Shown here: positions 1 through 40,300 of the stretch, piece by piece
Layout: every line of letters starts with the position of its first letter
How positions within the stretch are numbered: the first letter of the stretch is position 1
Origin: an uncultured Bacteroidota bacterium
Lineage (GTDB): Bacteria; Bacteroidota; Bacteroidia; Flavobacteriales; Flavobacteriaceae
Assembly: GCA_902519955.1 (NCBI GenBank)
Contig: CABYMF010000011.1
Location: forward strand, 1 to 40,300
Length of the DNA: 40,300 nt
Direction: 5' to 3'
Notes under the pieces: model-generated
Seen by the model: the letters and a program-made list of their open reading frames with translations, nothing else
What the model was told of the DNA's origin: nothing
Database searches by the model: none
Made by a program: the position numbers and the translations under genes

Positions 1-640
1 ATGGAAGTTCAAAGTGATGGTGAACTTTATGCATGTTAGGAGACACAATAATATAGCTTATTAACTTATCAACTTTGTTAGAAATCTGGATATTAGCATG
101 GTTAAACTGGGATGCTATCACAGATATAGATTGATACATTAGGACTAGCCCAATTGGAGCTCCAGAGACAAAAATTCCAATAAAAGTAAATAGAAATCGA
201 ACTACACTTTCAAAGGGATGGTGCCTATTTGCTGTTGTAGTATCTACTTTATGGTCGGTATGATGCACAATATGAATATACCAAAGTAACTTAACCTTAT
301 GTTGGACAAGGTGAGGAAGATAAGCACCGATTAAGTCAAGTACCAATAATCCTAATATTATATTAATTATTATTGAATGGTCAGCTAAATGAATAATTCC
401 AAAATTATTTTCATTTGTCCAATCAGCTGCAAAAACTAGAAGAAAAGCAAAGAAAAAATTCACAATTATGGTAGTAAGTGTCAATAAAAAATTTGGAATT
501 GAGTGCCTCCACTTCTTGTAATTAAGAAATTTGAATGGGGCTATTCCTTCAATTATCCAAAAAAGAGTAATTCCAGATACTATAATTAGGGCCCTATTAA
601 CAGAAGAAATATTTTCAAATATTAACAATAAATTTTCCAT
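1..640 (-). CDS. Sterol desaturase / fatty acid hydroxylase family membrane protein (C-terminus cut by window edge)
   Basis: This is an open frame of 213 codons starting at ATG 638-640 that runs off the left edge without a stop. The His clusters of the membrane di-iron hydroxylase family (sterol desaturase, FA_hydroxylase) are visible: H110-x3-H114, H123-x2-HH at 126-127, HH at 140-141, H181 in QFNHANI, and H204-x2-HH at 207-208. Hydrophobic stretches lie near residues 17-30, 50-70, 90-105 and 150-170. Family members hydroxylate or desaturate membrane lipids, sterols or carotenoids using O2; the substrate here cannot be told from sequence. The gene starts 1 nt after the M1 peptidase stop, so the two are probably cotranscribed. 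Family assignment is firm and function is open. Confidence 0.85.
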   Translation of the reverse strand, partial: MENLLLIFENISSVNRALIIVSGITLFWIIEGIAPFKFLNYKKWRHSIPNFLLTLTTIIVNFFFAFLLVFAADWTNENNFGIIHLADHSIIINIILGLLVLDLIGAYLPHLVQHKVKLLWYIHIVHHTDHKVDTTTANRHHPFESVVRFLFTFIGIFVSGAPIGLVLMYQSISVIASQFNHANIQISNKVDKLISYIIVSPNMHKVHHHFELP

Positions 641-641
641 A

Positions 642-2462
642 TTAGTCAAATATAATCTTATCATTTGAATTATCAATATCTGCTATAAGTCCAGTTGGAT
701 TTATATCAATTGATTCAATAGAATCTAGTTCACTTTCTATCTCAAAACTATATTTTTTATATGCCCAAGACCAATCTTTTAATTGTCTCCAGCTTTTTGC
801 ATATGTAGGTTGTCTTTTCTCACCTCTCATTAATGAAATAGGTATGTAGTAATACTCATCAGTTCCATCTTTATATTTAACAAGCACCTCAAGTGGCATA
901 GGCATTAGACCAATTCGCTCAATTGTAACTTTAGATTTACCATTCGTCTGTTCCACCTTATTTATAGCATAGTTAATTTTATTTGTTGTATTTGTCCAAT
1001 CAGTTAAATACCAATTTAAAAGGATACCAGAAGTTTGCTCCGCAATTCGCCTTAAATCATCTGGCAGCGGATGAGTAAACTTATATGTGTCAAAATAATT
1101 TTTAATTGTTATTTTAAAATCGTCATCTCCAATAATATATTTTAGCTGGCTAAGAAAAACAAAACCTTTGTCATAAGCTGCGTCTTCATATGCTCTGTTA
1201 TACTTAAATCTATTGGCATTCGTTCCCAAGGGCATTTCTTGACCAGACTTGGCAAGAGAGATATAATCTTTATAAGGGCTATTTGTATAAAATGGATGAA
1301 AGTCTATATTAAAGACATGACTTTCTCCAAGTTCTCCAAAGTAAGATGCTGACCCTTCATCCATCCAAGCATGTTTCATCTCGTTGGTAGCTAAAACTCC
1401 TTGAAACCATGCGTGTGCTAACTCATGTGAAGTTACACTTACTAGAGGGATGAGATCTTCACCAGAATTAATAAGTGTTAGCATTGAATATTCCATTCCA
1501 CCATCTCCTCCTTGAACTACTGAATATTGTTTGTATGGATAAATCCCTATATTCTCATTAAAGAATTTCATTAGCTCTGCTGTAATTGGTTGAAGAGTCT
1601 TCCAATTGTCAATAATTTTAGGATCATTTTTATAATAAAAATTTAATTTAACACCGTTAGGCCCATCAAATATATCGTGAATATAATCAGGATCAGCAGC
1701 CCATGTAAAGTCATGAACTTTTGGAGCAAGAAAATTCCATATTCTTTTATTTCCAGACCTTTTCCCTAGTTTTAAATTTGAAGGATCACTTTCTTGAAGA
1801 TACCCAGAGGCCGCAACAATAAAATCTTTATCTATTTTAATAGTAACATCAAAATCTCCCCAAACACCATGAAATTCTCTTCCTGTGTATGGAGCAGTAT
1901 TCCAACCTTCATAATCATACTCTGATATTTTTGGATACCATTGAGCCATCGAAAACTTAACTCCCATTGGCGAGTCCCTTCCTGATCTTCTAATTGTAAC
2001 TGGGACTTGTCCATTAAAATCCATAGTAAAAACAGATGATTCTCCAGGAAGTAAAGGATTGGCAAGTGTTACCTCTAAGATAGTATCAGACAAAAAAGTT
2101 TCAACTTTTAAATCATCTTGTTTAAGATTAGTAACATTCAGGAAACCTTCCTCTTCAGGTTTTAATTCATTAATATTGACATCAAACCTTTTGTTATTAT
2201 CATCTCCATTTTCCAATCTAACAGCCATATCACTTCCAACCTTAAATGCATTAAAATAAAGATGAAAAAAAATTTTATTTAATGAATCTCTTGAATTGTT
2301 TTTATAAATAATCTCTTGATTTCCCTTATAGGTATTATCCTTTGCTTTAACATCAACAAAAATTTTGTAATCAGCATTTTGTTGCCAATAATTCTGAGCT
2401 TGAACACCATCAACATGAAACAATTTTAAAATCAGTAAGGTTGATAAAGTTTGTAAATTCAT
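642..2462 (-). CDS. Secreted M1 family zinc metallopeptidase (aminopeptidase N-like)
   Basis: A 606-residue protein starting at ATG 2460-2462, with an N-terminal signal sequence ending near VQAQ (residue 23). The M1 signature is complete: HELAH at 346-350, with the third zinc ligand E369 in WMDEG placed 18 residues after the second His. GGMEY at 321-325 corresponds to the GAMEN exopeptidase loop, and a Tyr-containing YDKGFVFL segment follows. The residues before about 300 fit the beta-sandwich N-domain. The likely role is removal of N-terminal amino acids from peptides in the periplasm or outside the cell. It precedes the sterol-desaturase-family gene on the same strand and is divergent from the metalloprotease operon at 2556, so two peptidase transcription units share one 93-bp intergenic region. 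Confidence 0.93.
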   Translation of the reverse strand: MNLQTLSTLLILKLFHVDGVQAQNYWQQNADYKIFVDVKAKDNTYKGNQEIIYKNNSRDSLNKIFFHLYFNAFKVGSDMAVRLENGDDNNKRFDVNINELKPEEEGFLNVTNLKQDDLKVETFLSDTILEVTLANPLLPGESSVFTMDFNGQVPVTIRRSGRDSPMGVKFSMAQWYPKISEYDYEGWNTAPYTGREFHGVWGDFDVTIKIDKDFIVAASGYLQESDPSNLKLGKRSGNKRIWNFLAPKVHDFTWAADPDYIHDIFDGPNGVKLNFYYKNDPKIIDNWKTLQPITAELMKFFNENIGIYPYKQYSVVQGGDGGMEYSMLTLINSGEDLIPLVSVTSHELAHAWFQGVLATNEMKHAWMDEGSASYFGELGESHVFNIDFHPFYTNSPYKDYISLAKSGQEMPLGTNANRFKYNRAYEDAAYDKGFVFLSQLKYIIGDDDFKITIKNYFDTYKFTHPLPDDLRRIAEQTSGILLNWYLTDWTNTTNKINYAINKVEQTNGKSKVTIERIGLMPMPLEVLVKYKDGTDEYYYIPISLMRGEKRQPTYAKSWRQLKDWSWAYKKYSFEIESELDSIESIDINPTGLIADIDNSNDKIIFD

Positions 2463-2481
2463 TGATAAATTTAGTACAAAT

Positions 2482-2489
2482 CAAATATA
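2482..2489 (-). promoter_or_regulatory. Candidate -7 box for the M1 peptidase unit
   Basis: Read on the minus strand this is TATATTTG, a full match to the Bacteroidota primary-sigma consensus TAnnTTTG. It lies about 20 nt upstream of the M1 start codon. I see no clear TTTG -33 element at the expected distance, so this is a candidate only. The same octamer recurs upstream of tRNA-Ser and proC. Confidence 0.35.
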
Positions 2490-2495
2490 AGTATT

Positions 2496-2507
2496 ACTTA
2501 TATAAGT
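2496..2507. promoter_or_regulatory. 12-bp perfect palindrome in a divergent intergenic region
   Basis: The sequence ACTTATATAAGT is its own reverse complement. It lies between the divergent M1 and metalloprotease units, directly upstream of the candidate minus-strand -7 box. It could be an operator for a dimeric regulator shared by the two units, but AT-rich palindromes of this size also arise by chance. Confidence 0.2.
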
Positions 2508-2555
2508 TGTCTTAAAATGATTTTAAAAACATTTATATTTATGTAAAACATAATT

Positions 2556-5087
2556 ATGGAAAAATTTTTTTATTCAATATTAACTCTATTATTAGTTCTT
2601 AATTTTTCTCATGCTCAGGAAGATAAAGGAGTTAAGAAAGTTGATTCGAAAAAAGAAAAATCTTTTAAAGAATTTACAAAACAAAGTAGATTAATTGAAG
2701 GTTTATTTGATATATATCAGGATACTATATCAGGTAAAATTCAAATGTTGATAAGGGAAGATCAACTAAATAAGGACTATATCTATGGATCGCAAATTGC
2801 AGATGGTGTAGTCAGAACTGCTGGATTTAGAGGACAGTATAAGGATGAAAAAATATTAAACTTTAAAAAATTTTTTAATAAAATAGAAATATTAGCTGTC
2901 AATTCAAATTTCTATTTTGATGAAAATAATCCATTAAGTAAATCAAAAGATGCAAATATTAGTAACTCATTGATATCAAGCTTAAAAATTAAATATTTTG
3001 ATAAAAATAAAAATGCATATTTAATAGATGCCGATGAATTATTTATATCTGAGCTTTTGACTAGAATTAAAATCCCAACTGATCCTTTTCAATATAATCG
3101 ATCATTTCAATTAGGTAGGTTTGACAGAGGAAAATCAAAAATTGAAAAGATTAAGAACTATCCTAAAAACTTAAATGTAAAAACAAATTATGTGTATAAT
3201 AATCCAAATGTAGGTTCTTCTGGATCAGATGCTGTTGAGGATTCAAGATATGTTTCTATAAAAACATTTCATACAATTGTAGAAATGCCTGATGATGATT
3301 ATCAGATAAGACTAGATGATCAGAGAGTTGGTTATTTTTTAACCCAGGTTGACAACCTTACAGACTCTGGAACTACAAATTATAGAGATTTGATCAATCG
3401 ATGGAATCTAATTAAAAAAGATCCAAGTCTAGAAATTTCAGAACCAGTTAAACCAATTATCTGGTGGATCGAAAACTCAACTCCTATTGAATGGAGAGAA
3501 ACAATAAAGGAGGCGGTATTGCAGTGGAATACTGCATTTGAGAAAGCTGGGTTTAAAAATGCTATTGAAGTAAAGATTCAACCTGATAATGCAGATTGGG
3601 ATGCAGGAGACATTCGATACAATGTATTAAGATGGACCTCTTCACCTGAACCACCTTTTGGAGGGTATGGACCAAGTATGGTCAATCCAAAAACTGGTGA
3701 AATAATTGCCGCTGATATTATGCTTGAGTTTGTTTTTTTTACAAACAGAGTGTTTTATGACAAATTATACTCTAATGTAGCTGCATTAATGGATACAAAT
3801 ATTTATAATCATACTAATGATCATGATAATTTTGTATGCTCTGCAGGGAGCATTTTACATGATAATATAAATTTTGGAAGAACTTTTATTGCTTTAAACG
3901 GAGATGATTATGATTTAGAGGAGTTAGAAAGACAATCAATGATGTATTTAATTATGCATGAAGTAGGACATACTCTAGGTCTTAACCATAATATGAAGTC
4001 AAGTAGTATACATACTATTAGTGAACTTTATGATGTTAATAAACTAAAAGGAAAAGCTATTTCAGGTTCTGTGATGGATTACCCTGCGCTTAATTTAAAC
4101 CCTAATCCAAAAATTAAATCTCCATATGCAGATTCATCAGTTGGACATTATGATAAATGGGCTATTGAGTTTGGATATAAACCTTTCAATTCTGAGAATG
4201 AAAGAAATGAAATTTTATCAAGGTCAACAGAACCTTTACTTATTTTTGGAAATGATGCTGATATACTTTATTCTTCTAGGGGAATTGACCCAAGAGTTCA
4301 AACAAATGATATGTCTTCTGATCCAATAAGTTACTCAATTGATAGAATGAACCTTGTTAATGAACTTTTTGATGACATTTTAGATAAATTTCAAATCCCT
4401 GGTAATACTTATGAAGATCTGAGAAGAGCATTCTTTAATCTTAACTCACAATATACTGGTGCAGCCTTAACGATATCTAAATTTATAGGTGGAGTATATG
4501 TTGAAAGATCTGTAATTGGTCAAAAGAGTTCAAAGAAGCCATATTCACCAGTAAGTTATAGAGACCAAAAGCGAGCTTTTAAGGCTTTAGATGAATACAT
4601 ATTCTCTTCTGATAATTACAAAATTCCCTCTGATATTTTTAATTATTTAGCTAGACAAAGAAGAGGTTTTGAATTTTATAGTGGTCCTGAGGATCCCAAA
4701 ATTCATGATTTAATTTTATCTAATCAGGCCAGAATACTATCTCAATTAATGGCTCCTAGCACATTACAGCGTTTAAAGGATTCTGAACTTTATGGTAATA
4801 AATACAAATTATCAGAGTTTATGACAGATATAAATAATTCAATTTTTTCTGATATTGACGGGAATATTGATAGTTTCAGACAAAATTTGCAAATAGTATA
4901 CACAAAAAGACTTATTGATATTGTAAGTAGTGATAAGGGCAAAAGCTATAAAAACCATGCTAAATCTCTCGCATTGTTAAATCTTAACGAAATTATTAAT
5001 TCTATTAGCTTTAAGGGAAATATATCATCCCGGGCTCACAAAATGCATTTAAAGTCAATAATTGAAAAAGCACTAGATAATGAGTAA
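2556..5087 (+). CDS. Secreted zinc-dependent metalloprotease of the met-zincin type (DUF5117/DUF4953-like)
   Basis: An 843-residue protein with a signal peptide ending near FSHAQ (residue 21). The extended zinc motif HExxHxxGxxH is present: H468-E469, H472 and H478 in HEVGHTLGLNH. The Met-turn is SVMDY with M507. This layout, with a long N-terminal part and a matrixin-like catalytic core, is that of the large Bacteroidota zinc-dependent metalloproteases carrying DUF5117 and DUF4953. It probably degrades proteins outside the cell or in the periplasm; the substrate is unknown. It is the first gene of a packed six-gene run. Its last 8 nt overlap the start of the M14 carboxypeptidase gene, which suggests translational coupling. 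Confidence 0.9.
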   Translation: MEKFFYSILTLLLVLNFSHAQEDKGVKKVDSKKEKSFKEFTKQSRLIEGLFDIYQDTISGKIQMLIREDQLNKDYIYGSQIADGVVRTAGFRGQYKDEKILNFKKFFNKIEILAVNSNFYFDENNPLSKSKDANISNSLISSLKIKYFDKNKNAYLIDADELFISELLTRIKIPTDPFQYNRSFQLGRFDRGKSKIEKIKNYPKNLNVKTNYVYNNPNVGSSGSDAVEDSRYVSIKTFHTIVEMPDDDYQIRLDDQRVGYFLTQVDNLTDSGTTNYRDLINRWNLIKKDPSLEISEPVKPIIWWIENSTPIEWRETIKEAVLQWNTAFEKAGFKNAIEVKIQPDNADWDAGDIRYNVLRWTSSPEPPFGGYGPSMVNPKTGEIIAADIMLEFVFFTNRVFYDKLYSNVAALMDTNIYNHTNDHDNFVCSAGSILHDNINFGRTFIALNGDDYDLEELERQSMMYLIMHEVGHTLGLNHNMKSSSIHTISELYDVNKLKGKAISGSVMDYPALNLNPNPKIKSPYADSSVGHYDKWAIEFGYKPFNSENERNEILSRSTEPLLIFGNDADILYSSRGIDPRVQTNDMSSDPISYSIDRMNLVNELFDDILDKFQIPGNTYEDLRRAFFNLNSQYTGAALTISKFIGGVYVERSVIGQKSSKKPYSPVSYRDQKRAFKALDEYIFSSDNYKIPSDIFNYLARQRRGFEFYSGPEDPKIHDLILSNQARILSQLMAPSTLQRLKDSELYGNKYKLSEFMTDINNSIFSDIDGNIDSFRQNLQIVYTKRLIDIVSSDKGKSYKNHAKSLALLNLNEIINSISFKGNISSRAHKMHLKSIIEKALDNE

Positions 5088-7611
5088 ATCAAAAAATATG
5101 AAAAAAATAATAATATTAAATCTTCTATTTATAAGTTCACTATTTTCTCAAGACTATTATTTTGAGGAATATGCACCATTTGATCAAAAAATCAAGTCAC
5201 CAGAGGAATTTCTAGGATATCCAATAGGAGAAATGCATACTAGACATGACATGATTGTATCATACATGACATATCTATCCAACGTGTCAGACAAAGCCGA
5301 AATTTTATCTTATGCAACATCCTATGAGGGAAGAAAGTTAATATACTTAATTGTAAGTTCACCAGATAAAATTAAAAATCTAGAAAATATTAGGAATGAA
5401 CATATTTCTTATATAGATCCTGATAATGAAAATTATAATAGTTCTGAAAAACCCAAAAATTTTCCTGTTATCATTAATCTCGGATATAACGTTCATGGAA
5501 ACGAACCATCATCATCAGAAGCTGCAATGCTGACGGCTTATACATTAGTAAGTTCAAAAAAAGATGAAATTAAAAATTATTTGGAAAACTCTGTGGTACT
5601 AATTGACCCTGCTTTAAACCCAGATGGAAGAGATAGACATACTCAGTGGGTGAATAGTTATAAAGCCTCACCTTTAGTTGATGATCCACAGGATGCTGAA
5701 CACAATGAATATTGGCCAGGTGGGAGAGTAAATCACTATTGGTTTGACTTAAATAGGGATGTATTATTAGGTATTCATCCAGAAACAAGAGGAAAACTAA
5801 ATTTCCACCATAACTGGTATCCAAATGTTACAATGGATTTTCATGAAATGGGGACTAATAGTACATATTTTTTTGTTCCGTGGAAGGCCCATGCTGCTAA
5901 GGATCCAGTTATACCTCAAGAAAATTATGAATATTTTGAGACACTTTTTGGTGATTACTTTTCAAAAGGTCTTGATGAAATAGGTTCGCTGTATTTCACA
6001 AAAGAGGCATATGATAAAACATATCCAGGTTACAGTTCATCTTATGCTGATCTTTTAGGTGGTATTGGAATGTTATTTGAGCAAGCCAGTTCAAGGGGAC
6101 ACGTTCAAGAAACTCAATTTGGTAAGTTAACTTTTCCATTTACAATACTAAATCAATATATATCCGGAATGAATACAGTTAAAGCAGCAGTTGAAATTAA
6201 AGATGAATTAAAAGCATATCAACAGAGATTTTTTTCAACAGCACTTTCAGATGCAGATAAAAAAAGAATAAAGGGGTACTCTTTTAAAATGGGTAAAGAC
6301 AGAAATAAGACTAAAGCATTTTTAGATAAATTAAAAATTCATGATGTCAATGTATATAGAGAAAATGATAATTTTTATGTTCCAACTAAACAAAAAAAAT
6401 ATAGAACAGTTAGATCAATTTTTGAAACTAATAAAGAATTTAATGATAGTGTATTTTATGATGCTTCATCATGGTCAATTGCAAATTTTTATGATATTAA
6501 TTATACCCCTTCAACTAGGCAGATGGAAGGGACAAAAATTGAAAATTTAGACAACCTATTTGAAACTAACACATTTGAGAAATCTAATTATGCATATTTA
6601 ATTAATTCTGTTGATTATAATATTCCTGCTGTAATTAATTCATTACTTGATAGTAAAATTAAGGTTTCTACAGCCTTTAAACCTTTCAAAATTAACACCT
6701 TTAGTGGTTTACAATCATTTGATTATGGTTCGCTTGTTATTGCAGTAAGTATCCAGGATATAGATAATGAAATGTTATTTAAAAAACTTAGCTCTATTCA
6801 AGAGAATTATAACGTGAACATTTACTCAGTTAATTCTGGTTTAAGCACAGGTGGTATTGATCTTGGAAGCAGGTATGTATCACCAATCAAAAAGCAAAAA
6901 GCAATGATGTTGGTTGGAACTGGTGTAAGTGCATATGAGGCAGGAGAGGTCTGGCATCTTTTAGATCAAAGAGTTGGTATGCCTATTTCTAAAATACCTA
7001 TTAGAAACTTTGATAGAATTTCATTAGATAAATACTCAACAATGGTAATCGTTTCAGGTAACTATAAATTTAATGATAATCAGATTCAAAAAATTAAAGA
7101 TTGGGCTAGTAGAGGTAATACAATAATATCTATTGGTTCTGGTTCCAAATTTCTGATTGATAATAAAATTGTAAAAGAAGAGTTACTCAATTCAGATAAT
7201 AACACTAATAAGGGTTTATACCTTCCATATGTTGATGCAATGAATAATATTGGCAAAGAACAGATTGGTGGAATTATTTTAAGAACAAATGTAGATTTAA
7301 CACATCCATTAGGATTTGGATTAGAGGATACAAATTTACCAGTATATAAAAATAATACTATATGGATTAAACCCTCAAAAAATAATTATTCATCGGTAGT
7401 AAGATATACTGAGGACCCTTTAATTGATGGGTTTATTACTAATAAAAATCATATAAAACTTAAATCTACAGTTTCATTATTAGTATCCAAAATAGGTCAA
7501 GGCAGAGCAATAATGTTTTCTGATAATCCAAATTTTAGAGGTTCGTGGTATGGAACCAATAGACTATTTCTAAATGCATTACTTCTTGGAGATAAGATAA
7601 GGATCCCTTAA
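5080..7611 (+). CDS. Secreted M14 family zinc carboxypeptidase with a large C-terminal extension
   Basis: The ORF has 843 codons from ATG 5080, which overlaps the upstream stop by 8 nt. A second ATG at 5098 would give a cleaner signal peptide (MKKIIILNLLFISSLFSQ), so the true start may be there. M14 landmarks are present: zinc ligands H139 and E142 in HGNE, zinc ligand H255 in TMDFHEMG, the FDLNRD segment at 222-227, and the catalytic Glu E334 in LLFEQAS. The catalytic domain occupies roughly residues 30-370. Residues 480-843 are not recognisable to me; the VIVSGNYKF...IISIGSG stretch has the look of a Rossmann or amidotransferase-like fold. It probably trims peptides released by the neighbouring endopeptidase. 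Its stop shares one base with the start of the transporter gene. Confidence 0.9.
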   Translation: MSKSKNMKKIIILNLLFISSLFSQDYYFEEYAPFDQKIKSPEEFLGYPIGEMHTRHDMIVSYMTYLSNVSDKAEILSYATSYEGRKLIYLIVSSPDKIKNLENIRNEHISYIDPDNENYNSSEKPKNFPVIINLGYNVHGNEPSSSEAAMLTAYTLVSSKKDEIKNYLENSVVLIDPALNPDGRDRHTQWVNSYKASPLVDDPQDAEHNEYWPGGRVNHYWFDLNRDVLLGIHPETRGKLNFHHNWYPNVTMDFHEMGTNSTYFFVPWKAHAAKDPVIPQENYEYFETLFGDYFSKGLDEIGSLYFTKEAYDKTYPGYSSSYADLLGGIGMLFEQASSRGHVQETQFGKLTFPFTILNQYISGMNTVKAAVEIKDELKAYQQRFFSTALSDADKKRIKGYSFKMGKDRNKTKAFLDKLKIHDVNVYRENDNFYVPTKQKKYRTVRSIFETNKEFNDSVFYDASSWSIANFYDINYTPSTRQMEGTKIENLDNLFETNTFEKSNYAYLINSVDYNIPAVINSLLDSKIKVSTAFKPFKINTFSGLQSFDYGSLVIAVSIQDIDNEMLFKKLSSIQENYNVNIYSVNSGLSTGGIDLGSRYVSPIKKQKAMMLVGTGVSAYEAGEVWHLLDQRVGMPISKIPIRNFDRISLDKYSTMVIVSGNYKFNDNQIQKIKDWASRGNTIISIGSGSKFLIDNKIVKEELLNSDNNTNKGLYLPYVDAMNNIGKEQIGGIILRTNVDLTHPLGFGLEDTNLPVYKNNTIWIKPSKNNYSSVVRYTEDPLIDGFITNKNHIKLKSTVSLLVSKIGQGRAIMFSDNPNFRGSWYGTNRLFLNALLLGDKIRIP

Positions 7612-8801
7612 TGAAGTGGATTAGTGATATAGGACCGGGTATTTTAATTGCTGCAGCTTTTATTGGACCTGGTACTGTAACCCTTTGTACAATAGCTGGA
7701 GCCTCATTTGGATATTCTTTGATATGGGCAATTATTTTATCAATATTTTCTACAATTGTTTTACAAGAGATGTCTCTTAGAATAGGATTAATTACCAAGA
7801 TGAATTTAGCAGAGGTTGTGAGAATTAATATTAAATCAAAACTTATTAACAGACTTTTTTTAGTATTAATTATTAGTTCAATATTAATTGGAAATGCAGC
7901 ATATGAAGCTGGAAATATTACAGGAGCCTCACTTGGTATATCTGCAATTCTTAATTTACAATCAATTAATTATATACCAATTTTTATTGGATCAATTGCA
8001 TTTATAATACTTTATCAAGGTGATTACAAAATATTAGAAAGGATTCTTATACTATTAGTTCTAATTATGAGTTCTTCTTTTTTTATTGCGGCAATTATGA
8101 CTAAACCAAACATTAGTAGCCTAATCGATGGAATTATATCACCAGAACTTAATTCAAGTAATCTAATGATTGTCCTTGGTCTAATAGGCACTACTGTTGT
8201 TCCATATAATTTATTTCTTCACTCTTCATTGGTTTCAGAAAAGTGGAGTTCTCTGGACAAATTAAAAGTCGCAAGACTTGAAAGTTTTTTTTCAATTCTT
8301 ATTGGAGGCTTAGTTTCATTATCAATCATAATTACTGCAGCATCCTTAAATAATAAAGATGTTACTGGAGTAATTGACTTAGCTCGAGGACTTGAGCCTC
8401 TGTATGGAAAATTTGCAATCTATTTTTTAGGAATTGGTTTATTTGCATCAGGTATTACATCATCTATAACTGCACCTTTAGCTGCTGCATATGTTGCTAA
8501 AAGTTGCTTTGGTTGGGATGACTCACTGAAAAGTCTAAAATTTAGAGCTATTTGGATCATTATCCTGTTTATTGGTGTAATTGTATCAATGGTAAAAATA
8601 AATCCAATTGAAATAATAAAATTTGCTCAGTTCTCTAACAGTTTGTTACTTCCGATTATAGCAGTTATTCTTTTATGGTTAGTTAATAATAAAAGAATAA
8701 TAAGTAATAAATACAGTTATAAATATCAAAATATTTTAGGTTCTATGATAGTTATTTTATCACTAATTCTTGGAGCTAAAGGTCTAATCTCTATTTTATG
8801 A
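7611..8801 (+). CDS. Nramp-family (APC superfamily) transporter lacking the canonical metal-site residues
   Basis: A 396-residue integral membrane protein with about 11 hydrophobic segments. The Nramp framework is clear in TM1 (GPGILIAAAFIGPGT, residues 8-22) and TM6 (GTTVVPYNLFLHSSL, 193-207). In metal-transporting Nramps, TM1 carries DPGN and TM6 carries MPHN. Here these read GPGT (19-22) and VPYN (197-200), so the metal-coordinating Asp, Asn and Met are all replaced. The gene lies between a carboxypeptidase gene and pxpA, and overlaps pxpA by 4 nt (ATGA). The Bacillus subtilis ycsF-ycsG-ycsI-kipI-kipA locus likewise pairs an Nramp-like gene (ycsG) with 5-oxoprolinase genes. I infer a role in importing 5-oxoproline or a related compound; a divalent cation remains possible. 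Confidence 0.85.
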   Translation: MKWISDIGPGILIAAAFIGPGTVTLCTIAGASFGYSLIWAIILSIFSTIVLQEMSLRIGLITKMNLAEVVRINIKSKLINRLFLVLIISSILIGNAAYEAGNITGASLGISAILNLQSINYIPIFIGSIAFIILYQGDYKILERILILLVLIMSSSFFIAAIMTKPNISSLIDGIISPELNSSNLMIVLGLIGTTVVPYNLFLHSSLVSEKWSSLDKLKVARLESFFSILIGGLVSLSIIITAASLNNKDVTGVIDLARGLEPLYGKFAIYFLGIGLFASGITSSITAPLAAAYVAKSCFGWDDSLKSLKFRAIWIIILFIGVIVSMVKINPIEIIKFAQFSNSLLLPIIAVILLWLVNNKRIISNKYSYKYQNILGSMIVILSLILGAKGLISIL

Positions 8802-9520
8802 TGATAAATATAAATTGTGATTTAGGAGAGGGGCTTAATAATGAGCATATTATTTTGCCATTAATTGATTCATGTAATGTTGCATGTGGTGGTCATGCAG
8901 GTGATAATGCTAGTATGATTGAATGTGTTGAAATTTCAATTAGAAATAAAGTAAAAATCGGAGCTCATCCATCTTATCCAGATAAAATTAATTTTGGAAG
9001 AAAAAAAATAAATATCCCTCCATCTGAATTATCAATTAGTATAATTTCTCAGATTGAATCTCTTGAGGCAATTTCAAATTCATATGGTGTTACCCTTAAT
9101 CATATTAAGGCTCATGGGGCACTTTACAATCAAATGATAATAGATGCTGATCTTTCTAACTTTTATCTGGATACTATAGAAGAATTTAAAAATAAATACT
9201 CTATATATGTTCCTTATAAATCTGAAATTGAAAAATTAGCTTTAAAAAGAGGATTCAGTATTGTATATGAAGTATTTGGAGATAGAAATTATAATGATGA
9301 TTTAAGTTTAGTGTCTAGAGATAGTGAAAACGCATTAATTACTGATCCAGAGACTGTTATTGAACATATAAATACTATTAAAGAAACAAATACCGTAAAA
9401 ACCATAAATGGAAATTTTCAAAAAATAAAGTTTGATACAATTTGTATTCATTCTGATACTAATAACTCTATTGATATATTAAAAAAAATAAATAAAGAAT
9501 TTAATGGAAGACAATCATAA
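8798..9520 (+). CDS. pxpA: 5-oxoprolinase subunit A (LamB/YcsF family)
   Basis: A 240-residue protein, close to the usual 245-255. Family motifs are present in order: NCDLGEG near the N-terminus, SCNVACGGHAGD, IGAHPSYPD and HIKAHGALYNQM. PxpA works with PxpB and PxpC in the ATP-dependent opening of 5-oxo-L-proline (pyroglutamate) to L-glutamate in the cytoplasm. The start ATG overlaps the transporter stop by 4 nt, and the 3' end overlaps pxpB by 17 nt. All three subunits are adjacent and in order, which makes the pathway assignment secure. Confidence 0.94.
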   Translation: MMININCDLGEGLNNEHIILPLIDSCNVACGGHAGDNASMIECVEISIRNKVKIGAHPSYPDKINFGRKKINIPPSELSISIISQIESLEAISNSYGVTLNHIKAHGALYNQMIIDADLSNFYLDTIEEFKNKYSIYVPYKSEIEKLALKRGFSIVYEVFGDRNYNDDLSLVSRDSENALITDPETVIEHINTIKETNTVKTINGNFQKIKFDTICIHSDTNNSIDILKKINKEFNGRQS

Positions 9521-10214
9521 AACTTATTTTGTTTTTAGTGAGAGCTCTATTTTAATAACATATAATTGTGAAATCAATTTTAAATTAATTAGTGATATAT
9601 TGAATACCAGGGAAAGAATTCAGATAAATCTTAATGATTGTATTGATGAAATTGTTCAATCTATTAGTTCATTACTGGTAATTTTTGATATAAGTAAAAT
9701 CTCAGCTGAAAATCTTATTACCGAATTAAAAAAAATTGAAGATAAAGAGATTGATCTTTTTGAATCAAATAAAACATGGCAAATCCCAGTTTGTTATGAT
9801 CTAAAATACGCAGTTGATCTTGAAAATTTGGCAAAAGAAAAAAAACTCTCTCCAGCAGAAATTATTAATAATCACAAATCAAAAGTATATAATGTTTTGT
9901 CAATGGGATTTTTACCTGGTTTTATGTATATGGGTTTTACCAATAAGAATCTTCATTGTGAGAGAAAGGAAATTCCATCTTTAGACATAAAAAAAGGGTC
10001 TATTGGAGTTGCATTAAACCTAACATGCATTTATCCACAAGATAGTCCAGGAGGATGGCACATCATAGGTGTTTCTCCATTAGATTTTTTTAATTTAAAA
10101 TCTAAAAATCCCTGTTTTGCTAAGCCTGGTGATAAAATTCAATTTATTGAAATATCTAGCAGACAATATCAAAAAATGAAAAAAGAAAAATCAATAAAAC
10201 CAATATCTAAATAA
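9504..10214 (+). CDS. pxpB: 5-oxoprolinase subunit B (KipI family)
   Basis: A 236-residue protein starting at ATG 9504, inside the end of pxpA. The C-terminal half carries the KipI/allophanate-hydrolase subunit 1 hallmarks: LPGFMYMGF, a PSLDIKKGSIGVA segment, and SPGGWHIIG. In Bacillus the orthologue was first described as an inhibitor of the sporulation kinase KinA; in most bacteria this family is now taken to be a 5-oxoprolinase subunit that forms a complex with PxpC. No sporulation context exists here, so the enzymatic role is preferred. The stop is followed without spacing by the pxpC start codon. Confidence 0.93.
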   Translation: MEDNHKTYFVFSESSILITYNCEINFKLISDILNTRERIQINLNDCIDEIVQSISSLLVIFDISKISAENLITELKKIEDKEIDLFESNKTWQIPVCYDLKYAVDLENLAKEKKLSPAEIINNHKSKVYNVLSMGFLPGFMYMGFTNKNLHCERKEIPSLDIKKGSIGVALNLTCIYPQDSPGGWHIIGVSPLDFFNLKSKNPCFAKPGDKIQFIEISSRQYQKMKKEKSIKPISK

Positions 10215-11051
10215 ATGATTAAAGTTATTCAACCAGGTCTTTTTACAACAATACAGGATGGGGGAAGACATGGATATAGAGATATTGGGATACCTACCTC
10301 TGGTTTCATGGATCAAGAGAGTGCATGGGCTGCTAATAAAATTGTAGATAATAATAAGGATGAATCTCTTTTTGAGATAACACTTATTGGACCAACCCTA
10401 ATATTTAATGGCAGTTATGTAATATCAATTACAGGTGGTGATTTTAATCCCTTGATTAATGAATTACCTGTTAAGATGTATCAACCAATTAATGTCGAGC
10501 CAGGAGATACATTAAAACTAAATCATACGATAAATGGTGCTAGATGCTATTTAGCTATTTCAGGAGGACTTGATGTAAAATCTTTATTTGGAAGTAAATC
10601 ATTCTTTAGCAATATAACTGACTCGTATTATTTAAAAATGGGGGATGAAATTAAAGTTTTAAAAAGTTCTAAAAATAAAATTTTAAAATGGGAGAAATTA
10701 AAATTTAAATTAAAAATATCAATGGAAGTCTTTAAAGGTCCTGAATTTGATTTATTGTCTACTAATTCAAAAAAGAAATTGTTTAAAAACAAATTTACTA
10801 TTGGCACTAACAATAGGATGGCTTATAATCTTAAGGAAAATCTTCAAGTAGGTATAAAATCAATTATTTCGTCCCCAGTATTACCTGGCTCAGTTCAATT
10901 GACTCCATCAGGTAAAATTATCATACTTCATAGAGATTGCCAAACTACAGGGGGGTATCCAAGGATTCTTCAGCTCAATATAAATTCATTAAACCATTTA
11001 TCGCAAATAAAATCTAATGACAAAATTGAACTTACTCTGATTAATTCGTAA
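10215..11051 (+). CDS. pxpC: 5-oxoprolinase subunit C (KipA / biotin-dependent carboxyltransferase-like)
   Basis: A 278-residue protein, slightly short for a family usually around 290-330. The N-terminus has the typical TIQDGGRHGYRDIGIPTSG motif (residues 12-30), followed by SITGGDF, and the C-terminal part has the QTTGGYPRILQ motif. It completes the PxpABC 5-oxoprolinase. It is the last gene of the run starting at 2556. Its final 11 nt are shared with the convergent gene for a secreted protein on the other strand, so there is no room for an intergenic terminator. Confidence 0.93.
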   Translation: MIKVIQPGLFTTIQDGGRHGYRDIGIPTSGFMDQESAWAANKIVDNNKDESLFEITLIGPTLIFNGSYVISITGGDFNPLINELPVKMYQPINVEPGDTLKLNHTINGARCYLAISGGLDVKSLFGSKSFFSNITDSYYLKMGDEIKVLKSSKNKILKWEKLKFKLKISMEVFKGPEFDLLSTNSKKKLFKNKFTIGTNNRMAYNLKENLQVGIKSIISSPVLPGSVQLTPSGKIIILHRDCQTTGGYPRILQLNINSLNHLSQIKSNDKIELTLINS

Positions 11052-11679
11052 TAATGTTTATCTCAATTAATTTGGTCTCATTAAGTTTCTTCTCATGCCT
11101 ATTCTTTATTCTATAAAATTTTTTTAATGCTTTCTCTTGAGATTTTATGTTTACAAATAATGTGTCATTTTCAAATTCTGCCCCTATATTTTCCATAAAT
11201 TTTGAGATCTGATATTCGATTGACTTTAATTCTTTTCTTATGACTCTTCTTTTTAAAATGCCATTAATATTACTATCAATTCTTACATTTGTTACTTCAT
11301 TTATTAGGTTTACTAAACCAGTGTCACTTCCACTGCTATAAAGTGATGTATTATTATATCTATTTTGATTTCTTAACCTTTTTCCATCGATAATAACATC
11401 AACAGAACCTTTATGCCTAAAACTGAAAGATCTTTTTGAAATAAATTCTTGAAGATTAATAACAATTTCTAAATCTGGTTTATGGAATTGAGATTTTAAA
11501 ATACCTCTTAGTAATTCATCTCTATCTCTAGCTGTAAATTCCTCTCCAAATAAAAAAATTGTAGGAAGTCTTTTGGTATCAACATTAACATTATTGAGAT
11601 CAATTTTAGATACATCCTGACTGTAAAGATTTCCAAATGATAGGACAAATAATAGAAGAATTATTGAATAAGCTTTCAC
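11041..11679 (-). CDS. Unrecognised secreted protein, 212 aa
   Basis: I do not recognise a family. The frame opens at a TTG (11703), but a GTG at 11677-11679 gives a standard signal peptide (MKAYSIILLLFVLSFGNLYS, then Q), so I chose the GTG. After the signal the mature protein of about 190 residues is mixed charged and polar. It has a possible beta-rich segment (SVDVIIDGKRL) and a basic C-terminus (KKFYRIKNRHEKK). There are no Cys residues and no further membrane segments. It lies 26 nt after the SLC13 transporter gene and is probably cotranscribed with it. Its 3' end overlaps pxpC on the opposite strand by 11 nt. It is probably periplasmic or outer-membrane associated. Confidence 0.75.
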   Translation of the reverse strand: MKAYSIILLLFVLSFGNLYSQDVSKIDLNNVNVDTKRLPTIFLFGEEFTARDRDELLRGILKSQFHKPDLEIVINLQEFISKRSFSFRHKGSVDVIIDGKRLRNQNRYNNTSLYSSGSDTGLVNLINEVTNVRIDSNINGILKRRVIRKELKSIEYQISKFMENIGAEFENDTLFVNIKSQEKALKKFYRIKNRHEKKLNETKLIEINIITN

Positions 11680-11705
11680 ATCTATAACTAAAAAAAGAAA
11701 CAATA

Positions 11706-13172
11706 TTATTCTGGTATTATAAAAACTAAAGGATCAAAATCCCATAAATATGGAAGAAGAAAGAAAACAAATAGTGTCAATAAGACAATTGAAATTAGGT
11801 TCATCCATATTCCAACTCTAACCATATCAGGAATTCTTAGATAACCTGATCCAAAAACTATAGCATTTGGAGGAGTGGCTACAGGCAGCATAAATGCACA
11901 TGAAGCCGCAACTGTTGCAGATACCATTAATATAAACGGATGAACGTCAATTGTCATAGACATTGGGTAAAGGATCGGAAGTAACATTGCAGTTGTTGCA
12001 AGATTTGATGTAATTTCAGTTAAAAAATTAACTGATGCAATTAGAATAAAGACTAATACTATCAAAGATACACCATCCAATAAAGTCATTTGATTACCTA
12101 TCCATAGTGCAAGGCCGCTTTCCTTGAATCCTGCTGCAAGAGCCATACCGCCACCAAATAATAACAAAATTCCCCATGGTAATTTAACAGCCTCATCCCA
12201 TTTTAGAATTTTTCGTTCTCTATTTTTTGTTGGTAATAAAAATATTATAATGGCTCCTATCATAGCAATGATCGTATCATCAATTCCAGGTATAATTGAT
12301 TGAAGTAAATAAGAACGGCTTATCCACGCAAATGCAGTAAATCCAAAAACTCCAGCTACTAACTTCTCTTCATAGCTTATTTTTCCTAAAGCTTTTAATT
12401 GTTTATAAATTTCTTCTCTTCCACCTGGAAAAGTTTTCTGTTTAAACTTAAATGCAATACTTGTTATATATTTCCAGCAAATGAATAAAAGAATAATTGA
12501 TATTGGAAAACCAAATTGGAACCATTTAGCAAAGGTTATCTCATATCCAAAAGTTTCTTCAACAACACCAGCTAAAACAAGGTTAGGAGGTGTTCCAATT
12601 AAAGTAGCAACACCACCAATTGATGCGCTGTAGGCAATAGCTAACATAAGAGCTTTTCCGAAATTTAAATTCTCATCCTCAATAGTACTTGGGTTATCTC
12701 TTAATTGGGCAACAATTGCAATTGCAATAGGTAGCATCATAACAGCAGTAGCTGTATTTGATATCCACATTGACATAAATGCAGTAGCAATCATAAAACC
12801 AAGAATAATATTCACAATATTAGTTCCAATTAAATTAATAATATTTAATGCTAATCGCTTATGCAAATTCCATTTCTCAATAGCGATTGCAATTATAAAT
12901 CCACCTATGTAAAGAAAAACATACTTATGTCCAAATGAGGCAGTTGTTTCTGTTAACCCTAATCCACCAGTTAAGGGAAACAATATAATTGGCAATAATG
13001 CAGTTACAGCTATAGGTATAGCTTCTGTAATCCACCAGATTGCAATCCAAATAGTTGATGCAAGTATAGCATTTGCTCTAGGGTTTAGACTTTCGGGATT
13101 AAAGAAAAATAATACAGCTAAAAAAGCTAAGGGCCCTGATATTAAACCTATATTTTTTGAATTAATATTCAT
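11706..13172 (-). CDS. SLC13/DASS family sodium-coupled anion symporter
   Basis: A 488-residue polytopic membrane protein. The two inverted-repeat SNT-type motifs of the divalent anion:Na+ symporter family are visible: SNTATAVMMLPI starting at S138, and SNLATTAMLLPI starting at S389. In the second motif the usual Thr is Leu. Further support comes from the IWWITEAIPIAVTALLPI segment near residues 41-62, which is strongly conserved in this family. Substrates of relatives include C4-dicarboxylates, citrate and sulfate; I cannot choose among them. The gene is upstream of the secreted protein on the same strand and downstream of the tRNA-Ser terminator, so it needs its own promoter in the 13173-13300 region, where I found no convincing box. 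Confidence 0.9.
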   Translation of the reverse strand: MNINSKNIGLISGPLAFLAVLFFFNPESLNPRANAILASTIWIAIWWITEAIPIAVTALLPIILFPLTGGLGLTETTASFGHKYVFLYIGGFIIAIAIEKWNLHKRLALNIINLIGTNIVNIILGFMIATAFMSMWISNTATAVMMLPIAIAIVAQLRDNPSTIEDENLNFGKALMLAIAYSASIGGVATLIGTPPNLVLAGVVEETFGYEITFAKWFQFGFPISIILLFICWKYITSIAFKFKQKTFPGGREEIYKQLKALGKISYEEKLVAGVFGFTAFAWISRSYLLQSIIPGIDDTIIAMIGAIIIFLLPTKNRERKILKWDEAVKLPWGILLLFGGGMALAAGFKESGLALWIGNQMTLLDGVSLIVLVFILIASVNFLTEITSNLATTAMLLPILYPMSMTIDVHPFILMVSATVAASCAFMLPVATPPNAIVFGSGYLRIPDMVRVGIWMNLISIVLLTLFVFFLLPYLWDFDPLVFIIPE

Positions 13173-13300
13173 ATTGAGATTTTAAAAATAATCTATTTTT
13201 GTTTACAATAGATAGAAAAACCATTTTGCAATGAAAAAGGCTATGAATAATGCAGAAAAATATTTGACTGAAATAGGTTTTGAAATAGGAGGTAGACTAA

Positions 13301-13337
13301 AAAACCTCCTGTAAATAATATTTTTGCAGGAGGTTTT
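13301..13337. terminator. Strong intrinsic terminator downstream of tRNA-Ser
   Basis: Perfect 11-bp inverted repeat: arms AAAACCTCCTG (13301-13311) and CAGGAGGTTTT (13327-13337) with a 15-nt loop. On the minus strand it lies immediately 3' of tRNA-Ser and is followed by a run of six T, as expected for Rho-independent termination. It is close to symmetric and could also act on the plus strand. It is the only clear intrinsic terminator I found in the window. Confidence 0.85.
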
Positions 13338-13338
13338 G

Positions 13339-13423
13339 CGGAGAAAGAGGGATTCGAACCCCCGGAGGTATGACCCTCAACAGTTTTCAAGACTGCCGCA
13401 TTCGACCACTCTGCCATTTCTCC
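13339..13423 (-). tRNA. tRNA-Ser (anticodon UGA)
   Basis: Read on the minus strand, a 7-bp acceptor stem GGAGAAA/TTTCTCC encloses a class II tRNA with a long variable arm. The anticodon stem GCAGT/ACTGT holds the loop CTTGAAA, which gives anticodon TGA (decodes UCA and probably other UCN). The T arm carries GGTTCGAATCC. The discriminator base is G, as usual for serine tRNAs. CCA is not encoded. A matching hairpin terminator follows directly. Confidence 0.95.
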
Positions 13424-13433
13424 ATTAGCATTG

Positions 13434-13441
13434 CAAATATA
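13434..13441 (-). promoter_or_regulatory. Candidate -7 box for tRNA-Ser
   Basis: On the minus strand it reads TATATTTG, a full match to TAnnTTTG, ending 10 nt before the 5' base of the mature tRNA. No clear -33 element is visible. Position relative to a stable RNA gene makes this the most credible of the three TATATTTG boxes. Confidence 0.4.
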
Positions 13442-13471
13442 AGTGATTTAGATTTTTTGTAGAGAAATAAA

Positions 13472-14266
13472 TTATTCTTTTTTCATTAAATTAATTTTGC
13501 TAAAAGACTTTTCAATTCCTTTAATTAGAGCTGAGCTTAAACCTTGATGTTCCATCTCAATTAAGCCCTCAATAGTACAACCATTTGGTGTCGTAACTTT
13601 ATCTATTTCATCTTCAGGGTGGGACTGATTTTCTTCTAATAATTTGGCAGCTCCTAATGATGTCATAAGGGACATTTCAAGTGCTTGTTTGGATTCAAAA
13701 CCTAACTGAACACCACCTTGAGCTGTAGCTCTAATAAGTCTCATCCAAAAAGCTATTCCGCTTGCTGAAATTACTGTTGCAGCTTGCATATTTTTTTCCT
13801 CGATTATCATTGTATGTCCTAATTTTTTAAAAATATTTTGAACAATTTCAACACTTTTTTTTCCAGTTCTATTTGAACAGATACTTGTAACCGCTTGCTT
13901 AACTGCAACGGCTGTATTAGTCATGCATCTAATTATTTTTTTATCATTACCAAACGCATCTTCTAAATCCTTGATAGAGATTCCTGTAATTGGAGATATA
14001 ATAATTTGATCTGAGTTTATGTGCCCTTTTATTTCTTCTGCTAATTCCTTAAATTGTTTAGGCTGAACAGTTAAAAAAATTATATTACTGTCTGATACTG
14101 CATTTAAATTATTACTTGTTAAAATACATCTTTTATCTTCAATATTTTGGCTAAAAGTTTTTACGTCTTTTTTGGTAATATATAATTTGTTTAAATCACC
14201 AAATGATATAAGACCGTTTGCGATACTACCTCCTAGGTTCCCATATCCTAAAATTGATATATTCAT
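13472..14266 (-). CDS. proC: Pyrroline-5-carboxylate reductase
   Basis: A 264-residue protein of typical length. The N-terminal dinucleotide-binding motif GYGNLGGSIANGL starts at residue 7. The C-terminal helical dimerisation part contains ATVISASGIAFWMRLIRA, the form seen in flavobacterial ProC, followed by GGVQLGF and TTPNGCTIEGL. It catalyses the last step of proline synthesis, reducing 1-pyrroline-5-carboxylate with NAD(P)H. It stands alone on the minus strand, about 50 nt upstream of tRNA-Ser, and is divergent from the TSUP exporter gene. Confidence 0.93.
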   Translation of the reverse strand: MNISILGYGNLGGSIANGLISFGDLNKLYITKKDVKTFSQNIEDKRCILTSNNLNAVSDSNIIFLTVQPKQFKELAEEIKGHINSDQIIISPITGISIKDLEDAFGNDKKIIRCMTNTAVAVKQAVTSICSNRTGKKSVEIVQNIFKKLGHTMIIEEKNMQAATVISASGIAFWMRLIRATAQGGVQLGFESKQALEMSLMTSLGAAKLLEENQSHPEDEIDKVTTPNGCTIEGLIEMEHQGLSSALIKGIEKSFSKINLMKKE

Positions 14267-14283
14267 TTTTTTTTAAAATTAAT

Positions 14284-14291
14284 CAAATATA
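14284..14291 (-). promoter_or_regulatory. Candidate -7 box for proC
   Basis: Minus-strand TATATTTG, 17 nt upstream of the proC start codon in the short divergent region to the TSUP gene. It matches TAnnTTTG fully; no -33 element at the expected distance is evident. Confidence 0.33.
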
Positions 14292-14353
14292 ATCCAAAAT
14301 GACTTTACTTTATTCATTAAATCTATTATAAAAAAAGAATTATATTGTCATTA

Positions 14354-15127
14354 ATGTTACTAGATGTAAACTCTATTTTAATTCTTTTTGGTCTTGGTTT
14401 ATTCGCTGGTGTAGTTAATACCCTCGCAGGTGGAGGCTCTTTGGTAACCCTACCTGTATTGATACTTTTTTTTGGATTAGATGAGGCTATTGCAAATGGA
14501 ACAAATAGGTTAATGGTGATCTCAGCTGCATTAGTGGCAAGCTATGGATATAGAAGCAAGGGCATATCAACCCATCCATGGGGGCTATATTTTGGAATTG
14601 CAGCAACTTTTGGAGCAATAATTGGTGCAAGAATAGCAATAGATATTGACGGAGATACATTTAAAAGGTTTTTAGCTATTATAATGATAACAGTTGGATT
14701 GATAATAGTGTTTAGATCTAAATCAATTGCATCTTTAGATCTCCCGGAGAGGTTATCTGGTAAATATCTTCTAGGGGGCCTTATTGGTTTCTTCTTTATT
14801 GGAGTATATGGTGGGTTTCTTCAAGCTGGAGTTGGTATAATTATAATGTTACTATTGACACAATTAAATAGAATGAATCTGCTTAGAACAAATTCTGTTA
14901 AAGCGTTTTCAGTATTTATTTATTCTATCGCTGCAGTATTAATTTTTGCATTGGATGGTAAGATATTATGGATGGTAGGTTTTTGCATGGTTCTTGGTTC
15001 CATAATTGGTGCATGGTTATCTAGTAGATGGTCAGTTAAAAAAGGAGACAAAGTAATTAGGATAACTCTATTAGTAATGGTCTCATATATGGCTGTAAAA
15101 TTATGGATGGATACCTTTAGTAGCTAG
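14354..15127 (+). CDS. TSUP family transporter (TauE/SafE-type anion exporter)
   Basis: A 257-residue protein from ATG 14354; an in-frame TTG at 14345 would add three residues but is the weaker start. The N-terminus FGLGLFAGVVNTLAGGGSLVTLPVLI is the TauE/SafE signature, repeated in the second half as GVYGGFLQAGVGIIIMLLL. Six to eight hydrophobic segments are present. Family members move sulfite, sulfonates or other organosulfur anions; the substrate here is not determined. It is a single-gene unit, divergent from proC. Its last 11 nt overlap the end of ribBA on the other strand. Confidence 0.88.
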   Translation: MLLDVNSILILFGLGLFAGVVNTLAGGGSLVTLPVLILFFGLDEAIANGTNRLMVISAALVASYGYRSKGISTHPWGLYFGIAATFGAIIGARIAIDIDGDTFKRFLAIIMITVGLIIVFRSKSIASLDLPERLSGKYLLGGLIGFFFIGVYGGFLQAGVGIIIMLLLTQLNRMNLLRTNSVKAFSVFIYSIAAVLIFALDGKILWMVGFCMVLGSIIGAWLSSRWSVKKGDKVIRITLLVMVSYMAVKLWMDTFSS

Positions 15128-16223
15128 TATGTTTTTTTATGCTAAGTCCATAACCAGAGAGTCCTACTCGATTTATCTGCTCAGAATTGCTAAGCAAATT
15201 AATATTTGAAATACCTAAATTGAGAAGTATTTGTGCGCCTATTCCAAAATCCTTAAAATCAATTTTTGGTCTATCTTCATTATTATTAAAAGATTTTAAT
15301 TTTTTTATAATATCATCAGGTGATTGATTCTGATTAATAAATATAACTGCTCCCTTTCCTTCTTTGTTGATCATTTCAAATATCTTATCATACCTTTTTT
15401 CATTTGTTCCAGATAAAATTTTAGTAACATCATTGTCAATAACTGAAGAGTTTATTCTTGTTAAGACCGAATCAGTTTCACTAAAATCCCCTAAGGTTAA
15501 AGCCATATGGATTTGATCATTATTCGTTTGCTTGTATCCTCTAAGTCGATAATTTCCAAACTGTGTATCAACATCTTCATCAAAAATTTTATTGATTAGA
15601 CTATCATTTTTCATTCTATAAGCAACTAAGTCCTCGATTGATACGATTTTAAGATTAAACTTGTGAGCAACATCCATCAATTCTGGAAGTCTTGACATCG
15701 TACCGTCATCATTCATAATCTCAACAATAACTCCAGCTGATTTAAATCCAGCTAGTCGTGCAAAATCAATTGCTGCTTCTGTATGTCCTGTTCTTCTTAA
15801 TACACCCCCATCTTTAGCAATAAGAGGAAAAACATGGCCTGGTTTTTGAAGATCGTCAGGTTTTGTATTTTTATCAACTAAAGCTTGGACAGTTTTTGCT
15901 CTATCAGAGGCTGATATACCTGATGTTACACCATTACCTTTTAAATCTACTGATACTGTGAATGCTGTTTCTAATGGATCTGTATTATTTGGAACCATTT
16001 TTTCTAGATTTAGATCTAAGCAAAGTCTCTCTGACATAGGAACACAAATTAGACCTCTACCATTTTTGGCCATAAAGTTGATTTTCTCAGAGTCAATTGT
16101 TTCAGCTGCTGTAATAAAATCACCTTCATTTTCTCTATCTTCATCATCAACGACAATTATTATTTCACCTTTTTTAATTGATTCAATAGCATCCTCAATT
16201 TTATCTAATTTTATTTCAGTCAT
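15117..16223 (-). CDS. ribB: RibBA-type protein: active-looking DHBP synthase with degenerate GTP cyclohydrolase II domain
   Basis: I place the start at ATG 16221-16223 (368 aa). The frame extends upstream, but this start aligns with the family (MTEIKLDK...) and overlaps the lptG stop by 8 nt. Residues 1-210 form 3,4-dihydroxy-2-butanone 4-phosphate synthase, with DDEDRENEGDF at 26-36, GRGLICVPM, and GHVFPLIAKDGGVLRRTGHTEAA. This makes the four-carbon unit of riboflavin from ribulose 5-phosphate. Residues about 215-368 align with GTP cyclohydrolase II (RLRGYKQ, FGIGAQILLNLGI, GLSGYGL). The zinc-binding C-x-G-D-x-F-x-S-x-R-C-D-C region is replaced by SSVIDNDVTKILSG with no Cys, so cyclohydrolase activity is unlikely. 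This form is familiar in Flavobacteriaceae; a true RibA must be elsewhere. Confidence 0.92.
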   Translation of the reverse strand: MTEIKLDKIEDAIESIKKGEIIIVVDDEDRENEGDFITAAETIDSEKINFMAKNGRGLICVPMSERLCLDLNLEKMVPNNTDPLETAFTVSVDLKGNGVTSGISASDRAKTVQALVDKNTKPDDLQKPGHVFPLIAKDGGVLRRTGHTEAAIDFARLAGFKSAGVIVEIMNDDGTMSRLPELMDVAHKFNLKIVSIEDLVAYRMKNDSLINKIFDEDVDTQFGNYRLRGYKQTNNDQIHMALTLGDFSETDSVLTRINSSVIDNDVTKILSGTNEKRYDKIFEMINKEGKGAVIFINQNQSPDDIIKKLKSFNNNEDRPKIDFKDFGIGAQILLNLGISNINLLSNSEQINRVGLSGYGLSIKKHTSY

Positions 16224-17655
16224 TTTTTGTTTTGATTTTATTAAAAAGTTCAATTGCCTTATCAAATATAGAGAACCTAATTAATCTATCTGTAGACACT
16301 AACATTGTCAAATAAATTGCAAAAGGAGCTATAATAAAAGTTGAAATCCAACTACCAATAAATGGACTAATGGAATTATCTTCTGCTGCATTCTTACCGA
16401 ATACACCAATGTAATGATATGTTAAAAAAATTACTATTGATAAGACAAGAGGTAAGCCTAGCCCCCCCCTTCTAATTATAGATCCCAAGGAAGCACCAAT
16501 CAAGAATAAAAAAATACATGCAAATACCAAGCTATACCTTTCGTTAATTGTTAGTTTATGAAGGTTTATGAGCTTCTGTTGTAAGAAAAATGTCTTTTTT
16601 TTATTATCTAATTGTCTGAGGTAAATATCTATTTCGTCATCAGCCATGGAAAGTATACTATTAATCTTATATATTTCCGGATTATTTAAAAGGTTTAAAA
16701 ATGAATTGTTAGTATCAATAATATCTGAAGGAATTTGACTAGACTTTAAGTTTGGTAATTTTCTTAAAGTATGACCTAATAAAAAACTTTTCCCAAAAAC
16801 ATCTTTATCAAATTCAAATTTATTATTTAATGTATCAGAGCTTTTTCTCAATTGATTCACCTTTTGCATCCTATAGGTTGATTTATAATTTTCTTCTTCA
16901 AGATTAACATTATTAAACTCAGATATATCAATATTCATTGTATATTCTTCAAAAGTTGCTTTTGTATGTGGGTACTTTTGTTTTTCGGCAGCAGTTGACG
17001 GGTTTATATCTTCATATCTGTAGCCATTATTTAAAATTAATTGAAGAAATTTATCATCTTTATTTTTAACCTCTCCTCTTTCAGCTTTAATTACAAGACG
17101 GTTGACCTCATCATCTGATATGTTATGAAGAATTATGTCCTCTAAAAATTGTTCATTATCTCCGTACTTCCTGGAAACTTTAATATTCATGTCACCTATA
17201 TCATTAAACATACCCTCTCGAATATTTAATGTAGGTTTAAGTTTCGCTAAGTTTTTTCTTAGATTGTAGGATTTTCTTTCACCGTATGTGACAATATGGT
17301 TTGAAAAATAAAAAGAACCTATACCAACTGCGATATTAAAAATTAGTAAAGCTACCATACTCCTTATAATTGAAATTCCATTTGATTTCATTGCTATGAA
17401 CTCATAGTTCTCAGATAGAGTTCCGAAAGTTGTTAAAGAAGCAAGAAGAATTGATAAGGGCAGAACAAGAGGGACCAATTTTGGTGAAAAGTAAATAAAG
17501 AACTTACCTATGGTGAAAATATCTAGACCCTTTCCAGCTAATTCATCAATATAAAGCCAAAAAGTTTGTATAATAAATATTAGAAAACAGATCACAAAAA
17601 CAGATATAAATCTACTCAGGTAAAAATTTAATATGTATCTATCTAATATTTTCAA
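16216..17655 (-). CDS. LptF/LptG family lipopolysaccharide export permease
   Basis: A 479-residue protein of the YjgP/YjgQ family. It starts at a TTG (17653-17655); no ATG lies nearby, and the resulting MKILDRYILNFYL matches the usual family N-terminus. Three TM segments lie in the first 120 residues (including SPKLVPLVLPLSILLASLTTFG), followed by a long periplasmic beta domain (about 130-380) and three C-terminal TM segments with the conserved RRGGLGLPLV. It forms the membrane part of the LPS transport ABC system. It starts 2 nt after the lolA stop and overlaps ribB by 8 nt. An 8-base G run on the coding strand encodes the conserved RGG. Confidence 0.92.
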   Translation of the reverse strand: MKILDRYILNFYLSRFISVFVICFLIFIIQTFWLYIDELAGKGLDIFTIGKFFIYFSPKLVPLVLPLSILLASLTTFGTLSENYEFIAMKSNGISIIRSMVALLIFNIAVGIGSFYFSNHIVTYGERKSYNLRKNLAKLKPTLNIREGMFNDIGDMNIKVSRKYGDNEQFLEDIILHNISDDEVNRLVIKAERGEVKNKDDKFLQLILNNGYRYEDINPSTAAEKQKYPHTKATFEEYTMNIDISEFNNVNLEEENYKSTYRMQKVNQLRKSSDTLNNKFEFDKDVFGKSFLLGHTLRKLPNLKSSQIPSDIIDTNNSFLNLLNNPEIYKINSILSMADDEIDIYLRQLDNKKKTFFLQQKLINLHKLTINERYSLVFACIFLFLIGASLGSIIRRGGLGLPLVLSIVIFLTYHYIGVFGKNAAEDNSISPFIGSWISTFIIAPFAIYLTMLVSTDRLIRFSIFDKAIELFNKIKTKND

Positions 17656-17657
17656 TT

Positions 17658-18275
17658 TTATTGGACTAATATATAATTATTGTATTCTTGAATATCAAAT
17701 TTAAATAAAGACAATGGAACAGTTAAATTATAATCATAAGTTAATGTTAAAAAAGTATTGATTATTTTGTCGCTTATCAAATCTTTCATCTCTATTTTTT
17801 TGATTGAGTAGTTTGATGAATCAATTGAAATAAAATAAATTATATTGTCCTCATTTCTATTTTTAGCTGTAATTATATGTTCTCTTGAGCTGCTATTAAT
17901 ATCTAATAAATAATCTTCTAAAAAAAAATTAAAAATATGATTTGGAGTAAAACTGAATAAAGAGATATCTGAATTCCCAACAATGATTTCCTGATTTTCA
18001 TGAACTATTGTAAATATATTTTCACCATCATAAATTTGATCGATAGCTTTTGTATTTATAAAGTACTTTTCCCCTTTATTAAACAGTTCACCTGTCATTG
18101 GTAATAGTGGGCTTTCAATTTCAGATTCAATTATAAATTTATAATATGAATTATTTAAAGCTAACGATCTATCTAGAGCTATTTCAAGAACCTCATTAGC
18201 AGACTGACCAAACAAAGGACTAATTAAAGAGATTAAAAAAAATAAAGATTTAAATATGTTAAATTTAGTTATCAT
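17658..18275 (-). CDS. lolA: LolA-like outer-membrane lipoprotein carrier
   Basis: A 205-residue secreted protein with a signal peptide ending near SPLFGQ. The body shows the LolA pattern of an open beta-barrel: GELFNKGEKYFI, DQIYDGENIFTI and a C-terminal PLSLFKFD segment. LolA carries lipoproteins across the periplasm to the outer membrane. The gene overlaps ftsK by 11 nt and is followed 2 nt later by lptG. This ftsK-lolA-lptG-ribB order is the usual one in flavobacteria, which supports the call despite low sequence conservation. Confidence 0.88.
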   Translation of the reverse strand: MITKFNIFKSLFFLISLISPLFGQSANEVLEIALDRSLALNNSYYKFIIESEIESPLLPMTGELFNKGEKYFINTKAIDQIYDGENIFTIVHENQEIIVGNSDISLFSFTPNHIFNFFLEDYLLDINSSSREHIITAKNRNEDNIIYFISIDSSNYSIKKIEMKDLISDKIINTFLTLTYDYNLTVPLSLFKFDIQEYNNYILVQ

Positions 18276-20532
18276 TCAAAAGAGATTCTAATGAATTTAG
18301 ATCTGAAATTAAAACCTGTCTTGGTTTACTCCCCTCAAAGGATCCAACTATACCTGCATCTTCCATTTGATCAATTAATCTGCCAGCTCTATTATATCCT
18401 AGCTTTAGCTTTCTTTGCAGTAATGATGCAGAACCCTGTTGATTAGTTACTATTACTCTTGCGGCCTCATTAAACATTGGGTCTCTATCATCTAATGATA
18501 TTTCAGAGGATGAGTTTACTTCTTCTTTTGAATATTCTGGAAGAACATAAGCAGATCCATAACCAGTCTGAGAGCCAATAAAATCTGATAGTTTCTCGAC
18601 TTCAGGGGTATCTATAAAACCACATTGTATCCTTGTTAAATCATTTGATTGAGAATATAATAAATCCCCTCTTCCAATTAACTGTTCTGCACCTCCAGTA
18701 TCAAGTATTGTCCTTGAGTCAATTTTTGAAGTAACTCTAAATGCAATCCTAGCAGGAAAATTCGCCTTTATCAAACCTGTAATAACATTGACAGATGGTC
18801 TTTGGGTAGCAATTATTAGATGAATACCGACTGCTCTTGAAAGCTGAGCTAGTCTAGCTAGAGGCGTCTCCACTTCTTTACCTGCTGTCATTATTAAATC
18901 AGCAAACTCATCGATAACAAGAACTATATATGGAAGAAATGTATGGCCATTTTCTGGATTTAACTTTCTTGATGTAAATTTTGCGTTATATTCTTTAATA
19001 TTCCTTGACATAGCGTCTTTAAGAAGTTCATATCTTTTATCCATCTCTCTACATAATGAATTCAATGTATTAATCACTTTATCGTTTTCAATAATTATAG
19101 CATCTTCTGATTCAGGGAGTTTTGCTAGATAGTGTCTTTCAATTTTATTATATATTGAGAGTTCAATCTTTTTAGGGTCAACAAGAACAAATTTTACCTC
19201 AGCAGGATGTTTCTTATAAAGTATTGAAGTTAAAATGGCATTAATACCTACAGACTTTCCTTGTCCAGTTGCCCCTGCCATAAGAAGATGAGGCATTTTA
19301 GTAAGATCAACAATAAATGTCTCATTACTTATTGTCTTTCCAATAGCAATGGGAAGTTCCATATTAGAATTAATATATTTTTTTGATGATAATAAAGACT
19401 TCATTGAAACTATCGACTTCTTTTTGTTTGGGACTTCAATACCAATTGTTCCCTTACCAGGTATTGGTGCAATTATTCTTATCCCTAAAGCAGATAGAGA
19501 TAATGCAATATCGTCTTCTAAATTTTTGATTTTTGAAATTCTAACACCAGCATCAGGAACAATTTCATATAATGTAACGGTTGGGCCAATTGTCGCTTTA
19601 ATTTGTTTAATTCCAATATTATAATTTTTTAGGGTCTCAACAATTTTATTTTTATTGGTCTCTAATTCATCTTGATCTATTTTTATTGTATCATCACCAT
19701 AATCTTTGAGTAAGTCTATTCCAGGATTTTTAAAATTACTTAGGTCAAGAGTTGGGTCAAACTTTTTTAGACCTACTTTATCAAAACTAATTTTCTCATT
19801 GCTTTTCTCTTCAAAATTTATTTCCTCAACCTCGATAGATATCTCATCTGAATCGGTTTTAGATCCGTTTGAATCAGTTTTAACTTCATTTTCTCCATGA
19901 ATTGAACTAGGAAGTTCCATTTCTGTTTCAACATTTAAATTGTCATTTAACTCATCAACCAATTCTGTTTTATCATTTTTTGAAATTTTAATTTTACTTA
20001 CCAGAGATAAAAAAGAATTAGGAGTTATGCTCCAAATTAAAGCAATAGAAGAAAGTAAGATAAAAGATAAAATTATAATGATACCAGTATTACCTATGTA
20101 TGTCTCTAGAAATGAATTAAGTTCAAAACCAACAATTCCAATTTGTATTGGATAATATTCACTTGCATACCCTGAGAATATTATAGTCCAAATCATAAGT
20201 ACAAGGAGCCAGTTAATATTCTTAATTAATTTGAGTATTTTCTTATTGAAGAGAAAATAATATGATGAAATAAAGAGAATTATGGGTATAACGAAACTTC
20301 CAATTCCAAATAACTTAAAAATAAAAAAATGACTTACAGAAGCACCTACCTTTCCTAAAATGTTTTCAACCTCTACATCCCTATCATATAAGCTACTAAT
20401 ATTGCTCTGATCAGCTCTCCAATTAAACATATATGAAATAAAAGAAACAAGAAGAACAATTGAAATGAATAGAAATGTATAGCCTAGTACAACTTTATAT
20501 TTGTTTACAACAGCTTTTTTTTTGCTACTCAT
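18265..20532 (-). CDS. ftsK: DNA translocase FtsK/SpoIIIE
   Basis: A 755-residue protein with about four N-terminal membrane segments (within residues 1-170), an acidic linker (about 185-265), and a complete motor. The Walker A motif GATGQGKS is at 420-427, Walker B is VLVIDEFADLI, and ATQRPSVNVITG follows. The C-terminal winged-helix gamma domain, which recognises KOPS-like sequences, is present (GSASLLQRKLKLGYNRAGRLID). It pumps chromosome ends across the closing septum and activates XerCD at dif. It is likely the first gene of the ftsK-lolA-lptG-ribB operon, though nhaC lies only 41 nt upstream on the same strand. Confidence 0.96.
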   Translation of the reverse strand: MSSKKKAVVNKYKVVLGYTFLFISIVLLVSFISYMFNWRADQSNISSLYDRDVEVENILGKVGASVSHFFIFKLFGIGSFVIPIILFISSYYFLFNKKILKLIKNINWLLVLMIWTIIFSGYASEYYPIQIGIVGFELNSFLETYIGNTGIIIILSFILLSSIALIWSITPNSFLSLVSKIKISKNDKTELVDELNDNLNVETEMELPSSIHGENEVKTDSNGSKTDSDEISIEVEEINFEEKSNEKISFDKVGLKKFDPTLDLSNFKNPGIDLLKDYGDDTIKIDQDELETNKNKIVETLKNYNIGIKQIKATIGPTVTLYEIVPDAGVRISKIKNLEDDIALSLSALGIRIIAPIPGKGTIGIEVPNKKKSIVSMKSLLSSKKYINSNMELPIAIGKTISNETFIVDLTKMPHLLMAGATGQGKSVGINAILTSILYKKHPAEVKFVLVDPKKIELSIYNKIERHYLAKLPESEDAIIIENDKVINTLNSLCREMDKRYELLKDAMSRNIKEYNAKFTSRKLNPENGHTFLPYIVLVIDEFADLIMTAGKEVETPLARLAQLSRAVGIHLIIATQRPSVNVITGLIKANFPARIAFRVTSKIDSRTILDTGGAEQLIGRGDLLYSQSNDLTRIQCGFIDTPEVEKLSDFIGSQTGYGSAYVLPEYSKEEVNSSSEISLDDRDPMFNEAARVIVTNQQGSASLLQRKLKLGYNRAGRLIDQMEDAGIVGSFEGSKPRQVLISDLNSLESLLNDN

Positions 20533-20573
20533 AAATTAATAGAATTATATAAAAATACGAATATGAGTTTATA

Positions 20574-22022
20574 TTATTGATTTTTGATTCCTAAAGTCCT
20601 TATTTTTATTCTAAGAGCAGCATATAATAAGGTCATAAAAGGACTAATCCAATTAAAGATTGCATATATAAAATATTCACCAACACTTACACCCAAAACT
20701 GATGAATGATATGCTCCACAAGAGTTCCAAGGAATCAACGCAGAGGTCACTGTAGCAGAATCTTCAAGGGTTCTACTAAGATTTTCAGGTGCTAAACCTT
20801 TGTCTTCAAAAGCTTTCTCAAACATTTTACCAGAAACAACAATTGATAGATATTGGTCTGAAGCGCTGACATTAAGAGCTAAACATGATGTAACTGTACT
20901 TGCAAATAATTTAAAAGTATTATCTGCCCATTTTAATAATGCTTTACTAATAGTTTTCAAAGCACCTATTGCATCCATTACTCCGCCAAATACCATAGTC
21001 CCAATTACTAAGAAAATTGTATTCATCATTCCAAGCATTCCTCCAGTAGAAAATAAATCATTTAAGATCTCATTATTTGTTTCAATATTAATCTCTCCAG
21101 TAACGGTATTCATAATGACTATGTATGATTCAACTATACTGGAGTTTGTACCACCAGACAATTCATTAATTATTTGTGGCTGAAAAATCAAGGAAAATAA
21201 TGCTCCAGCAAGAGTCCCAATAACAAGAGCAATTAATGGAGGGGTTTTTTTAAAAATCATTATAAGCACTAGTAAAGGAACAATAAAAAGGACTAACGAT
21301 ATATTAAATTTTTCTGATATGGCATTTAATAAATATGTATTATCAGTTGTCCCATCTGATACTTGAAGAAAACCAAGAATAATAAAGACAATTAATGTAA
21401 TTGAAATACTAGGTATAGTAGTATATAGTAAATATTTTATATGCTTAAAAAGATCAACTTTAGTGACAGCTGCTGCAAGATTAGTGGTATCACTTAATGG
21501 AGAAAGCTTATCACCAAAATAAGCACCTGCTATTACGGCCCCTCCAACCATTCCCGCCGGTATTCCAAGTGCTTTACCAATACCAACAAGTGCAATTCCA
21601 ACAGTAGCAGAAGTAGTCCAACTACTTCCTGTTGCAACAGAAATTATTGAACAGATTACGATACAAGCTGGAAGAAATATATTTGGATCCAATATTTTTA
21701 AACCATAATAGACCATTGCTGGAATTATACCGCTTATCATCCATGTACCAGCAAGAGCACCCACAAATAATAATATTAATAATGCTCCAGTAACGGATTT
21801 TACACTATTCGAAATACTGGTAAGTATTTTCTCATATGAAACCTTATAGATAAATCCAATTGATGCTCCAAATAAACCTGATAAAATTAAAATAAATTGA
21901 TTTGTACCATTTAAAGAGTCATCACCGTATATAAATACGTTTATACTTAGGAGTAATACCAGAAAAATTATTGGAAGAAGTGCTACACTAATTGGTAAAC
22001 CTGCACTATTTGAGTTTTTCAA
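20574..22022 (-). CDS. nhaC: NhaC family Na+/H+ antiporter
   Basis: A 482-residue polytopic protein. NhaC hallmarks are ATGSSWTTSATVGIALVGIG near residues 131-150, and AGAYFGDKLSPLSDTTNLAAA near 165-186. The start is a TTG at 22020-22022: a stop codon lies in frame four codons upstream and no ATG is available near the N-terminus, so the TTG is probably genuine. It exchanges external H+ for internal Na+ (some relatives couple to malate and lactate). This is sensible for a marine cell. It is divergent from tilS across 94 nt and upstream of ftsK on the same strand. Confidence 0.92.
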   Translation of the reverse strand: MKNSNSAGLPISVALLPIIFLVLLLSINVFIYGDDSLNGTNQFILILSGLFGASIGFIYKVSYEKILTSISNSVKSVTGALLILLFVGALAGTWMISGIIPAMVYYGLKILDPNIFLPACIVICSIISVATGSSWTTSATVGIALVGIGKALGIPAGMVGGAVIAGAYFGDKLSPLSDTTNLAAAVTKVDLFKHIKYLLYTTIPSISITLIVFIILGFLQVSDGTTDNTYLLNAISEKFNISLVLFIVPLLVLIMIFKKTPPLIALVIGTLAGALFSLIFQPQIINELSGGTNSSIVESYIVIMNTVTGEINIETNNEILNDLFSTGGMLGMMNTIFLVIGTMVFGGVMDAIGALKTISKALLKWADNTFKLFASTVTSCLALNVSASDQYLSIVVSGKMFEKAFEDKGLAPENLSRTLEDSATVTSALIPWNSCGAYHSSVLGVSVGEYFIYAIFNWISPFMTLLYAALRIKIRTLGIKNQ

Positions 22023-22116
22023 AACAGTAAATTATATTTTGCAAGTTTAGAAAAAAAATTATAACCATTAATATAATACAGCACTTATTTGGACAAAGTT
22101 TATTTATTTTTACTAA

Positions 22117-23046
22117 GTGAAAAATAAAATTGAAAAAGTTTTTAAAGAAAAAGTACAAGCAGTAAAGGATTCTAAATTCTTGATTGCTGTTAGTGGAGGT
22201 ATTGACAGTATGGTGCTAGCTAGTTTATTTAAAAAAAATAATTTAAAATTTTATGTCGCACATTGTAATTTTAAATTAAGATCAGTTGAAAGTGATGCAG
22301 ATGAGCTATTTGTGTCTAATTGGTGTAAAGAAAACAACAAAAACTATTTCAGTACTAGCTTCAACACAGTTGAGTTTTGTAAAAATAATAAAGTAGGTAC
22401 ACAAGAGGGGGCAAGAAATCTTAGATATAAATGGTTTCATGATTTAAAAGAAATTTATGGTTTTGATTTTATCGTAACAGCACATAATTTAAACGATCAA
22501 ATTGAAACTTATTTAATAAATTCAATGAGAGGAACAGGTTTGAGTGGATTAGTTGGTATTCCTGAGAAAACAGATAACCTATTTAGACCATTGCTAGATA
22601 TTTCAAAAAACGAAATAAGTGAATATTCAATGATCAACAATATTGAATTTAGGGAAGATTCATCAAATTCAAGTAATGATTATCTTAGAAATACAATACG
22701 AAACTCTATAATTCCGAAGTTTGAGGAGTTTGATGATAATGTTATGTTAAAGTTCAAGACAACTATGAATAACTTAAACTCTACTAAGATATTTGCAGAC
22801 GTTTTAATTAGTGACTTTAAAGACAAAGTTTTTTTAAAAGAAGAAATAAATGAAAGGATAAAAATCTCTGATTTAAGTAATTTAAAACCATTAGATTTTT
22901 ATGTTCATAGTTTGTTTTCAGAATACGGCTTTGACTACAAAGAAGTAATCAAGCTTTTTAATTCTGATTCTGGGAAATACATAGAATCATCTAAATATAG
23001 GTTGACTAAAAATAAAAATGATCTAATAATTTCAAAAAATGATTAA
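22117..23046 (+). CDS. tilS: tRNA(Ile)-lysidine synthase, short form
   Basis: A 309-residue protein starting at GTG 22117. The PP-loop ATP pyrophosphatase motif SGGIDS lies at residues 26-31. Further TilS landmarks are VAHCNFKLR, TAHNLNDQIETYLINSMRGTG, RPLLDISK and SNDYLRNTIRN. It converts C34 of tRNA-Ile(CAU) to lysidine using lysine and ATP, which changes both codon and amino acid identity. Many bacterial TilS proteins are around 430 residues with extra C-terminal domains. This one ends soon after the catalytic and first helical part, resembling the short TilS of Aquifex aeolicus. It overlaps dsbD by 8 nt. Confidence 0.93.
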   Translation: MKNKIEKVFKEKVQAVKDSKFLIAVSGGIDSMVLASLFKKNNLKFYVAHCNFKLRSVESDADELFVSNWCKENNKNYFSTSFNTVEFCKNNKVGTQEGARNLRYKWFHDLKEIYGFDFIVTAHNLNDQIETYLINSMRGTGLSGLVGIPEKTDNLFRPLLDISKNEISEYSMINNIEFREDSSNSSNDYLRNTIRNSIIPKFEEFDDNVMLKFKTTMNNLNSTKIFADVLISDFKDKVFLKEEINERIKISDLSNLKPLDFYVHSLFSEYGFDYKEVIKLFNSDSGKYIESSKYRLTKNKNDLIISKND

Positions 23047-24967
23047 AAGCCTATTTTTTGCATTAATAACAATTTTATCACTTAATTCCCAAGAGACAGA
23101 GCCTGTAACTTGGTCATATGAAGTTGAGAAATTAAGTAATCTCAAATATAAAATTACTTTTGATGCAGAAATTATTGATGGCTGGAAACTTTATTCTCAA
23201 TTCTCACCTGAAGAAGGTTCAGTGTCAACTAATTTCAATTTTATAAATAAAAGACTAGATTATCAAGCTGACAAAATTTTTAATGAAAATACCTATATAA
23301 TAGGGTATGATAATGTTTTCAAAATGGACCTATTCTATTTTGAGAATGAGGCATCATTTAATCAAACAATAAGTCTACTAAATAAAGATATTAATCAAAT
23401 TAAAATTGAGATTGATTACTCTTCATGTGATGATGAATTGTGTATTTTTAGAAATGAAACATTCAATGTTGTTTTAGATTCAACAAAAAAAGTTCAAGCA
23501 GATGAAAGTGTTTCTTTTGAAGATATTCAAAAGTATAATATGCTTGAGTTAGATCTTGATAAATCAAGTTATAGTAGTATTGATATTGTTCAATCCTCCA
23601 ATTATTTTGAAATCTTCATTTTTGGCCTACTAGCAGGTTTTCTTGCTCTACTTACTCCGTGTATTTTTCCAATGATTCCATTGACAGTTTCTTACTTTAT
23701 TGATCAAACAAAACTTAAATACAGTAGTGCAACTTCTTCTTCTTTATACGGAGTGTTTATAGTTTTAATATATCTTTTGCTAAGTTTGCCATTTCACTTA
23801 TTTGATAGCTTAAATCCAAATATTTTAAATACTATTTCAACTAATGTTTATGTTAATATTACTTTCTTCATAGTATTTATATTATTTACTATTTCTTTTT
23901 TTGGCTACTTTGACATAGTCATACCTAGTAGTTTAATATCTAGTTCAGAGAAAAAATCAGAAAAAGGGGGAGTCGTTGGAATATTTTTTATGTCATTAAC
24001 ACTTGCTCTTGTATCATTTTCTTGTACCGGCCCTATATTAGGTTCATTGCTTGCTGGTTCTCTCTCATCAGCAGAATCTGGTGCAACTCAGCTTACATAT
24101 GGAATGTTAGGTTTTGGATTTGCTTTGGCTTTACCTTTTACTTTTTTGGCTTTTTATCCTAGATATTTATCTATGATTCCTAGATCAGGAATATGGCTAA
24201 AAAAATTAAAAGTTTCACTTGGTTTTATAGAGCTGGCTCTAGCATTTAAATTTTTATCTAATGCTGATCTTGTTGAAGGCTGGGGAATATTAAAAAGAGA
24301 AATATTTATAATAATATGGGTTGCTATTTTTCTTATAATGTCATTCTACTTATTTGGATCATATTTTGGTAAGTTAAAATTTAATTATAAAAGTTATTCA
24401 GCTTGGTTCTTTCTTCTCTTTTCAATGTATTTAATAAGTGGATTATTTGAGAGTAAGAATGTAAGATTGCTAAGTGGAATTCTGCCACCAGAATTTTATT
24501 CGGTTTACGATAATAAAAATAATTGTCCTCTAGGGCTCAATTGTTTTAAAGATTTTCAAAGTGGTAAAGATTATGCTATTGAAAAAGATAAAATTATACT
24601 TCTTGATTTTACAGGTTGGGCATGTGCAAATTGTAGAAGAATGGAAGAGAATGTTTGGTCAAAGCCTGCAATATTTAAAATGCTAGATACCGAATTTGTA
24701 ATTATATCTTTATATGTTGATGATCGATCTAAATTATCAGAACAGGAAAAGTTTAAATATTTGAACAAATCTGGTAATATTCAATATATAAATAACGTGG
24801 GTAGAAGATGGTCTCTTTTCCAGCAAATTAACTTTAGTAATGCCTCACAGCCATACTATGTAGCTATGATGCCTTCTGGCAAGATTTTGACTGAGCCTAT
24901 ACAGTATGTATCAGAAAAGAATTTTGAAAACTGGTTAAGAACCTCCATTGAGGAATCAATTAAGTAA
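23039..24967 (+). CDS. dsbD: Thiol:disulfide interchange protein DsbD
   Basis: A 642-residue protein with all three DsbD parts. The signal peptide and periplasmic alpha domain carry C130 and C135 (SSCDDELC). A membrane beta domain of about eight TM segments has one Cys in LTPCIFPMIP (C208) and one in FSCTGPILGS. The C-terminal thioredoxin-like gamma domain has the C529-A-N-C532 active site in WACANCRRMEE. DsbD passes electrons from cytoplasmic thioredoxin to periplasmic disulfide isomerases and cytochrome c maturation proteins. The start overlaps tilS by 8 nt. The stop is separated by one base from the convergent nitroreductase gene. Confidence 0.94.
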   Translation: MIKSLFFALITILSLNSQETEPVTWSYEVEKLSNLKYKITFDAEIIDGWKLYSQFSPEEGSVSTNFNFINKRLDYQADKIFNENTYIIGYDNVFKMDLFYFENEASFNQTISLLNKDINQIKIEIDYSSCDDELCIFRNETFNVVLDSTKKVQADESVSFEDIQKYNMLELDLDKSSYSSIDIVQSSNYFEIFIFGLLAGFLALLTPCIFPMIPLTVSYFIDQTKLKYSSATSSSLYGVFIVLIYLLLSLPFHLFDSLNPNILNTISTNVYVNITFFIVFILFTISFFGYFDIVIPSSLISSSEKKSEKGGVVGIFFMSLTLALVSFSCTGPILGSLLAGSLSSAESGATQLTYGMLGFGFALALPFTFLAFYPRYLSMIPRSGIWLKKLKVSLGFIELALAFKFLSNADLVEGWGILKREIFIIIWVAIFLIMSFYLFGSYFGKLKFNYKSYSAWFFLLFSMYLISGLFESKNVRLLSGILPPEFYSVYDNKNNCPLGLNCFKDFQSGKDYAIEKDKIILLDFTGWACANCRRMEENVWSKPAIFKMLDTEFVIISLYVDDRSKLSEQEKFKYLNKSGNIQYINNVGRRWSLFQQINFSNASQPYYVAMMPSGKILTEPIQYVSEKNFENWLRTSIEESIK

Positions 24968-24968
24968 T

Positions 24969-25685
24969 CTATCTTTTAAAATATACCTGATCAAATGGGA
25001 TCCTAAATCTTTCTCCATAGACACCTTCTTTTAATCTAATCCCACATCCAATTACCATATTTATCTCTGATTTTTTATCTAACTCAAGTAGTCTTTTTAA
25101 CTTTAAAGAATCAAAACCCTCCATGGGGCATGTGTCATATCCAAATGCTGCCATACTAATCATAAAATTTTGAGAAGCTAAAGCTGCACTTTTATGAGCA
25201 ACAATTCTAGTATCAGAACGTCTAAGTTGTCTATACATTACTCTAAAAAATCCTAGAAAATTTGCAAATAGATACTTAAAATAACTAAATATCCCTAGGA
25301 AGTCTTTATAGACTAACGGAACAGCTTTATTATAATATTTACGAGTTAAATCATATTGTTTTTTGGTTATTTTATCTCTCTTAGAATCAAAAAAATTAAT
25401 ATTTTGATTTGCTCTTTTCTTCCAAAGATCTTTCCTAGTAACAACGACTATTATTTGTTTAGCAGTTGATGCAGCAGGTTGGTTGAAACAAGTTTTAGAT
25501 AATTTTATCAATAGTTCTTTATTGGTAATATGAAAAAACTCCCATAATTGAAGATTACTGCTTGTTGGAGCCAAAACTGCATTTTCAATACATTTTTTTA
25601 CAATTTTAGAATCAATCTCTTTATTTGGGTCAAACTTTCTTACGGACCGTCTATAATTAATTGCTTCAGTCACACTCTTTTCCAT
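24969..25685 (-). CDS. Nitroreductase family FMN-dependent oxidoreductase
   Basis: A 238-residue protein. The N-terminus NYRRSVRKFDPNKEI and the following APTSSNLQLWEFF are the FMN-binding signatures of the nitroreductase family. The C-terminal part has FMISMAAFGYDTCPMEGFD, another conserved stretch. Such enzymes reduce nitro-compounds, quinones or enones with NAD(P)H; the physiological substrate is unknown. An insert near residues 95-150 is rich in aromatic and basic residues. The gene begins 1 nt after the aldehyde dehydrogenase stop, so the two are surely cotranscribed, perhaps for detoxification of reactive carbonyls and quinones (inference). Confidence 0.88.
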   Translation of the reverse strand: MEKSVTEAINYRRSVRKFDPNKEIDSKIVKKCIENAVLAPTSSNLQLWEFFHITNKELLIKLSKTCFNQPAASTAKQIIVVVTRKDLWKKRANQNINFFDSKRDKITKKQYDLTRKYYNKAVPLVYKDFLGIFSYFKYLFANFLGFFRVMYRQLRRSDTRIVAHKSAALASQNFMISMAAFGYDTCPMEGFDSLKLKRLLELDKKSEINMVIGCGIRLKEGVYGERFRIPFDQVYFKR

Positions 25686-25686
25686 C

Positions 25687-27066
25687 CTAAAGTTTATCTA
25701 GTATTTTTTTTATAAGACTAAATGATTCTGGATAGGGACCATATCTAAATGGTAGATTTATCATTGTTTTTTTCTCTAAAATAGGTTTGTAGTGAGTAAA
25801 TGTGTCAAATGAAAACTTACCTCTATAAGCTCCCATACCACTTGGTCCAATACCTCCAAAAGGTAAATTTGGGTTTATATAATGAATTAAGGTGTCATTT
25901 ACAACACAACCTCCAAATTTATTATTTTGAACAAGTTTATCTATAAACTTTTGATTTTTTGAAAATATATAGAATGCAAGTGGGGATGGATTTTTCTCAA
26001 TAATTGTTTGAATTTCATTTTCGTTTTCATATGATAAAATAGGGAGAATTGGTCCAAATATTTCATCATTCATAATTTCAGAGTTTAAATCTGGATCAAT
26101 TATTAAAGTAGGTTCAATAAAAAGTTTTTCTTCATCAATTTTTCCACCAAATTCAATATCATTCTCTGTTAGAATTTCTCTAAGTCTAACTAAATTATTT
26201 TTATTAATAATTCTTCCATAGCTCTTTGACTTAATCGACGAATTTCCATAAGTTGATATTATATTTTTTTTAATCATTGAAATCAGCTCATCTTTTACAT
26301 GACTGTTAACTACAATGTAATCAGGTGCAATGCATGTTTGACCACAATTCACAAATTTTCCTGAAACAATTCTTTTAGCTACTTTATCTATATCCACAGC
26401 ACTATCAACAATGCAAGGACTCTTTCCACCTAGTTCAAGTGTAATTGGGGTTAAGTTCTTTCCGGCTTTTTCAGCAATAATTTTCCCAATTTTTGTACTT
26501 CCTGTAAAAAATATATAATCCCATTTTTTTTCTAATAAATACTTTGCAACTTTAGCATCTCCTTCAATTACACATGCTAAGTTTCTTGGAAAGACAGACT
26601 CAATTAAATCTCTTAAAACAGTTGAAGTATTTGGGGCTAATTCTGATGGTTTAATTATTACCGTATTTCCAGCTGCTATTGCTCCTATAAGCGGTGTTAA
26701 GGATAACTGGAAAGGATAGTTCCATGGAGTTATGATTAGTACATTGCCATACGGCTCTGGTACTAAATAATTTTTAGATGGAAAATTAAATATTGAACCC
26801 CTTACTTTCTTTTTTTTTGACCATCTTTTAAGTTTTTTTGTAAATAATTTAATCTCTCCTTTAACCAGAAGTATCTCGGATAAAAAAGATTCAAATTCAT
26901 GTTTATTTAGATCTTTTTTTAAAGCACAATAAATCTTTTCTTCATTTTTCTCTATGGACTTTAATAATGAATTCAAAATTTGAATTCTATAATTTACAGA
27001 ATTAGAATTGGATTTATTAAATTTTACTTGTGAATTAACTGTATTATCAATCTTATTGTATTCCAT
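25687..27066 (-). CDS. Aldehyde dehydrogenase, class 3-like
   Basis: A 459-residue protein from ATG 27064-27066. The open frame reaches a TTG at 27078, but the ATG is a better start. Catalytic landmarks are present: N116 in PWNYPFQ, the Glu base E211 in LELGGK, and nucleophile C245 in NCGQTCIAPDY. The FFTGSTKIGKII motif forms the cofactor-binding turn. The short length and KRWSKKKKV...GSIFNFPSK N-terminal region resemble ALDH3-type fatty aldehyde dehydrogenases, but the C-terminal membrane anchor of eukaryotic forms is not seen. It oxidises an aldehyde to the acid with NAD(P)+. It is first in a two-gene unit with the nitroreductase and divergent from the ilv operon. Confidence 0.9.
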   Translation of the reverse strand: MEYNKIDNTVNSQVKFNKSNSNSVNYRIQILNSLLKSIEKNEEKIYCALKKDLNKHEFESFLSEILLVKGEIKLFTKKLKRWSKKKKVRGSIFNFPSKNYLVPEPYGNVLIITPWNYPFQLSLTPLIGAIAAGNTVIIKPSELAPNTSTVLRDLIESVFPRNLACVIEGDAKVAKYLLEKKWDYIFFTGSTKIGKIIAEKAGKNLTPITLELGGKSPCIVDSAVDIDKVAKRIVSGKFVNCGQTCIAPDYIVVNSHVKDELISMIKKNIISTYGNSSIKSKSYGRIINKNNLVRLREILTENDIEFGGKIDEEKLFIEPTLIIDPDLNSEIMNDEIFGPILPILSYENENEIQTIIEKNPSPLAFYIFSKNQKFIDKLVQNNKFGGCVVNDTLIHYINPNLPFGGIGPSGMGAYRGKFSFDTFTHYKPILEKKTMINLPFRYGPYPESFSLIKKILDKL

Positions 27067-27110
27067 AATTGTTTTCAAATCTAATTATTTATATTCGAAA
27101 ATGATATTTA

Positions 27111-27118
27111 TAATTTTG
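27111..27118 (+). promoter_or_regulatory. Candidate -7 box for the ilv operon
   Basis: TAATTTTG on the plus strand is a full match to TAnnTTTG. It lies in the 192-nt divergent region between the aldehyde dehydrogenase and ilvD. It would give a 5' leader of roughly 130 nt. I found no convincing -33 box, terminator-like hairpin or known riboswitch in that leader. Confidence 0.3.
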
Positions 27119-27258
27119 GACATAATATATTTATTTTATTAAAATACTGATTATTAGCATATTAATTAATAAAATATTTCTTTGAACATAGTTAAATTAT
27201 CTAAAAAGACAAGGAAAGATGCTGGCATGGTAATAATTTTAATGTATAATTAGATGTT

Positions 27259-28932
27259 ATGTACAATAAATTCAGTCGTGTAGTAACAAAAGATGACTCA
27301 CAGCCAGCTGCTCAAGCTATGCTCCATGCTATTGGTTTATCTGAAGAAGATTTTGATAAACCCTTCATTGGTATCGGAAGTACTGGCTATGAAGGTAACC
27401 CTTGTAACATGCATTTAAATGATTTATCAGTTAATATTAAAAATAGTATTTCTGCATCTGAATATATTGGATTAATATTTAATACAATTGGTGTAAGTGA
27501 TGGTATTTCTATGGGAACTTTTGGTATGAGATATTCTCTCCCATCAAGAGATATTATAGCAGATTCTATGGAAACTGTTGTTCAAGCGATGTCTTATGAC
27601 GGTTTAGTCACTGTCGTTGGTTGTGATAAAAACATGCCCGGTGCCTTAATGGCTATGTTAAGGCTTGATAGGCCTAGTGTACTTGTATATGGAGGAACCA
27701 TAGACTCAGGCTGTTATAATAACAAAGAATTAGATGTTGTATCAGCATTTGAAGCATGGGGTGAGAAGGTATCAGGTAAAATAGATGATAGAGAATATAA
27801 GAATGTAATTAAAAATGCATGTCCTGGTGCTGGAGCATGTGGTGGTATGTATACTGCAAACACAATGGCATCTGCTATTGAAGCTCTAGGTATGTCTTTA
27901 CCTTATAATTCATCTAATCCTGCAATCAGTAATGAGAAAGTCAGTGAATGCGCTAAAATAGGATCTGCAATGAAGTTACTTATTGAAAAAGATATTAAAC
28001 CCTCTGATATTGTAACAAAAAAATCTTTAGAGAATGCCTTGAGATTAATAACTGTTCTAGGAGGTTCAACTAATGCAGTATTACACTTTCTCGCAATTTC
28101 AAGAGCTGCCAATTTGGATTTGTCAATTGATTATTTTCAGGAAATTAGTGACTCAACTCCTTACATCGCCAACCTTAAACCTAGTGGAAAGTATTTAATG
28201 AAGGATCTTCATAAAATTGGAGGGGTTCCCTCTGTTCTCAAATACATGCTAGAGAATAAGATGCTTAATGGAGATTGTATGACTGTTACTGGAAAGACAA
28301 TTGAAGAAAATCTTTCAAAAATTAAATCACCTGATCTTAAATCTACTGATATAATTTTCCCCCTAAGTAATCCGATTAAAGAATCTGGTCATATCCAAAT
28401 TCTCAAAGGAAATTTAGCTGAACAAGGATGTGTTGCAAAAATAACAGGTAAAGAGGGATTGAAATTTTCAGGTCCAGCTAAAGTCTTTGATAGTGAGTTT
28501 GAATGTTTAACTGCTATTTCAGAATCAAAGGTTAACAAAGGAGAAGTTGTTGTAATTAGATATGAAGGACCCAAAGGAGGTCCTGGCATGCCAGAAATGT
28601 TAAAGCCTACTTCTGCAATTATGGGAGCAGGTCTTGGTAAAGATGTTGCATTAATTACTGATGGAAGATTTTCGGGAGGTACTCATGGCTTTGTTGTTGG
28701 TCATATTGTACCTGAAGCCTATGACGGAGGAGTAATTGCAATTGTTGAAAATGGCGATATGATTACTATAGATTCTGAGAATAATCAAATATTTGTAGAT
28801 ATTTCAGATGATGAAATAAAAAATAGAATTAAAAATTGGTCTAAACCTGATTTAAAAATTAAAAAAGGAATTTTGTATAAATATGTTAAATCAGTTTCAA
28901 ATGCATCAAGTGGGTGTGTAACTGATGAATAA
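27259..28932 (+). CDS. ilvD: Dihydroxy-acid dehydratase
   Basis: A 557-residue protein of full length. The three Fe-S ligand cysteines are visible: C49 in [10 protein letters not shown]122 in [10 protein letters not shown], and C194 in [15 protein letters not shown]. The C-terminal part has [12 protein letters not shown] and [11 protein letters not shown]. It converts 2,3-dihydroxy-3-methylbutanoate and its methylpentanoate homologue to the 2-oxoacids of valine/leucine and isoleucine. It is the first gene of the ilvDBNCA-gapN run and overlaps ilvB by 8 nt. Confidence 0.96.
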
Positions 28933-30631
28933 AATTATGAAGAAAAAAAAGATTAGTGGAGCTGAAGCTGTTATACATTCATTGTTAAATGAAAGTGTTG
29001 AACTGGTTTGGGGATATCCTGGTGGAGCTATAATGCCAGTATATGATGAGTTTTATAAATTTCAAGATAAACTTAAACATATACTTGCAAGACATGAACA
29101 AGGTGCTATTCATGCAGCACAAGGTTATGCAAGATCATCAGGGAAAGTTGGAGTAGCCATCGCTACATCTGGTCCTGGGGCTACAAATCTTGTTACAGGG
29201 ATAGCTGATGCTCAAATAGATTCTACACCTGTTGTCTGTATTACTGGTCAGGTACCATCTCACCTTTTAGGTTCTGATGCATTTCAAGAAACTGATATTA
29301 TTGGTATATCAATGCCGGTAACAAAGTGGAATTATCAAATTACAAAAGCCTCTGAAATTCCTGAGATTTTTGCAAAAGCATTTTATATAGCAAAATCAGG
29401 GAGACCTGGTCCTGTTTTAATAGATATTACAAAAGATGCTCAATTTGAATTATTTGATTATGAGTATTCAAAATGTAAAGGCATTAGAAGCTATAATCCA
29501 CTTCCTGAAATAGATAGCTCATATATTGATAATGCAGTTAAATTAATAAATAAGGCAAAAAAACCTTTTATAGTTTGGGGTCAAGGAGTAATACTTGGAA
29601 ATGCAGAAGAAGAGTTCAAAACTTTTGTTGAGAAATCTGGTATACCAGCTGCATGGACCATTTTAGGAGTATCAGCTCTCCCAACATCTCATAAACTTAA
29701 TGTTGGAATGGTTGGAATGCATGGTAACTACGGTCCAAATATTTTAACAAATGAATGTGATTTGCTAATTGCTATTGGTATGCGTTTTGATGATCGTGTT
29801 ACAGGAGATCCAAAAACTTATGCAAAACAGGCAAAAATTATTCATTTAGATATTGATCCAGCAGAGATAAATAAAATTATTAAAGTTGAAGTTCCAATAA
29901 TAGGAGATTGCAAAGAGTCTTTGAAGTTAATTACCGAGAAAATTGAAAAAAAATCTCATGAAAAATGGATTTCAAATTTTGATGATTTAATGAAAATAGA
30001 ATTTGATAAAGTCATTAATTCTGATTTAAATCCCTCAAAAAAAGGATTAACAATGGGAGAATCTATTATTGCAATTAATGAACAAACAAAGGGTGATGCA
30101 ATAATCGTAACTGATGTAGGCCAACACCAAATGGTTGCTTGTAGATATGCAAACTTTATTCAATCAAAAAGTAATATTACTTCAGGTGGACTTGGTACTA
30201 TGGGATTTGCTCTTCCTGCTGCAATGGGTGCCAAAATGGGTGCAATGAATAGAGAGGTTGTTGCAGTTATAGGTGATGGTGGATACCAAATGACAATTCA
30301 GGAATTAGGTACTATATTTCAGCTTCAAATTCCAGTTAAGATAGTTATTTTGAATAATGATTTCTTAGGGATGGTTCGTCAATGGCAACAACTGTTTTTT
30401 GACAAAAGGTATGCTTCAACAGAAATGATTAATCCAGATTTTGTAACAATTGCAAAAGGATATTATATAGATTCAGAGAGAGTGAATGATAGAAAGGATC
30501 TAAAAACTGCTGTAGAAAGAATGATTAAATCAAAAAAACCATATGTTCTTGAGATATGTGTAGAGAAAGAAGATAATGTATTTCCAATGATACCCTCAGG
30601 AGCATCTGTTTCAGACATAAGATTAAATTAA
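28925..30631 (+). CDS. ilvB: Acetolactate synthase, large (catalytic) subunit
   Basis: A 568-residue TPP enzyme. The catalytic Glu is E58 in [30 protein letters not shown] precedes it. The C-terminal TPP/Mg motif runs from [14 protein letters not shown] to NND. It makes 2-acetolactate from two pyruvates, or 2-aceto-2-hydroxybutyrate from pyruvate and 2-oxobutyrate, with FAD as a structural cofactor. ATG 28925 overlaps the ilvD stop; a second ATG four codons later could also serve. The regulatory subunit gene starts 1 nt after its stop. Confidence 0.96.
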
Positions 30632-30632
30632 T

Positions 30633-31166
30633 ATGGAAAAGAAAATTAATTATACTATATCTGTTTATACTGAAAACAATGTTGGTTTGCTTCACAGATT
30701 ATCAGCTATTTTTCTTAAAAGACATATAAATATTGAAAGTTTTAGTACTTCTGAGTCAGAAATTAAGGATGTTTTTAGATTTATAATAGTCGTAAAAATG
30801 ACTAAATCTGATGTTGAAAAAGTTGTAAAACAAATCGAGAAACAAGTGGAGGTTATCAAAGCTTTCTGTCATACTGACACAGAAACAATATATCAAGAAT
30901 CAGCACTTTATAAAATGAAATCATCTTCATTATTTGAGGAACGACATATACAAAATGTAATAAAAGATTCTAATGCAAGAATAGTTACTGTTAATCCAGA
31001 ATTTTTTGTTATTGAAAAGACTGGTTTTAGAGATGATACAGAGAAGTTGTACAATGATCTTAAATCATATGGTTTGTTACAATTTACAAGATCTGGAAGA
31101 ATTGCTGTTTCAAAAGAAAAGATGGGAATATCACAAATTTTAAATACTTTTAAAAACCAAAAATAA
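30633..31166 (+). CDS. ilvN: Acetolactate synthase, small (regulatory) subunit
   Basis: A 177-residue protein beginning with an ACT domain ([30 protein letters not shown]). It is followed by a second ferredoxin-like half with FVIEKTGF and a C-terminal GRIAVSKEK. This is the usual length for the long-type small subunit. It binds to IlvB, raises its activity and normally confers feedback inhibition by valine. Its position between ilvB and ilvC agrees. Confidence 0.95.
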
Positions 31167-31171
31167 ATACA

Positions 31172-32647
31172 ATGAAAAATTACTTCAATAGTTTATCATT
31201 TAGAGAAAAATTAATGCAATTGGGTAAATGTAGGTTTATGGACGCATTTGAGTTTCAAAATGGTGTTGATTTTCTGAAAGATAAAAAAATTGCTATAGTT
31301 GGATGTGGTGCACAGGGGTTACATCAAGGATTGAATATGAGAGATTCTGGACTAGACATTTCTTATGCTTTAAGACAATCATCAATTGACTCTAAGAGAC
31401 AATCATTTATAAATGCATCCTCAAATAATTTCAATGTTGGAAATTTTGATGAAATTATACCAAATTCCGATTTAGTAATAAATCTAACTCCAGATAAGAA
31501 TCATACTCCTGTAGTTGAACAACTTATGCCAATAATGAAAAAAAATTCAATATTATCATACTCTCATGGATTTAATATTGTAGAGGAAGGAATTAAAGTA
31601 AGAGAGGATATAACCGTAATAATGGTAGCACCAAAATCACCTGGTTCTGAGGTAAGAGAAGAATACCTTAGAGGCTTTGGAGTTCCAACTTTGATAGCTG
31701 TACATCCAGAGAATGATAAAAATAATATTGGTTTCGATGCTGCAAAAGCTTATGCAGTCTCACTAGGATCGCACAAAGCTGGTGTTCTTGATTCTTCATT
31801 TGTTGCAGAAGTTAAATCAGATCTAATGGGTGAACAGACTATTTTGTGTGGAATGCTCCAGACAGGCTCTATCCTGTCATTTGATAGAATGGTGGAGCTT
31901 GGAACTAATCCTCAGTATGCAGCAAAGTTGATTCAACATGGTTGGGAGACAATCACTGAAGCATTAAAACATGGTGGAATCACAAATATGATGGATAGGC
32001 TTTCTAATCCAGCAAAAGTTAAGGCATATGAATTATCAGAAGAATTAAAAAACATATTATCACCATTATTTATTAAACATATGGATAATATATTATCTGG
32101 GAATTTTTCTGAAACAATGATGAAAGATTGGGAAAACGATGATAAAGAGCTTTTAAATTGGAGAGAAGAGACAAGCCAAACATACTTTGAAAAAACTAAT
32201 CCAACTACGGATAAAATATCAGAACAGGAATACTTTAATAATGGAATATTAATGGTTGCATTTGTAAAAGCTGGAGTTGAACTTGCATATGAAACAATGG
32301 TAGAGGCTGGTATTAAGGAAGAATCTGCTTATTATGAATCTCTTCATGAACTACCTCTAATTGCAAATTTAGTTTCCAGAAAAAAACTATACGAAATGAA
32401 TCATATAATTTCAGACACTGCAGAATACGGTTGTTACTTATTTAACAATGACGCAATTCCATTACTATCTAAGTTTTTCAAAAAACTTGACAGCGATGTA
32501 ATTGGTTCAGATCAAATGTCTAATGCTTCAAACTCAATTGATAATGAAAAGTTAATTGAAATCAATGACTCTATTAGATTTCACTCTATTGAAATCATTG
32601 GTGATGAATTAAGGCAGCATATGACTTTAATGAAAAAAGCATTATAA
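31172..32647 (+). CDS. ilvC: Ketol-acid reductoisomerase, class II (long form)
   Basis: A 491-residue protein, the length of the duplicated class II (E. coli-type) enzyme rather than the ~330-residue class I. The Rossmann motif is [14 protein letters not shown] (G44-x-G46-x-x-G49), followed by YALRQ, where the Arg fits NADPH preference. [18 protein letters not shown] forms part of the catalytic region. It isomerises and reduces acetohydroxy acids to dihydroxy acids, consuming NADPH, between the IlvBN and IlvD steps. Confidence 0.96.
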
Positions 32648-32648
32648 A

Positions 32649-33899
32649 ATGCATATGCCTGATTTAAAAGGGGTCAGAAAAGCATCTGAAAATCTTAGAG
32701 ATGTTTCTATTGTTTCTCCACTTAATCTTAACGAGAGATTATCAGAAAAATTAAATTCTAGGATTTTTTTTAAAAGAGAAGATCTTCAAAAAGTTCGTTC
32801 ATTCAAGATCAGGGGTGCTTTTAACAAGATTAAATCTTTAAATCTTGAAAATACTCAAGATGGAAAAAAAATTATATGTGCAAGCGCAGGTAATCATGCT
32901 CAAGGTGTTGCTTTTTCATGTAATAAATTAAAAATATTTGGCACAATATATATGCCGGAAACTACTCCTAAACAAAAAGTGGAAAGAGTAAAAATGTTTG
33001 GGGGTGATTTTATTGAAATTATTTTAGTTGGAGATACTTTTGATGATGCTCAACAAGAAGCGCAAAAGCAATTGGATAATGATTCTGTATTTATCCATCC
33101 TTTTGATGATAAGGAAGTTATAGAAGGACAGGGTACTGTTGCTCTCGAAATTTTAGATCAAATTGATAAACATTTTGATTATTTGATTATTCCAATTGGT
33201 GGGGGGGGGTTGATAGCGGGTATTATATCTGTATTTAAAGAGTTATCTCCTAAAACAAAAATTATTGGAGTTGAAGCTCAGGGAGCTCCAGCTATGTCTG
33301 ATTCTATAAATCAAAACAAGATTATTGAATTAAAAAAAATTGACAATTTCGTAGATGGTGTATCAATCAAAAAGATTGGTGAAATACCCTTTAAGATTTG
33401 TAAAGAACATTTAGATGACTTGATAATTGTCCCCGAAGGTAAAATATGTCAAACAATACTAGAATTATATAATAAGGATGGAATAGTTGTTGAGCCAGCT
33501 GGTGCAATTGGTATTTCTGCTCTTGAAATTTATGAAAAAGATATTTCAGATAAAAATATTGGTGTACTTATATGCGGAGGTAACAATGATATCACTAGAA
33601 TGGCTGAAATAAAGGAGCGAGCTCTGCTTTATTCCAATTTAAAACATTATTTTATAGTTAAATTTCCCCAAAGAAAAGGGGCTTTAAGAGAATTTGTTAA
33701 TAACGTTTTAGGTCAAGATGATGATATTACGTTTTTTGAGTATGTAAAGAAGAACAATAGAGAGTATACTAAAGCGATTGTAGGAATAGAGTTAAAATTT
33801 TCTAAAGATTTGTCAGACTTGATGAAAAAAATGAAAGAAAATGGTTTCTTTGGAGAATATTTAAATGAAAAACCAGATACACTTCGCCTTTTAATATAA
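32649..33899 (+). CDS. ilvA: Threonine dehydratase (threonine ammonia-lyase)
   Basis: A 416-residue PLP enzyme. The Schiff-base lysine is K53 in RSFKIRGAF. The phosphate-binding loop is GGGG at 184-187, and CASAGNHAQGVAFSC is the substrate loop. The C-terminal 75 residues (KFPQRKGALREFV onward) form a single ACT-like regulatory domain, shorter than the double domain of E. coli IlvA. It deaminates threonine to 2-oxobutyrate, the precursor of isoleucine. The glycine loop is encoded by a run of nine G, unusual in this AT-rich DNA. It follows ilvC by 1 nt. A second ATG at codon 3 could be the real start. Confidence 0.94.
   Translation: MHMPDLKGVRKASENLRDVSIVSPLNLNERLSEKLNSRIFFKREDLQKVRSFKIRGAFNKIKSLNLENTQDGKKIICASAGNHAQGVAFSCNKLKIFGTIYMPETTPKQKVERVKMFGGDFIEIILVGDTFDDAQQEAQKQLDNDSVFIHPFDDKEVIEGQGTVALEILDQIDKHFDYLIIPIGGGGLIAGIISVFKELSPKTKIIGVEAQGAPAMSDSINQNKIIELKKIDNFVDGVSIKKIGEIPFKICKEHLDDLIIVPEGKICQTILELYNKDGIVVEPAGAIGISALEIYEKDISDKNIGVLICGGNNDITRMAEIKERALLYSNLKHYFIVKFPQRKGALREFVNNVLGQDDDITFFEYVKKNNREYTKAIVGIELKFSKDLSDLMKKMKENGFFGEYLNEKPDTLRLLI
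33201..33209 (+). repeat. 9-base G homopolymer inside ilvA
   Basis: Nine consecutive G encode the GGG codons of the PLP-binding glycine loop of IlvA. Loss or gain of one G would shift the frame at about residue 187 of 416 and abolish the enzyme. It may be simply codon choice, a sequencing-sensitive spot, or a slippage site. Confidence 0.95.
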
Positions 33900-33911
33900 A
33901 AAACTATATCC

Positions 33912-35483
33912 ATGGAAAAATATAAAATTGATGAAATCCATTTTAGACAATATCTAGTTGATGGAGAACTAAAAAAATGGGAAGGGGATACTTCAGAAGT
34001 ATTTTCTACCATTGATATTAAAGAAGGGAGTGAATACTCTCCAACCCTTTTGGGTTCTATTCCTGATATGGATTCTGATTCAGCAATAGAAGCACTTGAT
34101 TCAGCAAAAAAAGCGTTCAATAGAGGACAAGGTAAATGGCCAACAATGAAAGTGAGAGATAGGTTAAAGTGTATGAAGAGATTTGCAGATAAAATGCAAG
34201 AGCATCGTGATATTGTAGTTAAACTTCTAATGTGGGAAATAGGAAAGAATCAAACTGATTCTGAAAAGGAGTTTGATAGAACTGTAAAATATATTTATGA
34301 TACCATTGATGAATATAAAAATATTGATAGGTCTTCTTCTAGATTTGAAAAAGACTCTGGTATTCATGCCCACATAAGAAGAGGTCCTCTTGGTGTTGTT
34401 CTTTGTCTCGGACCTTACAATTATCCTTTAAATGAAACTTTTTGTCTTCTAATCCCTGCTATTCTAATGGGGAATACTACGATATTTAAACCTGCTAAAC
34501 ATGGAGTTTTATTAATTTCACCATTACTTAAAGCTTTTAAGGAGTGTTTCCCTCCTGGAGTTGTAAACATTTTATTCGGGAGAGGAAGAAAAATCTGTCC
34601 ACCTATAATGAAAACAGGGTATGTTGATGTGTTGGCTTTAATAGGTCATAGTTCATCAGCTGTTGCTTTGCAAGACCAACACCCTAATAAAAATAGACTT
34701 AGATTAGTTCTGGGCTTAGAAGCTAAAAACCCTGCAATTATTCTTCCAGATGCTGATTTAGATCTAACAATTCAAGAATGTATTTCAGGTTCTCTGTCTT
34801 ATAATGGACAACGATGTACTGCCTTAAAAGTATTGTATGTGCATGAATCTATAGCAGACGAATTTAATGCTAAGTTTGCAAAGGCTGTTGACAATCTTAA
34901 ATTTGGTATGCCATGGGACAAAGATGCTTTTCTCACTCCATTGCCAGAGCCATCAAAACCTAAGTACATTAAAGACTTAATTGATGATGCTGTATCTAAA
35001 GGTGCTAATGTAATTAATGAAAAAGGAGGTGAAGTAACAGATAACTATTGTTATCCTGCAGTATTATATCCTGTAAATAGTTCTATGAAAGTATTTGAGG
35101 AGGAACAATTTGGTCCTGTAGTACCAATTATTCCATTTAAAAAAATAGATGAGCCCCTTGATGATATGGCTAAATCTGAATATGGCCAACAAGTAAGCCT
35201 TTTTGGAAGTGATACAAAGAAAATAGGTCCTTTGATTGACACACTTGCAAATTTAGTGTGTAGAGTAAATTTAAATAGTTCTTGTCAAAGAGGTCCTGAT
35301 ATATACCCGTTTACAGGTAGAAAAAATTCAGCAGTAAGTACTTTGAGTGTTCATGACGCTTTAAGAGCCTTTTCAATAAGAACATTTGTTGCTTCAAAAG
35401 ATAATGTTCATAATAACAGAATTTTAAAGAAGTTATTAGATTCTAACGACTCTAATTTTATCTCTACTGATTATATTCTTTAA
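33912..35483 (+). CDS. gapN: NADP-dependent non-phosphorylating glyceraldehyde-3-phosphate dehydrogenase
   Basis: A 523-residue aldehyde dehydrogenase superfamily protein. Catalytic residues are N170 in [10 protein letters not shown]270 in [10 protein letters not shown], and the nucleophile C302 in [30 protein letters not shown] and [13 protein letters not shown]-like end sequences match the flavobacterial proteins annotated as GapN. It would oxidise glyceraldehyde 3-phosphate directly to 3-phosphoglycerate and make NADPH without ATP. It is the last gene of the ilv run, 12 nt after ilvA. Its stop codon shares the TTAA at 35480-35483 with the leuB stop on the other strand. Confidence 0.88.
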
Positions 35484-36547
35484 TTATTTTTAATAAAGTT
35501 TACTATATAATCACCAACCTCATTAGTGGAGTAAGCTTTATTATCTTTATTTAAATCTGGAGTTGTAAATTTATTTATAAGAGAATCTTCAACAGCTCTG
35601 TTAATAATTTTAGATTCACCTTTTAGGTTAAATGAATGATCAAGCATCATAGACAAAGACAAAATTGATGCAATTGGGTTTGCAATTTTCTTTCCTGTAG
35701 CCTCAGGATAAGACCCGTGAATAGGCTCATATAATGCATTTTCAAGGCCAATTGATGCTGAAGGCATCAAACCCATTGAACCAGATATTACTGAAGCCTC
35801 ATCAGTAAGAATATCGCCAAATAGATTAGATGTTATAAGTACATCGTAAGAACTTGGCCATTGAACTAGCCTCATAGCAACAGCATCAACGAATTCATAT
35901 GAAACTTTAATTTTAGGATAATCTTTTTCCATACTTTGTACTGTCTCCCTCCAAAGTCTAGATGTTTCAAGAACATTTGCTTTATCTACACAACATAGTT
36001 TTTTAGATCTTTTTTGTGCATATTCAAAGCCTATTTTTGCTATTCTTATAATCTCTTCTCTTGAATATTGGCAAGTATCATATGCAAAATTATTATTGTC
36101 TTTTCTTCCTCTTTCTCCAAAATATATCCCGCCAGTTAGTTCTCTAACAAAAAGAATATCTGTACCCTTTATTCTTTCTTGTTTTATTGGGGACATTTCA
36201 AGAAGAGATTCAAAAATTATTGTTGGTCTTAAATTTGCAAACAGCCCTAATTTTTTTCTCATTTTTAGTAAACCTTGTTCTGGTCTTACTTTAGCCTTAG
36301 GATTGTTATCATACTTTGGATCACCTATTGCACCAAATAAAATTGCATCAGAGTCCTCACAAAGCTTATGAGTGCTATCTGGATACGGATCATTATATTC
36401 ATCTATGGCAATTGCACCAACAAGACCCTCGATAAGTTCAATCTTGTGATTATATTTCTCTGCTATACAATTTAAAACCTTAATTGACTGATTTGTTACC
36501 TCTGGTCCAATTCCGTCACCTGGAAGTACAGCTATTTTTAAATTCAT
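35480..36547 (-). CDS. leuB: 3-isopropylmalate dehydrogenase
   Basis: A 355-residue protein. The N-terminus is [18 protein letters not shown] and [13 protein letters not shown] are substrate-binding signatures, and [19 protein letters not shown] carries the metal-binding Asp region and cofactor loop. It oxidatively decarboxylates 3-isopropylmalate with NAD+ in leucine synthesis. The same enzyme usually also handles 3-methylmalate in the citramalate route to isoleucine. It is the last gene of the leu operon, 2 nt after the citramalate-synthase-like gene, and is tail-to-tail with gapN. Confidence 0.95.
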
Positions 36548-36549
36548 AA

Positions 36550-38064
36550 TTATTCTGTATTTAACATTTTTTCAGTTGCTTTGATAGCAGATACCGTTTG
36601 ATCAGTATCAAGCCCTCTTGTTTTAAATTTTTTTGAACCACTGTCCCATGTAATTGTTGTTTCGCAGAATGCGTCTGAGTCACTTCCCGGTGGAATTCTT
36701 ACAGCATAATCAATTAGTTTTGGAAGTGCTCTTTTTTGTTTAGAATATATTTTCTTTAATGCATTCATAAAAGCATCAAATTGACCATCTCCTGAACAAC
36801 TTTCTTGAAATAGAACATCATCTATAATTAATGAAATTGATACTGATGGCCTCAGAGTCTTTGCATGTGTAAGAACATATGATTCAATCTTAATATTATT
36901 CTTTATAGTGGGATAGTCTAATACATCATTAATGATATATGGAAGATCTTCAATTGTTACCTTCTCTTTTTTATCTCCTAATTCTATAACTTTCGATGTG
37001 ATAATTCCTAATTCTTGGTCATTTAACTTTATACCTAATTCATCTAGGTTTTTTTTGATGTTTGCTTTTCCAGATGTTTTACCTAAAGCATATTTTCTTT
37101 TTCTACCAAATCTGTTAGGATTCAAATTGTTATAGTATAAGTTTTTCTTGTTATCACCATCTGCGTGAACACCTGCAGTTTGGGTAAATACATTTTCGCC
37201 AACAATTGGTTTGTTAGATGATACAGTCTGTCCTGAAAATGTAGATATCAACTTACTAGCCTTAAACAAGTTCTTCTCGTCTACATTAATTTTAATATTG
37301 GGCATGAAGTCTTTTATCGCTGCAACAGTACTCGATAATGGTGTGTTCCCAGCTCTTTCACCCATACCATTGATTGTTAAGTGTAATCCATCACAACCAG
37401 CTCTTATTGCCTCCATTGAGTTACCAACACTCAAATCATAATCATTATGACCATGAAAGTCAATATGAAAATTCGGATATTTCATTTTTATCTCAGAAAT
37501 ATATTCGTATGTTTCATGATGGGTAAGAATCCCTAATGTGTCTGGTAATAGTAACCTTTTTATACTTTTATCATTTAAGAAATCAAGAAAATCCATAACA
37601 TATTCCTTACTACTCTTCATTCCATTACTCCAATCTTCAAGATAAATATTTGTTTGAATTCCATTTTCTTCAGCTCTTCTAACTGTGTCTAGGATGTCTT
37701 TAAAATGATTTGAAGGGGTTTTTTTTAGTTGGTATTTGAGATGATTAATAGAACCCTTAGTAAGAAGATTCTGGACAGAACATCCTGAATCTAGAAGCCA
37801 TTTAATAGATTTTCCATCATCTAAAAAAGTTAGTACTTCTATACTTTTAATTTTTTTATTCTTTTTTGCCCAACTAGTGATTTGTTTTACTGAATTTAAT
37901 TCACCTTCTGATACTCTAGCTGAGGCTACCTCAATTCTATCAATTTTAAGTTCATCCAAAAGAAGCTTTGCAATTGTTAATTTTTCTTTAGGTGAATATG
38001 AAACTCCAGATGTTTGTTCACCATCTCTGAGAGTAGTATCCATTATTTCAAGACTACGTTTCAT
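36550..38064 (-). CDS. cimA: (R)-citramalate synthase-like (alternative: second 2-isopropylmalate synthase)
   Basis: A 504-residue HMGL-type Claisen condensation enzyme with a C-terminal LeuA regulatory domain (about 370-500). The catalytic start LRDGEQ contains R13 and D14; metal ligands are H204 and H206 in DFHGHND. It closely resembles Leptospira interrogans citramalate synthase (VEIASARVS-, NLLTKGS-, YLEDWSNG-type blocks). With a constant 3-residue offset, the three hydrophobic residues reported to give that enzyme its pyruvate specificity (Leu81, Leu104, Tyr144) correspond to L78, L101 and Y141 here. I therefore prefer pyruvate plus acetyl-CoA to citramalate over 2-isopropylmalate synthesis. 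A separate LeuA C-terminus at 40046-40300 in the same operon supports this. It lies between leuD and leuB, whose products can complete the isoleucine branch. Confidence 0.8.
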   Translation of the reverse strand: MKRSLEIMDTTLRDGEQTSGVSYSPKEKLTIAKLLLDELKIDRIEVASARVSEGELNSVKQITSWAKKNKKIKSIEVLTFLDDGKSIKWLLDSGCSVQNLLTKGSINHLKYQLKKTPSNHFKDILDTVRRAEENGIQTNIYLEDWSNGMKSSKEYVMDFLDFLNDKSIKRLLLPDTLGILTHHETYEYISEIKMKYPNFHIDFHGHNDYDLSVGNSMEAIRAGCDGLHLTINGMGERAGNTPLSSTVAAIKDFMPNIKINVDEKNLFKASKLISTFSGQTVSSNKPIVGENVFTQTAGVHADGDNKKNLYYNNLNPNRFGRKRKYALGKTSGKANIKKNLDELGIKLNDQELGIITSKVIELGDKKEKVTIEDLPYIINDVLDYPTIKNNIKIESYVLTHAKTLRPSVSISLIIDDVLFQESCSGDGQFDAFMNALKKIYSKQKRALPKLIDYAVRIPPGSDSDAFCETTITWDSGSKKFKTRGLDTDQTVSAIKATEKMLNTE

Positions 38065-38660
38065 TAGTATCTTAATTTATTTGCAAAAGCTGAGATTTGA
38101 TCCTTTTTGTTAATGAGATAATCTATATCATCAAAACCATTTGACATATTACTCTTCTTGTAGGTGCTAATTTCAAATTTTTCCTTTTTATCAGAGCTAA
38201 CAATTTTAAAATCCTGATTTTCTAGATTTATTTCAAAATTACTTTTTGAATTTTTATCAATTTCTGAGAAGATTTCTGCCAAGAAAGGTTCACTAACCTG
38301 GATTGGTAGTACACCGATATTTAAACAATTATTTTTAAAAATATCTGCAAAGAAGCTTGATACAACTGCTCTGAACCCATAATCATAAATTGCCCAAACA
38401 GCATGTTCTCTTGATGAGCCACAACCAAAATTTTTACCAGCAATTAAAATTTTTCCTTGAAAATCTTTATTATTTAAAGGAAATGAATCCACCAATAAAT
38501 CATCTGAATCATATTTCCAATCTCTAAAAAGATTATCGCCAAATCCTTTTCTCTCAGTTGCTTTTAGAAACCTTGCGGGAATTATTTGATCTGTATCAAC
38601 ATTATCAATGTTGAGCGGAACAGCAGTGCTATTTAATATATTGAATTTATCGTAAGCCAT
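38064..38660 (-). CDS. leuD: 3-isopropylmalate dehydratase, small subunit
   Basis: A 198-residue protein of normal length. It has the aconitase swivel-domain signatures: DQIIPARFLK near the N-terminus, and GKNFGCGSSREHAVWAIYDYGF, followed by FKNNCLNIGVLP. It pairs with LeuC to isomerise 2- to 3-isopropylmalate, and in the citramalate route citramalate to 3-methylmalate. It starts 1 nt after leuC and its stop shares one base with the start codon of the citramalate-synthase-like gene. Confidence 0.95.
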   Translation of the reverse strand: MAYDKFNILNSTAVPLNIDNVDTDQIIPARFLKATERKGFGDNLFRDWKYDSDDLLVDSFPLNNKDFQGKILIAGKNFGCGSSREHAVWAIYDYGFRAVVSSFFADIFKNNCLNIGVLPIQVSEPFLAEIFSEIDKNSKSNFEINLENQDFKIVSSDKKEKFEISTYKKSNMSNGFDDIDYLINKKDQISAFANKLRY

Positions 38661-38661
38661 A

Positions 38662-40053
38662 TCATATAATATCTCTTGGGTCAGTTATTTCTCCTGTTAT
38701 AGCAGTTGCTGCAGCTACTAGAGGGCTAGCCAGAAGTGTTCTTGCTCCAGGCCCTTGTCTTCCTTCAAAATTTCTATTAGTAGTGCTCACAGCATATTTA
38801 CCTTTTGGAATTTTATCATCATTCATAGCTAGACAAGCAGAACAACCTGGCTCTCTAAGTTTAAAACCTGACTGAGTAAGAATATCAAGTATTCCCTCAT
38901 CTTTAATACTTTTTAGAACTTTATGTGAACCTGGAACCAACCAAGCATCTATGTTATCAGACTTTTTCTTCCCCTTGATTAAACTAGCAAAAGTTCTAAA
39001 ATCTTCGATTCTACCATTTGTACAACTTCCAAGGAACACATAGTCAATTTTTTTTCCAATCATTTTATCACCTTCGTTAAACTCCATGTATTCAAGCGCT
39101 TTCTTATAAGATGATTTTGATTCAGACTTATCAGCCTCTGGAATTGATTTTGATATCGGGATAGCCATACCAGGATTAGTCCCATATGTGATCATAGGTT
39201 CAATGTCTTCTGCTTTAAAATTATATTCCTTATCAAAGGTTGCATCTTTATCAGTTTTTAGGGTCATCCAATAACTCATTGCTCTTTCCCATTCAGCTTC
39301 TTTTGGAGCATATTCTTTCCCTTTTATATACTCAAATGTCTTTTCATCTGGAGCAATCATTCCTCCACGTGCCCCCATTTCTATACTTAAATTACAAACT
39401 GTCATCCTCCCTTCCATAGACATGTCTCTAAAAACACTTCCAGTATATTCTACAAAATACCCGGTAGCACCTGATGAAGATAATTTTGAAATTATATAAA
39501 TAGCAACATCTTTTGGTGTAACATTACTTGAAAGTTTTCCATCTATATTAATCTTCATTTTCATTGGTTTTTGTTGCATAATTGTTTGACACGCTAAAAC
39601 CATCTCAACCTCTGAAGTTCCAATCCCAAAAGCAATTGCACCAAAAGCACCGTGTGTAGAAGTATGTGAGTCTCCACATACAATTGTTAAACCAGGTTGA
39701 GTAATTCCATTTTCTGGTCCTATGACGTGAACAATTCCATTTTTTTTATGACCAAGTCCCCAGAAATCAATTCCGTGTTTATTACAATTTTTTTCCAAAG
39801 TCTTTACTTGCATTGCTGAAAGTCTATCTTTAATAGGTAAATGTTGATTTGTTGTTGGAGTGTTATGATCAGCTGTTGCATAAGTTCTTTGGGGATACAT
39901 TACTTTTAGATTTCTATTTTTTAGCCCAACAAATGCAACTGGACTAGTAACTTCATGTATGAAGTGTTTATCTATAAAGAGAACATCAGGTCCATCTTCA
40001 ATTCTTTCAATCACATGAGAATCCCAAACTTTATCAAAAAGTGTTTCACCCAT
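38662..40053 (-). CDS. leuC: 3-isopropylmalate dehydratase, large subunit
   Basis: A 463-residue protein from ATG 40051-40053 ([15 protein letters not shown]), which matches the family start and overlaps the leuA stop by 8 nt. The frame continues 15 codons upstream but that part has no homology to LeuC. The [4Fe-4S] ligands are C344 in FLGSCTNGR, and C404 and C407 in [27 protein letters not shown] is the usual substrate segment. With LeuD it forms isopropylmalate isomerase, shared by the leucine and (inferred) citramalate branches. Confidence 0.95.
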
Positions 40054-40300
40054 AGCTAATATTTTTTTTCTGAAGTATTGATGGAAAATCTGAATCATTT
40101 ACCTCCTTCTTTTGATCAGCAACAACTAAAAATTCTCCATAAACATCATCTAACTCTTTTTTTGTAAGATTAACTCCAAACTCTTTCATTCTGAAAGCAA
40201 GTGCAGCTCTACCACTTCTAGCAGTTAAAACAATTGAAGATTTATTGACGCCAACATCAATTGGATCTATTATTTCATAAGTTTCCCTCTTCTTAATAAC
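40046..40300 (-). CDS. leuA: 2-isopropylmalate synthase, C-terminal fragment (gene continues beyond window)
   Basis: Eighty-four codons plus a TGA (40046-40048) are visible; the 5' part lies beyond the right edge. The residues [20 protein letters not shown], followed by [12 protein letters not shown] and [18 protein letters not shown], match the end of the catalytic and linker part of LeuA. The protein ends about 18 residues later, so it is the short form (about 390 residues in related bacteria) without the C-terminal leucine-binding regulatory domain. It condenses 2-oxoisovalerate with acetyl-CoA, the first step of leucine synthesis. The stop overlaps the leuC start by 8 nt. Confidence 0.88.

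Follow-up and report, generated by a model that had tools for sequence, protein, structure and literature searches.

The stretch of DNA analysed here (40,300 nucleotides, the window), from an uncultured marine Bacteroidota bacterium, encodes an Nramp-related protein that is probably a LeuT-fold secondary importer of 5-oxoproline and a member of a clade, here called W, that would not carry metal. 5-Oxoproline, or pyroglutamate, is the cyclised form of glutamate. The transporter gene (ATG start, 396 amino acids) shares base 7611 with the preceding stop codon and positions 8798-8801 with pxpA; pxpA in turn overlaps pxpB (9504-9520), and the start of pxpC at 10215 abuts the end of pxpB. By these overlapping and abutting genes, the transporter gene and the adjacent downstream pxpABC (PF03746, PF02682 and PF02626) form an operon, as an earlier note, made from the sequence alone, had read it. 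PxpA was the only one of the three subunits to reach its NCBIfam cut-off, and promoter and terminator scans of the window gave scores at shuffle level. Two genes for predicted secreted peptidases precede the transporter gene in the same run (Table 1). The last 8 bases of the first lie within the second, and the second, an M14 carboxypeptidase gene, is the immediate upstream neighbour of the transporter gene in all ten loci of close relatives (L003-L012).

Table 1. Genes of the predicted 5-oxoproline utilization locus and site segments of the transporter, in window coordinates.
Feature	Position	Strand	Evidence
Predicted secreted Met-zincin metallopeptidase (DUF5117/DUF4953), first in run	2556..5087	+	PF16313 246 bits; signal-like N-terminal segment in translation
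Predicted secreted M14 zinc carboxypeptidase	5080..7611	+	PF00246 55 bits
W-clade Nramp-related transporter, predicted 5-oxoproline importer	7611..8801	+	PF01566 281 bits; AlphaFold model; tree; co-occurrence and adjacency
TM1 unwound segment G19-P20-G21-T22, replaces metal-binding D-P-G-N	7665..7676	+	alignment
TM3 Y98-E99-A100-G101-N102, replaces canonical proton-path residues D131, E134	7902..7916	+	alignment
TM6 break T194-T195-V196-V197-P198-Y199-N200, replaces A-T-V-M-P-H-N	8190..8210	+	alignment
TM10 N343	8637..8639	+	alignment
pxpA, 5-oxoprolinase subunit A (LamB/YcsF)	8798..9520	+	PF03746 262 bits; NF003814 above cut-off
pxpB, 5-oxoprolinase subunit B	9504..10214	+	PF02682 179 bits; TIGR00370 127 bits, below cut-off 145.55
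pxpC, 5-oxoprolinase subunit C	10215..11051	+	PF02626 211 bits; NF045499 164 bits, below cut-off 500

The association of W with ring-opening enzymes extends well beyond the window. A survey of 199 Bacteroidota genomes found W in 48, each of which has pxpA or hyuB as well, compared with 28 of the 151 non-carriers (Fisher p 1e-26, which makes the evidence look stronger than it is, since related species share ancestry). The hyuB product is part of an ATP-dependent hydantoinase/oxoprolinase. Canonical Nramps of the same phylum show no such link (10/65 genomes). W adjoins pxpABC in 26 of the 48 carriers and hyuAB in 9; in 13 it adjoins neither, yet each of these genomes encodes one of the two enzymes. 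With two exceptions, the loci examined have a gap of -22 to +4 bp between W and pxpA. Within the genus to which the window belongs, W and pxpA occur together, as adjacent genes, in 22 genomes, and the three genomes without W are also without pxpA. The sole close W that does not lie beside pxpA (genome G053) is flanked by genes for DUF2891 and a gamma-glutamyltranspeptidase; DUF2891 also precedes W in four further genomes (G088, G107, G118 and G134) and lies near hyuAB-W in another (G108). A DUF969/DUF979/DUF2891 mutant of C. jejuni was reported to lose growth on 5-oxoproline (PMC12795558).

Phyla beyond Bacteroidota were sampled through a plasmid collection, in which W lies directly upstream of hyuA in 22 of 23 haloarchaeal records; hyuB is also a neighbour of W there. 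The haloarchaeal relatives are about 40-44% identical to the W protein of the window. In the two copies tested of the regulator encoded upstream of the haloarchaeal operon, an RHH domain was found and the NikR metal-responsive domain was absent. HyuAB is unrelated to PxpABC, yet it also opens lactams (PMC8453981). Two non-homologous lactam-opening enzymes that share one transporter point to a cyclic amide as the substrate, and to 5-oxoproline in the pxp-linked branch. It could be argued that W carries another cyclic amide or small acid instead, such as hydantoin, another lactam or a pyroglutamyl dipeptide, as the hyu-linked relatives lie beside HyuA, HyuB and a protein of the Asp/Glu/hydantoin-racemase superfamily, that HyuA has caprolactamase as its top NCBIfam match, with a score below the cut-off, and the hydantoin transporter Mhp1 appears among the Foldseek matches. 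Mhp1 resembles W as a LeuT-fold carrier of a cyclic amide, but it belongs to another family (NCS1; 14% identity). We consider such a substrate improbable in the window's branch, where W is partnered by PxpABC, an enzyme described as acting on 5-oxoproline, and where the gamma-glutamyltranspeptidase and DUF2891 neighbours fit glutamate/5-oxoproline metabolism. 5-Oxoproline, which the earlier note had proposed along with other small acids, is the best guess at the substrate and is favoured by the co-occurrence, the adjacency and the site residues described below; the hyu-linked relatives would carry the same substrate or a similar cyclic amide.

The window protein belongs to the Nramp family according to both Pfam (PF01566, cut-off 29.8 bits) and NCBIfam (NF037982, 107.7 bits, cut-off 50). 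In its AlphaFold model (pLDDT 87), TM1 is broken at residues 17-19 and TM6 at residues 196-197, so that the modelled LeuT fold is intact with both unwound helices present. This fold is shared with canonical Nramp/MntH transporters (DraNramp and BfraNramp, VIA-align Z 47-48, 2.3-2.4 A; Z 47.9 at 20% identity for DraNramp), but all of their metal ligands and proton-path residues are absent. Features of the pocket were inferred from alignment and helix breaks rather than from model coordinates, and residue equivalences were taken from an alignment with DraNramp that included 53 W, 32 canonical, 6 NRMT and 12 YcsG-clade (T) sequences. TM1 of the window protein reads AAFIGPGTVTLCT and TM6 reads IGTTVVPYNLFLH. 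Relative to DraNramp, D56 corresponds to G19, N59 to T22, A227 to T194, M230 to V197, H232 to Y199, D131 to E99 and E134 to N102. The canonical DPGN and MPH are thus absent, being GPGT and VPY, as are D131 and E134 (E99 or Q, and N102), and the NRMT site motif DxxG-TxxA/T is replaced by GxxT-TxxV. The last N of VPYN is retained as in canonical MPHN, the His of which is replaced by Tyr; this final N is not a metal ligand.

In TM1, G and T occur in 53/53 W sequences, D and N in 32/32 canonical ones, and D is kept in 6/6 NRMT. The position of N102 is N in 53/53 W and 12/12 T sequences and E in all canonical and NRMT proteins, while that of N343 is N in 53/53 W, 12/12 T and 5/6 NRMT proteins and L in 31/32 canonical ones. 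Since G19, T22, N102, T194, V197 and Y199 are each invariant among all 53 W sequences, the hyu-linked archaeal ones included, the loss of the metal site is not noise. The replacement of DPGN by GPGT and of MPHN by VPYN, with Asp, Asn and Met gone, had been read correctly in the earlier note, and the database annotation of the window protein as a metal (manganese/iron) transporter, of a kind which that note had disputed, is probably wrong in view of the lost site.

Family membership, together with reports of Mn2+ import by YcsG (PMC10448178) and MumT (PMC5050338), both encoded in pxp-type operons, would nevertheless fit an importer of Mn2+, Mg2+ or another divalent metal that has a remodelled site and feeds neighbouring enzymes such as the oxoprolinase or the peptidases. 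We regard this as unlikely: in all clades with demonstrated metal transport, TM1 has its Asp and TM3 its Glu (canonical 32/32, NRMT 6/6), whereas 53/53 W sequences have neither. Only the YcsG/MumT clade, which is disputed and distinct from W, would depart from this pattern. The lack of a pxp or hyu link among canonical Nramps of the same phylum also argues against metal import, as does the absence of an Mn or Mg riboswitch from the window, an Rfam scan of which returned one tRNA only. Moreover, cytoplasmic metal would be of no use to peptidases with signal-like N-termini.

In a quick tree (SH-aLRT), W (99), NRMT (99) and canonical Nramps (100) formed separate clades, and the window protein was placed outside both the canonical and the NRMT clade, W being an outgroup of the metal-carrying Nramps. 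Nesting of W within the Mg2+-transporting NRMT clade, which the earlier note had named as contrary evidence, was not seen, and a union of the two was not rejected (p 0.113). EleNRMT is the best solved-structure match of the window protein by sequence, and its fold aligns with Z 46.5-46.7. NRMT proteins have T at A227 and no Met, like W, but unlike W they keep D56 and E134 and carry the DxxG-TxxA/T motif (PMC8806188). The note's expectation that all pxp-linked Nramp-like proteins form one clade was rejected (AU p ~1e-64), and YcsG falls into the separate clade T. Its observation that an Nramp-like gene recurs in pxp operons across phyla stands, but not as one lineage with B. subtilis ycsG (20-21% identity to the window protein). 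Similarly, a non-metal substrate is supported, but the proposed substrate switch is unproven since, with W as an outgroup, the non-metal state could be ancestral.

In the sections of Cellier (2023, PMC10606218; 2022, PMC9606685) that deal with it, an 'orphan' outgroup of Slc11 within PF01566 is assigned no function and is described by G-Y-G-N-G-G in helix 3, where four Gly are invariant, by V-Y in helix 6 and by a Thr at the metal-ligand Ala. W matches these features (G94, Y98, G101, N102, G105, G109, V197, Y199 and T194), and both have one conserved TM3 charge, which is E99 in W. W therefore fits this outgroup by residue signature, rather than by comparison with Cellier's own sequences, and adds to those descriptions, which are given without gene context, a tie to lactam-opening enzymes. 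It seems somewhat more probable than the contrary that the 'orphan' outgroup as a whole consists of cyclic-amide (5-oxoproline) transporters, present in haloarchaea as well as bacteria, which two unrelated enzymes that open lactams have recruited. If this is true, many bacterial and archaeal proteins named 'Nramp family divalent metal transporter' carry no metal, a function is gained for the outgroup used to infer the evolution of Nramp metal selectivity, and W becomes a natural non-metal comparison for the Nramp metal site.

The idea that an Nramp-like protein takes up 5-oxoproline is already published for clade T, and is contested there. PxpT is required for growth of C. glutamicum on 5-oxoproline (PMC13274462), and the part of that paper concerned with YcsG implicates it genetically in 5-oxoproline uptake. 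The Mn2+ claims for YcsG, named MntG (PMC10448178), and for MumT (PMC5050338) rest on genetics and ICP-MS, with raised cellular Mn2+. Clade T is likewise without any acidic ligand at the metal site, yet Mn2+ import is claimed for it, so that direct flux measurements would be decisive in a dispute that W sharpens. PxpT, YcsG and MumT resemble W in the pxpABC operon, the GPG turn, N343 and the replacements of D56 by G, E134 by N and H232 by Y; thus G19, N102, Y199 and N343 are common to both clades. Unlike W, they have F at N59 (T in W) and GGY in TM6 (VPY in W), form a separate clade and had no HyuAB partner in the loci examined. YcsG (chain 9a52_A) is 59% identical to a Bacteroidota member of T, compared with the 20-21% given above. 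No Nramp chain was returned by phmmer for a protein of clade T, and the link to YcsG came from Foldseek. A union of W with the YcsG/PxpT clade was not rejected (p 0.334), nor does the tree support them as sisters; if they share ancestry, organic-acid carriers may have given rise to the metal-transporting Nramps or have an ancestor in common with them.

From the observed residues, clade, gene order and co-occurrence we infer a route of uptake, including its direction, substrate, coupling ion and binding mode. The two secreted peptidases would free peptides and amino acids, pyroglutamate included, outside the cytoplasm; 5-oxoproline would then cross the inner membrane through the W transporter and have its ring opened by PxpABC, with ATP, to yield glutamate. 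The acidic and sulfur metal ligands are replaced by the G-P-G-T turn of TM1, N102, T194/V197/Y199 and N343. The resulting pocket would be neutral, offer hydrogen bonds and suit a small anionic lactam, whose carboxylate may be bound by the backbone amides in the GPG turn. E99, the one acidic residue left near the site in most W members, counts against this reading; it may act in ion coupling. Operon position alone does not give the direction, and the occurrence of Q in place of E99 in 6/53 members makes ion coupling uncertain, but an exporter of a product such as glutamate, or a non-transporting sensor placed in the operon for regulation, is highly improbable given the intact fold with both unwound helices and the need for PxpT, a distant functional analogue, during growth on external 5-oxoproline (PMC13274462). 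Import of 5-oxoproline, if confirmed, points to scavenging of pyroglutamate by small marine Flavobacteriaceae together with the use of secreted peptidases.

Other families have been proposed as 5-oxoproline transporters, namely DUF969/DUF979 (PMC12795558) and the TRAP system DctP6/7 (PMC13274462). Both share the proposed role with W and differ from it in family. DUF979 was absent from 198/198 Bacteroidota genomes searched for it as a competing transporter; DUF969/DUF979 and W have DUF2891 as a common neighbour. In one genome a TRAP permease is also encoded in the W operon, and W may therefore play another role there.

The 396-aa Nramp-related protein of the window, whose coordinates and GPGT/VPYN motifs the earlier note had given correctly, is encoded in a run of same-strand genes whose neighbouring ends overlap or abut. 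A sodium-coupled symporter gene lies past pxpC, and its position is kept in those close-relative loci that are long enough to show it.

Genes of the run around the Nramp-related gene and the symporter past it
Feature	Position in window	Strand
Met-zincin peptidase, predicted secreted	2556-5087	same strand as run
M14 carboxypeptidase, predicted secreted	5080-7611	same strand as run
Nramp-family protein, 396 aa	7611-8801	same strand as run
pxpA	8798-9520	same strand as run
pxpB	9504-10214	same strand as run
pxpC	10215-11051	same strand as run
DASS-family sodium-coupled dicarboxylate symporter	11706-13172	opposite strand

The families PF01566, PF03746 and PF02538 were followed in 198 drawn Bacteroidota genomes and the window's own. 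Genes of clade W, to which the window protein belongs, occur in 48 of them, and pxpA or hyuB was present in all 48 carriers versus 28 of the 151 non-carriers (Fisher p 1e-26, ancestry ignored; carriers from ten family codes). The distance from W is at most 6 kb to pxpA in 26 carriers and to hyuB in 9; the remaining 13 have pxpA or hyuB elsewhere in the genome. Canonical Nramps are unlinked, with pxpA or hyuB in 10 of the 65 genomes having one. Within the window's genus, of which several genomes are incomplete, W and pxpA stand side by side in 22 genomes, and the three genomes without W are also without pxpA. One genome of the genus still has pxpA next to W, but there the W gene is broken by a split or frame-shift (G214:C2:113066-114248). 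In this sample the two oxoprolinase types seem to exclude each other: pxpA was found in 47 and hyuB in 29 of the 199 genomes with no overlap, against about 6.8 genomes with both predicted by the margins.

The sole close W gene not adjoining pxpA (G053) is flanked by DUF2891 and gamma-glutamyltranspeptidase. Directly ahead of W, DUF2891 is also found in G088, G107, G118 and G134, all four pxp-linked, and it adjoins a hyuAB-W cluster in G108. A C. jejuni mutant without DUF969/DUF979/DUF2891 lost growth on 5-oxoproline (PMC12795558), and these neighbours agree with a 5-oxoproline or cyclic-amide reading of the W contexts. DUF2891, which recurs beside W in pxp and hyu settings (loci L115, L160, L180, L120) and elsewhere beside DUF969/DUF979, may be a so far overlooked component of 5-oxoproline metabolism. 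In G073 (L131:5990-9627) a gene for a TRAP DctM permease immediately precedes W and hyuAB, and transporters of two types may be sharing a lactam operon there.

Haloarchaeal plasmid homologues (about 40-44% identity) provide a context that is independent of the Bacteroidota evidence. There W stands directly upstream of hyuA on the same strand in 22 of 23 plasmid records, followed in the regions opened by hyuB, with or without a racemase-superfamily protein. PxpABC (PMC13274462) and the HyuA/HyuB-type caprolactamase/5-oxoprolinase family (PMC8453981) are unrelated but share ATP-driven opening of cyclic amides, and what most simply links the two contexts is the substrate. Import of 5-oxoproline by W (or, clade-wide, of a cyclic amide) is the best explanation and probably correct; the earlier note's proposal of this substrate is well supported, as a predicted function, by the gene context. 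Another cyclic substrate seems improbable.

Transport of metal by the window protein is likewise unlikely. The AlphaFold model (pLDDT 87) shows a LeuT fold, as expected, and resembles the metal transporter DraNramp (Z 47.9, 2.3 A) and the Mg2+ transporter EleNRMT (Z 46.7, 2.1 A) more closely than the amino-acid carriers ApcT and AdiC. Breaks in TM1 (residues 17-19) and TM6 (196-197) place the substituted residues at the flanks of the central site. In the alignment the DraNramp metal ligands D56, N59, A227 and M230 correspond to G19, T22, T194 and V197, confirming the loss of Asp, Asn and Met noted earlier; H232 corresponds to Y199, and the proton-path residues D131 and E134 to E99 and N102. 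Canonical Nramps use acidic and sulfur ligands to neutralise a divalent cation, and even in NRMTs, which carry hydrated Mg2+, TM1 retains its Asp and TM3 its Glu (6/6), whereas neither residue occurs in W (0/53) or in the YcsG/PxpT/MumT clade T (0/12). DraNramp positions 56 (G), 134 (N), 232 (Y) and 381 (N) have the same residue in W and T, and TM3 position 98 of the window protein's numbering is Y or F in all W and F in T.

For the proposed 5-oxoproline import, the neutral pocket (Gly-rich TM1 turn, Thr, Asn, Tyr) has a chemistry that fits a small anionic lactam. The backbone amides of the GPG turn would hold the substrate carboxylate, and the aromatic at position 98 may face the lactam ring; a possible parallel is W117 of Mhp1, stacked on hydantoin (PMC5809530). 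As 6 of 53 W members have Q instead of E99, this residue may act as a proton site.

A quick maximum-likelihood tree of 85 PF01566 proteins, with SH-aLRT as the only support measure and phyla other than Bacteroidota sampled solely via plasmid records, placed the window protein within W (SH-aLRT 99; 43 rows), a clade apart from canonical Nramps, NRMTs and T. Clade T (12 rows, very long stem) includes an A. baumannii MumT-type gene and a Bacteroidota member (L049) with 59% identity to B. subtilis YcsG. The single lineage with YcsG implied by the earlier note proved wrong: the window protein is merely 20-21% identical to YcsG, and one clade of all pxp-linked W and T members was rejected (p-AU about 1e-64). 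Hence pxp operons host Nramp-related genes from two different clades. Joining W and T as entire clades was not rejected (p 0.334).

The W signature (TM3 G94 Y98 G101 N102 G105 G109; TM6 T194, V197, Y199) agrees with the outgroup of Slc11 that Cellier terms orphan (PMC10606218), for which GYGNGG, VY, 228T and four invariant Gly are given, the match being made on the residues quoted in that paper's text; the excerpted descriptions give this outgroup no function. A further Nramp-related group (L145, L149, L155) has the motifs GPGS (TM1) and GN (TM3) and lacks the Tyr that W and T carry in TM6. The window's genome, which is incomplete, yielded no canonical Nramp and just one other PF01566 protein (G000 contig C2:60100-61116; L002:1384-2598, minus strand), a very divergent one with AAIGVSHLVQ in TM1 and MPAPLD in TM6 in place of both motifs; weak matches resembling it recur across the genus.

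Import of 5-oxoproline by an Nramp-family protein is known but disputed, for clade T only, since C. glutamicum PxpT is needed for growth on 5-oxoproline (PMC13274462, which cites the same requirement for ycsG), whereas YcsG has been renamed MntG as a Mn2+ importer, the earlier ycsG mutant being possibly polar (PMC10448178), and a report based on ICP-MS makes MumT a Mn2+ importer too (PMC5050338). A literature search, mostly of papers outside subscription, returned no functional assignment of clade W and nothing on its HyuAB link. The A. baumannii mum-type cluster (L161:5001-9484) encodes a clade T Nramp, PxpA, a hydro-lyase and PxpBC-like proteins, and so has the make-up of a pxp-type operon. 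Both its interpretation as 'urea carboxylase/allophanate hydrolase' and the assignment of MumT to Mn2+ import may be worth revisiting.
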